Shown here in pieces: positions 1 to 64,000 of a stretch of 64,000 bases of DNA. The position numbers and the translations under genes were made by a program. The notes beneath the pieces were generated by a model, which ran no database searches, had not been told where the DNA came from, and was given only the letters and a program-made list of their open reading frames with translations. Each line of letters starts with the position of its first letter. The first letter of the stretch is position 1. This stretch comes from an uncultured Anaerolineae bacterium. Its GTDB lineage: Bacteria; Chloroflexota; Anaerolineae; Anaerolineales; Villigracilaceae. Where the stretch lies: the NCBI GenBank assembly GCA_903854805.1, contig CAINXK010000459.1, forward strand, positions 1 through 64,000, in the 5' to 3' direction.

Positions 1-600
1 AGTTTCCCCTTTGATATTGGTATGCATAGTAACCGGGTTTGGGACTACGACGACCCGGATCCCAGCCCGACCAGCGGCAATTATGCCATTTAAAGAATCT
101 TCAAATATCACTGCCTCATCAGCTCTGACACCAAGCTCACCCAGGGCTGCAAGAAACAAATCGGGCTCGGGCTTGACCTTGAGCACATCTTCCTTACACC
201 TGATCACATCAAAATATTGGAACAAATTGAGACGTTTGAGATGTCCTTCCACCCACTCATGTGATGAACTGGATGCAACCGCCAGCTTCAAACCTCTAGC
301 CTTGCCATCCAGGATCAACTTCTCTACACCTGGAAGAATCGGATTTTGCTCAATCATCTCAATCCGCCGCTGGTTAATTCTTTGCCAGAAAGAAACCGTA
401 TCCAGCGGCTTCCCAGCTAACTCTTGCAGATGTTCAACAGGCTCGTATTCATGGTTATATTGCCCCCCGACCACGCGTCCATACATAGCAATTGGTAATT
501 TATGCCCCAATTCTTCATACACTTCGTTGAGAGCAATGTATTCGGGCGTTTCTGTGTCTAATATCAGTCCGTCGAAATCAAAAATCAGCGCTTTTAACAT
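1..600 (-). CDS. HAD-family hydrolase, beta-phosphoglucomutase-like (3' end beyond window)
   Basis: The reverse strand is open from an ATG at 600 to the window edge, giving 200 codons without a stop, so the C-terminus is missing. The product starts MLKALIFDFDGLILDTE, which is HAD motif I with nucleophile and acid/base aspartates. A serine-rich motif II (VASSSS) and the motif III/IV region (KVKPEP, then IFEDSLNG) follow, with a helical cap between about residues 15 and 90. Members of this subfamily dephosphorylate or isomerise small sugar phosphates in the cytoplasm; the substrate cannot be read from sequence. It is divergent from the amidase gene at 708, with about 107 bases between them. The family call is firm; a specific beta-phosphoglucomutase role is not. 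Confidence 0.85.
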   Translation of the reverse strand, partial: MLKALIFDFDGLILDTETPEYIALNEVYEELGHKLPIAMYGRVVGGQYNHEYEPVEHLQELAGKPLDTVSFWQRINQRRIEMIEQNPILPGVEKLILDGKARGLKLAVASSSSHEWVEGHLKRLNLFQYFDVIRCKEDVLKVKPEPDLFLAALGELGVRADEAVIFEDSLNGIIAAGRAGIRVVVVPNPVTMHTNIKGET

Positions 601-707
601 AGTATTTGATTTTACCAATAGTTCCGGTTGTACACTACCTGAATTTCGTGCATAATAGGGATATCTAAATAAATGTTATCCTTACTTTCCAGAAAAATGG
701 TTGGTGT

Positions 708-2240
708 ATGAAAATTACCAGTAATCGTCTCGTGCTTGACAATGATATGCCGGTTAAATTTGTTGCAACTTCCAATCACGGTGGCCCTTTGGAAGAAAAA
801 GCCTTTGTGATTATGCATTACACCGGCGGCCAAAACATGGATAATACCATCAGCTGGTTTAACAACCCAACAAGCAAGGTGTCATCGCATCTAGTCATTG
901 GTCGAAATGGTGACGTGGTCCAGTTCGTCCCTTTTGACACCATTGCATGGCATGCCGGGCTCAGTACATGGGGACGTTATTCCAGCTTGAACTTATATTC
1001 GATTGGGATTGAACTCGATAATGCCGGGATGTTACAACGCTCTGGAACCCGGTGGATTTCTTCTTTTGGACAAGTTTATCCAGAATCTGATGTTCTGGTT
1101 TCTGCCCATAAAGCTTTCCCTAAAGTAATCTATGGCTGGCACAAATTTACGGATATTCAGATTAAAACAGCCACCAAAGTGGTGGCTGAATTGATCAGTC
1201 TTTATGGTTTCAGAGAAATCCTGGGTCACGATGATATCGCCCCAAAACGCAAATGGGACCCAGGGCCAGCTTTCCCCATGGAACAATTTCGACTGGACGT
1301 GATGAGCCTGGTAAAAGGCGGATCTGCGCCGACGCCCGGTCCTGGACCGTCGCCGGTTCCCGAACCAGCACCTGCGCCGGCACCTACCCCCGAACCCAGC
1401 CCTGCACCTGCTCCGATCCCACTCCAAGGAAACGAGACCATGCACTACAAAGTCGATAATCTCGATACCGGGCAATCTGTTGAGTACACCTGGAACACTG
1501 CTTTCAAACCAGTTGCGCTTTTGCCTGTCCCGTATGTATCACAACTCGGGACCGGAGCAGAGTTACATCACAACGATTGTGGCGCCGCATCGGCAATCAT
1601 GCTGCTGAAGGCATATTTCAATCTTCAGATAACACCAGACGAGTTTTATACGAAATTTGGAATACCCGGTGACCCATTTTTGAGTGTGGTCCAGCTGCGC
1701 AACGCACTGGGGAGCATCGGGCTCTTGACCGATTTTCGCGCCAGCCTGACCGTTCAGGATCTATTTGCAGCCCTTGCGGCAGGCAAACCTCCTATCGTAC
1801 TACTTCGTTACAAAATTCTCGAACAAGCTGGGTTAACAGAACAAAAGTTTGATGGCCCGCATTTCGCCGTAGTCGTCGGCATGGATATTAAATCCATTTA
1901 TGTTCATGATCCATTGTTTACAAAGCAGGAAGACGGTAATGCACATGCGTACCCTCTGGATATTTTTTGGAACGCATGGAAAGATACCGTTAACGATACC
2001 CAATACCCCGGCCCTGAACGGGGCGCGATCATCCCCACTGCTGGGATTGGTTTCAAAATGGCGCGCAAAGTAAAAGTCAACCAGGCATCTTTAAACATTC
2101 GCTCAGGACCAGGCGGCAGTTATCCGATCATCGGTTCGGCAAAAATTGGCGATATTTTTGACGTTCGCCGCGAAATGAGTGGTTGGGGTGAAATTGGCGA
2201 CAATCGCTGGTTTGTTCTGGCTTATACATTGCCAGCCTAA
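708..2240 (+). CDS. N-acetylmuramoyl-L-alanine amidase / C39-like peptidase / SH3b fusion
   Basis: This 510-residue protein has three modules. Residues about 20-200 are an Amidase_2 domain with likely zinc ligands His37 and His174 and the closing motif KWDPGP (Asp184). Residues 206-240 are a Pro/Ala/Glu linker. Residues about 271-440 resemble a C39-like papain-fold peptidase, with Cys291 in NDCGAAS, His385 in GPHFAVVVG and Asp401. Residues about 451-510 are a bacterial SH3 domain (SLNIRSGPG). Amidase_2 enzymes cleave the bond between N-acetylmuramic acid and the stem peptide. No signal peptide or membrane anchor is visible, which is odd for a wall hydrolase. A second catalytic fold suggests attack on stem-peptide or protein bonds, but that is inference. 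It is followed by a strong bidirectional terminator. Confidence 0.85.
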   Translation: MKITSNRLVLDNDMPVKFVATSNHGGPLEEKAFVIMHYTGGQNMDNTISWFNNPTSKVSSHLVIGRNGDVVQFVPFDTIAWHAGLSTWGRYSSLNLYSIGIELDNAGMLQRSGTRWISSFGQVYPESDVLVSAHKAFPKVIYGWHKFTDIQIKTATKVVAELISLYGFREILGHDDIAPKRKWDPGPAFPMEQFRLDVMSLVKGGSAPTPGPGPSPVPEPAPAPAPTPEPSPAPAPIPLQGNETMHYKVDNLDTGQSVEYTWNTAFKPVALLPVPYVSQLGTGAELHHNDCGAASAIMLLKAYFNLQITPDEFYTKFGIPGDPFLSVVQLRNALGSIGLLTDFRASLTVQDLFAALAAGKPPIVLLRYKILEQAGLTEQKFDGPHFAVVVGMDIKSIYVHDPLFTKQEDGNAHAYPLDIFWNAWKDTVNDTQYPGPERGAIIPTAGIGFKMARKVKVNQASLNIRSGPGGSYPIIGSAKIGDIFDVRREMSGWGEIGDNRWFVLAYTLPA

Positions 2241-2246
2241 TAAATT

Positions 2247-2282
2247 AAAAACAGACAGCAGATAGTCTTGCTGTCTGTTTTT
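2247..2282. terminator. Bidirectional intrinsic terminator between amidase gene and nuoN
   Basis: A perfect 14-bp stem (2247-2260 with 2269-2282) encloses an 8-base loop, and the arms begin and end in A and T runs. It lies between the convergent stop codons of the amidase gene and nuoN, so it can serve both strands. Confidence 0.85.
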
Positions 2283-2302
2283 ATTATCGATTCGTTGCGA
2301 AT

Positions 2303-3748
2303 TTAGAATAGTTTCATGACTGCCTGGGATGCCCAGGTAAACAGCGATTGGGGCATCACGCTGAAGATTACTGTCAGAACGGCGCAAGCGCCAATTGTAA
2401 GTTCAAGCCAGGTTTCGCGCGCGACTTGCGGGCTGCCATCTTTCATATACATGATCACAATCACCCGCAAATAATAATAAGCCGAAATAAGCGAGGTAAT
2501 TACGCCGATAAGCGCCAGCCAATAAACGCCGCCTTCCATGACCGCACGGAACAAATAAATTTTCCCAATCAAACCTAGTGTTGGTGGTAGACCGGTCAGT
2601 GAGAGCATAAAGATTGCCATGGCAGCAGCCAGCAATGGGTATTTCTTCCCCAGACCGGCATAATCGGCAATTTCGAGGCCCTTGCCCTCAGCGGTTTCGA
2701 GTGCAATAACCACACCCCATGAACCAAAGCTTGTGATAGTGTAAGCCACCAGGTAGAACAATCCGGCAGCTATCGAAACCAACCGGACACTCTGATTCGC
2801 AAAAGGTACAAAAGCCATCAGGATATAACCGGCCTGGGCGATGCTGGAATAAGCCAGCATACGCTTGATATTGGTTTGGGCAATCGCAATGATGTTTCCG
2901 ACGATCATCGACAGTGCTGAAAGTACGGCCAGGACAGGCATTAAATCTGTAGCCAGGGAAGGAAAAATCGTGGCAAAAACGCGCAGCAGTGCCGCAAAAC
3001 CAGCTGCCTTTGCGCCTGCAGCCATAAAGGCCGTAACCGAAGTAGGCGAGCCCTGGTACACGTCCGGGGTCCACATGTGGAAAGGCACTGTTGCAATCTT
3101 GAAACCAAAGCCGACCAGGATAAGCGCGGCGCCGATCAAAAGCAGGGTCGTGCTGGCTGTGCCCGCTGCAACAGCGGCAACAATTCCAGCAAATGAAGTT
3201 GTTCCGGTCGCTCCGAAGGTCAGAGCAATGCCATAGACCACAAAGCCAGTGGCATAAGATCCCAACAGGAAATACTTAATACCAGCTTCTTCTGATACCG
3301 CGTGTGAATTGGCAAAAGCCGCCAACACATAGAGCGGGATAGAGAGCAGCTCGAGTGCCAGAAAGGTGATGATCAGATCTGTGGCCTGTGCCATCAACAT
3401 CATCCCTGAAATGCTAAACAACATCAGGATGTAATATTCGCCGCGTTCAATGCCTCTACGGTTTAGATAACCATACGCCACTGCAACACCAAGCAAACCG
3501 GTCAGCAGGAACAGGTTATTCAGGAAGTTGGAAAAGCCATCCAACACAACCATAGTGTTAAATCCAGTGGAATTGCTTCCTAACTGGGTCAGGTTAATAC
3601 CCATCGTCAGCGCCAATCCAACAGCAGCCAACAGAGCCGTCAGACCTTTTCGCTCTTTGGGAACAAATAGATCCACTAAAAGGAGCACACAGGCCCAGAC
3701 GATCAGCACGCTGATCGGGAGGATGGTATAGAAATCAGTTTGGGTCAT
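2303..3748 (-). CDS. nuoN: NADH-quinone oxidoreductase subunit N
   Basis: This is the last gene of the nuo operon, 481 residues from the chosen start, and is a polytopic antiporter-like subunit of the complex I membrane arm. It shows the proton-channel block of the NuoL/M/N family: a conserved Glu in FLALELLSIPLYVLAAF and the lysine-bearing helix around VPFHMWTPDVYQGSPTSVTAF. An upstream in-frame ATG at 3772 is possible, but the ATG at 3748 has GGGAG seven bases before it and gives the usual start MTQTDFY. The gap to nuoM is 74 bases, the widest in the operon, and contains a small GC-rich hairpin. Confidence 0.95.
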   Translation of the reverse strand: MTQTDFYTILPISVLIVWACVLLLVDLFVPKERKGLTALLAAVGLALTMGINLTQLGSNSTGFNTMVVLDGFSNFLNNLFLLTGLLGVAVAYGYLNRRGIERGEYYILMLFSISGMMLMAQATDLIITFLALELLSIPLYVLAAFANSHAVSEEAGIKYFLLGSYATGFVVYGIALTFGATGTTSFAGIVAAVAAGTASTTLLLIGAALILVGFGFKIATVPFHMWTPDVYQGSPTSVTAFMAAGAKAAGFAALLRVFATIFPSLATDLMPVLAVLSALSMIVGNIIAIAQTNIKRMLAYSSIAQAGYILMAFVPFANQSVRLVSIAAGLFYLVAYTITSFGSWGVVIALETAEGKGLEIADYAGLGKKYPLLAAAMAIFMLSLTGLPPTLGLIGKIYLFRAVMEGGVYWLALIGVITSLISAYYYLRVIVIMYMKDGSPQVARETWLELTIGACAVLTVIFSVMPQSLFTWASQAVMKLF

Positions 3749-3773
3749 ATCCACTCCCACTATCACCCCCACT

Positions 3774-3797
3774 CCGCCACCCGAAAAAGGTGGGCGG
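3774..3797 (-). other. Intercistronic hairpin between nuoM and nuoN
   Basis: Arms CCGCCACC and GGTGGGCGG pair with one bulged G around an A-rich loop. There is no T tract, so it looks more like an mRNA-stability or processing element than a full terminator. It sits in the only sizeable gap within the nuo operon. Confidence 0.4.
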
Positions 3798-3822
3798 TCG
3801 CAGGGGTGAAAGTAAAGGTACC

Positions 3823-5343
3823 TTAGCCGCCAAGAATGGCTTTGAACGGAATAAGAAGTTTTTCCACAGCCGGAGCTATCAGGTTAAAGAACGGCGCGGG
3901 GTAAAGACCAATCCAGAAAATAAGGACCAGTATGGGCAAGAGCGTCACGATTTCTCGTACGTTGAGATCGCGCAGCGCGTGACCGTGGTGTTTAACTTCT
4001 TCCACGATCGTTCCCACCGGACCCAGAAACATTTTCTGGAACATGTAGAGAATATAAATTGCCGCCAGGATGACGCCTGCAGCCGAGAGGATGGCATACC
4101 AGGGCGTACCAAAGGCTTTTGAACCGAAAGCACCTAACAAGATGGTAAATTCGCCGACGAACCCATTCAAACCGGGCAGACCCATCGATGAAAGCGATAC
4201 AATCAGCATTAAGGAGCCAAAGATCGGGGTGATTTTCCATAAACCACCGTAGACGGCGATTTCACGGGTATGGGTTTGCTCATAGATCATGCCAACGAGC
4301 AAGAACAATGCCCCGGTGCTCAGACCGTGGTTGATCATTTGTAAAATTCCACCTTCAATACCCTGAGCATTCAAGGCAAACATTCCAAGCATGACAAAAC
4401 CAAGGTGGCTAACTGATGAGTAAGCAACCAGCTTTTTAACATCTTTCTGGGAATAAGAGACTGCCGCACCATAGAGAATGCCGATTACAGCAAGAACAGC
4501 GATCGTGGGGGCAGCCTGAACAGCTGCCTGCGGAAAGAGTTGGAGATTGAAGCGCAGGAAACCGTAGGTACCCATCTTCAGCAGGACACCGGCCAGGATG
4601 ACCGAACCTGCGGTAGGAGCCTCCACATGGGCATCTGGCAGCCAGGAGTGCAGCGGCCACATTGGAACCTTGATTGCAAACGCAGCGGCAAACGCAATGA
4701 ACAGCCACATTTGAATACCCGCTGGGATGCCACCTTTGGCAACCAGATCAGGCACGGTAAAGGTGCCCTGGTTGACACCCAACCACAGGATGGCTAACAA
4801 CATCAGAATGGAACCAGCCATCGTGTACAAGAAGAACTTGACAGCTGCATACAAACGATTCGGGCCGCCCCATATACCGATCAGGAAATACATCGGAATG
4901 AGGGTAAATTCCCAGAAAATATAAAACAGAAATAGATCCTGAGCCAGAAAAACGCCCAGCATTCCCATTTCCAGGAGCAGGAAAAACACCATGAAATCCT
5001 TAACCCGGTCTTCAACTGCCGTCCAGGTGGATAGGATAGCGATTGGGGTCAGGAATGTGGTCAGCAGCACCAGTAAGATGCTGAGACCATCCACGGCCAG
5101 ATAATATTGGATGTTCCAGCCCGCCACCTGGATCCAGCTATACCGTGAAGCCAGCTGCAGATCCGGGTTGGATGCGGTAAACATCGAAAGCGCCCATAAT
5201 GAAATACAAAAATTAACGAGCGCCGTTCCCAGTGCCGTCCAGCGGATGGCGGTTTTGGCTTCTGACTTGATGAAAAGAAGCGCAATTACACCAACGAGCG
5301 GGAAAAAGGTCACCAGATTGAGGGGTTCAAGCAAAAAGTTCAT
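3823..5343 (-). CDS. nuoM: NADH-quinone oxidoreductase subunit M
   Basis: This 506-residue antiporter-like membrane subunit of complex I is predicted to have about 14 transmembrane helices. Family hallmarks include the functional glutamate in FYIFWEFTLIPMYFLIG and the discontinuous helix block SWLPDAHVEAPTAGSVIL followed by GVLLKMG with its lysine. The length is typical of NuoM. An AGAGGACG ribosome-binding site precedes the ATG, and nuoL ends 18 bases upstream. Together with NuoL and NuoN it pumps protons, coupled to quinone reduction. Confidence 0.96.
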   Translation of the reverse strand: MNFLLEPLNLVTFFPLVGVIALLFIKSEAKTAIRWTALGTALVNFCISLWALSMFTASNPDLQLASRYSWIQVAGWNIQYYLAVDGLSILLVLLTTFLTPIAILSTWTAVEDRVKDFMVFFLLLEMGMLGVFLAQDLFLFYIFWEFTLIPMYFLIGIWGGPNRLYAAVKFFLYTMAGSILMLLAILWLGVNQGTFTVPDLVAKGGIPAGIQMWLFIAFAAAFAIKVPMWPLHSWLPDAHVEAPTAGSVILAGVLLKMGTYGFLRFNLQLFPQAAVQAAPTIAVLAVIGILYGAAVSYSQKDVKKLVAYSSVSHLGFVMLGMFALNAQGIEGGILQMINHGLSTGALFLLVGMIYEQTHTREIAVYGGLWKITPIFGSLMLIVSLSSMGLPGLNGFVGEFTILLGAFGSKAFGTPWYAILSAAGVILAAIYILYMFQKMFLGPVGTIVEEVKHHGHALRDLNVREIVTLLPILVLIFWIGLYPAPFFNLIAPAVEKLLIPFKAILGG

Positions 5344-5361
5344 AGATCGTCCTCTCAGCCT

Positions 5362-7443
<2,082 letters not shown>

Positions 7444-7450
7444 GTTTATC

Positions 7451-7771
7451 CTATCCCTTCAAGCTGTTCAGCTGGTCAACGTCGATGCTCTGTTTGCTAC
7501 GGAAAATGGCCACGATCAGCGCCAGGCCAACCGCCACTTCTGCTGCAGCTACAGTCATCACGAAGAAAACGAAGATCTGGCCGTTAAAAATCGATGTGGT
7601 GTTCAGTGTTGAGTACATGCGTGCAAAGGTTACGAAGGTCAGGTTGGCCGCGTTCAGCATCAACTCGACCGACATGAAAACAACCAACGCATTGCGACGG
7701 ATCAAAACACCCATCGCGCCCATCGCGAATAGAATAGCTGAAAGTGCGAGGTAATAATTAACTGGGACCAT
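7451..7771 (-). CDS. nuoK: NADH-quinone oxidoreductase subunit K
   Basis: This is a 106-residue protein with three transmembrane helices in the complex I membrane arm. Two buried glutamates of the proton path are visible, one in [17 protein letters not shown] and one in [17 protein letters not shown]. Length and motifs are typical. It lies three bases after nuoJ and just before nuoL, indicating translational coupling in the operon. Confidence 0.96.
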
Positions 7772-7774
7772 GGT

Positions 7775-8293
7775 TTATCCCCGCGCTCCTTTCTTTCGTT
7801 CCTGTTTTGTCAGAATAATTGCGCCTACCATTGCAACCAGCAGCAGAATGGATGTGATTTCAAATGGCAGCAGATAAACCGTGAAAAGTTTGGTAGCCAA
7901 TGGAGACGGGGCTGCATCAGCAGCGCTGGTGGCCATTTGTAAACCAGTTGATGACATTTTCTGAAAAACCAGATACAAAGTCTGCCCTACCAAGGCAAGC
8001 CCAAGGACGACAGCGGGCAAAATATTTTTCCACTTGAACTCTGCTGGAATTTGCTCAGCACCCAGCAGCATGATAACGAACAGGAAGAGCACCATAATGG
8101 CGCCGCCATAGACGGTTACCTGTGAGAGCGCGATGAAAGGCGACCCAAGCAGCAGATAAAAGATGGCAACCGTTCCAAAATTCAGGACCAGATATAAGGC
8201 CGCATACACCGCGTGACGACTGAGAAGCATACCAGCCGCCGTGGCAATTGCGGTCAGGGCAAGGATAAAAAACAGGATTAATTCACCGGACAT
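7775..8293 (-). CDS. nuoJ: NADH-quinone oxidoreductase subunit J
   Basis: This 172-residue membrane subunit of complex I is predicted to have five helices. The N-terminal half matches the family pattern (SRHAVYAALYLVLNFGTVAIFYLLL, here split by mention only), including the helix-3 region YGGAIMVLFLFVIMLL. A non-conserved loop precedes the last helix (LPFEITSILLLVAMVGAIIL). The position between nuoI and nuoK is canonical, 14 bases after nuoI. Confidence 0.95.
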   Translation of the reverse strand: MSGELILFFILALTAIATAAGMLLSRHAVYAALYLVLNFGTVAIFYLLLGSPFIALSQVTVYGGAIMVLFLFVIMLLGAEQIPAEFKWKNILPAVVLGLALVGQTLYLVFQKMSSTGLQMATSAADAAPSPLATKLFTVYLLPFEITSILLLVAMVGAIILTKQERKKGARG

Positions 8294-8307
8294 TGATCAC
8301 CTTCGCC

Positions 8308-8826
8308 TTAATCTTGCGGATCTTTCATTTCAGGAACAGATCGATTGAACAGACCAGGTTCGGTCACTTGCGGTGTGGCTGACCCGCCTTGCGGAACAGG
8401 AACAATCAGCATGTCCTTGGTATAGATGGCATCGCGGCGAGCTAGAAAGGTTAATTCGTAGTTGTCGCCCAAAACGACCGCTTCCGTTGGGCAGGCATCC
8501 TCACAGAAACCACAATAGATGCAGCGCAGCATATTGATTTCATAAGTGCTAGCATAGCGTTCGCCCGGTGAAAAACGCTTCTCATCGGTATTTTCTGACG
8601 ATTCGACGAAAATAGCATCCGCCGGACAGGCTGCAGCGCACAATGCACACCCAATACATTTTTCCAGACCATTATCGTATCGTTTAAGTTCATGACGCCC
8701 ACGATAACGCTTGGATACTTGGCGTTTTTCTTCCGGGTATTGGATTGTCACCGGTTTTTCAAACATCATAAACAGGGTGGTTTTCAGACCACCAATCATT
8801 TCAAGGAAAGGTTCAACGAGCCGCAT
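8308..8826 (-). CDS. nuoI: NADH-quinone oxidoreductase subunit I (two [4Fe-4S] ferredoxin-like)
   Basis: This 172-residue peripheral subunit carries clusters N6a and N6b. Two ferredoxin motifs are clear: CIGCALCAAACP and CIYCGFCEDACP. They relay electrons from NuoG towards the NuoB cluster and quinone. The N-terminus contains an amphipathic stretch that contacts the membrane in this family. The start codon lies inside the 3' end of nuoH (14-base overlap). Confidence 0.97.
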   Translation of the reverse strand: MRLVEPFLEMIGGLKTTLFMMFEKPVTIQYPEEKRQVSKRYRGRHELKRYDNGLEKCIGCALCAAACPADAIFVESSENTDEKRFSPGERYASTYEINMLRCIYCGFCEDACPTEAVVLGDNYELTFLARRDAIYTKDMLIVPVPQGGSATPQVTEPGLFNRSVPEMKDPQD

Positions 8827-9946
8827 AGACTTTCCTCCGCAGCGAACGATCTACCAGACCAATTGTAAGGAACCCAAGGAAAATGGAGACGAGTGGTGTG
8901 AACCACACAAACAGGGGATTCATCTCCTTCAGCACTATTCCAACGGCCGAAACAAGCACGATGGCGAGTGAGAGCGGCAGCATGGCCTTCCAACCAAAAG
9001 ACATCAACCGGTCATATCGAATTCGGGGCAGGGTTGCACGAGCCCAGATCATGCCGAAAAGCAGAACGATAATTTTCAGGAACATGTAAACCGGTCCAAG
9101 CAAAGCAAATCGGTCCACGCTCAAAAAGGTGTCTTTCAAGAACCAGAATTCGCGATACCCGCCGAAGAAGATCGTGGCGGAAATCGCCGAAATTGCGATC
9201 ATCTTGGTGTACTCGGCCATAAAGAACAGCGCGAACTTCATGCCGGAATATTCCACATGGTATCCAGCTGTCAGCTCCTGTTCAGCCTCGGGCATATCAA
9301 ACGGGGCTCGGTTCAATTCTGCTAGAGTGGCAATCAAAAATACAACTGCACCCGTCGGCTGTAGCACAGCGAACCACAAATCTTTCTGAGCTTCAACGAT
9401 CTTCAACATATTCATTGAGCCAGCCAGCAGGATCACTGCTGTAAATGACAGCCCAAGCGCCAGTTCATAGCTGACCATTTGGGCAGTGGAACGCAACCCA
9501 CCTAACATGGCATACTTATTGTTGCTGGACCAGCCAGCCAACACAATTCCATAAACTGCGATGGATGCGATGGCAGTGACATACAGAATACCTACATCAA
9601 TATCGGCAATGTACAGGTTGATAGTGCGCCCAAAGGCCTCAAAACTTGGTCCCCAGGGCACGGTTGCCGTAATAACAACTGCCGGCACAACCGTCACGAT
9701 CGGCGCGATAATAAATAAAATCTTCTCGGCCTGATCGGGAATTAATTCTTCTTTAAAAATCAACTTAACTGCATCCGCGATCGGCTGAAGCAAGCCAAAT
9801 TTTCCGGCGCGGTTGGGTCCATAACGCACCTGCATGCGCGAAAGCGCCTTGCGTTCATACCAGGTCAGGTATGCAAAACCGGTCAGGAGTACCATGACCA
9901 GAATGAACGACTTGATCACCCATTCAAGGACTAAAGCCCAATCCAT
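8813..9946 (-). CDS. nuoH: NADH-quinone oxidoreductase subunit H
   Basis: This 377-residue membrane subunit forms part of the quinone-binding chamber, with about eight or nine helices. Conserved blocks are WYERKALSRMQVRYGPNRAG in the first cytoplasmic loop and ELNRAPFDMPEAEQELTAGY in the third, with the acidic residues of the proton-coupling path. Its 3' end overlaps nuoI by 14 bases, and it starts 11 bases after the nuoG stop. Confidence 0.96.
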   Translation of the reverse strand: MDWALVLEWVIKSFILVMVLLTGFAYLTWYERKALSRMQVRYGPNRAGKFGLLQPIADAVKLIFKEELIPDQAEKILFIIAPIVTVVPAVVITATVPWGPSFEAFGRTINLYIADIDVGILYVTAIASIAVYGIVLAGWSSNNKYAMLGGLRSTAQMVSYELALGLSFTAVILLAGSMNMLKIVEAQKDLWFAVLQPTGAVVFLIATLAELNRAPFDMPEAEQELTAGYHVEYSGMKFALFFMAEYTKMIAISAISATIFFGGYREFWFLKDTFLSVDRFALLGPVYMFLKIIVLLFGMIWARATLPRIRYDRLMSFGWKAMLPLSLAIVLVSAVGIVLKEMNPLFVWFTPLVSIFLGFLTIGLVDRSLRRKVYAAR

Positions 9947-9957
9947 TTGTTACCTCC

Positions 9958-12477
9958 TCAGGCCTTCTCAGCGGCCGAAATTGTCTTGCTCCGCTGCTCC
10001 GTGCTAGAACCGGGACTACTCTGTACTGCGAGCAGCTCCACTGCGGTCGGCTCGGAAATGGGGAACCCAAAACTACGATGGACGAGAACAACGCCGGTAG
10101 AGATCGATTCATCGAGCTGAATTTTGACTTCCAATTCGACTCCGTTAAGCTTCATCACTGCATGTCCGTCGTTCAATAAACCAATTTTTGAGGCAGTAAC
10201 CGGGTGTAAAACTACGCTCGCCTCGCCAATATGGCTCTTTAGCAGCGCCGCTGGGGTTACAGTTGTGCCCATATCGTAGAGCCGGGTAACCGGCACAGCC
10301 ACAAGTTCGCCATCTTTCACAATATCGCGAAGCACTCGAAATGTCAGAGAAACACGAGCTTGCGTTTGATCATCTCGCAGTTCAGGTGAAGTGCTCGCCA
10401 ACACCATGTGCGAACCGATGCCCTGTGTATTTTTGTAAGAAGTGCCACCGTAGTAGATGTCACTCCGGCCGGCGATTGATTCAATCTCCTGACTTTCAAC
10501 ATTGGACAGCTCATTATACGTTACCCCTGTAAAGGATTTTTCACCAGCTGCGATCCTATTCATGACCAATAACGCGGAGCGGCCTTCGAGCTCAATGCCA
10601 CATAACCTGGCAAGCTCTGCTGTAATGGCGAAATCTGGTTTTGTACCTGCACGGGCTGGAACAGCTGGATAAAAACGCTGGACACGCCGCTCGGCAGAAG
10701 TGTATGTGCCTTCACGTTCAGTATAGGCTGCAGCAGGCAGAACGATCCCAGCCAGCCGGGTTGTTTCGGTAGCCAAAATATCCTGCGCAATCACTATTTT
10801 TGCAGACTTCAGCGCATCATTCAGCCTGGGGTCATCGCCTGCCGGATCGGCAGCGACAACGTAAACTGTCTTGCCTTTCAGAGCAGAAGCCAGGTCGGCA
10901 GCCGGGCTGAGACCCAATTCCCAGGCGCCTTGTGAATTCGGGGATGACCAGACACCAATCAGGCCATTATTCGCTTTACCAGCACGCTCTTTAATCAACC
11001 CAGCGCATGCTGTCGCGAGTTCCGAAGTCCCCTGCATCCCCAGACCATCGGAGCCAAAGAACACCACCAGGTTGGCAGCTTCTGTAATGGTTTTCCCAAT
11101 AACGTCTTTCTGGGCAAGGCCATTCACTGTTTCAATTTCATCGCCAAAGGCATACCGCACCACAAAAGTGGCAAATCTATCCAGCTTGGTAGCATGGGCT
11201 GCGGCAACAATGACTGTTACGCCACGTTGAGCCGCTGCTTTTACACGCAAATGCCAGAGCGGGGCCTCATTGTAGAGATCTGAAGCCATCACTAAAATAG
11301 TATCCGATGGGCCAAGATCACCCAGGTTTGAACCTGAGCTCATACCATAGGCTGAGGTGTATTCACCACCACCCATGCCTGTATAGAAATAGATTTTTGC
11401 GCCCAGACCGGTGGCCAGTTGTTTAAGGTTGAACAGATCTTCATTAGCAAGGCGTCCTCCAGCCAGGATCACAGCATCGGACGTGGACCCAGCTACGCGA
11501 AGTTGTTCAGCGGCCCGGCTGATGTTGGCTTCATACTCACTCGCTTCTGTTGATAGACGCGAACCGGATTCGGCGTAATGATAGCTCGCGAAGCGGCCTT
11601 TATCGCACAACCAGATTTCATTAACTTGCTCATTCTGGCGCGGTAATACGCGCTTGATGACATATCCGCCACCAGATTTGACTTCACGGCGCACATTGAA
11701 GGTTACGTTACATCCGACCGGGCATTGCGAACAGATGGATGCAGCATTCTTAAGTTCCCACGGGCGGGCGCCAAATCGGAAATCGGCCGTTGTGAGTGCA
11801 CCAACCGGGCATATATCGGTCGTATTTCCCGAAAAGACAGAGTCGAACCCTGGCTCGGAAAAAGTGACGATATCAGTGGCGCGACCTCGACTATAGAACC
11901 CAAGGACAGGCTCACCAGCAATTTTGTCCTGAAAGCGGATGCAGCGTGCACACTGAACGCAGCGTTCCCGATCCAGGAAGATCAGGTCACCGAGTGGGAC
12001 GTGTTTATTCTGGCGCTGCTTTTCTTCAAAGACAAAGCGACTTGCTGCGGCCCCGTGTTCCATGGTCAGATTCTGCAACGGACATTCACCGCCCTTGTCG
12101 CAAATTGGGCAGTCCAAGGGGTGATTGGTTAGCAGGAGTTCAAGAATTTCCTTCTGTCCGGTCTTCGCCTTTTCTGTTTCGGTCAATACAACCATACCCT
12201 CGGAAACAGGATTGGTGCAGGCTGTTTCCAGTTTGGGCATGAACTGCATCTTTGGCGAACCGTCGGATTCCAGCATTGGTTGACCTGTGCCACGATCAAA
12301 CATCGGGCGGCCAATTTCCACCAGGCACTGCCGACACATTCCAACCGGTTCCATTTTTGGATGATAGCAAAAGACCGGGATATCAATACCAGCTTTTCTG
12401 GCAGCATCTACCACCAGAGTACCTTCTGGAACGGTTACTTTTACTTTATTGATGGTGAGGGTGACTGTTTTTGCCAT
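9958..12477 (-). CDS. nuoG: NADH-quinone oxidoreductase subunit G
   Basis: This 839-residue peripheral subunit is related to molybdopterin oxidoreductases. The first 220 residues carry the iron-sulfur ligands: a [2Fe-2S] site around FCYHPKMEPVGMCRQC, a His/Cys site HPLDCPICDKGGECPLQ, and a [4Fe-4S] site CVQCARC with its distant Cys in ICPVGAL. A further motif CSQCPVGC with a later LCDKGR corresponds to the extra N7 cluster found in some bacteria. The remainder is a molybdopterin-fold scaffold ending in an Asp-decarboxylase-like domain. It passes electrons from NuoE/F to NuoI. The start codon lies 4 bases from the nuoF stop. Confidence 0.96.
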   Translation of the reverse strand: MAKTVTLTINKVKVTVPEGTLVVDAARKAGIDIPVFCYHPKMEPVGMCRQCLVEIGRPMFDRGTGQPMLESDGSPKMQFMPKLETACTNPVSEGMVVLTETEKAKTGQKEILELLLTNHPLDCPICDKGGECPLQNLTMEHGAAASRFVFEEKQRQNKHVPLGDLIFLDRERCVQCARCIRFQDKIAGEPVLGFYSRGRATDIVTFSEPGFDSVFSGNTTDICPVGALTTADFRFGARPWELKNAASICSQCPVGCNVTFNVRREVKSGGGYVIKRVLPRQNEQVNEIWLCDKGRFASYHYAESGSRLSTEASEYEANISRAAEQLRVAGSTSDAVILAGGRLANEDLFNLKQLATGLGAKIYFYTGMGGGEYTSAYGMSSGSNLGDLGPSDTILVMASDLYNEAPLWHLRVKAAAQRGVTVIVAAAHATKLDRFATFVVRYAFGDEIETVNGLAQKDVIGKTITEAANLVVFFGSDGLGMQGTSELATACAGLIKERAGKANNGLIGVWSSPNSQGAWELGLSPAADLASALKGKTVYVVAADPAGDDPRLNDALKSAKIVIAQDILATETTRLAGIVLPAAAYTEREGTYTSAERRVQRFYPAVPARAGTKPDFAITAELARLCGIELEGRSALLVMNRIAAGEKSFTGVTYNELSNVESQEIESIAGRSDIYYGGTSYKNTQGIGSHMVLASTSPELRDDQTQARVSLTFRVLRDIVKDGELVAVPVTRLYDMGTTVTPAALLKSHIGEASVVLHPVTASKIGLLNDGHAVMKLNGVELEVKIQLDESISTGVVLVHRSFGFPISEPTAVELLAVQSSPGSSTEQRSKTISAAEKA

Positions 12478-12481
12478 AATA

Positions 12482-13768
12482 CTAAGCCTTCACCTTTTCT
12501 GCGTTTTGAGCAGGGAGGATGGCTAAGGCGAAATCCTCGGGGAAACGCTCGAGCGCAGAGGTTACGGCCATCGTTGAAAAATCGCCCAGAGCGCACAAAC
12601 ATTTGCCGTTTACCTGATTGGCAACATTCTTAAGCAGCTGCAGATCAGCAGATGTGCCGTGTCCGTTGTGAATACGCTCCACGATATGCAGCATCCAATA
12701 ATTTCCATCCCGACAAGGGGTGCACTTGCCGCACGATTCGTGTTTGAAAAAGTGAACCGTCTTATTGATGACCCAGTCCATACTATGGCTATCATCAATC
12801 ACGATCACAGAAGCCGAACCGAGCAACGAACCCACGCTTTGGACACTTTCGTAGTCCATGCAGGTATCCATCACCTTATCAAAGGAGCTCTCGTCCACTC
12901 TGATGATGGAGGACGATGCACCGGCCGGCATGATACCTTTTACTTTACGCCCGTCAGGAATTCCACCACCATACGTGAAGATCAGTTCGCGGAAGGTGCT
13001 GCCAAGCGGGAGTTCGTAATTGCCTGGCTTGTTAACGTTTCCAGAAAGAGAAAAGATTTTTACACCTGCACTTTTTTCAGTGCCAAGACTCTTATACCAA
13101 CCTGCACCTTTTTCAATAATGAAAGGGAGATTGGTCAGTGTTTCAACATTATTGATCACAGTGGGTTTGCCATAGAGACCGACCACGGCTGGAAACGGTG
13201 GACGAACACGCGGCTGCCCGCGTTTTCCCTCGATCGACTCGAGCAAGGCGGTTTCTTCGCCGCAGATGTATGCGCCTGCGCCCAAATGGGTCTTGAGCCT
13301 GAGTGAATAATTTGTTCCAAACAGGTTATCACCCAGCGTATCAGCTTTTTCCATCTCCGCAATGCACTTATCCAAGAATAATTGCACCTGTTGGAACTCT
13401 CCGCGCAGGTAGACATAACCTTCGGCAGCACCAACGGCATAACAGGCAATCGCAACACCTTCCAGGAACTGGAATGGGTTACTCTCCATGATTTCGCGAT
13501 CTTTAAACGTGCCTGGTTCAGATTCATCGGCATTGCAAACGACATAATGTGGCCAGATGGTATTGGGCAAGAAGGACCATTTGACACCGGTTGGAAAGCC
13601 AGCGCCGCCGCGTCCGCGCAAGCCGGAAGCTTTTACTTCATCAACCACCTGTTGGGGCTGCATGGATGTAATAACTTTTTTCAGGCTTTCGAAGCCGCCA
13701 TTTTTCTTGTAGGTTTCAATATTCTTGATATCTGGAATATCTCGATGACGTAGGATGAAGTGGGCCAT
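12482..13768 (-). CDS. nuoF: NADH-quinone oxidoreductase subunit F (NADH/FMN-binding)
   Basis: This 428-residue subunit oxidises NADH through FMN. Visible motifs are the nucleotide/FMN loop GLRGRGGAGFPTGVKW, the family block YICGEETALLESIEGKRGQP, and the N3 [4Fe-4S] ligands in ESCGKCTPCRDG with a later Cys in KCLCALGDF. Its ATG overlaps the nuoE stop in a TAATG arrangement, indicating coupling. Presence of NuoE/F/G means this complex accepts electrons from NADH, unlike the 11-subunit ferredoxin-linked forms. Confidence 0.97.
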   Translation of the reverse strand: MAHFILRHRDIPDIKNIETYKKNGGFESLKKVITSMQPQQVVDEVKASGLRGRGGAGFPTGVKWSFLPNTIWPHYVVCNADESEPGTFKDREIMESNPFQFLEGVAIACYAVGAAEGYVYLRGEFQQVQLFLDKCIAEMEKADTLGDNLFGTNYSLRLKTHLGAGAYICGEETALLESIEGKRGQPRVRPPFPAVVGLYGKPTVINNVETLTNLPFIIEKGAGWYKSLGTEKSAGVKIFSLSGNVNKPGNYELPLGSTFRELIFTYGGGIPDGRKVKGIMPAGASSSIIRVDESSFDKVMDTCMDYESVQSVGSLLGSASVIVIDDSHSMDWVINKTVHFFKHESCGKCTPCRDGNYWMLHIVERIHNGHGTSADLQLLKNVANQVNGKCLCALGDFSTMAVTSALERFPEDFALAILPAQNAEKVKA

Positions 13769-14274
13769 TATTTTTGCTCCTCGCGAGGCGTTCCCGCTTT
13801 GAGCGCTGCGATCAGCTCCAGACTGCGATCAATGGTCATATTTTCATGGTAAGTGACCCGGTCGCCTTCCTGCAGTTGGAACATGGGAGCCTTATCACAG
13901 GCTGCCAGGCACATCACGGCTTCAATCGTGACGAGGCCATCCGGTGTTGTCTCGCCTACCTTAATTCCCAGGTTCTGGCACAGAGCTTCCAGGAATTTAT
14001 CGGCACCACGCAAAGCGCAGGGTAAATCGCTGCAAACCTGCATGCGATACTTACCCGCTTTTTCATCATGGTAGAGTGTATAAAAACCCACGATCGATGC
14101 GACTTCAGTCACATCTAGATCAAGCATGCGCGCAATTTCGGCCATGCCTTCTTTGGTGATGTAACCACCTTCACGCTGGGCCAGATACAACAAGGGCATC
14201 ACTGCCGAGCGTTTAACCGGATATTTGACGAAAATTGCTTTTACTTCTTCTGAATATTTTTCGGCGAGACTCAT
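13768..14274 (-). CDS. nuoE: NADH-quinone oxidoreductase subunit E ([2Fe-2S])
   Basis: This 168-residue thioredoxin-fold subunit binds cluster N1a. Ligands are seen in the pattern VCSDLPC followed about 35 residues later by CLAAC. The N-terminal helical bundle is present (SAVMPLLYLAQREGGYI). It partners with NuoF. Its start overlaps the nuoD stop by four bases (ATGA). Confidence 0.96.
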   Translation of the reverse strand: MSLAEKYSEEVKAIFVKYPVKRSAVMPLLYLAQREGGYITKEGMAEIARMLDLDVTEVASIVGFYTLYHDEKAGKYRMQVCSDLPCALRGADKFLEALCQNLGIKVGETTPDGLVTIEAVMCLAACDKAPMFQLQEGDRVTYHENMTIDRSLELIAALKAGTPREEQK

Positions 14275-15500
14275 CTGTCAATATCTCCCAGGACAATGTC
14301 AACAGAGCCAATAATCGCCACCAAATCGGCGACGAGGAACCCTTTTGCCAGCACAGGCAAAACCTGAAGGTTATCAAGTGAGGGCGGGCGGAAATGAACA
14401 CGGAACGGCTTTGGGCCGCCATCGCTTTCCAGGTAGACACCCAGTTCGCCGCGCGCTGATTCAATGGCGGAATAAACCGAGCCTTTGGGCGCATCGAAGC
14501 CTTCAGTCCACAGCTTAAAGTGGTGGATTAGTGCTTCCATACTGGTGCCAATTTCAGACCGCGGCGGGGGCACAAATTTGTAGTTTTTTGAACGCACCGG
14601 ACCCATGGGCAGTTTATCCATAGCTTGCTGAATAATCCGAATGGATTGGCGCATTTCCTCAATACGTACGATGTATCGCGCACGAACATCCCCCTCCGTG
14701 CGTAGAGGCACCTCAAAATCATACTGCTCATAGCCTGAATAAGGAGCGAATTTACGCAGATCATAATTGACGCCAGAACCGCGCAGAGTGGCACCTGTCA
14801 GACCCCAATTGACGGCGTCTTCGGCCGAAATTTTGCCAATTCCAGCAGTCCGGTCAATAAAGAGCGGATTCTTGGTCAGCAGGGATTCATACTGATCAAT
14901 ACGATTGGGGAGAATTTTTAATAGATTTCGAACGGCGGCCTCAAATTCAACAGGCACATCGCGCCACACACCGCCAGGGCGGATATATGTTGTCATCATG
15001 CGCTGCCCCGAAACCAGTTCGAGGATATCCAGGATCATTTCACGTTCCCGGAAGCAGTACATAAAATCAGACATGGCTGCCAAGTCTAGCGCAGATGTAC
15101 CTAACCAGACCATATGAGATGCAACTCTCTGCATCTCCGATAGTATGACCCGTAAAGATTGCGCGCGATCTGGAACATCCAGCCCAACTAGTTTTTCGAC
15201 TGCCAGGCAATACGCCAGGTTATTACCAACTGTGTTCAAATAATCCAGGCGGTCAGTCATCACTTCAGCCTTCTGATAAGTCTTGGCCTCCATGTTTTTC
15301 TCAACGCCTGTGTGCAAATATCCAATGTCCGGGATGGCATTCAGGACTGTTTCGCCATCCAATTCAAGCAGCAAGCGCAGCACGCCATGGGTGGATGGGT
15401 GTTGCGGCCCCATATTTAACAACATCGTCTCGCCCTGCAAAGCGCGATCCGAAACAAGATGGGTCATTCCATCAAGGGTAACTTCTTCGATCTGAGCCAT
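14271..15500 (-). CDS. nuoD: NADH-quinone oxidoreductase subunit D
   Basis: This 409-residue subunit is homologous to the large subunit of [NiFe] hydrogenases and forms the quinone site with NuoB. The signature GPQHPSTHGVLR, with its quinone-proximal histidine, is near residue 30, and the C-terminus ends in the conserved IIGSVDIVLGDIDR. The hydrogenase nickel-binding cysteines are absent, as expected. NuoC is a separate gene rather than fused; nuoC stops two bases upstream. Confidence 0.97.
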   Translation of the reverse strand: MAQIEEVTLDGMTHLVSDRALQGETMLLNMGPQHPSTHGVLRLLLELDGETVLNAIPDIGYLHTGVEKNMEAKTYQKAEVMTDRLDYLNTVGNNLAYCLAVEKLVGLDVPDRAQSLRVILSEMQRVASHMVWLGTSALDLAAMSDFMYCFREREMILDILELVSGQRMMTTYIRPGGVWRDVPVEFEAAVRNLLKILPNRIDQYESLLTKNPLFIDRTAGIGKISAEDAVNWGLTGATLRGSGVNYDLRKFAPYSGYEQYDFEVPLRTEGDVRARYIVRIEEMRQSIRIIQQAMDKLPMGPVRSKNYKFVPPPRSEIGTSMEALIHHFKLWTEGFDAPKGSVYSAIESARGELGVYLESDGGPKPFRVHFRPPSLDNLQVLPVLAKGFLVADLVAIIGSVDIVLGDIDR

Positions 15501-15502
15501 GA

Positions 15503-16027
15503 CTACTCCCCGCGCCAGTTCTTTGCATACGGTTTGCGGACATCAATTTCATCGAAATTGAAAGAAAACTGCGGTTCTTCGTAACCCAAGGGATAATCCT
15601 TGCGCAGTGGATGGCCTTCCCAATCGTGTGGCATCAAAATCCGGCGTAGATCAGAATGGCCTTCAAACTTGATCCCAAACATGTCATAAATTTCGCGTTC
15701 TTGCCAGTTAGCATTGTGGTAAATATTTTCCAATGTTGGGGCTGAAGGTGAAATTGCCGGGATCGCCACGCGCACATTTAAGGATTGGCGAGTGGGGATG
15801 GATGTAAAACGATAATATAAGTGGAAGCGCGGATTTTCTTCAGGCCAGTAATCCACAGCGGTCACCGCCGAAAGCAGATCGAAACCAAATTCATCGTGGA
15901 TAGCCCTGGCAGCCTCGATAATTTTCCCGACTGGCACAAACAGGCTGGTTTCCCCAGCAAACTCGGAGGTCTGTCCATCAAATCTCTTAACTAGGTTTTC
16001 AATGATGGTGGCGAGATTTTCGCTCAT
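15503..16027 (-). CDS. nuoC: NADH-quinone oxidoreductase subunit C
   Basis: This 174-residue peripheral subunit of complex I contains the 30-kDa-subunit signature, visible as EREIYDMFGIKFEGHSDLRR followed by ILMPHDWEGHPLRKDYPLGY. It supports the NuoB/NuoD quinone module. The gene begins one base after the nuoB stop. Confidence 0.96.
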   Translation of the reverse strand: MSENLATIIENLVKRFDGQTSEFAGETSLFVPVGKIIEAARAIHDEFGFDLLSAVTAVDYWPEENPRFHLYYRFTSIPTRQSLNVRVAIPAISPSAPTLENIYHNANWQEREIYDMFGIKFEGHSDLRRILMPHDWEGHPLRKDYPLGYEEPQFSFNFDEIDVRKPYAKNWRGE

Positions 16028-16028
16028 A

Positions 16029-16511
16029 TTACGCCCAATCCTTCATTTTTTCGCGGCGCACCTTTTCATGCAGAGTTACCACGCCATGGATCAACGCCTC
16101 GGGACGCGGCGGACAACCGGCTACGTAGACATCCACTGGCACGACTTCATCCACGCCCTGTACAACGGCGTAATTATTGAACACTCCGCCGCAGGAAGCA
16201 CAATCTCCCATGGCAATAACCCATTTCGGATCGGGCATCTGATCATAGAGACGCCGAACAACCGGGGCCATTTTGCGCGAAACCCGCCCAGCCACAATCA
16301 TCAAGTCACTCTGCCGCGGGCTCGGGCGCATCAGCTCCATTCCGAAACGGCTCATGTCATAGTTGGCAGCCTGAGCAGACATCATTTCGATTGCACAACA
16401 TGCCAATCCAAACAACATCGGCCACATCGCATTGGTGCGACTCCAGTTAACCAAGTCTTCGAGGCGTGCAGTCACCACACCCATATTTCCAAGCTTCTGT
16501 TCTAGTCCCAT
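16029..16511 (-). CDS. nuoB: NADH-quinone oxidoreductase subunit B (cluster N2)
   Basis: This 160-residue subunit carries the terminal [4Fe-4S] cluster N2 that reduces quinone. The ligands are the tandem Cys pair in GLACCAIEM, the Cys in GDCASCGG and the Cys in [10 protein letters not shown]. Its start overlaps the 3' end of nuoA by ten bases. Confidence 0.97.
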
Positions 16512-16873
16512 TCCAATGCTCCTTTCTTCCAGGCATAGGCATAGCCTACCAATAAGATGACGATAAAAACCAGCATCTCGCCCAGCATGAAAAACCCCTG
16601 GCCGGCTTTGACAAAATCGTTAAAGACAAGTGCCCAGGGGATGAAAAACACCACTTCAATATCGAACAGGATAAAAAGGACAGCGATCAGGTAAAATCTT
16701 ACCGGAATTCGGCGCGTGCCCGGCCCAATCGGGTTCATACCCGATTCATACGGCATTGATTTCTTACTGGCCGGTCGCTTAGGGCCAAAAATCGTACCCA
16801 GCGTGATCGCTATGACACCTACGAGTGTCGTCAGCGCGATAAAAATCGCAATGGCAATATATTCGAGCAACAT
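16502..16873 (-). CDS. nuoA: NADH-quinone oxidoreductase subunit A
   Basis: This is the first gene of the nuo operon. The product from the chosen start is 123 residues with three transmembrane helices; the conserved loop [11 protein letters not shown] and the acidic helix block [12 protein letters not shown] are present. The frame is open to an ATG at 16924, but the extra 17 residues look non-coding and the ATG at 16873 has GGGAG eight bases before it, so 16873 is preferred. The leader and a candidate promoter lie at 16915-16943. Confidence 0.94.
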
Positions 16874-16914
16874 AAATACGACTCCCAGTGTGGGGTTGAT
16901 GCAGAATGGGCGAT

Positions 16915-16943
16915 AGTATAACATAGGATAATGTCAGTGGGAA
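16915..16943 (-). promoter_or_regulatory. Candidate sigma70-type promoter for the nuo operon
   Basis: On the reverse strand a -10 TATACT (16915-16920) is 17 bases from a -35-like TTCCCA (16938-16943). The predicted start, around 16908, would give a leader of about 35 bases carrying the GGGAG site of nuoA. The -35 matches four of six consensus bases, so this is moderate evidence. Confidence 0.5.
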
Positions 16944-16962
16944 TTTTCACAAAGAAAAAATT

Positions 16963-17003
16963 ATAAGCAATATTGATGAGTTTATGTCATCAATATTGCT
17001 TAT
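16963..17003 (-). terminator. 17-bp perfect palindrome followed by T-run upstream of nuoA
   Basis: Arms 16963-16979 and 16987-17003 are perfectly complementary around a 7-base loop. Read on the reverse strand, the hairpin is followed within a few bases by a TTTTTTC run, as in an intrinsic terminator. It lies immediately upstream of the candidate nuo promoter. It is AT-rich, so it could instead be an operator bound by a dimeric regulator. Confidence 0.55.
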
Positions 17004-17328
17004 GACAATTTGAAAACACTCTTTGGATCCATTCGTCCGAAAACAGGCACCTAACCCTTGCGTTGGTAAAGATGAGTAGGACCGGGCTACGAGTAAATCA
17101 TCAAAATAACGTCCTGGCGGCTAATATCCGGATAAGTCGCGCCCATGTTCCACCAAAAGCTTCATACAGCAGAAGGTAGTCATTCCAGTATCGATAAAGC
17201 CAGTTTTGCAAACAATTCTTTTTCGGGCACGGATGACTCTGCAGTTGTGTAAGGACTAAAATCAAGCAGCTTTCTTATGTTCTGCATACCCTTTTATGGT
17301 ATTATTTTCTCAACTTATAGGAAATATT
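17004..17328. other. Intergenic region with a possible decayed DUF433-like fragment
   Basis: No intact gene is visible. On the reverse strand at 17087-17146 a 19-codon frame reads MGATYPDISRQDVILMIYS and then stops; the YPDISRQDV block resembles the C-terminal part of DUF433 (VapB45-type antitoxin) proteins. The preceding bases encode a similar family-like stretch only in another frame, so any gene here is broken. No partner toxin was recognised. Confidence 0.3.
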
Positions 17329-17694
17329 ATGGAAGATAAAATTACAATCATAGAAGGTCCCACCCCCGTATTTGAACCCGTCCAGGATGGTTGGGCACTG
17401 GGTTTGAACGAGACGCGCCAGTTCTCGATCACTGCATTAACTCGCCTGCGCACATTTAATGGTCCGGCATTAGTCCAACGCTGCTACCGCAGGTGGAGTC
17501 AACGCCAGCCAATTACGCTGCATTACAGGGATGAAGCCGGGCTGGAAGTGACTGCTCCCATCCTTGCCGCCCGTTCCGTTGAGACGGATGATGGGCAGGT
17601 GCTGCTGCTCTGGTTGCACATTCAGCGAGATAATATGGAATTAGAAATCAACTCGGATGATGATTCTTCCGATGATGATTTTGATATTCTGTAA
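17329..17694 (+). CDS. Conserved-type small acidic-tailed protein, function unknown
   Basis: This 121-residue protein starts MEDKITIIEGPTPVFEP. An ATG 33 bases upstream is in frame, but the chosen start has a TAGGAAA ribosome-binding site at good spacing. The body is a mixed alpha/beta sequence with an Arg-rich stretch (RCYRRWSQRQP). The last 17 residues are almost all Asp/Ser/Glu, giving a strongly acidic tail. I do not recognise a named domain. There is no signal peptide or membrane segment. It precedes a crotonase gene by about 90 bases, and co-transcription is possible. The tail could bind cations or basic partners, which is speculation. Confidence 0.7.
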   Translation: MEDKITIIEGPTPVFEPVQDGWALGLNETRQFSITALTRLRTFNGPALVQRCYRRWSQRQPITLHYRDEAGLEVTAPILAARSVETDDGQVLLLWLHIQRDNMELEINSDDDSSDDDFDIL

Positions 17695-17785
17695 TAGCCA
17701 GTAAGGGAACAGCAAACCACACCTTACTCTGGCTATTACATGTTTTACCATTTTTTCTCAATCCCCAGTATACCGGCGGAAGACG

Positions 17786-18556
17786 ATGGCTTTTCTGCGC
17801 TCCGAACTGAACAATAACATTCTTCTGCTGACGATTGACCGGCCAAAAGCCAATGCTTTCAACCTGGAACTGATTGGCGAGCTGCAAACAGCCTTCAAAC
17901 AGGCTGTGAAAGACCCACAGACGCGAGTCGTAGTTCTGACGGGCGCCGGCCGGGTCTTTGGTGCAGGCCAAGATATTGAAGAGATCAAAGCCGGGGGTCC
18001 GGAGCTTTCCTTCCGGCAACACTTGCTGAATACATATAACCCGTTGGTCTTGCAAATCCGCCAGATCGAAAAACCGGTTATTGCTGCGGTAAATGGTCCG
18101 TGCGCCGGGGCATCATTGGGGATAGCCCTGGCTTGTGATTTGCGTATCGCGGCAGAAACAGCTCGATTTGTGGTTGGCTTTAGCGGCATTGGGCTTGTGC
18201 CTGATTCAGGTGTCTCGCTTCTACTTCCAGCCCTAATTGGATTAGGGCGCGCACTTGAATTCACGTTTAGCAACCAGCCCATCCTTGCAGAAAAAGCACT
18301 TGAGTGGGGGCTGATTAACCGGGTAATACCAGCGGATAAATTATTAGAAGTTGTTCTTGCCACCGCCGACGAACTCTCCCATGGCCCCGTGGGTGCCTTT
18401 GGCCTGGCCAAACGTGTTTACAACCAGGCAGTTTTACCCAACTTGCAATCAGTCTTGGAATATGAAAGTTATGTGCAAGAAGTCGCCGGTCAACGCATGG
18501 AGCATCAAGAAGGTGTGGCAGCCTTTATAGAAAAACGGCCAGCCAAACATCTTTAA
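17786..18556 (+). CDS. Enoyl-CoA hydratase/isomerase family protein, PaaG-like
   Basis: This is a 256-residue crotonase-fold protein. The oxyanion-hole segments are AGQDIEEIKAGG (about residue 60) and NGPCAGASLGIALACDLRIA (about 103-122). In place of the two catalytic glutamates of true hydratases it has IGLVPDSG with Asp140, a pattern of PaaG-type isomerases acting on ring-epoxide or enoyl-CoA thioesters. The likely role is isomerisation of an acyl-CoA in aromatic or fatty-acid breakdown, in the cytoplasm. A GCGGAAG ribosome-binding site precedes the ATG. No other phenylacetate or beta-oxidation genes lie nearby, so the substrate is unknown. Confidence 0.85.
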   Translation: MAFLRSELNNNILLLTIDRPKANAFNLELIGELQTAFKQAVKDPQTRVVVLTGAGRVFGAGQDIEEIKAGGPELSFRQHLLNTYNPLVLQIRQIEKPVIAAVNGPCAGASLGIALACDLRIAAETARFVVGFSGIGLVPDSGVSLLLPALIGLGRALEFTFSNQPILAEKALEWGLINRVIPADKLLEVVLATADELSHGPVGAFGLAKRVYNQAVLPNLQSVLEYESYVQEVAGQRMEHQEGVAAFIEKRPAKHL

Positions 18557-18608
18557 ATCATTTGGAATAGTTGGGGCAAGTATATCCCCGGCAGACTGGA
18601 AACGCGCA

Positions 18609-20072
18609 ATGCCCAGCACCATGTACGAACCCGTCATTGGTCTTGAAGTTCACGTAGAAATGCTTACAAAATCAAAAATGTTTTGCGCCTGTCAGGTGGT
18701 GGATTTCACTATCGCGTCGCCAAATACAGCTGTTTGCCCGGTGTGCGCTGGGCATCCTGGTACTTTGCCAGTTTTAAACGGACTGGCTGTCGAGTATGGT
18801 TTACGTGTTGCCGCTGCCCTGGAATGTGAAATCGCTCCCATCAGTATATTTTCCCGGAAAAATTATTTCTATCCTGATCTACCGAAAGGCTACCAGATCA
18901 CCCAGTACGACCAACCGCTGGCATCCAACGGTAAAATCACCCTGATCACGTCCAGAGGCGAGAAAATCATCCACATTCGCCGCGTACATTTGGAAGAAGA
19001 TACTGGTAAGTTGACGCATATTGATGTGGACGGGAATTCTTATTCCCTGGTGGATTTGAATCGCGCGGGTGTCTCTTTGTTAGAGATTGTTACCGAGCCC
19101 GATTTTTCCACCAGCGAGGAGGTGCGTGCTTATGCCGAAGCTCTTCGCGCGCTGGTGCGTTATCTTGGCGTCAACAGCGGTGACTTAGAAAAAGGCGTAA
19201 TGCGAATTGAACCAAATATCTCTGTCCGCCCGGTTGGCCAGCAAGAGTTGGGAACGAAAGTCGAGATAAAAAACCTAAATTCATTCCGCGCTCTAGAGCG
19301 TGGAGTAGCCTATGAAATCAATCGCCAGATCGAATTACTCAGAGCTGGCAAGGAAGTCATCCAGGAAACAGTCGGCTGGGATGAAGCGAAACAGGCTACA
19401 TTTAGCCAACGATCCAAAGAAGATGCTCATGATTACCGCTATTTTCCAGAACCAGATTTGCCCCCGCTCCTGGTAAGCAAACGCTGGATGGATGATGTAC
19501 ACAGGGCACTTCCGGAATTACCATGGGAACGGAGCCATCGCTTCAGCCAAGATTATGGGCTAAGCCCGGCGGAATCCTGGCAATTGGCAGCAGAAAAAAG
19601 CCTGGGAGAGTATTTCGAATCTGTTCTCAAATCTGCTCCCGGAGCAGCAGTCCGCACAGTATATGCCTGGGTTACGGGTGAACTACTTTCATTAATGAAC
19701 TCATCCTCAACCGGGTTCGAGACTCTGAAAATTGAACCCAAAGGCCTGGCAGATTTACTGGCCCTGATCTCCACCGGGAAAATCAATCCGAATACAGGAA
19801 AAATAGTCCTGGCAGAAATGTTTGCCACAGGCCATTCAGCGGCAGGAATAGTAGAGGCCGGAAAACTGGCCCAGCTTTCAGATCAGGGTTTCATCGCCCG
19901 ATTGGTGGCCGAAATGCTAATCGAAAATGCCAGCGAAGTGGCCAGCTATCGGGCTGGCAAAATTAGCGTTGCTAATTTTCTATTTGGCCAGGCGATGCGC
20001 AAAGCTGGCGGCAAAGCCAATCCGCAGGTACTAAGATCTGAGTTGGAAAGACAATTACAACAGCCCACTTAG
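18609..20072 (+). CDS. gatB: Asp-tRNA(Asn)/Glu-tRNA(Gln) amidotransferase subunit B
   Basis: This 487-residue subunit of GatCAB binds mischarged tRNA and activates it for amidation. The signature IGLEVHVEMLTKSKMFCAC opens the catalytic domain. A zinc site is formed by Cys26, Cys28, Cys43 and Cys46. KGYQITQYDQPL and DLNRAGVSLLEIVTEPD are typical blocks, and the C-terminal 110 residues form the GatB/YqeY tail. A second ATG four codons in is possible. No gatC or gatA lies in the window, so the complex is encoded at dispersed loci. Confidence 0.95.
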   Translation: MPSTMYEPVIGLEVHVEMLTKSKMFCACQVVDFTIASPNTAVCPVCAGHPGTLPVLNGLAVEYGLRVAAALECEIAPISIFSRKNYFYPDLPKGYQITQYDQPLASNGKITLITSRGEKIIHIRRVHLEEDTGKLTHIDVDGNSYSLVDLNRAGVSLLEIVTEPDFSTSEEVRAYAEALRALVRYLGVNSGDLEKGVMRIEPNISVRPVGQQELGTKVEIKNLNSFRALERGVAYEINRQIELLRAGKEVIQETVGWDEAKQATFSQRSKEDAHDYRYFPEPDLPPLLVSKRWMDDVHRALPELPWERSHRFSQDYGLSPAESWQLAAEKSLGEYFESVLKSAPGAAVRTVYAWVTGELLSLMNSSSTGFETLKIEPKGLADLLALISTGKINPNTGKIVLAEMFATGHSAAGIVEAGKLAQLSDQGFIARLVAEMLIENASEVASYRAGKISVANFLFGQAMRKAGGKANPQVLRSELERQLQQPT

Positions 20073-20172
20073 TTTTATTTCCTTCCAAAAAACCGAAATG
20101 AAATCATCCTGGAAAATCCAGGATCGGAAAGAAGCAATCGTCCCTTCGATTAGCATTCAATAAGGCGACCTG

Positions 20173-21603
20173 ATGGACTCTACCCAACATGTTTTATCGA
20201 TCTTTGAAAACCTTTCAGCCATTCCGCGCGGAAGTGGGCGCGAGGCAAAGATTTCTGGCTGGTTGCAGACATTAGCCAGCGAGCGCGGATTTCCCTGGCA
20301 GGTTGATGAATCTGGAAACCTGGTAATCTGCATCCCGGCAACCCCCGGGCTAGAATCTGCACCTATCATCATCTTGCAGGGTCACATGGATATGGTTTGC
20401 GAGAAAACGCCTGATTCGCCGCACAACTTTCTGGAAGACCCCATTCATTGCATCGTGGATGGCGAGTGGCTGCATGCCGACCGCACCACTCTGGGTGCGG
20501 ATAATGGTATTGCGATTGCGCTGGCCCTGGCTCTGGTTGCAGATCCATCGGTGGAACACCCGGCGCTTGAATTGCTTTTTACAGTCCAAGAGGAAGTTGG
20601 CCTGGGTGGAGCGAACCAACTTAAGCCAGGCTTTGTACAAGGTAAAATCCTTCTCAATCTGGATTCGGAAGACGAAGGTACATTCATCGTTGGTTGTGCA
20701 GGCGGTCAAACTACCTATATTAATTTGCCACTTGTATTTGAAAAGCCTGTCCTGGATGCCGCTTTCCACCTACAAGTCAGCGGGTTGCGTGGCGGTCATT
20801 CCGGCGTGGATATCCATAAGCACTATGCCAGCGCCAATAAGCTGCTTGCGCGAGTACTCGACCGCATTCAGAATACTACGCCGATATTACTGATGAGTCT
20901 AAACGGTGGTACGGCACATAATGCTATTTCGCGCGAAGCCCATTGCTCTTTTGTGTACTCCGCCGCGATGGCTGATCAAGTTCAAGCGACCGTGAGTGCA
21001 TTTGGGTCCATTCTGATAAACGAATTCAGCCCGATTGAAAGCAGTATTACTCTGACACTACTGCCTGTTGAACCCGGGCCTGCCGTCAATCAAGCAGATT
21101 CGTCCAAAGTGATTCAGCTGATAATAGCTTTGCCCCACGGCGTTTCTGAAATGTCTGCCCAGGTGGAAGGCTTTGTCGAAACATCCTGCAACCTGGCGCG
21201 GATCGAGATCGACGGATCTGAGTTAAAGGTTGTAACACACCAGCGTAGTACGGTTATGAGCCGCATGCAAGAGCTGACCACTCGCATATCCGCGATCGCC
21301 CTGCTTGGCGGCGCACAAGTCTTCAGCGGTCCGGCCCATGCAGGCTGGGAGCCAAACATGCAGTCGCCCCTTCTTCAACGCAGTATTAAAACCTACCAAT
21401 CACTATTTGGCAGTCCACCTGCAGTACATATGCTGCATGCCGGGTTGGAGTGTGGCACCATCGGCGCCATTTACCCCGGAATGGATATGATCTCGCTGGG
21501 CACAACCATTGAAAATCCACATTCGCCCAATGAAAGAATGTACATTCCCTCCATTGAGCGTGTCTGGAGATATTTAGTGGCGTTTTTACAGACGTATCGA
21601 TAA
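20173..21603 (+). CDS. pepD: Aminoacyl-histidine dipeptidase (M20 peptidase, PepD)
   Basis: This is a 476-residue two-metal peptidase. Metal and catalytic residues are visible in LQGHMDMVCEKTPDS (His71, Asp73), LGADNGIAIALALAL (Asp110) and TVQEEVGLGGA (Glu140, Glu141). A dimerisation/lid domain occupies roughly residues 190-390, including GLRGGHSGVDIHK. It hydrolyses Xaa-His and other dipeptides in the cytoplasm. An AAGGCGA ribosome-binding site precedes the ATG, and a strong terminator follows the stop. Confidence 0.94.
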   Translation: MDSTQHVLSIFENLSAIPRGSGREAKISGWLQTLASERGFPWQVDESGNLVICIPATPGLESAPIIILQGHMDMVCEKTPDSPHNFLEDPIHCIVDGEWLHADRTTLGADNGIAIALALALVADPSVEHPALELLFTVQEEVGLGGANQLKPGFVQGKILLNLDSEDEGTFIVGCAGGQTTYINLPLVFEKPVLDAAFHLQVSGLRGGHSGVDIHKHYASANKLLARVLDRIQNTTPILLMSLNGGTAHNAISREAHCSFVYSAAMADQVQATVSAFGSILINEFSPIESSITLTLLPVEPGPAVNQADSSKVIQLIIALPHGVSEMSAQVEGFVETSCNLARIEIDGSELKVVTHQRSTVMSRMQELTTRISAIALLGGAQVFSGPAHAGWEPNMQSPLLQRSIKTYQSLFGSPPAVHMLHAGLECGTIGAIYPGMDMISLGTTIENPHSPNERMYIPSIERVWRYLVAFLQTYR

Positions 21604-21648
21604 AAAACAATTCCCTGAATGTTCAAACATTCAGGGAATTGTTTTTTT
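21602..21648. terminator. Bidirectional intrinsic terminator after pepD
   Basis: A 14-bp core stem (21608-21621 with 21628-21641) with a six-base loop is extended by flanking A and T runs. It begins at the pepD stop codon and also faces the convergent PH-like gene whose stop is at 21767. Confidence 0.9.
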
Positions 21649-21766
21649 AATAACTCGCGCTGGCGGGTCCTGTTATTCCAATGTGGGCACAGGTAGGCCT
21701 GCCCAGATTTCATCTCGCAGAGTCTCAACAACAGTCATCTGGGATATATCAAATGGTATATCTACT

Positions 21767-22594
21767 TTAGTGTTGCCAGGTAACCCCAGACATAACATAA
21801 TCCTGTGGTTTTCTTCCTCCTTTCAGCGACACTGAGTTGATTTTTCTTCTTGGAATATAATTCCAAATACCTCCGTACTCAGCAATCTTGGAAGCATCTC
21901 GAATACTGATAATTTCATTGTTGGTTAGAATAAGTAAATGCGCCGGGAAGGAGAACTGCGAAAAGCTTCTTCCGAAGACAGTCAAAATTTCTTTGCGTAG
22001 TTCAGGTTGCAGGATGACCCGCAGAACTTTATCTCCAGGTCGCAAGCTGCGGCGTCCATAATTCATGAACTTAAAATTTAACACGCTCAGAAAATCGAAA
22101 CTATTTTTTTCAACATTGAGCTGACTACCAAGCGAATAATCTGCACTGGCACGGATATTAGAAAAGATAGGCCGGAATAACTCATCTCCAACCGTGTTGA
22201 ATTTGATAGTTGTCGCACCAGATTGTCCTTGATGATCAATCCCAAAAATAGTCAACCAAGAATTTAACAATACAGTGCCGGTCTCGACGTAACTGATGGA
22301 ATCATAAGCAAATGACGTGTACCTAATCTGTTCTGGGCGTTTTTCGAAAATCGTAACGGCGTGCTTTGAGCAGCACACCAATTTTTCATAAGTGGGTCTC
22401 AAGAAACCCGCAAAAGCAGGGGCAAGAAGTATATAGGGAAATTCACCGGTTGGTTTAAAATGGCTACTGAAAGCAATATTATATATTGATGGAATATGTT
22501 CATAATCATGGATGAAATTAGCCCAAGTCAGCCGCGTCTGTTCGGAAGCTGAAAGCGTCTTTGAATCAAAAATATTTTTTGCATAAAAGCTCAG
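21767..22594 (-). CDS. PH-domain-like protein with no standard start codon in its 5' part
   Basis: The reverse-strand frame is open from 22624 to the stop at 21767. The first ATG/GTG/TTG-type codon is a TTG at 22402, giving 211 residues. About 64 codons upstream also read as plausible protein (SFYAKNIFDSKTLSASEQ, then a GEFPYILLAPAFAGFLRP stretch), so coding probably begins near 22594, where only a CTG is available. The C-terminal part ILTNNEIISIRDASKIAEYG followed by IPRRKINSVSL resembles a bacterial PH domain. No membrane segment is evident. The start may be a rare CTG, or the gene may have lost its start by mutation. The function is unknown. Confidence 0.55.
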   Translation of the reverse strand: MSFYAKNIFDSKTLSASEQTRLTWANFIHDYEHIPSIYNIAFSSHFKPTGEFPYILLAPAFAGFLRPTYEKLVCCSKHAVTIFEKRPEQIRYTSFAYDSISYVETGTVLLNSWLTIFGIDHQGQSGATTIKFNTVGDELFRPIFSNIRASADYSLGSQLNVEKNSFDFLSVLNFKFMNYGRRSLRPGDKVLRVILQPELRKEILTVFGRSFSQFSFPAHLLILTNNEIISIRDASKIAEYGGIWNYIPRRKINSVSLKGGRKPQDYVMSGVTWQH

Positions 22595-23024
22595 TGTTGA
22601 CTTTGAGATTTTGTTGTATTCAATTCAACTTTTTACGTTGTCAAAAAAGTTGGTATTTTGAGCATACCAGCAAAAGACCAGCAATGCAACGGTTGTTCTT
22701 GATGGTATTTACTTTGACAATATCGAATTTCCGCATAGCTGTGATACCTGATTTCAGGTATTTTCTGATCTGGCAGGAGATCGCCAGGCTGATTTTTGCT
22801 GCGCGGATCGCAGCGTGTGCTAATCACAGGACTGCCCAGCGGGGAAGCCCAGCGATTATCTAAAATTCAAGCGGCAAAATCAGGAAACAAACGCTCTAAG
22901 ATATGTTCCACCATTAAATCCTTTAAGGTAAGTACTTTCCTCCCTGCTCAAATTTGACAACTACCCGTTGCATCCCCAGCAGAAATTTAAAACATGTGCT
23001 ATCAGGTAAAACTACAGTTATTAG
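22595..23024. other. Intergenic region without a convincing gene
   Basis: No long reading frame with family resemblance was found. On the reverse strand at 22867-22914 a 15-codon frame (MVEHILERLFPDFAA) follows an AAAGGA-like site; it could be a micro-ORF but is too short to judge. No tRNA or known riboswitch pattern was recognised. Confidence 0.3.
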
Positions 23025-23060
23025 TAAAAGGATGTCTGCACATACGCAGACATCCTTTTA
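23025..23060 (-). terminator. Intrinsic terminator of the HD-GYP gene
   Basis: A 15-bp perfect stem (23025-23039 with 23046-23060) with a six-base loop overlaps the stop codon of the HD-GYP gene. The downstream arm ends in TTTTA on the reverse strand. Confidence 0.75.
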
Positions 23061-25097
23061 CTTCAAATAATGGCGCAGTGGGATGGTTTTTGATTGGCTG
23101 CTGCTGTCTCTGCGCACAGGAATCGTATCCCGCAAAATCAACTGTCTGAAAACAGGCACAACCGCCGGATCAAAGAAAATCCCTGATTGTGTCTGAATGT
23201 AATGTAAAGCCTTATCTGTTGACCATGCAGAGCGATAAGGGCGATCCGACGTAAGAGCATCGAACACATCAATTATCGAAAAAAGCCGCGCCGCAAATGG
23301 AATATGTTCACCTTTCAAGCCATATGGATAGCCACTGCCATCCCATTTTTCATGATGATAAAGCGGGATATCCATCGCGTTTTTAAGATGTTCAACTTGT
23401 GAAAGAAGTTGATAGGCATAAAGCGGATGCTGTTTCATGATCTCCCATTCATCAGGTAGCAACGCACCAGGTTTGAGCAAGATCGCATCAGGAATGCCCA
23501 TTTTACCAATATCATGCAGCAGTGCTCCTTGATGAACATGGGCCAGACCGGTTTCAGAAAAGCCCATTCTGCGAGCCAGCTCAATTGTCAATTTAGCTAC
23601 CCGGCGAGTGTGCCCCTCGGTTTCCCGATCACGCAGTTCAAGCGCTCGCGACAATCCTTCGATCGTCGCATCGTAAGCCGAATTCAACTCCAGGTTTGAA
23701 TCTTGTAAAAATTTTACCAAAAGGGTGTTGTCAATAGCAATAGCGATCTGGTTCGCCAGGGTTTCAAGCATGGTAAGCCAGTCATCGTCTGGCACAAAGC
23801 GCCAGCGCTGGAAGATTTCCAGAACTCCCCTCACCTCAGAACGAGCGATTAAAGGAATTCCAAGGTACATCATGAAACCCTCATCCTGGAATTTTACCGC
23901 GCGCGAAAAAGTTTTAGGATCATTTTGCAGATTGTCAACATAAACAACCCGCTTTTCAAGCGCAACCTGACCAGCAAAACTTTCTCCAATCTTTAAGTGC
24001 GAGTACTTGAATGTATCGTGTCGAAAACCAAACCCGTCCACAAAATTCAACATCTGGGTTTTAGGATCCAAAACCAGTAGAGCAAGAGCATCAACATGGA
24101 TATGCTTGGCGGCTTCTTTCAAAATCACAGCGGCCATGGATTTTAAATCCAGGTTTGATAGGATAGCCTGATCAATAGAACGTAAGGTTTGCATCTGGCT
24201 CAGTTGGCGGCGCGAGTCCTCATACAGACGGGCATTTTGAATCGCCGAGCTAGCCAACAAATTATAGGCGTGGAAAAAATCAATGATTTCTGGCGTAAAG
24301 TAACTTGGCGATTCAACAATCAGGCCCAATACACCGATTACCTGGTCATGAGATATAAGCGGGAAGAATGCCCTGGTTTGTTGCGCAATGATGATGGATG
24401 CGGGAAGCTCAACCACGAGATCGGTTTTATTTTCAATAATGAAATTTAGTTCATCTGCTGTCGGCTTAATAAGGACAACTTGGTCCGTAGGTAGCTTTTT
24501 TGCTGATGAATAGGCCAACTCATCAATACTATGGCCAAACTTCACCAACCCTAACCAGGCTTCCTGGACCCCAAATTGTTCAACGCAAGATCGCGTAATA
24601 TTTATTCCAAGTGCGTTACTATTTAATTCTCTGGAAAGCTGTTGGGCACTTTCCTGCAGTGTATCCATGAGTTGCTGATGCCGGCGAATAGAATCGGCGT
24701 TTCGTTTTTGATCGGTTATGTCACGAATAACAACCACCAGGTTCTCATCTTTGATTTGAATACATTTCGCTGAGTATGAATAGGTTTGGCTTTCGCTAAA
24801 CAGGTCATATTCCATCGTCGAAATTTGGCCGGAACTCATGGTCATGTTAATTGCAGCTAAAAATTGAGTGGTGGCATTGGGCGGTAAAACATCCATAATA
24901 TGCCGCCCCAAACATTTTTCCGGATTGGTATAAAAGGTTGCAGTCGCGCTCGCAAGATAATTGATGATTATTCCATCTTCATTGAGATAAAAAAGTAGAT
25001 CCGGGAAAATCTGAAAGATAGTTTTGAGAATAGAATCAGAATCGCCGGCTGGACGACCCGGGAGACCTGTTTCCAGACCTGGATGCAGTGATTTCAT
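23058..25097 (-). CDS. PAS-GAF-GAF-HD-GYP signalling protein
   Basis: This is a 679-residue cytoplasmic sensor. It has a PAS domain (about residues 15-130, IFPDLLFYLNEDGIIINYLA), two GAF domains (about 150-300 and 310-465), and a C-terminal HD-GYP domain. The HD pair is in HDIGKMGIPD near residue 527, and the diagnostic HHEKWDGSGYP lies near 580. HD-GYP proteins usually hydrolyse cyclic di-GMP. The frame extends upstream to 25337, but that part overlaps a better gene at 25144-25461 and lacks a domain, so the ATG at 25097 is preferred. It is the last gene of a co-directional cluster with a STAND regulator, a small peptide and DUF5317. There is no transmembrane segment, so the signal is probably intracellular. 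Confidence 0.85.
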   Translation of the reverse strand: MKSLHPGLETGLPGRPAGDSDSILKTIFQIFPDLLFYLNEDGIIINYLASATATFYTNPEKCLGRHIMDVLPPNATTQFLAAINMTMSSGQISTMEYDLFSESQTYSYSAKCIQIKDENLVVVIRDITDQKRNADSIRRHQQLMDTLQESAQQLSRELNSNALGINITRSCVEQFGVQEAWLGLVKFGHSIDELAYSSAKKLPTDQVVLIKPTADELNFIIENKTDLVVELPASIIIAQQTRAFFPLISHDQVIGVLGLIVESPSYFTPEIIDFFHAYNLLASSAIQNARLYEDSRRQLSQMQTLRSIDQAILSNLDLKSMAAVILKEAAKHIHVDALALLVLDPKTQMLNFVDGFGFRHDTFKYSHLKIGESFAGQVALEKRVVYVDNLQNDPKTFSRAVKFQDEGFMMYLGIPLIARSEVRGVLEIFQRWRFVPDDDWLTMLETLANQIAIAIDNTLLVKFLQDSNLELNSAYDATIEGLSRALELRDRETEGHTRRVAKLTIELARRMGFSETGLAHVHQGALLHDIGKMGIPDAILLKPGALLPDEWEIMKQHPLYAYQLLSQVEHLKNAMDIPLYHHEKWDGSGYPYGLKGEHIPFAARLFSIIDVFDALTSDRPYRSAWSTDKALHYIQTQSGIFFDPAVVPVFRQLILRDTIPVRRDSSSQSKTIPLRHYLK

Positions 25098-25143
25098 ATC
25101 TTGATTTACCCAATCGAGTGCCACAGAGTCAGCCCTCGGATTA

Positions 25144-25461
25144 CTAAATGCGCAATTGATAATTTTCTGACAGGGCAGGTTTTGCAACCAGTTTTGAGCC
25201 CGTAAGGTGTTTGGATACGTGTTGTGCAAATTCAGGCAAGCTTGAACCTTGCGCCCCAAGAACAAGATTATATTCATCCGAAGATAGCGAAAATTGTTCG
25301 CCCGCATATCCCATCGAAATGGCCCGAGCAGGATCACTCAGCAACACATTACAGAATTGCCGGCTAACAACTGCTGCCGCAAGCAGACGATTAATATCGC
25401 TATGCTCGCAACGACCACTACGGATACTTACATGCTGTTCAAATAGCTGGTTGGTTAACAT
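25144..25461 (-). CDS. Small NHLP-leader-like protein
   Basis: This 105-residue protein has a helical core that reads INRLLAAAVVSRQFCNVLL, then SDPARAISMGY and LSSDEYNLVLG. This is the pattern of NHLP/Os1348-type leader proteins (short helix, FxxxLLxDP, then a Leu-rich acidic helix), which in other systems guide modification of natural-product precursors. The tail after residue 75 is polar and ends PALSENYQLRI, without an obvious Cys/Ser/Thr-rich core. It lies between DUF5317 (8-base gap) and the HD-GYP gene. The family match is by eye only. It may be a regulator or adaptor rather than a precursor. Confidence 0.65.
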   Translation of the reverse strand: MLTNQLFEQHVSIRSGRCEHSDINRLLAAAVVSRQFCNVLLSDPARAISMGYAGEQFSLSSDEYNLVLGAQGSSLPEFAQHVSKHLTGSKLVAKPALSENYQLRI

Positions 25462-25469
25462 AATGCGTT

Positions 25470-26054
25470 CTACCTTTCTTGAGAGAGCTTCTGAGAATGT
25501 GAAGGTGATGCGAGCAAGAGAAATGCCCCGATATCGATCAAAATATCCCCAAAGCTAAAAGCAAACCGGTAAGGAAACCATTCAGGTGATACGAATCGAT
25601 CGGAAAGCCAAGAAAAAACAATAGCATCGGGTGAGAGCAAGATATCTTTGCTGCCCAGGCTGAACCGGCTACCAACTTTAAGATTCGAGAGGATTTGCTC
25701 TGGAATGATGTGTGCAGCAGTTACCGTACTGAGAGGCATAAACCCATCGTTCGCGCAAATGACTACCAAGTTCAAAAATAGCCCGATAGTCAGAATAGGT
25801 ATACCCGGTAAATGCCTGTTGAGCATACAAAATAAAATCAGCCCTAGCTGGGAAATAATCAGGTAAGCTGGAACCAGCAGGGCGGGCATTTGGCTACGCG
25901 TCACCGGCAGGTAGAAAGCGAGCAGCTGCGGCACAAAAAAAATGACCACCAACCAGGCGCGCTCGAATTCAGGATATTGCCAGACCGACCGGCCCAAATA
26001 GGTTTTAATCCAACCTGATAGCAAACCCAAAATAACAGCAGGCAGCAGTACCAT
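25470..26054 (-). CDS. DUF5317-family membrane protein
   Basis: This 194-residue protein has about five transmembrane helices. The pattern LLSGW near residue 15, LLNRHLPGIPILTIGLFLNL in the middle and the conserved ANDGFMPLS motif identify DUF5317. A C-terminal helix ends in a charged tail. Its ATG overlaps the stop of the upstream small peptide gene (TAATG), so the two are translationally coupled. Function in this family is not established. The context here (tiny hydrophobic peptide, NHLP-like protein, HD-GYP sensor, STAND regulator) suggests a sensing or export role, which is inference. Confidence 0.85.
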   Translation of the reverse strand: MVLLPAVILGLLSGWIKTYLGRSVWQYPEFERAWLVVIFFVPQLLAFYLPVTRSQMPALLVPAYLIISQLGLILFCMLNRHLPGIPILTIGLFLNLVVICANDGFMPLSTVTAAHIIPEQILSNLKVGSRFSLGSKDILLSPDAIVFSWLSDRFVSPEWFPYRFAFSFGDILIDIGAFLLLASPSHSQKLSQER

Positions 26055-26197
26055 TAATGGCCGATACCACCACCATCAACCGGGGCGCCTGCGCCAAGCA
26101 CAAGCATCAAAACCGTCAGCACCATTAAAACCAATTGAATATGCTGTTTCTGAATTTTGGAAAGCGAGAAACTGAAGCGATAGGCAATGTTTTTCAT
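26054..26197 (-). CDS. 47-residue hydrophobic peptide with Gly-rich tail
   Basis: This short gene has a basic/polar N-terminus (MKNIAYRFSFSLSKIQKQH), one hydrophobic helix (about residues 21-36) and the tail GAGAPVDGGGIGH. An AAGGTGA ribosome-binding site precedes the ATG, and the stop overlaps the DUF5317 start, so it is very likely translated. It could be a signal-peptide-like precursor releasing a Gly-rich peptide, or a small membrane subunit of DUF5317. I do not know a characterised family. The ribosome-binding site lies in one arm of an inverted repeat (26200-26208 and 26259-26267). Confidence 0.75.
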   Translation of the reverse strand: MKNIAYRFSFSLSKIQKQHIQLVLMVLTVLMLVLGAGAPVDGGGIGH

Positions 26198-26199
26198 TG

Positions 26200-26267
26200 G
26201 TCACCTTTTTGAAATAATTGGTAGGATATAGTCCATAGAATACACCATGCCAGGATACAAAGGTGAC
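26200..26267 (-). promoter_or_regulatory. Inverted repeat that could mask the ribosome-binding site of the small peptide gene
   Basis: Nine-base arms at 26259-26267 and 26200-26208 are perfectly complementary across 50 bases. In the mRNA the second arm contains the AAGGUGA ribosome-binding site of the 47-residue peptide gene, so pairing would hide it. The long loop makes a simple hairpin only moderately stable. Confidence 0.35.
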
Positions 26268-26279
26268 TACAAAGTCATA

Positions 26280-29200
26280 TTAAATTAAATTTTGGTAGAG
26301 TTTTTCTGTTTCCCGGGAAGGGTTTATCCCCAATTCAATCCTTAATGTTTTTGAACAGGCTTTATATACACGTGCCACGGCAGAGGTATCCCCTAATTTA
26401 GCGTGGGCGCACATCATAAGCCGATAAGCCTCTTCCAGGATATTATTGCTCTCAAGGGCAGTCTGACAAACCTTGATCACCCGGTCTATCTGACCTACAT
26501 CCAAATATAACTCGGCAAGTAGAAGTAAATTTTTATGGTGTTGACTTTCAAACTGAGTACGTTCCCAATCCGCCCATTCTGTATCGATATCTGCAAGATG
26601 GGGCCCGGTAACAATATCCACAGCGGCTTGCAACAGCAAAGTACTTTTAGCGGCATTTTTTTCTAAACGAGCTTTTTCAACGAACTCCTTGTAGATCTCA
26701 AGACCATATTCGTAGTCAACAAAATGATTGAATCTGTAACGCTCACCTTCAAACAAGATTGTATTTTGCCCTACCGCATGTCGAAGGCGATAAAGGCTGG
26801 TTTTAAAACGCATCTTTAAACGTTCTGGAGAAAGATCCGGCCAAAAAATGGCAGCGATTTCATCCTTGGTCAGTGGTTTGGATCCCAGGAAAAAGAAGAA
26901 TAAATCCCTGGTTTCTCTGGTTTGCCAATCCGAGAGCATAATTTGTTTTCCATTCAGAAAGACCTGCGCCGAGCCAAAAGCCTGAATACTAATATGAGGA
27001 GGGGATATAAAAGCAGATTTAGATATCCGTCTCAGGTTCTTCAGAATTAGTGGAATCTTTTTTGCAAACTCATCTGCCTGGGTGAATAATGGCTGTAGGA
27101 TTGAAAAAGACGTTTGTGGCTGGTTTGATTTTTCGAACCAGCGCTGCACACCCATCGCGGCGACGTGCAGCGGGGTAGGTTCTTTCAGATTCTTGTAAGT
27201 AGACAATAATTCTGCCAGGTGCAACGAACCCGGATCGAGTTCTCCAGTTGCCAGCCGGGCAGCCACCAGCCATAACTTGCTGATACAAACCTCCAGAATC
27301 CGTCCATCCTGTTCATATAAACTGATCGCGTTTGCTAGCTCGTCCACTGCTGCATGAAACTTGTTACTAAAGAGCAGCAAACAACCGTATTCCATTCGGA
27401 AAAATGCTTCATCTGTCGATGATGAATTCTGCTGAATATACGCGAATATATCCTTTAGAAGCGCATCCGCTACTGCGATTCGGTCGCCAAGTCTTGCAAT
27501 CCGCGCCTTGGCGACCGATGCATAAAAAACCAGAAAAGAATCTCCCAACTGGGATGCAATAACCAGGGCCTGGTCAAAACACTCTTCTGCCCGCTCAAGC
27601 TCGTGTAGATCAGTGAGCAGATCACCCAGGCTACTCAGAGCCAGCGCTTGCGCACGCACATAGCCACTTCGTTGAGCATAATTGATGGCATCTTCAAACA
27701 CTTGAAAAGCTTTTTCATATTCTCCGCGGTAATGGTGCAAAACAGCCAGATTATTCATCAGGGTAGCTTGCCAGCCAATGTTACCGGTTGCTTCCCAAGC
27801 TTTTAGGGCACTACGATAGTATTTGATGGCGGCTTCGCTATTACCTAATGTGTAGTTTACGGCCCCCAACTCCATTTCCAAGATTGGTATGTGGATTTCA
27901 TCATTGAGTGATGCGAGCAGTTGCAGCGAATTCTCAAACAGAGGCAGCGCATCAAAAGTTTTTCCCATGCGAAACAAAACCAATCCTTTGACGCGCAAGG
28001 CTGCCGCGTACATTATTTGAAGGTCAGCCTTTGAACTACCCAAGGTAAGCGTGATGACTTCATCTGCATCGTTGAGCGCGAGAGACAAGTCGCCCAATTC
28101 GCGGTAAGCAGCTGCGCGGCGGACTAATGTCCCCGCTAGATTTTGGAAATCCTGGCGGGCGCGGAATTCAGTTTCTGCCTGGCTTAAAAGTGATATACCC
28201 AACTGCACATCGCCCTGGGTGTAAGCAACAGCTCCTTGAAGTGAAAGCAACCTGGGATTTTGTTGTAAAACAGAAATCGGTAAGCGCTCCAACCAATTCC
28301 CTAATGTCACAATACGACCATTCAGTATAAAGTCAGTTCCTGTTTCTTCAATCAGCGCGATCAAGGCTGACTGTTCGCCAATATTTTCGTAGATATGGTG
28401 AGCCTTTTCCAAATCCTTACGCTCGAAATAATACGAAGCCAGCTTTAGCATCACATCCCGGATGATTTGCGGCTTTTCTTCCTGCAATTTTGTCTGAAGA
28501 TACTCCTGAAATAAATGATGATAACGGAAATACATCCCGTCAATACCAACAGGAATCGCAAAAAGATTATTTTTCTGAACAGTATCGAAAAGACTGCTCC
28601 AGTCCAGGTGCCGGTCGGGAATCAACGGATCCAAAACAGCGATACATTGACTGATGTTGACATCATCGAACAAAGATGTCAACAAAAGGAATTCACGCAT
28701 ATTTTGGTTTTGCCTTTCCAACACCTCTCGCGTGAAATAATCGTATAGCTCGATACCGGTTTTGGCAGCTGGAGATTTTTGCGTGATACTTCCTTCTACG
28801 AAAGAAAGGCCGGTAAGCGCTATGGAAGTAATCCAACCATCTGTTTTTCTCGCGATTTCTTCGGCTTCATCCACGGAGAGAAATTGTGCAGAATTCTGAG
28901 CGAATAGAGTCCGGATCTCTTCTGACGAAAATGTAAGATCCTCCAGGCTCATACCACCGACCTGATCCCTGGCAACCAATAAATGCAGATCTGATAAATA
29001 GGGCAGTAGCCGTGACGCCAGGATCAAGTGGCAGTGTTCCCCGACCAGTTGAGTAAACCGATTGATAAATAAACGGACTTCGGGTACGGAATCGATAAAC
29101 TGATAATCATCGAGAACGATAGCAAAATGTTCGTGAATGGTTCCGTAAATTTCATTTGTCAGCGCAACTACCAATCTTTCATTTTCTTTCTCGATGGAAA

Positions 29201-29525
29201 TCACATTCATCAACATGCTGATCGATTCGGCGCCAAAAGCCGGGAATCTTTCCTGGACGCAAGCTATAAAGTAGGAAAGAAAACGTTGAGGCTCTTGATC
29301 CAAAATATCCAACGAAAGCCAGCAAATGGGAATTTCACTCTTATCAACCATGTCGATTAATAGGGATGTCTTGCCATATCCCGCCGGCGCGGATATTAAT
29401 ATCAATTTTTTGTTTAGTAGGGAATGAATATTTTCAATTAAACGATGACGCGTGACAATTTCCGCCCTTCGTCGGGGTGCTATAATTTTTGTCTTACTTA
29501 TTGGAAAAACCGTTTCAATCCGCAT
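26280..29525 (-). CDS. STAND ATPase / TPR / BTAD-type transcriptional regulator
   Basis: This is a 1081-residue MalT/AfsR-like regulator. Residues about 40-340 form a STAND NTPase with Walker A SAPAGYGKTS (Lys52) and a later ILDDYQF Walker B region. Residues about 370-800 are TPR repeats. The C-terminus carries a winged-helix DNA-binding domain (about 850-940, with WPDLSPERLKMRFKTSLYRL) and a bacterial transcriptional activation domain (about 950-1075). In SARP-type proteins the DNA-binding and BTAD parts are N-terminal; here they are at the end, with no LuxR helix-turn-helix. STAND proteins act as ligand-triggered ATP switches. It is the first gene of a co-directional series ending with the HD-GYP gene and is 82 bases from the small peptide gene, so it may control or be co-transcribed with it. 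Confidence 0.88.
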   Translation of the reverse strand: MRIETVFPISKTKIIAPRRRAEIVTRHRLIENIHSLLNKKLILISAPAGYGKTSLLIDMVDKSEIPICWLSLDILDQEPQRFLSYFIACVQERFPAFGAESISMLMNVISIEKENERLVVALTNEIYGTIHEHFAIVLDDYQFIDSVPEVRLFINRFTQLVGEHCHLILASRLLPYLSDLHLLVARDQVGGMSLEDLTFSSEEIRTLFAQNSAQFLSVDEAEEIARKTDGWITSIALTGLSFVEGSITQKSPAAKTGIELYDYFTREVLERQNQNMREFLLLTSLFDDVNISQCIAVLDPLIPDRHLDWSSLFDTVQKNNLFAIPVGIDGMYFRYHHLFQEYLQTKLQEEKPQIIRDVMLKLASYYFERKDLEKAHHIYENIGEQSALIALIEETGTDFILNGRIVTLGNWLERLPISVLQQNPRLLSLQGAVAYTQGDVQLGISLLSQAETEFRARQDFQNLAGTLVRRAAAYRELGDLSLALNDADEVITLTLGSSKADLQIMYAAALRVKGLVLFRMGKTFDALPLFENSLQLLASLNDEIHIPILEMELGAVNYTLGNSEAAIKYYRSALKAWEATGNIGWQATLMNNLAVLHHYRGEYEKAFQVFEDAINYAQRSGYVRAQALALSSLGDLLTDLHELERAEECFDQALVIASQLGDSFLVFYASVAKARIARLGDRIAVADALLKDIFAYIQQNSSSTDEAFFRMEYGCLLLFSNKFHAAVDELANAISLYEQDGRILEVCISKLWLVAARLATGELDPGSLHLAELLSTYKNLKEPTPLHVAAMGVQRWFEKSNQPQTSFSILQPLFTQADEFAKKIPLILKNLRRISKSAFISPPHISIQAFGSAQVFLNGKQIMLSDWQTRETRDLFFFFLGSKPLTKDEIAAIFWPDLSPERLKMRFKTSLYRLRHAVGQNTILFEGERYRFNHFVDYEYGLEIYKEFVEKARLEKNAAKSTLLLQAAVDIVTGPHLADIDTEWADWERTQFESQHHKNLLLLAELYLDVGQIDRVIKVCQTALESNNILEEAYRLMMCAHAKLGDTSAVARVYKACSKTLRIELGINPSRETEKLYQNLI

Positions 29526-29980
29526 TTACCATTAATAAGTAGTAATAATTTTATTTCTATTTGTGAATCAGACCGATAAAAGAGTTGGTTTGGTGCTTAC
29601 AGTATAAATAGCCATCTGCGTCTGAAGATTTATCTACAACCCACAATAAACAGACTTTTACATTCATTGGATTGGTTCAAATAACGCAAAAAACAGGATG
29701 ATGCGGCGCAGTAAACAATACAGAAACTAAATTTAGCGCCCGGATTAGTGGCAGTGCTAAGCCTTTGCTGTCAATTAAAAAACTGGAGATTTAGAAATCA
29801 GGACCGATAAAAACATGAATATATACATTAAAGCAAATTCCGAAAGTAAATTAGATAAACCCGAATACTCAAGCCAACTTTAATGAAATTGTACACCAGG
29901 AAGGTTGTCTGATCGATCATCCAATACGGCAATAATAACCTAATTTTCTAATCTACGATACCAGCGAAATGTGGTTGATT
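29526..29980. other. AT-rich intergenic region upstream of the STAND regulator
   Basis: No intact gene is visible. A near-identical sequence, AATCAG(G)ACCGATAAAA, occurs at 29566-29581 and again at 29796-29812. A short plus-strand frame (MNIYIKANSESKLDKPE) stops after 22 codons. The reverse-strand part adjoining 29980 may be the decayed tail of the neighbouring fragment. Confidence 0.35.
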
Positions 29981-30134
29981 TCACGCCTGCCAGGAATATT
30001 CCGCAACAACCGACTTGAGTTTTATCAATATTCTTTCAGGAGTACGTTTGTAATAGAAATACTTGAGACGACGGTTTATATCGGGTATTCGCAATTTATA
30101 GTGTTGCCAGCTGGCGTCAATTCTATTTTCCTGA

Positions 30135-30608
30135 TCAACCAGTGCGCATTCCCTGAAGAGCCTGGTTCTGCGCGTGAATATTTTCAGCACGTGTCTGATC
30201 TGGGATTTCACAGCCTGCCGCTTCTGCCAGAGCGCCTTCCACCCAACCCACGACTGGGGTTTCCGCCCCTACTTGATCATGCAAAGTACGGACTGCTTCC
30301 AGGCGATCGGTCATACGAAGGCCGAAGTTTTGCGCTGGAAAGTTAATTGAATATAAATCGTCTGGTTCGATCATAAGTGGTTTTTTATTGAGCGGCAAGT
30401 TATCGACAGGTAATTCCACAACCAGCCCGGCATCAGCGGCTTTGCGGTATGGGTCCGAGATTGTCTGGACGATATCAAGGTTGAAGGTATGCAAAATCGC
30501 CAGGTTAGCTTCGTACAGTACGCGGTAATCCAGATAATATTTTGAGAGAGGCGCATTGATATAGTGTGCTGCCCGCATCATGAAAGGGGCGATCAACGAG
30601 TTGAGCAT
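30135..30608 (-). pseudogene. Uroporphyrinogen-decarboxylase-like (URO-D fold) fragment
   Basis: The 157-codon frame reads like the N-terminal half of URO-D-fold methyltransferases and decarboxylases: PFMMRAAHYINAPLSKYYLD, then FNLDIVQTISDPYRKAADAG and the conserved VGWVEGALAEAA. Full-length members are roughly 340-400 residues. Here the first 20 or so residues are atypical or missing, and the C-terminal half after the glutamate-containing loop is gone; downstream sequence (to 29981) is open in another frame but not recognisable. It is therefore judged a truncated remnant, with no catalytic product expected. Confidence 0.75.
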
Positions 30609-30834
30609 TCAAAGTACTTTGAAGACGTGGAGTGAGTTCATTATTTGCGCGGCTCTCTAAATACGGGCATAAACTTGTCGGGCAATGATTACGTAAACCA
30701 AACCATGCCTGTAGATTTTTAACATTACAAGCTCGAGACACAGCACCGAAAGTAGTAACACCAGAACATTCGGAAGGTTTTTGACTTGATGGTGATTAAA
30801 ACCAGGGCGGTCATCACCAGGAGGTAAATTAATA

Positions 30835-31431
30835 TTACTCTTGCAACAATTTAAAAGCCAGCCGACGCCCACGTCCCTGGTTGAGCATCAGGGTGAACCA
30901 GAGGCGGGTCAGGTTGTCCACCAGCTCAACCGCCTCCATATCTCCGAGATATATCGGGTGTAAACCGATATCAGTAATAAGTTGGTCAGAAACAGCGCGT
31001 GACATGGCATCTCCACAATAAAACAGGTCTATGGTCACACTGCCAAGCTTCGGGTTGGCGAAGTTCTCCCACCCCAACGTGCTGAAGGCCCGAACAAGAT
31101 GCGCATCCTGATTTTTATCTCTCAGCGCTGCCAGGTTATTTATTTCTGAGCTGCGAATATTATTGGTCGCATCGATCACAATTTTTCCATTCAAGGCTGA
31201 ACTGGTGGCATAGGCAAAATCTCCAACCGCCGTACCAGGTATGGAAAGCAGCACCACTTCCGTAGCCGCAATGGCTTCGCCCACAGTACAAACCTTTCCG
31301 GATAAATGCAATTCGTTAAATTTCGTGTCGCCCGGGCTGCGGACTCCAAACCAAATATGATGCCCAGCCTGTGCCCATTTTTTGCCAAGAGTACTGCCAA
31401 CATTCCCAGCACCGATAATTGAGATTTTCAT
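30835..31431 (-). CDS. NAD(P)-binding Rossmann-fold oxidoreductase, F420-dependent-reductase-like
   Basis: This 198-residue protein starts with a dinucleotide-binding loop, IIGAGNVGSTLGKKWAQAGH (Gly7, Gly9, Gly12), and continues with the F420:NADP oxidoreductase family layout: VVLLSIPG, VIDATNN and FSTLGWENFANP. Related proteins transfer hydride between NADPH and F420 or another cofactor. The binding residues for F420 cannot be confirmed by eye. It is intact although its neighbours on both sides are decayed. An AGAGAG ribosome-binding site precedes the ATG. Confidence 0.8.
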   Translation of the reverse strand: MKISIIGAGNVGSTLGKKWAQAGHHIWFGVRSPGDTKFNELHLSGKVCTVGEAIAATEVVLLSIPGTAVGDFAYATSSALNGKIVIDATNNIRSSEINNLAALRDKNQDAHLVRAFSTLGWENFANPKLGSVTIDLFYCGDAMSRAVSDQLITDIGLHPIYLGDMEAVELVDNLTRLWFTLMLNQGRGRRLAFKLLQE

Positions 31432-31515
31432 ATTTGCTCTCTTTCTTTTTCAGATGTATAGAGTGCCACCATTCTTGACATACTAATGGTGATAAATAAC
31501 ACACCAGTTATCATG

Positions 31516-32113
31516 TCAAGATTCGCCAGCGAACGTGCCCACCACGAGATAGGCAAGGATATCGCCATAACCGCTGGATGTCAAAGTGGTATAGCTGAAA
31601 TAGACGAATTGCTGCCACGGAACCACACCATCTGGAAAGCTTCCATCACGAAACGAGCCCGGTATCAGCGCATCGATAATGCCATACAGCGGCACAAAGA
31701 GCACGCCGAAGAAAATAGATAGAAATTGCCGCATAGAGTACATCGCGAGTGATGGTATTGACAGAGAGTAAAAAACGTCCCAAAACCCAGAACAGCATGC
31801 CCAGGTAAGGAACGAGAGCGATATTTGTTAGAAAAACCGCCCAGGAGGTGGTTGGGTTCAATGCGTAAGTTATGCTTGCAGCGAAGTAGACAAAGTTTGT
31901 ACATCCCAGAAAAAGCATGTGACGGATCGAGTCGCGCCCAACAATCACACCTGCCAGTATCATGGAAACACACAAGATTTCGAAGAGGACCAGGACTGTT
32001 ATGCCATAGGCGGTGATCGGATAGCCAAATTCTACTAAGACAATCAAACCCAGGAGATAAATGGTTTTACCTTTTACTACGTTTTGGATCTTGCTATTAT
32101 TTTTTAAAGACAT
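31516..32113 (-). pseudogene. Frameshifted and truncated two-pore-loop potassium channel gene
   Basis: The reading frame starting at 32113 encodes several membrane helices (LLGLIVLVEFGYPITAYG, then GMLFWVLGRFLLSVNTITRD). Around 31690-31735 the similarity moves to another frame, which continues LIPGSF, the pore helix FVYFSYTTLTSSGYGDI with a K+-filter-like sequence, and then stops at AGES before the final transmembrane helix. The gene is therefore broken twice: a frameshift near a T-rich stretch and a missing last helix. An intact relative would be an ion-transport-2-type channel. Confidence 0.75.
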
Positions 32114-32633
32114 AAGATCAGCTTTTATAGGTGGGTTGAATGGCCCATCTTAATGATAGATGGCTTTTGCTCTTTTAATAATACACCATTGGCAAATAAG
32201 ATTTTCCACTTTGCACCATTATGTTTATTCACCAAAACATCAAACTCCAGATTGTCTTTTAACCATATATTCTGTGTTTAGCGGATAATTCCTACAGGTT
32301 CAATATTAACGGTTACCCTATTTAAAGCAGTTTCCCAATTGATCACAGCAACATAAAAGGGGAGTTTTTTGAACAGATATTACCAGCGCATCACCAATCA
32401 TCCAAAGAATGTTTGCATCAATTTCTCTTTTGTCAAACAAAGGTGTAGAATATTGATGTATCGTCTAATAAATATCCATTTTTTACTAGCGACGACATGC
32501 AGGTAATAACCATGCAATCGAAATTACCTTTATTTAGAACGGCTCAACCTTCGGAAAAGTGTGATCAAGTATCTCTTGGTACTAATTTTACCGGTTGTTA
32601 CCGTAAGTATTTTGTTGTCAAGACAGGGAAAAT
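32114..32633. other. AT-rich 520-base intergenic region
   Basis: It separates the broken channel gene (reverse) from the glycogen debranching gene (forward) and so should hold the promoter of the latter. No convincing -35/-10 pair or structured RNA was recognised. No gene-like frame was seen. Confidence 0.4.
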
Positions 32634-34619
32634 ATGAAATCAATTTATTTTGGGCGAGGTGTCTGTGGTGAACTATCTACCGCAGAATCGATGGAGTGGT
32701 TGGTTACAAACGGAATAGGGGGCTATGCATCGGGCACAGTTGCCAACCTGTTGACCCGCCGTTATCATGGTTTGCTCGTTGCTGCGCTTAAACCGCCACT
32801 TGGGCGCACCCTACTCGTCAGCAAACTTGATGATACGGTTGAATATGATGGTCGGGTGTATCCAATTTATTCCAATCGCTGGGCAAATATATTGGTGGAG
32901 CCACATGGTTACCGCCATATCGAACGGTTTCACCTGGAAGGTACCACACCAGTTTGGACCTTTTCGTTTGGCGGCGCACTTTTACAAAAAAGTATCTGGA
33001 TGCAGCCAGGCTCAAATACGACTTATGTTTATTATCGTTTAAGGCGCGCTACTTCTCCGTTGACCCTTATCGTTCGCGCGATGGCTAATTATAGGGACTT
33101 TTATGGCGAGACGCATGCCGGCGACTGGCAAATGCAAATTAGACGAATTCCACAAGGCCTTAGGGTGAGCGCCTTTGAAGATGCAGTACCTTACCTTGTA
33201 TTGAGTGATCGCGCGCAAGTAAACCAGGAGCATCACTGGTATAGGAATTTTTCACTTAACATGGAACCACATCGCGATTCCCCTGTCATGGAAGATCACC
33301 TGAACATCGGCGAGTTTCGGGTAACACTTTTACCAGACGAAACTGTAACATTTATCATAAGCGCCGAAACGTCTCCTAACCTGGACGGAGCCTCAGCCCT
33401 GAAAGAACGGCAGGCATATGAGGAAAAGCTGACAGCGCTGGCCCCAGACATGCCACCCCGACTCGTTCTTGCCGCAGACCAGTTTATCGTCAAACGCTCC
33501 GAACCCGATGGAACAGAAGGATGGTCCATTATCGCGGGCTATCATTGGCTTCGAGACTGGGGGCGTGATAGCTTGATCAGTTTGCCCGGTCTTTTGCTGG
33601 CAACTCATAGGTATGTCGAAGCCCGAAGCATATTGAAAATATTTTCACAGTTTGTCAGTCAGGGAATGCTGCCCAGTCATCTTCCGCAAGGAGATGGGCT
33701 ACCTGAATACAAAGCTGCAGATGTGACACTTTGGTATTTTGATGCGATTCGAGCGTATTATAAAGAAACCGGTGACAAGGATTTGCTGGCTGAGCTATTC
33801 CCGATTTTGGCAGAAATAATAGATTGGCACCAGAAAGGCACTCGTTTTCATATCCAAGTTGACCCATTGGATGGGCTGCTTTATGCAGGCGAGCCAGGCA
33901 TACCATTAACGTGGATGGATTCCAAAGCTGGTGATTGGGGTATCACGCCACGGACGGGAAAGCCTGTCGAAATCAATGCCCTCTGGTATAACGCATTGCT
34001 CAGTATGGTGGAATTCGCAACAGTTCTTGATCTGCCATTCGATCGTTTTCAGGCGCTGGCAAAGCGGGTATCTACAGGCTTTTCGCGTTTCTGGAATGAA
34101 GAGCTTGGTTATTGTTTTGATGTGCTTGATACCCCGACCGGTGACGATCCTGCCTTGCGGCCCACTCAATTATTGGCGATTTCCTTACCAGACAGCCCCC
34201 TAACTCGGGAACAACAAAAATCCATCGTTGATATCTGTTTTCGAAAGCTACTGACGCCATTGGGATTACGCAGTCTTTCGCAGGATGAACCGGGTTACAT
34301 TGGGAATTACAGCGGAGATGACCAGCAGAATGATAGCTCCTACCATCAAGGTACTGTTTGGGGTTGGTTGATTGGACCTTTTGTCAGCGCCCATTTGCGT
34401 GTATACCAGGACCCACAAGCAGCGCGTTTATTACTGGAGCCATTTCTTGATCACCTGTCTGTTCGCGGAATAGGCAGTATAAGCGAGATCTTTGATGGCG
34501 ATCCGCCCTTCACACCACGTGGGTGTATTGCACAGGCCTGGAGTGTGGCAGAGCTTTTGCGTGTTTGGCAAGAAATTGATCGAAAAGACAACACAAAAGC
34601 ATTGGAAGCTAACATCTAA
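32634..34619 (+). CDS. Glycogen debranching enzyme, amylo-alpha-1,6-glucosidase type
   Basis: This 661-residue protein has two parts. The N-terminal domain (about 1-270) reads WLVTNGIGGYASGTVANLLT followed by RRYHGLL, typical of the bacterial/archaeal GDE N-domain. The catalytic (alpha/alpha)6 barrel (about 290-650) contains WLRDWGRDSLISLPGLLLA and ALWYNALLSM, ending with RGIGSISEIFDGDPP. The family removes alpha-1,6-linked glucosyl residues from glycogen branch points in the cytoplasm. A GGGAAAA ribosome-binding site precedes the ATG. No other glycogen genes are adjacent. Confidence 0.92.
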   Translation: MKSIYFGRGVCGELSTAESMEWLVTNGIGGYASGTVANLLTRRYHGLLVAALKPPLGRTLLVSKLDDTVEYDGRVYPIYSNRWANILVEPHGYRHIERFHLEGTTPVWTFSFGGALLQKSIWMQPGSNTTYVYYRLRRATSPLTLIVRAMANYRDFYGETHAGDWQMQIRRIPQGLRVSAFEDAVPYLVLSDRAQVNQEHHWYRNFSLNMEPHRDSPVMEDHLNIGEFRVTLLPDETVTFIISAETSPNLDGASALKERQAYEEKLTALAPDMPPRLVLAADQFIVKRSEPDGTEGWSIIAGYHWLRDWGRDSLISLPGLLLATHRYVEARSILKIFSQFVSQGMLPSHLPQGDGLPEYKAADVTLWYFDAIRAYYKETGDKDLLAELFPILAEIIDWHQKGTRFHIQVDPLDGLLYAGEPGIPLTWMDSKAGDWGITPRTGKPVEINALWYNALLSMVEFATVLDLPFDRFQALAKRVSTGFSRFWNEELGYCFDVLDTPTGDDPALRPTQLLAISLPDSPLTREQQKSIVDICFRKLLTPLGLRSLSQDEPGYIGNYSGDDQQNDSSYHQGTVWGWLIGPFVSAHLRVYQDPQAARLLLEPFLDHLSVRGIGSISEIFDGDPPFTPRGCIAQAWSVAELLRVWQEIDRKDNTKALEANI

Positions 34620-34640
34620 AACTCATCACGAAGCGGTAAA

Positions 34641-36557
34641 TTATTCTTTTTCGCAAAAAAGGCCAATACGCCTTACCACCAGAATGGTGATATCGTCAAA
34701 TTGTTTTGTCCCTGCAGACTGGGCAGAAACTCGTTTTTGACACTTTTCCAACTGCGCGTTTAACGGTAGGGTATCTGTCAGCAGCGATATAAATTCATTA
34801 ATATTGACCGATTCACCTGCCTGATTGGTAGCATCAGTTAGACCATCGGTGTAAGCAAACAAGGTATCACCCAGTTCAAACCGGATTTTTCCAACCCGGT
34901 AATCCATATTGCTGACCACTCCAACGGCAGGCCCGGAAGTTTTTAAAATTTCCCGGATGCCGTTTTGGTTTATTAATAAGGGTGGGATGTGGCCACCATT
35001 AATATAAGTCAAAATGCCAGTTTCTATATCCAGGATACCGAAAAAGATCGTAGCGAACATGCCTGTATCACCGTGTGTTTCAACAATATAGTTGTTCGTC
35101 AATGAAATAGCATTCTTCAGTCGTGTCGTTGGCGTGTTCAGATTATCAGACTCTGCATGTGTAAAAAAATCTGTATTTGAAAAAGCACGCAGAAGACTAC
35201 GGAACAAGGTCATAAACAATGCTGCGCCCAGCCCCTTATCGCAAACATCCGCAATCACAAGACCAATTTTCCCTTCCGGAAGTTCAAAAACATCATAGAA
35301 GTCACCGGCAACCTCACGCGCAGATTTAAGCGAAGCGGCAATTTCCCACCCATTGAGCTGAGGCAAACAATCGGGTAAGAATCCGGCCTGGATTTCGCGG
35401 CCAATTTCAAATTCACGCTCCAAAGCTTTTCGGTATTGCTTTTCCTGTTCCCAAAGACGCGCATTTTCAAGCGCCACACTCATGGAATTTGAGAGCGTCT
35501 CAAGCAAGCGGACATCTGAAGCCGAAAAAGCATATTCTCGTTCGTAATTCAACACGCCCACGACCCCATGTATGCTACTTAAGCCAGAATCTTCGCTTTT
35601 TTCTTCACTTACAATCAGTGGAACCAGGATTGCTGAACCCGGAGCCGCTAGTATCGACCCTGGTATTGCCAAATCGGCAGCACTTCGAATGCAAACAGTC
35701 CGGTAATGCGGCTCAATCTGCATCCGTTTTAGCAAATTATCTGGATGCCAGCCGCTATCAGTGTGGACAACATGCGCTTGAACCATATAACGGTAGTTCA
35801 CCTTAGCCGTAGTAACGTCGTGGAATGCAATGAAGATGGTTTCTGCCTTTTCTGCAAACGTTTCGCGGATCTTTTCGCCAACGAGTTCATAGATGGACGG
35901 TGCATCCAGCTTTTGAGCGAGTCCTTGCTGGACACTGTTGATAATTTGTAATTCGGCTGCACGCTGCTCAGATTCTTTGAGAAGACACTGGGTTTCCTCA
36001 AAGAGACGGGCATTTTCGAGTGCCACACTCATCGAAGCCGTGATTGTTTGCAACAAACGCACATCAGATTCGCCAAAAGCATTCTCCTGATCGACATTTT
36101 GCAGGCTCAGGACACCAGTAACTTGCCCCCGAACAATCATCGGCACGCCCAACCAGGATTTGGGGGTCTTCGTTCCGGGCAGCGTCGGTTGGCCCAGCAG
36201 CGCAGCTTGCTCTGCGACATCCGTGTTAACCAGTAATGGCTGACCCGAGTGGATAATTTTTGAACGGAAACCTCCTGGCAGATGGAACCCGGGAGAATAA
36301 ACCCTCAGACCTCGCTCAATTGCATAACGGTGTTCAATCGTATTTGTTTTTTGATCATAAGGCGAGATCATCACCACTTGCGCATTAAAAATATCGCGAA
36401 TTTCATCACCAACAAGATCATATATTGCCTGAACATCGAGGCGCGCAGCGAGCCCCTGTTGTATGCTGTTAATAATCGTCAACTCTGCTTCGCGCTGGGC
36501 AAGTTCCTGCCCAATCTTTGCATTTTCATATTCTATTTCCGGTGTGTGGTGGGTCAT
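34641..36557 (-). CDS. GAF-GAF-PP2C (SpoIIE-like) serine phosphatase
   Basis: This protein has 638 residues from the chosen start. Two GAF domains (about 20-190 and 205-385) are similar to each other (INSIQQGLAARLDVQAIYDLVG against INSVQQGLAQKLDAPSIYELVG, given separately), so they arose by internal duplication. The C-terminal PP2C domain (about 400-635) has metal-binding motifs REVAGDFYDVF and VIADVCDKGLGAALFM. Such phosphatases act on anti-sigma-antagonist or other phosphoserine proteins; no partner kinase or STAS protein is in the window. Two ATGs are six bases apart; the second (36557) is better spaced from AGGA. It converges with the debranching gene, 21 bases apart. Confidence 0.9.
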   Translation of the reverse strand: MTHHTPEIEYENAKIGQELAQREAELTIINSIQQGLAARLDVQAIYDLVGDEIRDIFNAQVVMISPYDQKTNTIEHRYAIERGLRVYSPGFHLPGGFRSKIIHSGQPLLVNTDVAEQAALLGQPTLPGTKTPKSWLGVPMIVRGQVTGVLSLQNVDQENAFGESDVRLLQTITASMSVALENARLFEETQCLLKESEQRAAELQIINSVQQGLAQKLDAPSIYELVGEKIRETFAEKAETIFIAFHDVTTAKVNYRYMVQAHVVHTDSGWHPDNLLKRMQIEPHYRTVCIRSAADLAIPGSILAAPGSAILVPLIVSEEKSEDSGLSSIHGVVGVLNYEREYAFSASDVRLLETLSNSMSVALENARLWEQEKQYRKALEREFEIGREIQAGFLPDCLPQLNGWEIAASLKSAREVAGDFYDVFELPEGKIGLVIADVCDKGLGAALFMTLFRSLLRAFSNTDFFTHAESDNLNTPTTRLKNAISLTNNYIVETHGDTGMFATIFFGILDIETGILTYINGGHIPPLLINQNGIREILKTSGPAVGVVSNMDYRVGKIRFELGDTLFAYTDGLTDATNQAGESVNINEFISLLTDTLPLNAQLEKCQKRVSAQSAGTKQFDDITILVVRRIGLFCEKE

Positions 36558-36563
36558 ATGCAT

Positions 36564-36939
36564 TCCTACTCGAAAATTAGTCTACACCAGTGTACATTTT
36601 TTCGCGGGTGCCAGTCAATGGGATATTGCTGACTCGTGTTGGTTGTAGAGATAACCAAAAATCAGAATGATCTTATACCGGTTCCTTCATTGCGCGGGTC
36701 GCGAGCGTATTTCCGACAGATGTTGCAAGTTTGGCAAAATCTTCAAAATAGAAATTATGCCAGGTCGGTAGTTTTTATTCTTTTCGCGAGGTATTCAATC
36801 GAGATAGTAGACCAGTAAAAAGATGGCAACTGAAAGACCTACAGTCGCTGGGCATTTGCTTGGCGGAAGCGATAATGTGCTGAGATCCCTTGAACTTGGG
36901 ATCAAAGTTTATGCGTAAATAAAAACCATATCATTCCAG
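36564..36939. other. Intergenic region, no clear gene
   Basis: A short forward frame at 36823-36918 (MATERPTVAGHLLGGSDNVL, then 11 more residues) is too short and unmatched to call. The right part merges into the decayed PhnB-like gene. It should also hold the promoter of the phosphatase gene on the reverse strand, which I could not place. Confidence 0.35.
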
Positions 36940-37256
36940 CTCATGATCAGAACTTTATGGCATTAAATCTCGGCCCAGTAGTATTTACATTCTCGCAAGC
37001 CATCTCTTTCTTTGTTAACTGCGAGGGTCAGGCAGAAGCGGCTGAATTGTGGGAAAAACTCTCCGCTGGCGAAGAAAAACAACGCTGTGGCTGGCTCAAA
37101 GACCAGTACGGGATTTCCTGGCAAACCATACCCACTGTGTTAGACAAGATACTGAATGGACAGGATCCCAAGAAATCACGCGAAGCGCTCAACACAATGC
37201 TTCAAATCGATAAAATCGGCAGCGAAATTTTAAAACCAGCCTATTCTGAAGGGTAA
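36940..37256 (+). pseudogene. PhnB-like (VOC superfamily) protein, N-terminal half missing
   Basis: The frame contains the C-terminal half of a PhnB-like/3-demethylubiquinone-methyltransferase-like VOC protein: DQNFMALNLGPVVFTFSQAI, then FVNCEGQAEAAELWEKLSAG and CGWLKDQYGISWQTIPTVL. Full-length members are about 140-160 residues and begin with a beta-alpha repeat that is absent here; upstream codons do not match the family. The first in-frame ATG is at 36957, giving 99 residues. It is most likely a truncated remnant. Confidence 0.7.
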
Positions 37257-37426
37257 CAGAACATTGAGTAAATACATCTCCATGGTCACAAATACGAAAT
37301 ACTCCGTTTTTATTTAAAGGTGGAGAACAGCAATTTATGCACGATGACACTGTACAAATGCAATTTGAAAAATCCTGGCGGTCAGGCCAAAATTCTAAAT
37401 TATTTTCGAACATCAACATGTTGGGT

Positions 37427-37455
37427 TTGACACTGATACGAGCGTACTTTACAAT
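37427..37455 (+). promoter_or_regulatory. Consensus promoter giving an apparently leaderless XPB-operon mRNA
   Basis: TTGACA (37427-37432), a 17-base spacer and TACAAT (37450-37455) are near-perfect sigma70-type elements. The ATG of the first gene begins at 37462, six bases after the -10. Transcription would start at or within a base of the start codon, leaving no room for a ribosome-binding site. Confidence 0.85.
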
Positions 37456-37461
37456 CACGGT

Positions 37462-38817
37462 ATGACTATTCCCCAACTGCTTCATAGCATGTGTGCGGAA
37501 CTACCCGATGGAGACTTAAACGCCATCCGGAAAGCACGTGGATTCAGCGCTAGCGAGACTGCCTCGCGTACATCCTTTGCCAGCTTTTACGTCACAGCTG
37601 TGGGCCTGGAAAAAATCATGCAAGCCATTACACCCGAAGAGGCCGTGGGCTTGGGCCTATTGCATGAAACCGGCGAGGTGGATGTCAGTTTTTTTGAACG
37701 GATTTACGGAACAGGCAACCAGCGTGGTACCTACACTCAACGCTACAAATATACATTCGACAACGTCAAAAAGAACCTGGTTCGACGCGGGCTGGTGGTA
37801 ATGGCAGAAGTCAAAATGCGCGGCGACAACGCCCAAATGGAACGTTGGAGATTCGCGTTACCCCCTGAATTCGCCCCATACCTACCCCCCATCGCCTCCA
37901 AATCTAACGTACAACCCGGGCAGTTCAACGACAAAACCATCCGTAAAAAACTGCTTGAATTGATAGGTGGCGAACCAGCAATCCCGAAGGAAGTGTTGCC
38001 CCTTGCGATCAAGCGAGGCAGCCTATACATCAAGGAAGATCTTTTTTCGATTGCAAGCTTTGAAATCTGGCAAAAAACGGCATGGCAAAGCACAACCAAT
38101 ACTTACAAGCCGAATGTACCCGCATCGCTTTCTCCGATAGATGCCGCGCTCAAACTACTTAATACTGAAAGCTGGATAGATCCTAAAAGCATTGAATTGG
38201 CACTCAATATTTATTGTTTTGGTGTAATAATTCCATCTGCCGAGAAATTATTACACAAAGGCTGGGAGTTGGGCTTTTTGTCCCGGCTGGAAATTAATGG
38301 CGCTGCCAATTATCGAATTGCGCCCCAGCAGAATTTGACATCCGACAGGCAGCCGTATCCATCAAACCTGGAATGGGCAGATACCACATCAGCAGCGGGC
38401 TGCGTCAAAATTGATCTACGGGTGGTGCCGCTCACGGATCTGGAAAAACTCAATATACTGACAGAGCTCACCATAGAAAATGGCGTTTTGATCGCGAGGC
38501 CCAGCCTGGTCAAACTTGGTCGCGCCATTCCCGAGCAGCGCAATTCCCTACTGTCGATCTGGCTGGCAGAACAGGTTCCCGCATTTGAAAAAGTCCTGGA
38601 AACTGTCAATGCCAATTGGGGCAAAACCATCTTACATGAAAACCTGCTATTTGCACGTGTGCGTGACCTGAGCCTGCGCATCCAGTTGGAACGTGAACTC
38701 AAAGAAAAAATCATTGTTCTCAGTGAACATTTTATTGCATTCCCACTTGAAGCCCGCGCCAGTGTTGAAAAAGTCCTCAAGAAAACCGGCTTTGTCACCA
38801 AAACCATCAAACCATGA
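37462..38817 (+). CDS. Uncharacterised first gene of the XPB helicase operon
   Basis: This 451-residue soluble protein is not firmly recognised. It is rich in helical, winged-helix-like segments: AVGLGLLHETGEVDVSFFER, then YTFDNVKKNLVRRGLVVM and a W-R-F-ALPPEFAPYLPP strand. A second half shows a similar arrangement (PIDAALKLLNTESWIDPKSI). The layout resembles the N-terminal wHTH region of helicase-associated XPB/Ssl2 N-terminal-domain proteins, but this is inference. Its stop overlaps the next gene's start by four bases (ATGA), and the promoter is at the start codon. It probably helps load or regulate the helicase encoded at 40535. Confidence 0.75.
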   Translation: MTIPQLLHSMCAELPDGDLNAIRKARGFSASETASRTSFASFYVTAVGLEKIMQAITPEEAVGLGLLHETGEVDVSFFERIYGTGNQRGTYTQRYKYTFDNVKKNLVRRGLVVMAEVKMRGDNAQMERWRFALPPEFAPYLPPIASKSNVQPGQFNDKTIRKKLLELIGGEPAIPKEVLPLAIKRGSLYIKEDLFSIASFEIWQKTAWQSTTNTYKPNVPASLSPIDAALKLLNTESWIDPKSIELALNIYCFGVIIPSAEKLLHKGWELGFLSRLEINGAANYRIAPQQNLTSDRQPYPSNLEWADTTSAAGCVKIDLRVVPLTDLEKLNILTELTIENGVLIARPSLVKLGRAIPEQRNSLLSIWLAEQVPAFEKVLETVNANWGKTILHENLLFARVRDLSLRIQLERELKEKIIVLSEHFIAFPLEARASVEKVLKKTGFVTKTIKP

Positions 38818-40532
38818 GCTCCATGCTGACCCCGATTGATCCCAAACCACTGGAAGTAATTTCCAATAACCGCGATATTTTGCGAGACCTTTTCATTTAC
38901 CTGGATTATGCACATGCGCACAGCATAAAGCGCATGACACGCACAAATGGAATCCCGCGCACTGACATGATACGCCTGGCAAAACTGCTGGGCATAGACC
39001 CGCCTGAAAAAGACGATTGGATGTATGCCCGTCCATATTGGATAGATTTCATCGATAATCTGGCGTTGAGCCTACACCTGGTTTCTTACGACCTGCAGGG
39101 TGAGTATCGCGGCTACTCCAGCTCCGATGCATCATTTATTGATAACTATGTAAGTGTGAACGAAGCTCAGCTGCAAAAGTTCCTGGGGCTTTTACCGATA
39201 GAACAGGAAAAAAACATTCTCGATGCACTAAATCGGACAAAATCTCTACAACGTTACGATGATGCCAGTTTTAATGAGTTTTTTCATTATGGCCCATATG
39301 GCTTTTTGGATACCTTTGATCGTTGGGGCTCGGGCACCGGAATTATGCCTACGCTCAAATTCCCCGGAATTCGTATGTTTTTATTGGATATTCTCAGAAA
39401 ATGTCCGGCGGGCCAATGGTTCAGCACTGAATCGCTAATCGCCTACTTAAAAACTAATTTCCCATACTTTCTCATTCCGCAAAGCGCTCCCAAAGTCGAC
39501 CGCTGGGGCAATCCTACCAGTCGGTATGCCAACTTTCATGAAAGTAATCAAATCTCTGAAAACGAGAAGTCTGTTCCTCCTGACGCACCGGATGCTTTCG
39601 AACGTGTCGAAGGCCGGTATGTGGAACGTTTTCTTGAATATATTCCGTTCACGATGCGCTTTGTGGATGTTGCCTATTCACGCGAACCGTACAAAGGGGT
39701 AAGCCCTTCGCGCGGTTTTCTTTCAGGCTTCCGTGTTAACGAACGTTTCATTCGCTTGATGAATGGTGAAGGTGCCACTCCTAAAGTCACCATCCAACCG
39801 AATTTTGACATCATCATAGAATCTGATTTCTACCCGGTAAGCGTCATCCGCCAGATAACAACACTCGGTGAACAAATGTCCAACCCAAACAACGGACATG
39901 GGGCGTATGTGGGGATTTTCCAACTCAAAAAATCTGCCGTTGCCACCCGACTCGTCCAGGAACCAGACCTTGACATCAGCGCCCTGTTAAAAAACCTCAG
40001 TGGGCGCGATCTGCCTTCCAATGTGCAGATCGAACTCGAAGAATGGGCCGGGCACGCCGACCAGTTTACCCTTTACGAAGGCTTTGCCCTGCTCGAAACA
40101 ACCAATATTTCCCTTGAAGTAGAGAAATTCCGGACCGAAAAAATTGCCCCAACCATCAACCTGGTACGCAATTCTGAAGAAGTTTACTCTACCCTTGAAA
40201 CCCTGGGTCAGGTCCCCATGCGGATCCAACACCGGGAATGGGATTTTACGCTAGTCTCTGAAACCGCCATTAGCCTGTTCCCCAGGGAAAAACCGGTGAC
40301 TGACGCCCCGAAAATTGCGAGGTCGGTAAAAGTAAATCGCGTCGTCACCATCAGCTTTAAATTCCCAGACAATGAAAGCTTCGATGCCATTTGCAAAACC
40401 CTGGCAGAACTACGCTGCCCCTTTCAGATCGACACCCAGGCGCACATCATCAGCATCCAGCAAAAAGAACAGGCATTGTTTGAAGAGGCAGTATCGAAAT
40501 TGGCAGATACGTTCCTGTTTGAGGTTGAATAA
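38814..40532 (+). CDS. Helicase-associated protein with XPB/Ssl2 N-terminal-like domain
   Basis: This protein has 572 residues. The segment near residues 320-360, VTIQPNFDIIIESDFYPVSV, matches the helicase XPB/Ssl2 N-terminal domain family (pfam13625-type), which in mycobacteria is encoded beside the XPB gene. The N-terminal 200 residues are helical (HAHSIKRMTRTNGIPRTDMI), perhaps DNA-binding. The last 90 residues form a mixed alpha/beta domain. Lacking Walker motifs, it is not itself an ATPase. It is coupled to both neighbours: a 4-base overlap upstream and a 2-base gap downstream. Confidence 0.8.
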   Translation: MSSMLTPIDPKPLEVISNNRDILRDLFIYLDYAHAHSIKRMTRTNGIPRTDMIRLAKLLGIDPPEKDDWMYARPYWIDFIDNLALSLHLVSYDLQGEYRGYSSSDASFIDNYVSVNEAQLQKFLGLLPIEQEKNILDALNRTKSLQRYDDASFNEFFHYGPYGFLDTFDRWGSGTGIMPTLKFPGIRMFLLDILRKCPAGQWFSTESLIAYLKTNFPYFLIPQSAPKVDRWGNPTSRYANFHESNQISENEKSVPPDAPDAFERVEGRYVERFLEYIPFTMRFVDVAYSREPYKGVSPSRGFLSGFRVNERFIRLMNGEGATPKVTIQPNFDIIIESDFYPVSVIRQITTLGEQMSNPNNGHGAYVGIFQLKKSAVATRLVQEPDLDISALLKNLSGRDLPSNVQIELEEWAGHADQFTLYEGFALLETTNISLEVEKFRTEKIAPTINLVRNSEEVYSTLETLGQVPMRIQHREWDFTLVSETAISLFPREKPVTDAPKIARSVKVNRVVTISFKFPDNESFDAICKTLAELRCPFQIDTQAHIISIQQKEQALFEEAVSKLADTFLFEVE

Positions 40533-40534
40533 TT

Positions 40535-42214
40535 ATGCCATCGCCGTCCAATCCATTGATCGTGCAGGGTGATAAAAGCCTGCTGCTCGAAGTTCAAAAT
40601 GAGCGCTATGAAGCCGCGCGCGATGCACTGGCGCGATTTGCTGAATTGGAAAAATCGCCAGAATATATTCATACTTACCGTATTACGCCGCTTTCGCTGT
40701 GGAACGCGGCTTCTTCTGGGTTAACTGCGGCCCAAATCCTGGCCGAATTGGAAGATTTTTCCAAATACGGCTTGCCATCCAACGTGATGCGCGACATAGA
40801 TGAGTACGTGGGGCGATACGGACGTGTGAAGTTGGTGCGTGAAGGCGAAAACCTGATTGTAACCAGCGAAGATGAGACACTGATGGTTGAAATTCTCAAC
40901 CACAAGAGCACTTCCCGCTATCTGCACGGGCGCTTGGATGCGCGCCGGGCACTGGTAGCTCCCGGACGGCGTGGTCATCTCAAACAGGCTCTGCTTCAGA
41001 TTGGCTATCCTGCCGAAGATCTGGCAGGCTATGTGGCAGGCGACAATCTGCCGGTTGTCTTGCGACAGGCCACGCTGGGGGGAAAACCATTCAACTTGCG
41101 GCATTATCAGAGCGAGGCCGCAGAAATCTTTCACGCCAGCGGCTCGACACGCGGAGGCAGCGGTGTGGTTGTTCTGCCTTGCGGCGCGGGCAAGACCATC
41201 GTAGGTATGGCTGCCATGGCACAGTTGCAGACTTCGACACTGATCCTGACGCCAAATACCGTGGCTGTGCGCCAGTGGATGACCGAGCTGGTGGACAAAA
41301 CTTCCCTGACGGAAGAGATGGTCGGCGAATACTCCGGCTTACAAAAAGATATTCGACCGGTAACCGTCAGCACCTACCAGATTCTCACATACCGCAAGCG
41401 TGGATCCAGTGATGAATTTCCGCATTTTGGTCTATTCAGCGCCCGTAACTGGGGGCTGATCATCTATGATGAAGTGCATCTGCTGCCAGCCCCCGTCTTT
41501 CGCATCACTGCAGAAATTCAGGCTCGCCGGCGCCTGGGATTGACCGCCACCCTGGTGCGGGAGGATGGCATGGAAGGAGATGTTTTTTCACTAATTGGAC
41601 CGCAAAAATATAACGTCCCGTGGAAAGATCTGGAAAAGCAGGGCTGGATCGCGACGGCACTATGTCACGAAATCCGCGTGCCCTTGGACGAAAGCGCACG
41701 CATGGAATATGCCATCGCGCCACAACGTGAAAAATATGCGGTTTCCGCGCACAACCGCCGTAAATTGCCCATCCTGCAGGCCATTCTCGAGCGACATATA
41801 GGCGAGAACATCCTTGTGATCGGAATGTATCTAGATCAACTGGACCAGGTTGCCGAGCTGCTTCAGGCTCCGCTGATTAACGGGCAAACTCCTGTCCGCG
41901 AACGCGAAAAACTTTATGAAAAATTTCGGACGGGGGAGGTTAAAATCCTGGTGGTTTCGAAAGTCGCCAACTTCAGCATCGACCTACCGGATGCCAGTGT
42001 GGCAATTGAAATCTCCGGCACCTTTGGCAGCCGCCAGGAGGAAGCCCAGCGCCTGGGGCGGATCCTTCGTCCAAAAAGCGATGGAGCAATGGCTCATTTC
42101 TATACCATCGTCACACGCGAGACAGTTGATCAGACCTTTGCAGCCAACCGGCAAAGGTTTCTGACCGAACAAGGCTACAAGTACGAGATCTTGTATGAGA
42201 ATGAAGTAGTATAA
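40535..42214 (+). CDS. Bacterial XPB-type DNA helicase
   Basis: This is a 559-residue SF2 helicase. Walker A is PCGAGKT (215-221), the DEAH-type box reads IYDEVHL near residue 312, and the XPB-specific RED motif is in LVREDGMEGDVFSLIGP (Arg342-Glu343-Asp344). Helicase motifs IV-VI include EEAQRLGRILRPK. The N-terminal 180 residues carry an accessory domain with a damage-recognition-like region. Bacterial XPB proteins unwind DNA 3'-5' and are linked to repair, but their role is not well settled. It is the third gene of the leaderless operon and converges with an MFS gene. Confidence 0.92.
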   Translation: MPSPSNPLIVQGDKSLLLEVQNERYEAARDALARFAELEKSPEYIHTYRITPLSLWNAASSGLTAAQILAELEDFSKYGLPSNVMRDIDEYVGRYGRVKLVREGENLIVTSEDETLMVEILNHKSTSRYLHGRLDARRALVAPGRRGHLKQALLQIGYPAEDLAGYVAGDNLPVVLRQATLGGKPFNLRHYQSEAAEIFHASGSTRGGSGVVVLPCGAGKTIVGMAAMAQLQTSTLILTPNTVAVRQWMTELVDKTSLTEEMVGEYSGLQKDIRPVTVSTYQILTYRKRGSSDEFPHFGLFSARNWGLIIYDEVHLLPAPVFRITAEIQARRRLGLTATLVREDGMEGDVFSLIGPQKYNVPWKDLEKQGWIATALCHEIRVPLDESARMEYAIAPQREKYAVSAHNRRKLPILQAILERHIGENILVIGMYLDQLDQVAELLQAPLINGQTPVREREKLYEKFRTGEVKILVVSKVANFSIDLPDASVAIEISGTFGSRQEEAQRLGRILRPKSDGAMAHFYTIVTRETVDQTFAANRQRFLTEQGYKYEILYENEVV

Positions 42215-42232
42215 AAAGAAACCCGCACGGGC

Positions 42233-43864
42233 TTAATGCCCGCCGGGAAGCGGCGTCTGGGTAGATCCACGCCCACCCCACTTACCCGGCCAACCAGGGA
42301 GAAACAAGCCGATTACAAGTGCCACAATCGATGCGTAAAAAGTAACCAGGTAGGTTGCCTCAAAACCTTGCATACTCTCATTACAGGCAAGCTTTAAATC
42401 CGCCAGGATTTTGGTTTTGGCGACTTGCATTGAGCTGGGGGGGAGAGCTGCCAGCGAGGCTGCGGCACCAGGCGGCAAGTTGTCTTCCGCTTTTACACCG
42501 GGGGTCTCGCAAATGCCAAACCGGGTAGTCGAAACCACTCGAGTTTTTTGGGATTGATCCTGTTGGGCTCTCACTCCCGCCGAAAGTGACCCGGTTAGGA
42601 TGGTTGCCAACGCTGCCACCGATACAGCCTGAACGACAAAACGGGTACTGTTCAATAAAGATGAGCCGCGCGGCAGCATGGACAACGGAATACTACTCAA
42701 AGAGGTCGTGAAGGTAGTCTGGAGCGTTAACCCGACCGCCAAACCACGTAAAGCCAGCAGGAAAACAATATAGGAAATAGGTGTGGTGGCCCCGATCTGC
42801 GCCATCTGCCAGGTATTGATACATAGGATCAAAAAACCAGTCACGATCAGCATGCGTGGACCGATTTTGTCGAATAAACGACCTGCCAGCGGCGTGGCAA
42901 AGGCCGATGTGGCAGCCACGCCCAACAGAATATAACCCGTCTCCAACGCAGTACGACCACGAAAAGCCTGCAGATAAATGGGAATGAGAAATTCTGCCCC
43001 AAACAAGGCCACCATGGCAACATAGCCTATCAGCGCCGCTTTTAAAAAGGTCGGATTAGCAAACAGGCGCAGGTTCAACATGGGCTCTTTCGCCACATAT
43101 AATTCGACCACTACAGAAGCGCTGATTGCTACCAAACCGATGCCAAGTGCCGTCAACGTCCCAAGACCCGTCCAGCCATTGGTTTCAGCCAGAGTAGCAG
43201 CATACAGGAGCGAACCGAAACCAATCACCGATGTGATCAACCCCAATGGGTCAAAGACTGGACGCCGTTCGATCCTGAAATCAAGCAAGAACCGCGAGCC
43301 GAGGAATACTCCCAGGATGCCAATCGGCACATTGACAAAGAAGATCGCCCGCCAAATCTGGAGATCCACCAACCAACCACCAATAATAGGTCCCAATGCA
43401 GGGGCAACCACCAGGGCAATGCCAAACAATCCGAGTGCGGTTCCCTGCTCTTTGGGAGGAAAGGCCCGGTACAACTGCGCTGGGCCAAGCGGCTGCGCCA
43501 AACCACCGCCAAAACCTTGCAGGGCACGAGCAAGGATCAACGTCCCCAGCGAAGGTGCGATACCGCAGAGAAAAGAACCAATGGTAAAAATCCCCAACCC
43601 TAACAGGTATATGCGCTTGATACCAAAACGGTCAGCCAGAAAACCGGTGATCGGTGTTGTGACACCAAGCGCCAGAACATAAATGCTCAGTACCCATTGA
43701 GCATCGGATAATGATGCGCCAAACTCGGTGCGCAGGGTAGGAAAAGCGACGTTTACAATGGTTGAATCCAGGATGATCATAAAAACACCGAACATCACTG
43801 AGATCAACACCTTCCATTTTTGTTCCAACCCACCCTGATTGACAGATGCTATTTCTTGACTCAT
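42233..43864 (-). CDS. MFS multidrug exporter, DHA2 (14-TMS) family
   Basis: This protein has 543 residues from the chosen start and about 14 transmembrane helices. DHA2 hallmarks are LDSTIVNVAFPTLRTEFG in helix 1, the A-motif GFLADRFGIKR, and the C-like motif region GLFGIALVVAPALGPIIGGW. The segment before the last helices has an external loop with two cysteines. It likely exports hydrophobic or cationic drugs using the proton gradient; the substrate is unknown. An ATG at 43885 is in frame, but the one at 43864 has an AAAAAGG site at good distance. Confidence 0.9.
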   Translation of the reverse strand: MSQEIASVNQGGLEQKWKVLISVMFGVFMIILDSTIVNVAFPTLRTEFGASLSDAQWVLSIYVLALGVTTPITGFLADRFGIKRIYLLGLGIFTIGSFLCGIAPSLGTLILARALQGFGGGLAQPLGPAQLYRAFPPKEQGTALGLFGIALVVAPALGPIIGGWLVDLQIWRAIFFVNVPIGILGVFLGSRFLLDFRIERRPVFDPLGLITSVIGFGSLLYAATLAETNGWTGLGTLTALGIGLVAISASVVVELYVAKEPMLNLRLFANPTFLKAALIGYVAMVALFGAEFLIPIYLQAFRGRTALETGYILLGVAATSAFATPLAGRLFDKIGPRMLIVTGFLILCINTWQMAQIGATTPISYIVFLLALRGLAVGLTLQTTFTTSLSSIPLSMLPRGSSLLNSTRFVVQAVSVAALATILTGSLSAGVRAQQDQSQKTRVVSTTRFGICETPGVKAEDNLPPGAAASLAALPPSSMQVAKTKILADLKLACNESMQGFEATYLVTFYASIVALVIGLFLPGWPGKWGGRGSTQTPLPGGH

Positions 43865-44158
43865 GGCAAAAACCTTTTTTAGCAAAAATTAGCGTGCCAT
43901 AAAGTCCGGCAGCACATTGTTAACAAGAATATCATACTTATTAATGTTGTATGGGTATAGATCAAGCCTTTTAGAAAGCACCCGATATAAAGAAAAACCC
44001 TTGCAGCCGGCACCCGGTCAGATTATCCTGGCCTATTTAACATCAATAATGGTTACGCAAATTTCTATTTATACAGGTTATTTTTGTTGGCAAACCAACG
44101 GCCAGAGCCGTAAGCGAGCAAAACCCAATCTAACCGTGACCCTAATCCATGACTCAGG

Positions 44159-44728
44159 TTATGTATCCAAAAAAACATGGATGGATTGATCATATTGCAT
44201 GGTGCGTCCGAAACCCTTGACAGCTAATTTTTTGCGCATCTCGGCAGAAATGCCTCCAGCACGAAGTTCATCCAACACGCTCGCGTAATCGGCAGGGTCA
44301 CATACCAGCGTAACCCGCTCGTGATTCTTTGCGGCTGCACGGATAAGTGTCACTCCGCCAATATCAATGTTCTCAATCACCTCTGCATAGGTCACGCCAG
44401 GCTTTGCAATGGTCTCTTCAAAGGGGTATAGATTAACAGCCACAATATCGATATAGTCCCAACCAAGTTCGAGCAGCTGTTGGTGGTCGGCTGGGGTGGG
44501 ACGTGCCAACAGCCCGCCATGGATGGCCGGATGCAAGGTCTTAACGCGTCCACCCAGGATTTCTGGTGACCCGGTGTAATCTGCCACTTCAATGACAGCA
44601 AGACCATTATCACGCAACATTTTGGCGGTACCACCAGATGCAAGCAGGGTCCAACCAAGATTAGCGAGACCGGTGGCAAAAGCAAGCAGGCCGGTTTTGT
44701 TATGGACAGATAGAATGGCTTTTGGCAT
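44159..44728 (-). CDS. purH: IMP cyclohydrolase domain protein (split PurH, N-terminal half)
   Basis: This 189-residue protein corresponds only to the MGS-like cyclohydrolase domain of PurH: LLASGGTAKMLRDNGL, VKTLHPAIHGGLLAR and NLYPFEETIAKPGV are typical. It closes the last ring of IMP from FAICAR. A fused bifunctional PurH would continue for about 330 more residues; here the frame stops at 44159, and the transformylase is encoded separately upstream at 44921-46096. An AAAGGAA ribosome-binding site and a candidate promoter (44777-44805) precede it. Confidence 0.9.
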   Translation of the reverse strand: MPKAILSVHNKTGLLAFATGLANLGWTLLASGGTAKMLRDNGLAVIEVADYTGSPEILGGRVKTLHPAIHGGLLARPTPADHQQLLELGWDYIDIVAVNLYPFEETIAKPGVTYAEVIENIDIGGVTLIRAAAKNHERVTLVCDPADYASVLDELRAGGISAEMRKKLAVKGFGRTMQYDQSIHVFLDT

Positions 44729-44776
44729 CGGATCGTTCCTTTGAATAGTTTTCGCAAATTCTTACTTGTAACAGTA

Positions 44777-44805
44777 TGTATAGGCTTTTTTGCAAAGCAT
44801 ATCAA
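44777..44805 (-). promoter_or_regulatory. Candidate promoter for the IMP cyclohydrolase gene
   Basis: On the reverse strand TTGATA (44800-44805), a 17-base spacer and TATACA (44777-44782) precede the gene by about 50 bases. The -35 matches five and the -10 four of six consensus positions. Confidence 0.5.
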
Positions 44806-44870
44806 CTGCGGGGTAAACCAGCAGCAAGCGCCGCTAAGTGAACAAAACTTTCCTGCTTGACGATTGGCAA

Positions 44871-44910
44871 TTGACAGGGAAATTTATTGTCTAAAATAAA
44901 TTCCCCTGTC
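44871..44910 (-). terminator. Hairpin after the AICAR transformylase gene
   Basis: Arms 44871-44887 and 44894-44910 pair over 17 positions with one A-C mismatch around a six-base loop. It starts 11 bases past the transformylase stop. The following T-tract is weak, so it may attenuate rather than fully terminate transcription into the cyclohydrolase gene. Confidence 0.5.
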
Positions 44911-44920
44911 AAAATACAAG

Positions 44921-46096
44921 CTAGTGGTGGAACAACCTGACCGCACTTAAGACCATCGCCATTCCATATTCGTTACAGGCGGCAATGACATCTTCATCCC
45001 GGTTGGAACCGCCTGGTTGAAGCACATAACAGACACCGGTCTGGGCAGCACGATCGATGCTGTCACGAAAGGGAAAGAAAGCGTCGGACCCGAGCGTAAC
45101 ACCCGTCAGGGTATCCAGCCAGGCACGGCGCTCAGCAGATAATAACTGCTCAGGAAAATGTGTAAAGGCGTTTTTCCAGTTTGCTTTTTCAGCCTCCGTA
45201 ACGCCGGGTTGGAGAAACTGGTCAATGGCATTATCGCGATCGGGTCGTTTAATCCCAGGCACAAACGGTAACTCGAGTACGCGTGGATGTTGACGCAAGT
45301 ACCACATATCGGCCTTTTCACCAGCTAGACGAGCACAGTGCACGCGCGACTGCTGGCCGGCTCCCACACCAATGGTCTGACCATCTTTTACATAACAAAC
45401 AGAATTAGACTGAGTATATTTGAGTGTAATCCAGGCAACAGTCATATCGCGAATAGTTTCGGAAGTGAGCTGCCTGTTCAACGTGACAATATTCGCAAAA
45501 TCAGCGGGGCGGACGGAACGATCATGACGGTGCTGTTCGAAGGTGACACCATAGACTTCCCTGGTTTCCACCGGTTCTGGTTGGTATGCCGCATTCATCT
45601 GAATAACTGCATATTTACCAGCTTTCTTGAGCTTCAGCAAATCAAGAGCAGCGGGCTCATACCCAGGTGCGATAACGCCATCGGAAACTTCACGCGCAAT
45701 AACCCTGGCCGTAGAGACATCGACCGTCTCAGAAAGAGCGATAAAATCGCCGAAGGATGACATACGGTCAACGCCGCGCGCACGCGCGTAAGCCTGAGCA
45801 AGCGGTGAAAGCTCCAGATCATCAACGAAATAGATTTTCTTCAAAATGTCATCCAGAGGAACGGCCACCGCCGCGCCAGACGGACTGACATGCTTAAAGG
45901 AAGCTGCTGCCGGCAGGCCAGTCGCCTGCGTAAGCTCGGAGACAAGCTGCCATGCATTCAACGCATCCAACAGGTTGATGTAGCCCGGGGAACCCGCCAG
46001 TACAGTAAAGGGTAAATCTGTGCCATTCTTAATAAAAACGCGGGCGGGGGCCTGTTGAGGGTTGATTCCATAACGCAGAGTCAGAGATGATGGCAT
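44921..46096 (-). CDS. purH: AICAR formyltransferase domain protein (split PurH, C-terminal half)
   Basis: This 391-residue protein matches the AICAR transformylase half of PurH: LRYGINPQQAPARVF at the start, SFKHVSPSGAAVAVPL with the catalytic Lys-His pair, TQSNSVCYVKDGQTIGVGAG, and DAFFPFRD, ending with VLQPGGSNRDEDVI. It transfers a formyl group from 10-formyl-THF to AICAR. Here it is an independent gene placed before the cyclohydrolase gene, the reverse of the usual domain order. A TATAAT-like -10 lies on the reverse strand at 46167-46172, but its -35 is poor. Confidence 0.92.
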   Translation of the reverse strand: MPSSLTLRYGINPQQAPARVFIKNGTDLPFTVLAGSPGYINLLDALNAWQLVSELTQATGLPAAASFKHVSPSGAAVAVPLDDILKKIYFVDDLELSPLAQAYARARGVDRMSSFGDFIALSETVDVSTARVIAREVSDGVIAPGYEPAALDLLKLKKAGKYAVIQMNAAYQPEPVETREVYGVTFEQHRHDRSVRPADFANIVTLNRQLTSETIRDMTVAWITLKYTQSNSVCYVKDGQTIGVGAGQQSRVHCARLAGEKADMWYLRQHPRVLELPFVPGIKRPDRDNAIDQFLQPGVTEAEKANWKNAFTHFPEQLLSAERRAWLDTLTGVTLGSDAFFPFRDSIDRAAQTGVCYVLQPGGSNRDEDVIAACNEYGMAMVLSAVRLFHH

Positions 46097-46504
46097 GATA
46101 AATTCCTTTTTTCCAAAAACGCGAATGGATCAATTGACATAACTTCAGTGCTTGTACTTTCAAGCGATTATAACCAAGTCTGGGGTCAACTCACGCTGTT
46201 TTCCTTCCCTGAATAGTAAATGATCAAGCACAGAAATGCAGGGTAGTCAAAACTATAAAAAGCAGGCACGATCAAGAAGTTGGGGCTTTACGTCGGTCCA
46301 CAAATGAATCAATTGGGAGAATCTACGAAGGCCAGGATCTATGTTAGCGCTCGCTCACAACACCTTTGAACAATTGAACGATCAGCTTCAGGTATCAGAA
46401 GAGCGGGAAGCGAAGGACAGCAAGAATACGCCAATAATAGGCAGCCACTCACCAAACGTGCCTGATGAGTCTGGGAAGCACACCTCAAAACGGAAGAGTC
46501 TTTT

Positions 46505-46544
46505 GTGGTTATTTTACGGAAAGGTTTTTCCGCAAAATAACCAT
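46505..46544. repeat. Palindromic element, copy A
   Basis: A 16-17 base-pair near-perfect hairpin (46506-46522 with 46527-46543, one mismatch) has a four-base loop. The flanks and stem ends (TTTTGTGGTTATTT on the left, TAACCA and CTG on the right) also occur in the hairpin at 63138-63180, so the two look like copies of one small dispersed repeat. Confidence 0.5.
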
Positions 46545-46597
46545 CTGCAGAGCATACCGATATTTTAAAAAATAATTCCAAAAACAATTTTTTCGTT

Positions 46598-46603
46598 TAG
46601 AAT
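46598..46603 (+). promoter_or_regulatory. -10 element of the SNF2 gene, leaderless spacing
   Basis: TAGAAT ends six bases before the ATG at 46610. The -35 is weak (ATTCCA-like, 46575-46580). The spacing matches that of the XPB operon promoter. Confidence 0.6.
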
Positions 46604-46609
46604 TACCGC

Positions 46610-49600
46610 ATGCGAATGCTCACGGCCCAACTTCTCGATAATTACCCATACTCAATGTATGCAGATGCAAAATCGATCCAACGCGGTCACGCTTACTATA
46701 AAGATGGCCGCGTATGGGATGTGGACTTTGAAGAAGGGTATCGGGCTATCTGCATGGTGGAAGGGGACTATGGAGAATATAACGTTGAAATTTACGTGGA
46801 ACAAAAATCCGGCGAACTGCAATTTGACTGCAACTGCCCATATGCTGAAGGTCATTTTTGTAAGCACATGATCGCCGCCGCACTTGAAGTGAGCGAACAT
46901 CTCAAAGAAGAATTGAATAACTACGACGACGAAGAAATCATTGGGCGAGTAGATCAAAAATTGATCCCGGCCCAGGCCGCCAACAGCTGGCAGTATAAAC
47001 TGGATGGTGCCCTGGAGCAGCTATCTCAGTCTGCTTCCAAATCAACGGCAAATATCCAGCGGTACGCTGCGGCCCTCATCATCTATAAAGAAGATTATTA
47101 TTATCAAGGTTCATATTTCATCACGCCTACCATCATAAAAGCTAAAAACTGGGAGGTCCTGCGGGGCATACCATCGGATGACCGGCCGGCAATCAACAAT
47201 CTGCTTGAAACTAATCACGATTGGATCAACTTTAGCGAAGAAATGTACCTGCAAACGAACCCGGCTGGATGTATGAACCTCACTCCGGAAGCCGTCAATT
47301 TGTTATTCTTCCTGGTGCAGATATCACGCATGTTCAGCGGTATTTCATCTTTTATTCCTTATCTTCCGATGCTGGCACAACTACAGATACCGATTTTCCT
47401 TGCCAGTAAAAACAAAAAGACCGTTCAAGCCCGCATCCATATTCACCCACAACCGGTCGATATTCAAGTGCAATTTACAAATGAAAATGGAAACCTGGTC
47501 TTGAAGGCTGGTGTGCAAACCGATGTCTTTCATGCCTTGAGTAACAAACTTGAGTTGATTTACAGCAACCCAGTCTGGTTAATGTTGGGCGAGAATCTAT
47601 TTTGCCTGAGTGGGTCGACCAACATCTCCAGCCTATCTTCATTCCCTATCATCATTCCGGAGCAGCACGCGGATTTATTCCGCGAGAAATACCTGCGCCG
47701 CGTGGCAGAATCACTTCCCATCCAGAGTGATCTAATCCAATGGCGCGAAGTCAATATCGATCCGATCCCGCGGATATACCTGCACGAGGACAAAGATAAT
47801 AAATTACGCGCCAACCTGCGCTTTGGTTATGGCGAGTATGAAGTGCCGGCTGCCAAAGCTGAAATTCCACATGCAATTGAAACCGTGCCTGGTACCTGGG
47901 ACCTGGTCCGAATTCAACGACAGCCGGAGCAAGAACAAATCTGGGCACAACCGCTCGCGGATGCCAGTTATCTTCTCAAGAAATCTGACAGCAACCAACC
48001 CTATGGCACGTTCGAACTCCGAGCTCGCGCCCATCCCTTTGATTTTCTGGCGCATGCCATACCAAAACTTGCCCAGGCAGGCTATGAAATCTATGGCGAG
48101 GAAAATCTTAAGCTCGGCAAGATCAACCGTGCCACGCCCAGCCTGCGAGTCAATATTTCTTCTGGAATTGACTGGTTTGACATCAAAACGATCGTCGAGT
48201 TTGGCGATCAACAAATCTCGTTGCACGATGTTCGCAAAGCCCTCAAACGTGGTGAGCACTACATCAAACTTGCGGATGGCTCAGTGGGTCAAATTCCTGC
48301 AGAGTGGCTGGAAAAATATAAGCATCTTTGGAATCTGGCGCATGAGACAGCCGACGGATTCCGAGTCAACGACTTTCACTTACCTTTAATCGATGCTCTA
48401 CTCGAAGACGATCATACAATCGAAGCGCCTGCTGATTTGAACCAACGTCGCGAGCGCTTTCGCAACTTCGAACAGATTGCTTCGCATCCACTCCCGGATG
48501 GCTTTCGTGGCGAGCTGCGCCCTTACCAGAAACATGGCTTTGATTGGCTCCATTTTTTGCGGGAATATAAATTTGGCGGTATCCTGGCTGACGATATGGG
48601 GCTTGGTAAAACGGTCCAAGTATTGGCATACATCCAATCATTGCGCGAGCAGTACAAGAACGAACCAGCTGTGCTGCTGGTTGTCCCTAAAAGCCTAATC
48701 GCTAACTGGCAGCGAGAATCCGAGAAGTTCACGCCCGGATTGCGTTTCATGGAATACATGGGTACTTTCCGCAATAAAGACACCGCCGTTTTCAACGATT
48801 GCGATGTGCTGATCACTACGTATGGTACGATGCTGCGCGATGTAGAAATTCTGAGTAAATACAGGTTCCATTATGTCATCCTGGATGAATCTCAATCCAT
48901 CAAAAACCCGCTGGCAAAAAGTGCCAGGGCAGCACGCCTGCTCAACGCTGAATACCGGCTCGTAATGACGGGCACCCCGGTTGAGAACAACACCTTTGAA
49001 TTGTGGTCACAGTTTGCGTTTTTAAACCCCGGCTTACTCGGGAACATGGACTACTTCAAACGCGAATTTGCAACCCCGATCGAAAGCGGGCAGGACGAAG
49101 AATCTGCCAACACACTGCGCAAGCTGATTTATCCATTCATCCTGCGCCGCACCAAAGAACAGGTCGCCACGGAACTGCCTCCACGCACAGAGCGCATTAT
49201 ATACACCGACATGGACAGTGCGCAGAAAAAGCTGTACACCCAGACCCGCGAGCGTTACCGCGCGGAACTGCTCGGCCTGATCGAGAGCGATGGCATGAAT
49301 GATGCGCGTTTCAAAATTTTAGAAGGACTGCTGCGCCTGCGACAAATCGCCATCCATCCGGGCTTGGTAGAAAAAAATTACAAAGGCGAAGTGCCCAAAT
49401 TTGAAATATTGTTTGAAACGCTGGAAACGCTGCAGGCTGAAAACCACAAGGCCCTGATCTTTTCGCAGTTTGTGGAAATGCTCAAGCTCGTCAGACTGGA
49501 ACTGGATCAACGCCACATGAAATATGTTTATCTTGACGGACAAACATCCAATCGTCAGGCGCGGGTCGATCAATTTCAAAACGATGCATCCTACCCATTT

Positions 49601-49897
49601 TTCCTGATCAGTTTGAAGGCTGGAGGAGTGGGGCTAAACCTGACTGCCGCAGATTATGTCATTCATCTTGATCCGTGGTGGAATCCAGCCGTCGAAATGC
49701 AAGCCAGCGACCGGGCTCATCGCATCGGACAGGATAAACCAGTTTTTATTTATAAAATCATTGCCCGCGATACAGTGGAAGAAAAAATATTGCAACTGCA
49801 GGAACGCAAACGCGCGCTGGTAAAAAGCCTGATCACAGCCGAATCCAGTTTCTTCAAAGCGCTAACAAAGGATGATGTAAAAATGCTATTTGAGTAG
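46610..49897 (+). CDS. SWIM-domain SNF2-family helicase
   Basis: This is a 1095-residue protein. A SWIM zinc finger near residues 74-86 has the form C-x-C-x7-C-x-H (DCNCPYAEGHFCKH). About 500 residues of beta-rich linker follow, of the SNF2 N-terminal bacterial type. The ATPase core starts with LRPYQKHGFDWLHFL, Walker A DDMGLGKT (about 661-668), DEAH-variant ILDESQ (about 757), and ends with GGVGLNLTAADYVIHLDPWW and SDRAHRIGQ. Such proteins remodel DNA-protein or RNA polymerase complexes and are double-stranded DNA translocases. There is no ribosome-binding site; the start is at the predicted transcription start. Confidence 0.93.
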   Translation: MRMLTAQLLDNYPYSMYADAKSIQRGHAYYKDGRVWDVDFEEGYRAICMVEGDYGEYNVEIYVEQKSGELQFDCNCPYAEGHFCKHMIAAALEVSEHLKEELNNYDDEEIIGRVDQKLIPAQAANSWQYKLDGALEQLSQSASKSTANIQRYAAALIIYKEDYYYQGSYFITPTIIKAKNWEVLRGIPSDDRPAINNLLETNHDWINFSEEMYLQTNPAGCMNLTPEAVNLLFFLVQISRMFSGISSFIPYLPMLAQLQIPIFLASKNKKTVQARIHIHPQPVDIQVQFTNENGNLVLKAGVQTDVFHALSNKLELIYSNPVWLMLGENLFCLSGSTNISSLSSFPIIIPEQHADLFREKYLRRVAESLPIQSDLIQWREVNIDPIPRIYLHEDKDNKLRANLRFGYGEYEVPAAKAEIPHAIETVPGTWDLVRIQRQPEQEQIWAQPLADASYLLKKSDSNQPYGTFELRARAHPFDFLAHAIPKLAQAGYEIYGEENLKLGKINRATPSLRVNISSGIDWFDIKTIVEFGDQQISLHDVRKALKRGEHYIKLADGSVGQIPAEWLEKYKHLWNLAHETADGFRVNDFHLPLIDALLEDDHTIEAPADLNQRRERFRNFEQIASHPLPDGFRGELRPYQKHGFDWLHFLREYKFGGILADDMGLGKTVQVLAYIQSLREQYKNEPAVLLVVPKSLIANWQRESEKFTPGLRFMEYMGTFRNKDTAVFNDCDVLITTYGTMLRDVEILSKYRFHYVILDESQSIKNPLAKSARAARLLNAEYRLVMTGTPVENNTFELWSQFAFLNPGLLGNMDYFKREFATPIESGQDEESANTLRKLIYPFILRRTKEQVATELPPRTERIIYTDMDSAQKKLYTQTRERYRAELLGLIESDGMNDARFKILEGLLRLRQIAIHPGLVEKNYKGEVPKFEILFETLETLQAENHKALIFSQFVEMLKLVRLELDQRHMKYVYLDGQTSNRQARVDQFQNDASYPFFLISLKAGGVGLNLTAADYVIHLDPWWNPAVEMQASDRAHRIGQDKPVFIYKIIARDTVEEKILQLQERKRALVKSLITAESSFFKALTKDDVKMLFE

Positions 49898-49957
49898 CGT
49901 CTCAGATCAATTGAGCCCAACCAAACGAAGCGGTTTTTTTGGAATGACGAGGTTCGC

Positions 49958-49986
49958 TTGACATTCCATCCTGCATCAGATAGAAT
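49958..49986 (+). promoter_or_regulatory. Consensus promoter for first tRNA-Ala
   Basis: TTGACA (49958-49963), a 17-base spacer and TAGAAT (49981-49986) lie just upstream of the tRNA gene at 50003. Confidence 0.85.
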
Positions 49987-50002
49987 AATTGGGCTCTAAG
50001 AT

Positions 50003-50075
50003 GGGCCTGTAGCGCAGTTGGGAGCGCGCCTCAATCGCACTGAGGAGGCCAGGGGTTCGAATCCCCTCAGGTCCA
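50003..50075 (+). tRNA. tRNA-Ala (CGC)
   Basis: A 73-base cloverleaf fits. The acceptor stem GGGCCTG/CAGGTCC contains the G3-U70 pair that specifies alanine. The anticodon stem CCTCA/TGAGG encloses ATCGCAC, giving anticodon CGC for codon GCG. The T arm reads AGGGG TTCGAAT CCCCT. The 3' CCA is not encoded. Confidence 0.93.
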
Positions 50076-50084
50076 CTGGATTAG

Positions 50085-50113
50085 TTGACGAATTCCGATT
50101 AATCAATTAGAAT
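50085..50113 (+). promoter_or_regulatory. Promoter for second tRNA-Ala
   Basis: TTGACG (50085-50090), a 17-base spacer and TAGAAT (50108-50113) lie between the two tRNA genes, so the second has its own promoter. Confidence 0.8.
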
Positions 50114-50126
50114 ACCCGTCGCTTAA

Positions 50127-50199
50127 GGGCCCATAGCGCAGTTGGGAGCGCGCCTCAATGGCATTGAGGAGGTCGAGGGTTCGAATCCCTCTGGGTCCA
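50127..50199 (+). tRNA. tRNA-Ala (GGC)
   Basis: A 73-base cloverleaf, nearly identical in body to the tRNA at 50003. The acceptor stem GGGCCCA/TGGGTCC again has G3-U70, and the anticodon loop ATGGCAT gives anticodon GGC for codons GCC/GCU. CCA is not encoded. It is followed directly by a GC-rich hairpin. Confidence 0.94.
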
Positions 50200-50207
50200 C
50201 AAACACT

Positions 50208-50230
50208 GGGGCAGGTCTAAGACCTGCCCC
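50208..50230 (+). terminator. GC-rich hairpin after the tRNA genes
   Basis: A 10-bp perfect stem (50208-50217 with 50221-50230) has a 3-base loop. No T tract follows, so it is a terminator-like or processing hairpin. Confidence 0.55.
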
Positions 50231-50249
50231 GAAAACTAAGTCGTGTTGG

Positions 50250-50258
50250 TGATATAAT
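50250..50258 (+). promoter_or_regulatory. Extended -10 promoter of the leuS leader
   Basis: TGATATAAT is a TGn-extended perfect TATAAT. No good -35 is present. It would start transcription near 50265, at the 5' end of the T-box RNA. Confidence 0.6.
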
Positions 50259-50264
50259 CATCAA

Positions 50265-50546
50265 AAGTTATGGCTGGAGTAGTAGGTTATCCCGTCAGCG
50301 AGCCAGGAGAGTAAGATGAAAGCCTGGCGCAGCGCCCCACGGGAGCGCACATCTGTAAGGATGTTTCCAAACCGAACTCGCCAACCGCCCCTTTTTTGGG
50401 GAGACTGCACTGGTGACAATCGTAGTCAGTGCCGGGAAAGCCCGTTACAGCAAACCAAAGTGGTCAGTGAGTCTTCTTTTACTGGCAAACCGGGTGGTAC
50501 CGCGGAGATAATCCTTCGTCCCTGTTGTGGATGATGGATTTTTTTT
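50265..50546 (+). ncRNA. T-box leader (tRNA-sensing riboswitch) of the leuS operon
   Basis: The diagnostic T-box sequence GGGTGGTACCGCGG is at 50492-50505, just before a terminator stem (50510-50521 with 50529-50540) and a T run to 50546. Upstream, a Stem I-like structure is visible (GCCAGG with CCTGGC and CCCGT with ACGGG around 50300-50350). Uncharged tRNA pairing with the T-box bulge stabilises an antiterminator and allows transcription into the downstream genes. Because leuS follows, the sensed tRNA should be tRNA-Leu, but I could not identify the specifier codon with confidence. Confidence 0.9.
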
Positions 50547-50594
50547 ATTCGTTTTTATCAAATAGCCAGATAAATTGTAAACAAGGAGGCACGT

Positions 50595-50726
50595 ATGAAA
50601 AAGATTATCGCAAAAATTAAAAGATCATTCCAGAAGGCTGCTTCAATCCTTGCGGGCTTATCAGACAGCAGACCTGAACTTCGACCAATCCCCGTGCCTG
50701 TTGAGCGCGGTTTTCGCATACGTTAA
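50595..50726 (+). CDS. 43-residue basic peptide between T-box and leuS
   Basis: A short gene starts MKKIIAKIKRSFQKAASILA and ends in a Pro/Arg-rich tail. A near-consensus AAGGAGG ribosome-binding site lies at ideal distance, which makes translation likely. The N-terminal 20 residues form an amphipathic basic helix. It is controlled by the T-box with leuS, starting 60 bases before the leuS ATG. No family is recognised. Confidence 0.65.
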   Translation: MKKIIAKIKRSFQKAASILAGLSDSRPELRPIPVPVERGFRIR

Positions 50727-50785
50727 ACACCTGACGCGGAAGAATAATTTTAAGCATTGATTGCATTGATTTCATCGAGGAAAGA

Positions 50786-53251
50786 ATGACAAAAGCATAC
50801 AATTTTACAGAAATCGAAAGAATGTGGCAAGAGAAATGGGACAAGGATGGATTGTATCAGTCGGACATTGATCCGCAGAAATCCAAGTATTATGCCCTGA
50901 CTATGCTGCCTTACCCGAGCGGTGACTTACACATCGGTCACTGGTATGCCATGACACCATCCGACGCGCGCGCGCGTTATATGCGCATGAAAGGCTACAA
51001 TGTCATGTTCCCTATGGGCTTCGACGCCTTCGGTCTGCCGGCTGAAAACGCAGCCATCAAAAGTGGCATCCATCCCATGGTGCGCACACGCGACAATATA
51101 GTGCGTATGCGCAAGCAAATGCGCTCAATGGGCGCGATGTTCGACTGGCGGCGCGAAATAGTTTCTTGTGAACCGGAATATTACAAATGGTCTGAATGGT
51201 TTTTCGTCCAGCTGTTTAAGCATGGACTGGCTTATCGCAAGAAGTCCCCAGTGGATTTTTGTCCAAAATGCAATACCACTCTGGCTCGTGAACAGGTCTG
51301 GGGTGATGACCGTCACTGCGAACGCTGCAGTACTCCGGTCATTAAAAAAGAGCTGTCACAATGGTTCTTTCAAGCCACAAAATATGCAGATGAACTCCTG
51401 AGCTTCGAAGGCATCGACTGGCCTGAGCGCGTGAAAACACTGCAAACCAACTGGATTGATCGTTCTGAAGGTGCGAGCGTCAGCTTCCACACCGAAACCA
51501 ATGACCTGATCGAAGTCTTTACTACGCGTCCCGATACACTCTGGGGCGCCACCTTCATGGTATTTTCACCGGAACACCCACTGGTGGATAAAATCACTAC
51601 GCCAGAACACAGGCAGGATGTTGCAGAATACAAAGCCCAGGCTGCACGCCAGTCTGATATTCAGCGTGGATCCACAGATAAGGAAAAAACTGGCATATTT
51701 ACGGGCAGCTACGCAATCAACCCCGTCAATCAGGCACGTATCCCAATCTGGATTGCGGATTATGTTTTGATGAGCTACGGTACAGGCGCAATCATGGCCG
51801 TGCCCGCCCATGATGAGCGTGATTTCGCCTTTGCACGCAAATTTGGGCTGCAGATCATTCCAACCTTTCAGGCCGAAACAGGCGAAACCCTGGATGGAGC
51901 CACTATGGAAGCTGCATTCATCGGAGACGGCTTGATGATCAACTCGGCCCAGTTTAACGGTACCCGGGTGAATACGGAAAAAGGGCGCAAGAATGCCGCT
52001 ATTGCGGCAGTCATCGACTGGATCGAGCAGCAGGGCATTGGCAAAGAAACCGTCAATTATCGCTATCGAGACTGGCTGATCAGCCGTCAGCGCTACTGGG
52101 GTGCGCCCATCCCTATGATCTTCTGTGAAAAAGATGGCTGGAATCCGGTGCCAGAAGAACAGCTGCCCGTAACACTGCCAGAAGATGTTGAATGGAAGCC
52201 AACCGGTGAAAGCCCGCTGAAACTGCACCCGACCTGGTCTAAAACCACCTGCCCAGTCTGTTCAGGTCCGGCCACACGCGAAACCGATACGATGGATACG
52301 TTCATGTGTTCATCGTGGTATCACCTGCGCTACCTGAGCCCGCATTATAACAAGGGTCCATTTGACCCCGAAGAATACAATTACTGGATGCCTGTGGATA
52401 CTTACACCGGCGGAATTGAACATGCCACCATGCACTTGCTGTATACGCGCTTCTTCCACAAGGCGCTGCGCGATATGGGTATCACCAAGGGTGCAGAACC
52501 GATGATACAGCTGCGTAACCAGGGCATGGTGCTGGGTGAAGACAATGAAAAAATGTCCAAGAGCCGCGGGAATGTCATTGCACCGGATATCCTGGTAGAT
52601 AGGTATGGTGCGGATACGGTGCGCGCGTACCTGATGTTCTTTGCGCGCTGGGAAATGGGCGCGCCCTGGGATAGCAAGGGTATTGAAGGGTCGGCCCGCT
52701 GGGTACGACGTACCTGGACCCTGTTTACCGACGATGTGACCAGCGGCAAACCCAGCCCGGAAACACTGCGAGCGCTGCGCCGCAAAACCCACCAAACCCT
52801 CAGGCGGGTGACCCGCAACTTTGAACAGTTTGAGTTCAACACAATCGTGTCATCACTAATGGAGCTGTTGAATGAAATGTACAAAGCCCGCGAAGCTGGC
52901 GCGGCGGGTTCAAAAGAATGGGCCGAGGCCCAGGAGCTGTATCTGAAGATGATGGCTCCGGTGACCCCACACATTGCTGAAGAACTGTGGGGCGAGATTG
53001 GGAAGAAGTATAGTATTCACACCCAAACATGGCCAACAGTGGATGATGCAGCTGCGAAAGAGCATGAGGTCACGATTGCGGTACAGGTCAATGGCAAGGT
53101 GCGTGAACGCATCACTGTCGCCGCGGATGCCGATGACGAGACAGTAAAGACTGCGGCGCTGACCCTGGAAGGTATCATCAAGATACTGGATGGGAATGAA
53201 CCCCGAAAGGTTATCGTTGTAAAGGGAAAACTAGTCAGCATCGTACTCTAA
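50786..53251 (+). CDS. leuS: Leucyl-tRNA synthetase
   Basis: This is an 821-residue class I synthetase. The HIGH motif is in PYPSGDLHIGHWYAM (residues 49-52) and KMSKS in NEKMSKSRGN (589-593). The CP1 editing domain lies about 220-420 and contains TTRPDTLWGATFMVFSPEHP. Zinc-type cysteines occur at CPKCNTT and CPVCSGP. It charges tRNA-Leu with leucine in the cytoplasm. A GAGGAAAG ribosome-binding site precedes the ATG. Expression is probably governed by the upstream T-box. Confidence 0.97.
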   Translation: MTKAYNFTEIERMWQEKWDKDGLYQSDIDPQKSKYYALTMLPYPSGDLHIGHWYAMTPSDARARYMRMKGYNVMFPMGFDAFGLPAENAAIKSGIHPMVRTRDNIVRMRKQMRSMGAMFDWRREIVSCEPEYYKWSEWFFVQLFKHGLAYRKKSPVDFCPKCNTTLAREQVWGDDRHCERCSTPVIKKELSQWFFQATKYADELLSFEGIDWPERVKTLQTNWIDRSEGASVSFHTETNDLIEVFTTRPDTLWGATFMVFSPEHPLVDKITTPEHRQDVAEYKAQAARQSDIQRGSTDKEKTGIFTGSYAINPVNQARIPIWIADYVLMSYGTGAIMAVPAHDERDFAFARKFGLQIIPTFQAETGETLDGATMEAAFIGDGLMINSAQFNGTRVNTEKGRKNAAIAAVIDWIEQQGIGKETVNYRYRDWLISRQRYWGAPIPMIFCEKDGWNPVPEEQLPVTLPEDVEWKPTGESPLKLHPTWSKTTCPVCSGPATRETDTMDTFMCSSWYHLRYLSPHYNKGPFDPEEYNYWMPVDTYTGGIEHATMHLLYTRFFHKALRDMGITKGAEPMIQLRNQGMVLGEDNEKMSKSRGNVIAPDILVDRYGADTVRAYLMFFARWEMGAPWDSKGIEGSARWVRRTWTLFTDDVTSGKPSPETLRALRRKTHQTLRRVTRNFEQFEFNTIVSSLMELLNEMYKAREAGAAGSKEWAEAQELYLKMMAPVTPHIAEELWGEIGKKYSIHTQTWPTVDDAAAKEHEVTIAVQVNGKVRERITVAADADDETVKTAALTLEGIIKILDGNEPRKVIVVKGKLVSIVL

Positions 53252-53377
53252 CTTCAAAAACGGTTACTTACCCACATTACACGCCAAGCTGAACAGAGTG
53301 GCTCCCGTGGTGAGAAAGATGCGTTTGTAGGGAAACCCAACGATTCGCTGGCATTGGATCAGCAAAGTGAATTAATC

Positions 53378-53426
53378 AGAATAAAAGTGAGGCCCTTTCG
53401 CAAAGAAAGGGCCTCACTTTTATTCT
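53378..53426. terminator. Bidirectional intrinsic terminator after leuS
   Basis: A 22-bp perfect stem (53378-53399 with 53405-53426) with a five-base loop lies between the convergent leuS and lipoprotein genes. The A/T-rich stem ends provide T runs on both strands. Confidence 0.9.
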
Positions 53427-53439
53427 CCAAACCGCGTTT

Positions 53440-54252
53440 TCAGCCAGGTGGCGGGGTTAGCGGGGTTTCTGTGGGGGTAGCAGTATCTACTGCTGGTGGA
53501 GGTGTCACCGGAGTGGGAGTCGGGGTCACGGTTGCTGCGGGCGCAGCCGAAGTTGCGGTGGCAGTAGCGGTGACACCAGCGGATGTAACACCAACGGTGG
53601 CTGTCCGGGTAGGCGTTGCGCCAGTGGGAGTTACGGTCGCGGTACCGCCACCAACAACAATCACAACGCTAACAAAACCCCCAAAGGGTGAGGCCTTGCC
53701 ATTCGCCAGGCGCCAATAGCCCTTGTAGGTGCCGGGAGCAGTTGGAGCCGTCAGCTTGACAGTTACGTTTACTTGCGCCTGTGGAGCGACAGCCAGGTTT
53801 ATCGGCCTGGTATTGCCGCCCATCAGGTCACCATTTGAAAAAATGATGGTATAGCCTGCCGTCCAGGCACAGGTGCCTGTATTTTGGAAAGCCCAGGTTT
53901 TATCAAAAACCTGACCTGGCGCCATAACAGTATTATCGGGGATGGTCACATCGGCGACGAAAGCCGAATTATCACAAAAATTTTGCGCCAATGATGTAGG
54001 TGAAGAAATCTGGGCAACCGTGGCGGTCGGTGTTGCCGTAACAAGCGGGGTTTTTGTGGCCGGCGCAGTGGCAGTGATTTTTGGTGTTAGAGCGATCTTG
54101 GATGCCTGGGCCATCACCGTCTGTGCGGCGGCCGTGTAGATTGCAGAAACCGCTTCGGTGGGTGTAGCTGTTGCAGTTGGGCTACAGGCACTGAGCAGCA
54201 ACACTGTGATTGCCATTAAAGGGAGCATGATTTTCAGAGTTTGTTTTAACAT
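53440..54252 (-). CDS. NBR1-Ig-like domain lipoprotein
   Basis: This 270-residue protein has a lipoprotein signal peptide ending in LLLSAC (Cys23), so it is predicted to be lipid-anchored outside the membrane. A Thr/Ala/Pro-rich stretch (about 24-85) follows, then an immunoglobulin-like domain (about 90-200: VMAPGQVFDKTWAFQNTGTC, then GTYKGYWRLANGKASPFGGF), typical of NBR1 central-domain-like modules. The C-terminal 65 residues are a low-complexity Thr/Pro/Ala tail. The function is probably surface binding or wall interaction, but is unknown. An AAGGAAA ribosome-binding site precedes the ATG. Confidence 0.85.
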   Translation of the reverse strand: MLKQTLKIMLPLMAITVLLLSACSPTATATPTEAVSAIYTAAAQTVMAQASKIALTPKITATAPATKTPLVTATPTATVAQISSPTSLAQNFCDNSAFVADVTIPDNTVMAPGQVFDKTWAFQNTGTCAWTAGYTIIFSNGDLMGGNTRPINLAVAPQAQVNVTVKLTAPTAPGTYKGYWRLANGKASPFGGFVSVVIVVGGGTATVTPTGATPTRTATVGVTSAGVTATATATSAAPAATVTPTPTPVTPPPAVDTATPTETPLTPPPG

Positions 54253-54514
54253 GATATGTTTCCTTATTTTTCTACTTTGTTTATCCTATTTTCTTTTCGG
54301 GCTGCCTGGTTGAAGACGGGGTGTAAAGTATGGAAGCAACCAGGGCTGCGGAGCGCGATTAAACAGCCTGGATAAGACATGGCACTGCTTTTTCATCGGC
54401 GCACAGACTGAAAGGTTCCCAACATTTATCATCATAACGGATGGATATGATAATTTTGTTAGAAAAACCTATGAGAAGAAGGGCCTAAATCGACCCAGAA
54501 GAAATTTTACATCA
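54253..54514. other. Intergenic region upstream of the lipoprotein gene
   Basis: With the adjoining terminator and 3' flank of the next gene this is about 320 bases without coding sequence. An 8-base inverted repeat (54305-54312 with 54337-54344) is the only structure noticed. The lipoprotein promoter should lie here on the reverse strand but was not resolved. Confidence 0.35.
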
Positions 54515-54547
54515 AAAAACGCCCCTTTTGTTGAAGTGGGCGTTTTT
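54515..54547. terminator. Intrinsic terminator after the FAD oxidoreductase gene
   Basis: AAAAACGCCC pairs with GGGCGTTTTT (54515-54524 with 54538-54547) around a loop with minor inner pairing. It lies 25 bases past the reverse-strand oxidoreductase stop. Confidence 0.8.
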
Positions 54548-54571
54548 CAGATACTAGCGAATACCCAACTT

Positions 54572-55870
54572 TTACTTACTACCCAGCATCAACCCGGCCG
54601 CCCGGCGACCAATCTCGACCGCAAAGTTGGTGCCACGATCCCAGGGGTAGACCTGGCTCATGGATGCGAAATAGAGGCCCGCGATGGGAGTCTCAATCAA
54701 GGGAATATTTTGCGAATGATTTACAAGGGGCACGGGCTGGCCATAATCTGTACGATATAGCCAAACTTTGTTAATCCAACCTGGATCGAACTCGGGGTTA
54801 AATTTCTTCAGGCTGGGGGCAAATTTCTCGAGCAGCTCTTCCTTGGTCAGCTGGAAGTATTCATGTTCGGGTTCAAGATAATCGCCGATGTAAACAATGT
54901 GTTCGCCCCCAAAATTTTCAGGCGAGACGTAATTGGTATGTTCCACCACCGCCAGAAATGGGAACCCGGCGCTCTTCGGGATGCTATACCAGTAATAGCC
55001 TTCACGAGAAAGCTGATGTTTCAACGAAAGGGTCAGTACAACCGCGCCCATTGACTTTAATCTCAGCAAGCCTTCGAGATATTCTTTGGGCAGTGAAGGA
55101 ACCATTTTGGCTGCCGCAGTCGGGGAAAGGGTCACCAAGACCCTATCAGCCTTTTCCATGCCACTGGCTGTTGAGAGATCAAATTGGCCGGAGCTGTCAT
55201 CGCGCTGGATATGGGTTACTGGCATTGACAATTTGATCTCAACCCCGGTTTCCCTAAGTTTATCCGCAAACTGATCGGCAAAGGCCTGGAAGCCGCCCTC
55301 AAAGGTGCCCAGACGGGTAGTACGGGCATGCAAACGCGCCCACATCCAGGCCATGTTGACTTGCTTATAATACTTTGCGCCGAACTTGCCGATGACCAGC
55401 GGTTCCCACATCAACTTATAGACAGTATCTCCGGTCCACTTGCGCATCCATTCGTCGACAGTATATTTTTCCAGTTCCTTCCAATTGGTAGTAAGCCGCA
55501 AAAATAAGCCCACCAAACCAAAGCGAATCTTGTTAATTCCCCAGCCCAACCCAGGGAACATGATAGCCTTGACAATCGAATCAAGTGGGTAGAATTTGCC
55601 ATCGTGGTACATAACGGTGTATGGACGCGGGAACAAGACCTTATCACTCAGACCAAGCTCTTTGATCAGACCCAGCATATGCCGGTCAGATGCAAACCAG
55701 TGGTGATAGAACTTCTCGACGGACCATTTCCAACCCGGTTCTTTAAAGCCGCTCGCCAGTCCACCAACGTAATCCGCGGATTCGTAGATCGTCACATCAT
55801 GACCAGCCTTGCGCAGGTCCCAAGCGGCAGCCATGCCACTATAACCAGCACCAATAATCGCTATTTTCAT
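54572..55870 (-). CDS. NAD(P)/FAD-dependent oxidoreductase, protoporphyrinogen-oxidase-like
   Basis: This is a 432-residue flavoprotein. The FAD loop IIGAGYSGMAAAWDLRKAGH with Glu30 at the end of strand 2 is clear, followed by VGGLASGF, as in amine-oxidase/protoporphyrinogen-oxidase relatives. The C-terminus has the second FAD motif GLYFASMSQVYPWDRGTNFA. Relatives act as desaturases, isomerases or oxidases on isoprenoid, porphyrin or sugar-nucleotide substrates. The substrate is unknown. A GGAGGAA ribosome-binding site precedes the ATG. It follows a response regulator gene by 37 bases and may be co-transcribed with it. Confidence 0.87.
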   Translation of the reverse strand: MKIAIIGAGYSGMAAAWDLRKAGHDVTIYESADYVGGLASGFKEPGWKWSVEKFYHHWFASDRHMLGLIKELGLSDKVLFPRPYTVMYHDGKFYPLDSIVKAIMFPGLGWGINKIRFGLVGLFLRLTTNWKELEKYTVDEWMRKWTGDTVYKLMWEPLVIGKFGAKYYKQVNMAWMWARLHARTTRLGTFEGGFQAFADQFADKLRETGVEIKLSMPVTHIQRDDSSGQFDLSTASGMEKADRVLVTLSPTAAAKMVPSLPKEYLEGLLRLKSMGAVVLTLSLKHQLSREGYYWYSIPKSAGFPFLAVVEHTNYVSPENFGGEHIVYIGDYLEPEHEYFQLTKEELLEKFAPSLKKFNPEFDPGWINKVWLYRTDYGQPVPLVNHSQNIPLIETPIAGLYFASMSQVYPWDRGTNFAVEIGRRAAGLMLGSK

Positions 55871-55907
55871 TCAATTCCTCCGCGAAGGATTTATCCTTCA
55901 GTTATTG

Positions 55908-56570
55908 TCATTTATGGCCAGGACCGGATTGACGTTCGAGCCTGGAAGCCAGGGCTTTTAAGCTGGTCCAATCCTGCCGAATTACATAAAGCATAGCCAG
56001 GGTACACAACCAACGGATTTCGCAGGCCGGGTCTTCCGCAAGCTGTTCAAAAACACGCAAGGCCAGGTCGTCCGTACGCCTGGTGCGGGCGTATTCTTCA
56101 GCCAGTTGTTTCAGTTGGGCTGCGCTGGGTCTATTTAACCGGTCAGTATCTGCCTGTTTTCGGCGATTATCCCGCATCAAGAGCGCCACCCGGTTGACGG
56201 CATCATTCAGCTCGTCGATTGTGAATGGTTTGAGCAGATACTCCTGCGCTCCAAGTGACATCGCGTCACTGAGCAATTCGATCTCTCCGCGCCCTGTGAT
56301 GATAATGCAACCTGTACCGGGGAATATCCGGCTGATTTCCCGGTAAGCAGTCAAGCCATCCATTTTGGGCATACTGATATCCAAAACCACCAGATCGGGA
56401 TGGTGTTCCTTGGCCAAATCGACAGCTTCCTGGCCATCCCTGGCAATTGCCACCACAACCACAGCAGGATTCATGGACAGCATCAAGCGAACACTCCGGC
56501 GAGTTTCTTGAATATCGTCCGCAATCAACACCCTTAACTTCGTATCAGGAAACACGTCAGTCTGGGTCAA
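55908..56570 (-). CDS. Response regulator receiver protein with helical C-terminus
   Basis: This 220-residue protein begins at a TTG codon preceded by an AAAGG site. The receiver domain covers about residues 12-125: acidic pair IADD (Asp18, Asp19), phospho-acceptor Asp64 in VVLDISMPKMDG, Thr92 and Lys114 in LLKPF. Instead of a DNA-binding domain, the remaining 90 residues are helical, TPR-like (YARTRRTDDLALRVFEQLA). It probably works through protein contacts. No histidine kinase is adjacent. Confidence 0.87.
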   Translation of the reverse strand: MTQTDVFPDTKLRVLIADDIQETRRSVRLMLSMNPAVVVVAIARDGQEAVDLAKEHHPDLVVLDISMPKMDGLTAYREISRIFPGTGCIIITGRGEIELLSDAMSLGAQEYLLKPFTIDELNDAVNRVALLMRDNRRKQADTDRLNRPSAAQLKQLAEEYARTRRTDDLALRVFEQLAEDPACEIRWLCTLAMLYVIRQDWTSLKALASRLERQSGPGHK

Positions 56571-56781
56571 CTTGAAACCTTTTTACTGATAAATAATCAT
56601 CATCCGAGAAAATGGATAAATCGCAAGGTCCGCAGCACCGGATAAAAAACTGCAGCAGGCAGGTATTTCAAAGATGGATAAAGTTACTAAAGCAGCGCCA
56701 TTCGAGAATGCTTAAGTTCACTTTCGCAAAATATGGGACCCACAAACAAGTATAACCCAGGGCAGGAAGGACACGTACGGA

Positions 56782-57783
56782 TTATTCTGCTTCTGCCCGT
56801 AAGGCATCATTCCACTTAATGCCTTCTTTAGCCAGGTAATAGGCACCCAAAAGAGTGATCGGGATCCACAGCGCGGCGTGCAGGGTAAGGGTATAACCAG
56901 CGGCGGTGGCCTGTTCAATCCCATAGGCACCCAAAACCGCAATACCGGGCGCATCAAAGGTGCCGATATACCCGGGCGCAGATGGAATGGTGGTTGCCAG
57001 GTTGACGATACCATTCATTAACATAAGCGCAAAAAATGAGACTGAAAAACCAAAAGCGTGCATCACAAACCAATATTTCAAAGTTTCAAATAACCAAATG
57101 ATGACGGATGTCAGGAATACCATCAGGATATTGAGAGGCGAACGCAGGGAAGCCAGTCCATCCAAAAATTTGTGCATGATCCCGGTGACATTTTGGCGAA
57201 AACGGATAGGCAGAAAACGATCAATGAACCAGGTCCCGATCCTGGCGGTAACAGCCGGGAACATGGCAGCCAGCAAAAAGATCACCAGGGCTGCTGAGAA
57301 TGCAGCAGTGCCATAGATGGCGACTTGCTGAATGTTTCCCACAAAGCCGGAGGCGCTCGTCAGCCTGGCCAGCTCAGGCAGGTTGATAAAGACAAAGGCC
57401 AGCATCACGACACCGTCGAAAATGCGTTCGACGATAATGGTGGCAAGCGAGGCCGAAACGGGCACGCCTTCACGTCGTTTGAGTATCACGGCGCGCAGAA
57501 CTTCGCCAGCCCGCGCCGGATAAATATTGTTGCCCATATAGCCGATGGCGGTGATGGGAAACATGGTTTTGGTTGGAATAACCTTGATGGGTTTAAGCAA
57601 ATAATGCCAGCGCCAGGCTCGCACCCAGACCGCCACGAAATAGACACCAATCCCTGGCAAGATCCACCAGTAGTTTGCTCGCATGACGACATCCCGAAAT
57701 TCGCCCAGGCGCAAACCGCGCAAGGAAATCCAAACAAAGAATACACTGATCAACACGCCCAGCCAAAATTGCCATTTTTTCAT
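56782..57783 (-). CDS. Lysylphosphatidylglycerol synthase TM-region/flippase-like membrane protein
   Basis: This 333-residue polytopic protein has about eight helices. The family blocks YFVAVWVRAWRWHYLLKP, ITAIGYMGNNIYPARAGEVL and ATIIVERIFDGVVMLAF are typical of the UPF0104/LPG synthase TM family. There is no soluble LysPG-synthase domain, so it is a stand-alone transmembrane part; stand-alone members are thought to move lipids or lipid-linked molecules. A TAAAAT box ends nine bases before the ATG, so the leader, if any, is very short. Confidence 0.85.
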   Translation of the reverse strand: MKKWQFWLGVLISVFFVWISLRGLRLGEFRDVVMRANYWWILPGIGVYFVAVWVRAWRWHYLLKPIKVIPTKTMFPITAIGYMGNNIYPARAGEVLRAVILKRREGVPVSASLATIIVERIFDGVVMLAFVFINLPELARLTSASGFVGNIQQVAIYGTAAFSAALVIFLLAAMFPAVTARIGTWFIDRFLPIRFRQNVTGIMHKFLDGLASLRSPLNILMVFLTSVIIWLFETLKYWFVMHAFGFSVSFFALMLMNGIVNLATTIPSAPGYIGTFDAPGIAVLGAYGIEQATAAGYTLTLHAALWIPITLLGAYYLAKEGIKWNDALRAEAE

Positions 57784-58422
57784 AGTGCGGTGATTTTATC
57801 ATGCACGCGGCAGCCGCACAGGGAAGGAAAATACTCCAAGGGCAATTCAACCTCGAATATTGGATATGGCAATTTCCTGTTTTGTTTTGAAAATAAACGA
57901 GATTCGACAGACCCCTGACGCTGAAGATAATTTACATGCTACTGGATGCAGGTGTAGTTCGATTTTTTTCTGAGATTATATTCATCAAAATGAAACCTGA
58001 GCCGGTCAATTATTGACACACCATTACCCGAGGCTCCCAGCCGAGAATTTCACAACAAGGCATACAAAAGATAGTCTGTAGATGATGATGATGTTAGTAA
58101 TCTGTCTAAAAAGGGGTAGCCATATCCGCCGGGAGCAGGAGGCGCGAGACCAGCCTTTTCCACGCAGGTGCCCACACTCCCCGACTGCCTGGTGAATGCT
58201 AATCAAACGTCGATAATGGATAAAGCACCTTTGACAAAAAAATGTCGAGCTTTCGCGGGGTTTTAACAGGTAAAAACGCAGTTACGGAAATTCCACATAT
58301 GGGGGAATCCGGCTTTCAAAATCACGGTAGTACAAACGAGTTTGCACATTCGGATGGTGAGTTAATACTCCAGTACCCAGGGTAAGGTAATTGGTTTTGG
58401 ATTTCTCGACTATAATTTTCAT
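57784..58422. other. 640-base intergenic region, no gene recognised
   Basis: It lies between the divergent flippase and redoxin genes. No reading frame with family resemblance and no tRNA, tmRNA, SRP or RNase P signature was found. A perfect TATAAT (58411-58416) near the right end ends six bases before the redoxin ATG. The middle part (58120-58200) is relatively GC-rich and could contain an RNA, but no structure was resolved. Confidence 0.35.
58411..58416 (+). promoter_or_regulatory. -10 element of the redoxin gene, leaderless spacing
   Basis: A perfect TATAAT ends six bases before the ATG at 58423. No convincing -35 is present. Confidence 0.6.
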
Positions 58423-58926
58423 ATGCAGACCAATACACTTGCTCCTGACTTTTCCTTAGCAGATAACAATGGTCATTTCCACTGCTTAAGTGAGTACCTG
58501 GGGCAAGTAGTGTTGGTCAATTTCTGGTCGGCGGAATGCCCATGGAGCGAGAGAGCTGACCAAGAGCTAGTGGCGCTTATAAACCGATTTCCAGGAAAAT
58601 TGGCACTTCTGAATGTGGCATCAAACCTGAATGAAACAGGCGAATTAATTGCACAGGCCATTCCCCAGCGCAAGCTCGACTTTGTCCTGATGGACAACAA
58701 TTGCGAGCTGGCTGACGCCTGGGGGGCGCAGTCAACCCCGCACGTCTTCGTGATCGACCAATCTGGCATTCTACGCTACCAGGGTGCTATCGATGATGTC
58801 AGCTTTCGCAAACGAAATCCCAACCGATTCTATGTAGATGAGGCCGTGACAGCTTTGCTAAGCGGCCTTTTACCCGACACAACAGAGACATCGTCCTATG
58901 GGTGCACCATTGTGCGGAATATGTAG
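58423..58926 (+). CDS. AhpC/TSA-family redoxin with a single active-site cysteine
   Basis: This 167-residue thioredoxin-fold protein reads APDFSLADNNGHFHCLSEYL, then VVLVNFWSAECPWSERADQE and AWGAQSTPHVFVIDQSGILR. The active-site position has CPWS rather than a CPxC pair, so a one-cysteine mechanism or a partner cysteine is needed; a distant cysteine lies near the C-terminus (SYGCTIVRNM). The typical role is peroxide or disulfide reduction. No signal peptide is seen. The gene appears leaderless. Confidence 0.85.
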   Translation: MQTNTLAPDFSLADNNGHFHCLSEYLGQVVLVNFWSAECPWSERADQELVALINRFPGKLALLNVASNLNETGELIAQAIPQRKLDFVLMDNNCELADAWGAQSTPHVFVIDQSGILRYQGAIDDVSFRKRNPNRFYVDEAVTALLSGLLPDTTETSSYGCTIVRNM

Positions 58927-59005
58927 CCCAACCGACTACGACGTGAGCGTGCCCGACGCACAAGACTTTGCCCGAATTGGGTATAACCTTTCCAAGAAAG
59001 AGCAG

Positions 59006-59011
59006 TAGAAT
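59006..59011 (+). promoter_or_regulatory. -10 element of the CNB/PH gene, leaderless spacing
   Basis: TAGAAT ends six bases before the GTG start codon at 59018. The -35 is weak. Confidence 0.5.
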
Positions 59012-59017
59012 CAAAAC

Positions 59018-60697
59018 GTGGTTGAAAATTCTGTTCGCATCGAGTTTCTCAAAAAACTGCATCTTTTCCGCGGACTGACCGATCCCGAACTGGCGGCAGT
59101 GGCGGAAGAATTGCAGGAGCTGACCTACGAGAAAGTCAGCACAGTTTTTGCTGAAGGAGCACCCGCAGACTCACTGCACATCATTTACCAGGGACAGGTA
59201 CAGATCACCCGGCAAGTAAACAACAAACAGATCAAGGTTGCCGCGCTAGTCAGAGGGGACTATTATGGCGAACAGGGTTTATTACGAAGCAAGAGCAGGA
59301 ACGCCACTGTAACAGCCACACCCGGAACGACAGTTCTGCTGCTATTCCGAGGACCGTTTTCACGTCTTCTGAAGAAAGTCCCTGGATTGCGTCACAACTT
59401 TGAAATCATGATGTCCAGCCGGAAGCTGGCCCAAGATCTGAAGTTCAGTTGGCTGGCAGAGAATGAGATCATTTATTTTCTGGCGCGCAAACACCAATTT
59501 CTACTTTTACGCGATCTTTTGCTGCCCGCTGTGCTACTTATCCCGATCCTTGGGATCCTGGGGCTGGCCTTTTTATTCATCAGCGCCACTTTTGGTTTGA
59601 TTGGTGGTTTTTTATTGGTTGCCGACCTGGCCTGGGGATTATGGCGGTATGTGGATTGGGGTAATGATTATTACATTGTCACCAACCTGCGTGTAATCTG
59701 GTTGGAAAAAGTGGTCGCCTTCTATGACAGCCGAACCGAGGCCGGAATGGGGACGATATTATCGGTCAGCACGGAAACAGAATACTTTGGACGCGTGTTT
59801 GATTATGGCACAGTGGTGGTACGAACCTATACTGGACAGATCCGCATGGTGTATGTACGCCACCCCAAACAAGCAGCTACCATGATTGAAGAATACTGGA
59901 ATCGCGCAAAAGATGTTGGGCGCAAAGCAGATGAAGAAACCATGAAGCAAGCCATCCGGGCCAAACTGGGCTTTACCAAACCAGGTGGACAGCCTGTCGG
60001 CCCCACACCGGCAGCACCGGTAAAACCTGCGGTACCGGCAAAGCCCGCAAAACAAACTTCATCGCTAGCAGCTTGGTGGAAAAATGCTTTCCGCATGCGG
60101 ACTGAAGATGGGAACATCATCACCTACCATAAGCATATTTATGGATTCTTCCGCGATGCAGCCCTGTATATGCTCGGAATTGTTGCCCTGATCGCCATGG
60201 TCATCATCTGGCCATTTTTTGTAGATGTGAGCATTCCGTTATGGCTGGCAACAGTGATCATATTTATCAGCCTGGTTTTATTCGGTTTTATTGCGTATGA
60301 ATATATGGACTGGCAAAACGATATTTACCAGGTAACCATTGACCAGATCATCGACGTCAGCCGCAGACCTTTCGGCACAGAAGATCGCAAAGCCGCACCG
60401 CTTGAAAATATCCTCAGCACTGAATACAAACGCAACGGGATTCTCGGCATGGTGCTTAATTTTGGCACAGTGTACATCATGGTTGGTGGAGCCCAGTTCA
60501 ACTTCGATGATGTAGCTGACCCGCCATCAGTTCAGCAGGATATTGTCCGACGCCAACAGGGCCGGATCCAGAAAAAGCGCGAAACCGAGACATCCGCCGA
60601 ACGCGAGCGCATGTCTGATTGGTTGGCCATGTATCACCGCACAATGGATGAAGTAAACCGTGAGAAAGATCAATCCAGGTCGCCAAATTCAGAGTAA
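59018..60697 (+). CDS. Cyclic-nucleotide-binding-domain and double PH-like membrane protein
   Basis: This protein has 559 residues and starts at GTG. An N-terminal CNB domain (about 1-135) has the phosphate-binding cassette GDYYGEQGLLRSKSRNATV. Two membrane helices follow (about 165-210) with a bacterial PH-like domain (DYYIVTNLRVIWLEKVVAFY), then a Pro/Ala/Lys linker (about 320-345), a second pair of helices (about 380-425) and a second PH-like domain (DIYQVTIDQIIDVSRRPFG). The C-terminus is a charged coiled-coil-like tail. No catalytic motif is visible. A role as a nucleotide-sensing membrane scaffold is inference. It follows the redoxin gene by 91 bases but seems to have its own leaderless start. 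Confidence 0.82.
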   Translation: MVENSVRIEFLKKLHLFRGLTDPELAAVAEELQELTYEKVSTVFAEGAPADSLHIIYQGQVQITRQVNNKQIKVAALVRGDYYGEQGLLRSKSRNATVTATPGTTVLLLFRGPFSRLLKKVPGLRHNFEIMMSSRKLAQDLKFSWLAENEIIYFLARKHQFLLLRDLLLPAVLLIPILGILGLAFLFISATFGLIGGFLLVADLAWGLWRYVDWGNDYYIVTNLRVIWLEKVVAFYDSRTEAGMGTILSVSTETEYFGRVFDYGTVVVRTYTGQIRMVYVRHPKQAATMIEEYWNRAKDVGRKADEETMKQAIRAKLGFTKPGGQPVGPTPAAPVKPAVPAKPAKQTSSLAAWWKNAFRMRTEDGNIITYHKHIYGFFRDAALYMLGIVALIAMVIIWPFFVDVSIPLWLATVIIFISLVLFGFIAYEYMDWQNDIYQVTIDQIIDVSRRPFGTEDRKAAPLENILSTEYKRNGILGMVLNFGTVYIMVGGAQFNFDDVADPPSVQQDIVRRQQGRIQKKRETETSAERERMSDWLAMYHRTMDEVNREKDQSRSPNSE

Positions 60698-60748
60698 AAT
60701 CGGGGTTCGAAAGATCGAAAAAAATGAAAGGTTTTTATTGAGGTAGCT

Positions 60749-61279
60749 ATGACAGTTCGAGAAATTGTTTTTGTCCCTGATGTAGTTTTACGAAAAAAAG
60801 CAAAAGCCATCACCCGTTTTGATGACAGACTGCAAACACTGATCGATGACATGGTCGAGACCATGCGCGCAGCCCCCGGCGTTGGGTTGGCAGCACCTCA
60901 GGTGGGTGCGCTGGAGCGTGTCATCGTGGTTGAGTATTATGAAAACGAGGAAGACGAAGAAGATGATGAGGATGAAACGGTGGAAAAGCCCAAAAGGCTT
61001 TATACCATCGTAAACCCTGAAATTACCCGTAAATCCATTGAAATGGAAGAAGGTATCGAAGGCTGCCTATCAGTGCCAGGTTACCAGGGTGATGTAGAAA
61101 GGCATCTTGCCATTACCGTTAAAGGTCAGAACCGCTTTGGACAGCCAGTGACGCTCAAACTAAGAGATTGGACTGCGCGCATCTTTCAGCACGAAATCGA
61201 CCACCTGAATGGGATCCTGTTTACTGATCTGGCCTCCAAAATCTGGAAACCTGATGGGCCGGTGGAAGATACGGTATAA
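60749..61279 (+). CDS. def: Peptide deformylase with acidic insertion
   Basis: This 176-residue metalloenzyme removes the formyl group from nascent proteins. Motifs are GVGLAAPQVG (44-53), EGCLSVPG with metal ligand Cys106, and HEIDHLNG with His148 and His152. Between motif 1 and motif 2 it has an unusually acidic insertion (about residues 64-79: nearly all Glu and Asp), absent from common deformylases. A GAGGT ribosome-binding site precedes the ATG. Confidence 0.95.
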   Translation: MTVREIVFVPDVVLRKKAKAITRFDDRLQTLIDDMVETMRAAPGVGLAAPQVGALERVIVVEYYENEEDEEDDEDETVEKPKRLYTIVNPEITRKSIEMEEGIEGCLSVPGYQGDVERHLAITVKGQNRFGQPVTLKLRDWTARIFQHEIDHLNGILFTDLASKIWKPDGPVEDTV

Positions 61280-61416
61280 AAGGAGATCGGGCGGCAGGCG
61301 GTAAAACGAACCTTGGCGATGCATTTGTTTGGCTCAAGGAAGTCGACAGACTGGTAACAGAACCCTAGAATGGTCGCTGCAAACTCCCCTGGCACATTGA
61401 TTCAGGATGAAACTGG

Positions 61417-62634
61417 TTGTACTTAAAACATCTTTCGCTTACCAATTTTCGCAATTTTGCCCGCCTGGACCTGGATGTTCCACGGCGGGCTATTTTACTG
61501 GTGGGCAGTAACGCACAAGGCAAGACCAGCCTGCTTGAAGCGGTCTATTTTTTAGCTGCCTTCACATCCTTCCAGACCCACACAGACCGGCAGCTGGTAA
61601 ATTTTGCGGCTGCCAGGGAAAATCCGGGGGTTGCGCGGATCGTTGCAGACTACGAACGCGGCAACAAGAAACACCGCATCGAAGTGCGCATCATCGTGGA
61701 GGCAGTTGGCCCGCTGGGACAACGTACGCGCAAAGAACTGCTGCTGGATGGGGTCAAACGCAGTGCCAACGAGGTGATCGGGCAGTTTAATGCCGCCCTG
61801 TTTATCCCACAGATGTCGCAAGTTATGGAAGGCGCTCCTGAAGATCGACGCCGCTACCTGAACCTGGCACTAGCGCAAGTGATCCCCGGGTATGCCAAAG
61901 CATTGGGAGAATATCAGCAGGCGCTGACCCAGCGCAATGCACTCTTGAAACAACTGGCCGAGCGCGGCGGGGATGTAAGTCAGCTTGATTTTTGGGACAA
62001 CAACCTGACCCAAACCGGTTCACAAATCATCTTATGGCGCATCCAATCGATCCTGGAATTGGAACGGCTGGCCGCCCGGACACACCTGAGCCTGACCCGC
62101 GGGAAAGAAGTCTTACGCCTGGCTTATGACCCGGCTTACGATCCGCTGCCCCGACCCACCGGCCAATTTGTGCTGCGTATGGATGTTCCGATTGACCGCG
62201 GCTCCATCGATCTGGAGACGATTAAAAATGGTTTTATGGGCGCATTAAGAAAGCTGCGTTCTGAGGAGATCAACCGCGGGGTGACAACCATCGGCCCTCA
62301 CCGTGACGATATGCGTTTCCTATCAAACGGGGTTGACCTGGGCGATTACGGTTCGCGGGGACAGGTGCGGACCACGCTGTTAGCACTTAAACTTGCAGAA
62401 GTGGCCTGGATGAAAGAAAAGACCGGGGAGTGGCCGGTGATCTTGTTGGATGAGGTGATGGCCGAACTGGATGCTGAGCGACGCGCCGACTTGCTGTCCA
62501 CACTTTCAGAGAGCGAGCAATCCTTATTGACCACGACCGATGCGAACACCTTTTCGACCGAATTTCTAGAAGCATCCACGCTCTGGCGTGTACAGGCAGG
62601 GTCAGTGATGCCTGCCGCTGAAAATCCGCGGTAG
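61417..62634 (+). CDS. recF: DNA replication and repair protein RecF
   Basis: This 405-residue SMC-like ATPase starts with TTG (MYLKHLSLTNFRNF), preceded by CAGGATG. Walker A is GSNAQGKTS (30-38), the family block LFIPQMSQVMEGAPEDRRRY follows, and the C-terminus has the signature YGSRGQVRTTLLALKLAEV and Walker B VILLDEVMAELD. RecF helps load RecA at gaps. In many bacteria recF sits by dnaA/dnaN near the origin, but here it lies by def and no replication genes are near. Confidence 0.94.
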   Translation: MYLKHLSLTNFRNFARLDLDVPRRAILLVGSNAQGKTSLLEAVYFLAAFTSFQTHTDRQLVNFAAARENPGVARIVADYERGNKKHRIEVRIIVEAVGPLGQRTRKELLLDGVKRSANEVIGQFNAALFIPQMSQVMEGAPEDRRRYLNLALAQVIPGYAKALGEYQQALTQRNALLKQLAERGGDVSQLDFWDNNLTQTGSQIILWRIQSILELERLAARTHLSLTRGKEVLRLAYDPAYDPLPRPTGQFVLRMDVPIDRGSIDLETIKNGFMGALRKLRSEEINRGVTTIGPHRDDMRFLSNGVDLGDYGSRGQVRTTLLALKLAEVAWMKEKTGEWPVILLDEVMAELDAERRADLLSTLSESEQSLLTTTDANTFSTEFLEASTLWRVQAGSVMPAAENPR

Positions 62635-62698
62635 ACTCTCAATTCAGGAATTGGTACAATCAGAATAAGCGCTTATCTTTTTAAACCAGGAGGAAAGC

Positions 62699-63067
62699 AT
62701 GTCAGTCAAACACGCGCGGGAAGTGGCAGCCGTTGAGGTTTCAAACGGTGTAAAAACCACCAAACAGGTTCTTATTTCGACGCAGGAGGCTCCTAATTTT
62801 GCCCTGCGCCGTTTTATCATGGAACCAGGGGGTGGCATGCCACGCCACACCAATACTGTGGAACACGAACAATACATATTGACTGGCAAAGCACGGATTG
62901 GAATCGCCGACGAAATTTTCGAAGTTAAAAAAGGCGATGTGGTCTTCATCCCGGAAAACATTCCCCATTGGTACCAAAACATTGGCGACGAAACATTTGA
63001 ATTTTTGTGCATCGTGCCCAACAAGACCGATAAAACCACGATCCTTTCAGACGAACTTCCGTGCTAA
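62699..63067 (+). CDS. Cupin-domain protein
   Basis: This 122-residue single-domain cupin has the two metal motifs: GGMPRHTNTVEHEQYILTG (His-rich with Glu) and the second motif with IPENIPHWYQNIGDE. It binds a metal ion, probably as a dioxygenase, isomerase or sensor; the exact role cannot be inferred. An AGGAGGAAA ribosome-binding site precedes the ATG. The gene ends before an intergenic stretch with a hairpin repeat and a terminator. Confidence 0.85.
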   Translation: MSVKHAREVAAVEVSNGVKTTKQVLISTQEAPNFALRRFIMEPGGGMPRHTNTVEHEQYILTGKARIGIADEIFEVKKGDVVFIPENIPHWYQNIGDETFEFLCIVPNKTDKTTILSDELPC

Positions 63068-63137
63068 AGCCAACGGCATCGTCTCACTGGCTATACCAGT
63101 TGGTGGATAGAACACTCCCTGATAGATGAAATTTATT

Positions 63138-63180
63138 TTTTGTGGTTATTTGGAAGAAGATCTTCCACCAATTAACCACC
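63138..63180. repeat. Palindromic element, copy B
   Basis: GTGGTTA (63142-63148) pairs with TAACCAC (63173-63179), and TGGAAGA (63151-63157) with TCTTCCA (63161-63167), around a tiny loop with a few unpaired bases. Outer sequence resembles the hairpin at 46505-46544 (TTTTGTGGTTATTT, and TAACCA followed by CTG). Confidence 0.45.
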
Positions 63181-63282
63181 TGTACAGCAAAGCACTTTTT
63201 TCGTTCCTTTACGGCATTGGTTGTGATGATTAAAATCTGAAACTGGGTACCAGTGAGTAAATATAGCCAACTAAATTTGAGG

Positions 63283-63328
63283 AAAAACTGACCTGCGCCC
63301 ATTTCAATGTGGCAGAGGTCAGTTTTTT
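63283..63328 (+). terminator. Intrinsic terminator upstream of glyA
   Basis: AAAAACTGACCTGC (63283-63296) pairs with GCAGAGGTCAGTTTTT (63312-63327) with a small bulge, followed by more T. It should end transcripts from the cupin gene. Confidence 0.8.
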
Positions 63329-63344
63329 ATATGTCATTCAGCAC

Positions 63345-63373
63345 TTGACCAGCCCTATTTATCGTCCTACAAT
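63345..63373 (+). promoter_or_regulatory. Promoter of glyA
   Basis: TTGACC (63345-63350), a 17-base spacer and TACAAT (63368-63373) give a start near 63380. The leader of about 57 bases contains an AGGAG ribosome-binding site before the ATG at 63437. Confidence 0.8.
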
Positions 63374-63436
63374 TCAAAGTGGTCAGACAACTTAACATTT
63401 ATTGCTACAAATTTGCCAGCTTCACAGGAGAATACC

Positions 63437-64000
63437 ATGTCCGATTTCATTTTTCGCGGCTCCCTGGCTGACCTCGACCCTGAAGTCTATGAACTGACTC
63501 AGATCGAAGCAGAACGCCAGGCCCGTAAGATAATACTGATCGCGTCTGAAAGCCAGGCGCCGCTCGCGGTACGAGAAGCAATGGGATCAGCTTTCCAGAA
63601 TATCTACTCGGAAGGCTATCCGAGTGACGAAATGCGCAGCATGTCTGAGGCGGAGATCCTTAACTATAGCGGCCGTCTGGCCGACTATCGCCGCTACTCA
63701 GATCCACGCTATTACAAAGGCGTGGAATATGCCGATGTAGTTGAGTCACTGGCCATCCGACGCTGTGCCGAGGCGTTTGCTGCCAACGGCGTGAGCGCAG
63801 AGAAAATTTTCGTCAATGTGCAGGCGCTTTCAGGCGCGCCAGCCAACAACGCCGTCTACCAGGCCCTCATGAACCTGGGTGACACGGTGTTGGGCATGAA
63901 CCTGCTGCATGGCGGGCACCTCAGCCACGGATCATCGGTCAATCGTTCAGGCAAGTGGTTCAAGGCCGTGCATTACAACGTCGATGAGAACGAAAAGATC
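63437..64000 (+). CDS. glyA: Serine hydroxymethyltransferase (3' end beyond window)
   Basis: 188 codons are visible and the frame runs off the window. The N-terminal part shows DPEVYELTQIEAERQARKII followed by LIASES and YSEGYP, then, after an insertion, RYYKGVEYADVVE. Later NVQALSGAPANNAVYQALM and LGMNLLHGGHLSHGS match the PLP-enzyme core. The insertion of about 27 residues (SDEMRSMSEAEILNYSGRLA and on) sits between the two halves of a normally continuous motif. The enzyme converts serine and THF to glycine and methylene-THF, supplying one-carbon units for purine synthesis. Confidence 0.95.
   Translation, partial: MSDFIFRGSLADLDPEVYELTQIEAERQARKIILIASESQAPLAVREAMGSAFQNIYSEGYPSDEMRSMSEAEILNYSGRLADYRRYSDPRYYKGVEYADVVESLAIRRCAEAFAANGVSAEKIFVNVQALSGAPANNAVYQALMNLGDTVLGMNLLHGGHLSHGSSVNRSGKWFKAVHYNVDENEKI

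Follow-up and report, generated by a model that had tools for sequence, protein, structure and literature searches.

The window, a 64,000-nucleotide stretch of DNA, carries five genes in a row on the minus strand, which encode, in order, a STAND-BTAD regulator, a 47-aa peptide, a DUF5317 membrane protein, an Os1348-like protein and an HD-GYP protein. Their coordinates confirmed the order and shared direction given in the initial annotation, along with the TAATG stop/start overlap of the peptide and DUF5317 genes, the 8-base gap between DUF5317 and the 105-aa gene, and the terminator (hairpin and T-run) at the HD-GYP stop that it had described. The features of the locus are:

26280..29525, minus strand: STAND-SARP regulator, 1081 aa, with MalT-like NTPase, TPR region and C-terminal SARP/BTAD domain
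26250..26270, minus strand: imperfect direct repeat GTAGTCAC-CTTT-GTATCCTGG, period 12, predicted regulator operator
26237..26242, minus strand: -10-like TATTCT, 8 nt past the second repeat octamer
26202..26207, minus strand: Shine-Dalgarno-like AAGGTG of the peptide gene, from sequence
26054..26197, minus strand: 47-aa micropeptide with basic N-end, TM helix, LGAGAP motif and Gly-rich tail
25470..26054, minus strand: DUF5317 membrane protein of 194 aa; model with five long helices; D152 and D170 invariant
25144..25461, minus strand: Os1348-like (NHLP clan) protein, 105 aa, below-cut-off model matches
23058..25097, minus strand: PAS-GAF-GAF-HD-GYP protein, 679 aa from the revised ATG, optional member
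23026..23060, minus strand: terminator-like hairpin and T-run at the HD-GYP stop, by eye from sequence

The ATG at 25097 is more likely to be the HD-GYP start than the GTG at 25337, since alignment with the L006 homologue begins at that Met; the spacing from the 105-aa gene is then 46 nt. The protein, a putative HD-GYP phosphodiesterase, contains the HDIGK, HHE and GYP motifs and matched PmGH (4mcw; 3.2e-53).

The five genes constitute an undescribed cassette that is repeated across many Chloroflexota genomes. In all relatives found via the peptide (8/8) they recurred in the same order, and this, together with a survey of DUF5317, showed the neighbourhood to be conserved, a recurrence that the initial annotation had proposed checking. 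The survey yielded matches in 101 of 396 genomes, and its control search gave matches in Thermotoga maritima and Thermus. The regulator lay upstream at 77 of 114 annotated DUF5317 places (related loci among them are not independent), and 70 of these 77 also had an Os1348-like gene. All places came from the survey except L196, whose genome, G003, had been found through the peptide; L190, with its DUF5317 in two pieces, was counted twice, and L197 was left out as a duplicate of L008. The HD-GYP gene, also assigned to the cluster at first, is present in the window and in all eight peptide-found relatives but is an optional member: of 57 regulator loci with 3 kb or more of sequence, 16 have it no further than 5 kb downstream (adjacency counted by domain coordinates). 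A title-level literature search on Chloroflexi/Chloroflexota peptide signalling and on BTAD with small peptides or proteins found no such system.

The regulator contains the winged helix and BTAD domain of SARP proteins (PF03704, 4.2e-17); an AfsR alignment covers residues 882-1080 (solved relatives 8k60/8jke), and a second alignment residues 883-1079. Residues 12-424 matched the MalT structure 8bob (E 2e-27) and TPR matches were found, giving the order NTPase-TPR-SARP and the NTPase and TPR sensor of MalT-like STAND proteins; NF003420 matched at 2.8e-61, below its equivalog cut-off. The SARP domain is thus common to the window protein and to SARP and SARP-LAL regulators such as AfsR and PimR, but in the window it sits C-terminally behind a MalT-like NTPase and TPRs, and the predicted target is a micropeptide operon. 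Likewise, the N-terminal NTPase region resembles that of MalT, whereas the output domain is SARP rather than LuxR-type.

A hydrophobic 47-residue peptide with a Gly-rich tail had been proposed from the reading frame, and the TM helix, LGAGAP motif, tail and homologues bear this description out. We found 30 homologues at E up to 1, and comparison with the L006 homologue gave a pS of 0.75 and a pN of 0.22; on these grounds we take the ORF to be a real gene. Neither Pfam nor NCBIfam matched the peptide, and its sequence assigns it to an undescribed micropeptide family with a basic N-end, TM helix, GAP motif and short tail. The N-terminal half, SKIQKQHIQ, is conserved in window-type peptides, different peptide types have little in common beyond the TM helix and short tail, and tandem copies occur, as scored by length and hydrophobicity only. 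Under a separate rule with an opposite-strand control (0/121 places), 77 of 85 regulator loci had a TM-GAP ORF upstream of DUF5317 (69 of 77 once the eight peptide-found loci are excluded), and 100 of the 102 TM-GAP ORFs in the loci fell within cassette intervals. The peptide and DUF5317 almost always co-occur, the pattern one would expect if the peptide were a signal. In the class sample the GAP motif was present in 72 of 80 picked peptides, a frequency that is partly circular, since the picker required a small-residue motif; it missed some peptides, including the GAP-less L180 and L182. GAP was absent at 3/3 loci from genomes without a DUF5317 match (a lack of DUF5317 that genome completeness leaves uncertain), versus 5/77 of the other picked peptides; L177 and L193 are closely related. 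We also asked whether the peptide accompanies STAND-BTAD genes in general and rejected this: downstream of L226, a STAND gene that is not part of a cassette, there was no small hydrophobic ORF. This single negative is weak because the same script failed to detect the peptide in the L223 cassette, probably since that locus lies on the other strand.

According to the passages cited, SARP operators consist of heptamers in direct repeat, with a classical spacing of 11 bp, and mostly overlap the -35 region (PMC5930380, PMC10972967). Repeats of period 11 or 12 were present in 53 of 81 regulator-peptide gaps as against 8/62 and 6/72 control regions, an excess tested at family level against shuffles and these two controls. 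Direct repeats about one helical turn apart, as in SARP-type operators, are a property of the family, and the window copy is imperfect. Period 12 (36/81 gaps) was commoner than period 11 (23/81), in contrast to the classical 11-bp spacing. Where a gap contained the GAAGCC octamer, TANNNT followed exactly 8 nt downstream in 14 of 16 cases, and in L008 and G385 each tandem peptide was preceded by its own repeat. Matching sites outside the cassette, 6/7 of which keep the same 8-nt TANNNT spacing, precede genes for RHS-SpvB proteins (the RHS proteins being large), Golvesin/Big_1 proteins, a kinase, HD-GYP proteins and a response regulator; within the window, a search for a second operator copy gave partial matches at chance level only. 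We infer that the repeats are the predicted operator of the STAND-SARP regulator, which may bind and regulate there, and the repeat makes a regulon searchable across many genomes. A riboswitch upstream of the peptide was rejected, as Rfam gave no match in this region up to E 1.

By eye, the interval between regulator and peptide contains a terminator-like hairpin in several relatives. The two are therefore probably separate transcripts, the peptide gene having a repeat-bearing promoter of its own. In a fold of -19.5 kcal/mol (without a shuffle control), the first repeat of the window could pair with the peptide Shine-Dalgarno; a similar pairing was seen by eye in L003 and was not clear in the other folded relatives.

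The window DUF5317 protein matched PF17248 at 8.3e-30, and no paper naming DUF5317 or PF17248 was found in the literature searched. D152 and D170 were invariant in 114/114 sequences; they lie 18 residues apart, and in the model the second opens the last helix. An invariant Asp pair with this spacing suggests a possible likeness to signal peptidase II LspA (Peptidase_A8), although the window protein is without the GNxxDR motif. HHalign placed the pair on the VxDF and FNxAD region of LspA with a probability of only 10%; the score of 26.4 exceeded those of 40 window-shuffles (at most 18.7) and of reversed profiles, while rotated profiles retaining the local motif scored 23-25, as expected, and the similarity is weak. 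PF01252 did not match, with only DUF5317 and one weak unrelated match up to E 1, and no sequence relatives were found in the PDB. With LspA missing from the Foldseek and VIA matches listed for the model, and the sequence likeness weak, we do not favour an identity with LspA by fold; a true LspA is also encoded in each of 14 genomes tested. In L266, inspection by eye suggested a fusion of DUF5317 with Os1348, but this was not accepted (HMM E 0.06, no NCBIfam match).

Our best reading, in which we place about even confidence, is a self-inducing peptide-signal cassette. Ahead of the peptide gene, direct repeats would take the place of a -35 box; the STAND-SARP regulator would bind them and turn on expression of the peptide and DUF5317, of the Os1348-like protein and, in the window, of HD-GYP. 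The peptide would insert N-in/C-out, and DUF5317, whose Asp pair appears to face outward in our reading of the model, would cut or handle it at the GAP motif, freeing the short tail. The loop may be closed by this tail acting, directly or after uptake, on the TPR region of the regulator and so activating it; outputs would include giant RHS proteins and c-di-GMP enzymes. The initial annotation had placed a peptide cassette under the STAND-BTAD regulator: the conserved neighbourhood, the peptide-DUF5317 pairing and the SARP-type repeat before the peptide sustain this, but a transcript shared with the regulator is improbable. With a conserved peptide, its partner membrane protein, a regulator and a predicted operator, cell-cell signalling can be tested directly in Chloroflexota, an abundant but little-studied phylum, and DUF5317, a domain of unknown function, gains a candidate role.

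Gram-positive peptide pheromone systems (Agr, RRNPP, enterococcal) have a small membrane-inserted precursor beside a membrane protein, and a TPR regulator, an arrangement shared by the cassette. Unlike Agr, the five cassette proteins include no AgrB peptidase or AgrC kinase by Pfam; unlike RRNPP regulators, the window regulator has NTPase-TPR-SARP rather than an N-terminal XRE-type HTH plus TPR layout; and the window peptide differs from the pheromone precursors in matching neither Pfam nor NCBIfam.

In other Chloroflexota, 6 of 10 scanned proteins were fusions of DUF5317 with an MFS transporter. Mini-ORFs copying the peptide tail accompanied this fused type in 6/7 cases, and numbered 0/22 in KW-type loci and 2/81 in window-type loci, both of the latter being tandem peptide copies. 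A K[GP][WF] end was present in 9 of 17 new loci of the DUF5317-MFS type, a count without its own opposite-strand control, from 20 source loci chosen for long DUF5317 frames with the MFS part assumed; the longest start was taken, and the searched region was shifted for L301, L312 and L313. We tentatively propose, while thinking it somewhat improbable as a whole, that DUF5317 is the founding member of a peptide-maturation family. In Chloroflexota its partner would almost always be a micropeptide anchored in the membrane, with the message in the final few residues (GAP, KW, KGF/RPF tails); some lineages would have DUF5317 fused to an MFS exporter, and STAND-SARP regulators or other partners would do the reading, the tail-copying cytosolic mini-ORFs acting as built-in antagonists or leaderless signals. 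If true, the phylum would gain its first known peptide signalling system, one that controls giant RHS proteins and c-di-GMP enzymes.

Alternatively, the micropeptide may stay unreleased as a small membrane subunit of DUF5317, the pair forming an envelope sensor or transporter accessory under regulator control. The close pairing, the conserved SKIQKQHIQ half and the MFS fusion are all consistent with such a subunit; we nevertheless consider it unlikely, since the peptide types share so little, tandem copies each have their own repeat, and mini-ORFs repeat the tail only. We think it less likely still that the peptide is a secreted antimicrobial, with DUF5317 serving processing, export or immunity under SARP control as in antibiotic clusters. 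Tandem copies would suit this, as would the cited statements that SARP regulators govern secondary metabolism (PMC10972967) and that Pseudomonas Os1348 is antibiotic-related (PMC7726476), but GAP is kept rather than diversifying in the partly circular peptide sample, and kinase, response-regulator and HD-GYP genes are among those behind the sites elsewhere. Moreover, Pfam detected no RiPP modifying enzyme among the five cassette proteins and four scanned window neighbours, in agreement with an earlier remark that none is adjacent.

The 105-aa protein had been called NHLP-leader-like, and an Os1348/NHLP match does exist, although at 22.3 bits against NF038399 (cut-off 40) and 15.3 bits against PF14407 (cut-off 48) it falls under the curated thresholds. 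With this below-cut-off match and no modifying enzyme in the four neighbours, a RiPP reading was set aside. A scheme in which this protein is the real precursor, yielding a modified peptide, with the 47-aa peptide as an accessory, is very improbable: 36/36 members of its family alignment match both models at E up to 1 and the C-terminal part is variable, but the window match is under both cut-offs, the neighbours contain no modifying enzyme, and 7/77 regulator-DUF5317 places are without the gene. Foldseek gave no match at E up to 0.001 that would support an Os1348-like fold; viral contigs contained no relative, and a PDB sequence search with the family gave only three weak matches (E 0.24 or more). 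The protein shares the NHLP clan model with Os1348 of Pseudomonas sp. Os17, but differs in its below-cut-off score and in having four scanned neighbours without modification genes; its own model (pLDDT 70) is helical, with five helices.

The five cassette genes described in the initial annotation were found as stated, on the minus strand, by inspection of the window sequence and domain searches: a STAND-BTAD regulator, a 47-aa micropeptide, a DUF5317 (PF17248) membrane protein, a 105-aa protein, and an HD-GYP protein. The start of the HD-GYP gene was revised downstream to ATG 25097 (minus strand), because the alignment of its homologue at L006 (L and G handles denote loci and genomes other than the window) starts at that residue. 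The 105-aa protein had been called NHLP-leader-like; an Os1348/NHLP match does exist, but it falls below the cut-off (22.3 vs 40 bits). All 36 members of its family alignment match the same Os1348 model at E ≤1 (best 5e-07), so a distant kinship with Os1348 is likely.

The neighborhood is conserved in relatives. When the peptide alignment was used to scan contigs of named genomes, eight loci were returned, all from Chloroflexi/Anaerolineae; in each, the complete five-gene set is present with unchanged order and strand, and regulator identities are 30-65% (two regulator copies are cut by contig ends). For a second sample, independent of the peptide, genomes were picked via DUF5317, which is present in 101 of 396 Anaerolineae genomes; among 114 annotated DUF5317 places, one (L196) comes from a peptide-found genome. 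A STAND regulator lies upstream on the same strand at 77 of the 114, and at these 77 an Os1348-like gene follows DUF5317 (62), sits between peptide and DUF5317 (8), or is not seen (7). An HD-GYP gene occurs downstream within 5 kb at 16 of the 57 regulator-DUF5317 loci having at least 3 kb of sequence. These counts define a core of regulator, peptide, DUF5317, and Os1348-like protein, with HD-GYP as an optional member. At L166, L180, and L182, two STAND regulators occur consecutively around the cassette genes.

Judged from its sequence, the 47-aa peptide is a real gene. It has 30 homologues at E ≤1, whose alignment contains nine invariant columns, among them K14, H19, Q21, G35, and a Gly-Ala-Pro motif (GAP; residues 37-39) between the transmembrane (TM) helix and a short C-terminal tail. 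Compared with L006, the window gene shows pS 0.75 and pN 0.22; tandem copies differ by 4 nt (L142) or 9 nt (L169) and encode identical proteins, and Ca. Desulfolinea nitratireducens (L008) has five peptide genes in tandem. A short hydrophobic ORF directly follows the regulator in almost all regulator loci, even without a peptide HMM match; none was seen at L136. Using a rule that requires an ORF of 28-70 aa with a TM segment immediately before GAP, we found such an ORF upstream of DUF5317 in 77/85 regulator loci (69/77 excluding the eight peptide-found loci), 7/17 loci of unclear type, several of them truncated, and 1/19 loci in which HD-GYP comes first. The opposite strand gave 0/121, and 100 of 102 such ORFs across all loci fall within cassette intervals. 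The motif reads [VA][LVI][AG][AGS]GAP, followed by a tail of mostly 5-11 residues, and GAP is present in 72/80 picked peptides. Three loci from genomes in which no DUF5317 was found (G138, G231, G288) retain the regulator, peptide, Os1348-like, and HD-GYP genes; GAP is absent in 3/3 of these, two of which are close relatives, vs 5/77 other picked peptides. The L180 and L182 peptides, missed by that picker, lack GAP despite the presence of DUF5317.

DUF5317 also occurs in two other arrangements, and in a phylum-wide sample it was present in 101/350 genomes. In the second type, HD-GYP is directly followed by DUF5317 and a different micropeptide (MKW...TM...xKW, or a K/R-G/P-aromatic end) lies just upstream of HD-GYP. 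This micropeptide precedes 27/34 HD-GYP genes of this kind (in four of the seven cases without it, <200 nt of sequence is available upstream), as compared to 1/20 HD-GYP genes located behind DUF5317, 0/9 remaining HD-GYP genes, and 0/63 on the opposite strand; L250, L251, and L259, among those nine, precede DUF5317 at greater domain distance, and including them gives 27/37. By eye, a recurrent GCGAAGCGRAGGGGA-like element upstream of the KW micropeptide was noted at L091, L094, L126, L141, L151, L187, and L235, between it and a conserved ~210-275-aa protein (..RAPKQIVRDIESLL..). In the third type, which comes from the phylum-wide sample, DUF5317 is fused to an MFS_3/MFS_1 transporter (6/10 long DUF5317 proteins scanned). 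Five of the six (L227, L228, L229, L231, L233) have a regulator-like STAND match upstream, with a micropeptide (tails such as ASVKGW or ATLKPY) and HD-GYP in between. The DUF5317 protein at L266 (4680-5474) has a C-terminal extension that looks Os1348-like by eye (HMM E 0.06).

At fused loci, a leaderless mini-ORF ~45-70 nt upstream of the micropeptide repeats the micropeptide's tail in its own final residues, as in MARSSVKGW / ...AGGASVKGW and MAPLNTLKPY / ...GAATLKPY (starts are our reading), with at least 3/5 residues identical in 6/7 loci. As a test, 20 additional loci chosen for their long DUF5317 frames were analyzed; 17 have a micropeptide and STAND match. By the ≥3/5 identity rule only 4/17 of these scored, with 0/17 on the opposite strand; a mini-ORF ending K[GP][WF] was found in 9/17, comprising 9/10 loci with [KR]G[FW] tails and 0/7 with other tails. 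Copying or resembling mini-ORFs, mostly 9-10 aa, occur at L227-L229, L231, L233, L234, L296-L300, L304, L305, L311, and L314. This tail repetition suggests that the peptide acts through its last few residues.

The intergenic gaps separating the regulator from the peptide gene contain direct repeats of period 11 in 23/81 and period 12 in 36/81 cases (either, 53/81), compared with 0-7 gaps for other periods from 5 to 21, a mean of ~3 (maximum 11) in 60 shuffles, and natural controls of 8/62 upstream of the regulator and 6/72 downstream of the Os1348-like gene. A GAAGCC[TA][GA] octamer occurs in 16 gaps and, counting this octamer type only, TANNNT follows exactly 8 nt later in 14/16. The window copy is GTAGTCAC-CTTT-GTATCCTGG, with TATTCT 8 nt past the second octamer. 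Operators of SARP (AfsR-like) regulators are described as direct repeats of heptamers, with a classical spacing of 11 bp, that generally overlap the -35 region (PMC5930380, PMC10972967), whereas the cassette shows period 12 beside 11. Since the solved SARP domain of AfsR also aligns with the C-terminus of the cassette regulator, the peptide is likely regulated by its neighbor.

Searching 14 genomes for TTTGAAGCCTGTTTTGAAGCCTG (≤3 mismatches) gave 23 sites, and the reversed pattern none. Fifteen lie inside the cassette, from 13/14 genomes, with one site per peptide at the three tandem peptides of G385. The other eight matches fall at seven places, six with TANNNT 8 nt on; the G006 place lacks it and is probably a chance match. 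Downstream of these six lie:

2348-aa RHS/SpvB protein, signal-like N-end by eye
3382-aa RHS/SpvB/Laminin_G_3 protein, signal-like N-end by eye
Golvesin/Big_1 protein, signal-like N-end by eye
histidine kinase, then a response regulator with HD-GYP
response regulator
ORF without Pfam match, before a helicase-like gene group (L295, G335:C6)

By eye, the L295 gene group resembles a restriction or defence island.

In DUF5317, D152 and D170 are kept in 114/114 aligned sequences, and N79, N95, N102, G104, M106, and P107 show little or no variation. The structure model (pLDDT 88.5, pTM 0.82) has five long helices, with D170 at the start of the last; a Foldseek search with it returned no relative. 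From loop charges and the C-terminal MFS fusion, we read the protein as having its N-terminus outside and its C-terminus inside, which would place both Asp at the outer face. A micropeptide inserted N-in would present GAP at this face. HHalign aligned the catalytic Asp region of LspA (signal peptidase II) to D152/D170 with a score of 26.4, at a probability of only 10%, vs 13.2 for the reversed control and ≤18.7 for 40 window-shuffles. Pro directly after the Ala of GAP would be unfavorable for ordinary signal peptidase I, which would suit a dedicated enzyme; we hypothesize that DUF5317 could be a peptidase.

An autoinducing peptide circuit is the best-supported reading of the cassette. A signal is favored because of the tandem copies each with a repeat, the tail-copying mini-ORFs, the MFS fusions, and the SARP-type loop. 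The Gly-rich tail is similar between species, which speaks against a pheromone specific to one strain and is compatible with the peptide being a membrane subunit. The signal reading is also preferred to its other rivals, an antimicrobial peptide or an Os1348-type precursor. Searches of one literature library found no paper naming DUF5317 or PF17248 and, by title, none on a peptide-signalling or small-peptide system in Chloroflexi/Chloroflexota. The individual components of the cassette are close to known kinds (SARP regulator, peptide signal). Within the limits of these searches, the novelty lies in how they are combined, in the micropeptide family, and in the link to DUF5317.

Elsewhere in the window, we noted:

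30135-30608: URO-D fragment covering profile positions 35-146 of 346, probably a truncated gene
31516-32113: two overlapping frames that by eye resemble a single pore-loop ion channel (TTLTSSGYGD) interrupted by a frameshift
44159-46096: PurH halves (MGS-like and AICAR transformylase-like) as separate genes in inverted order, as read from sequence
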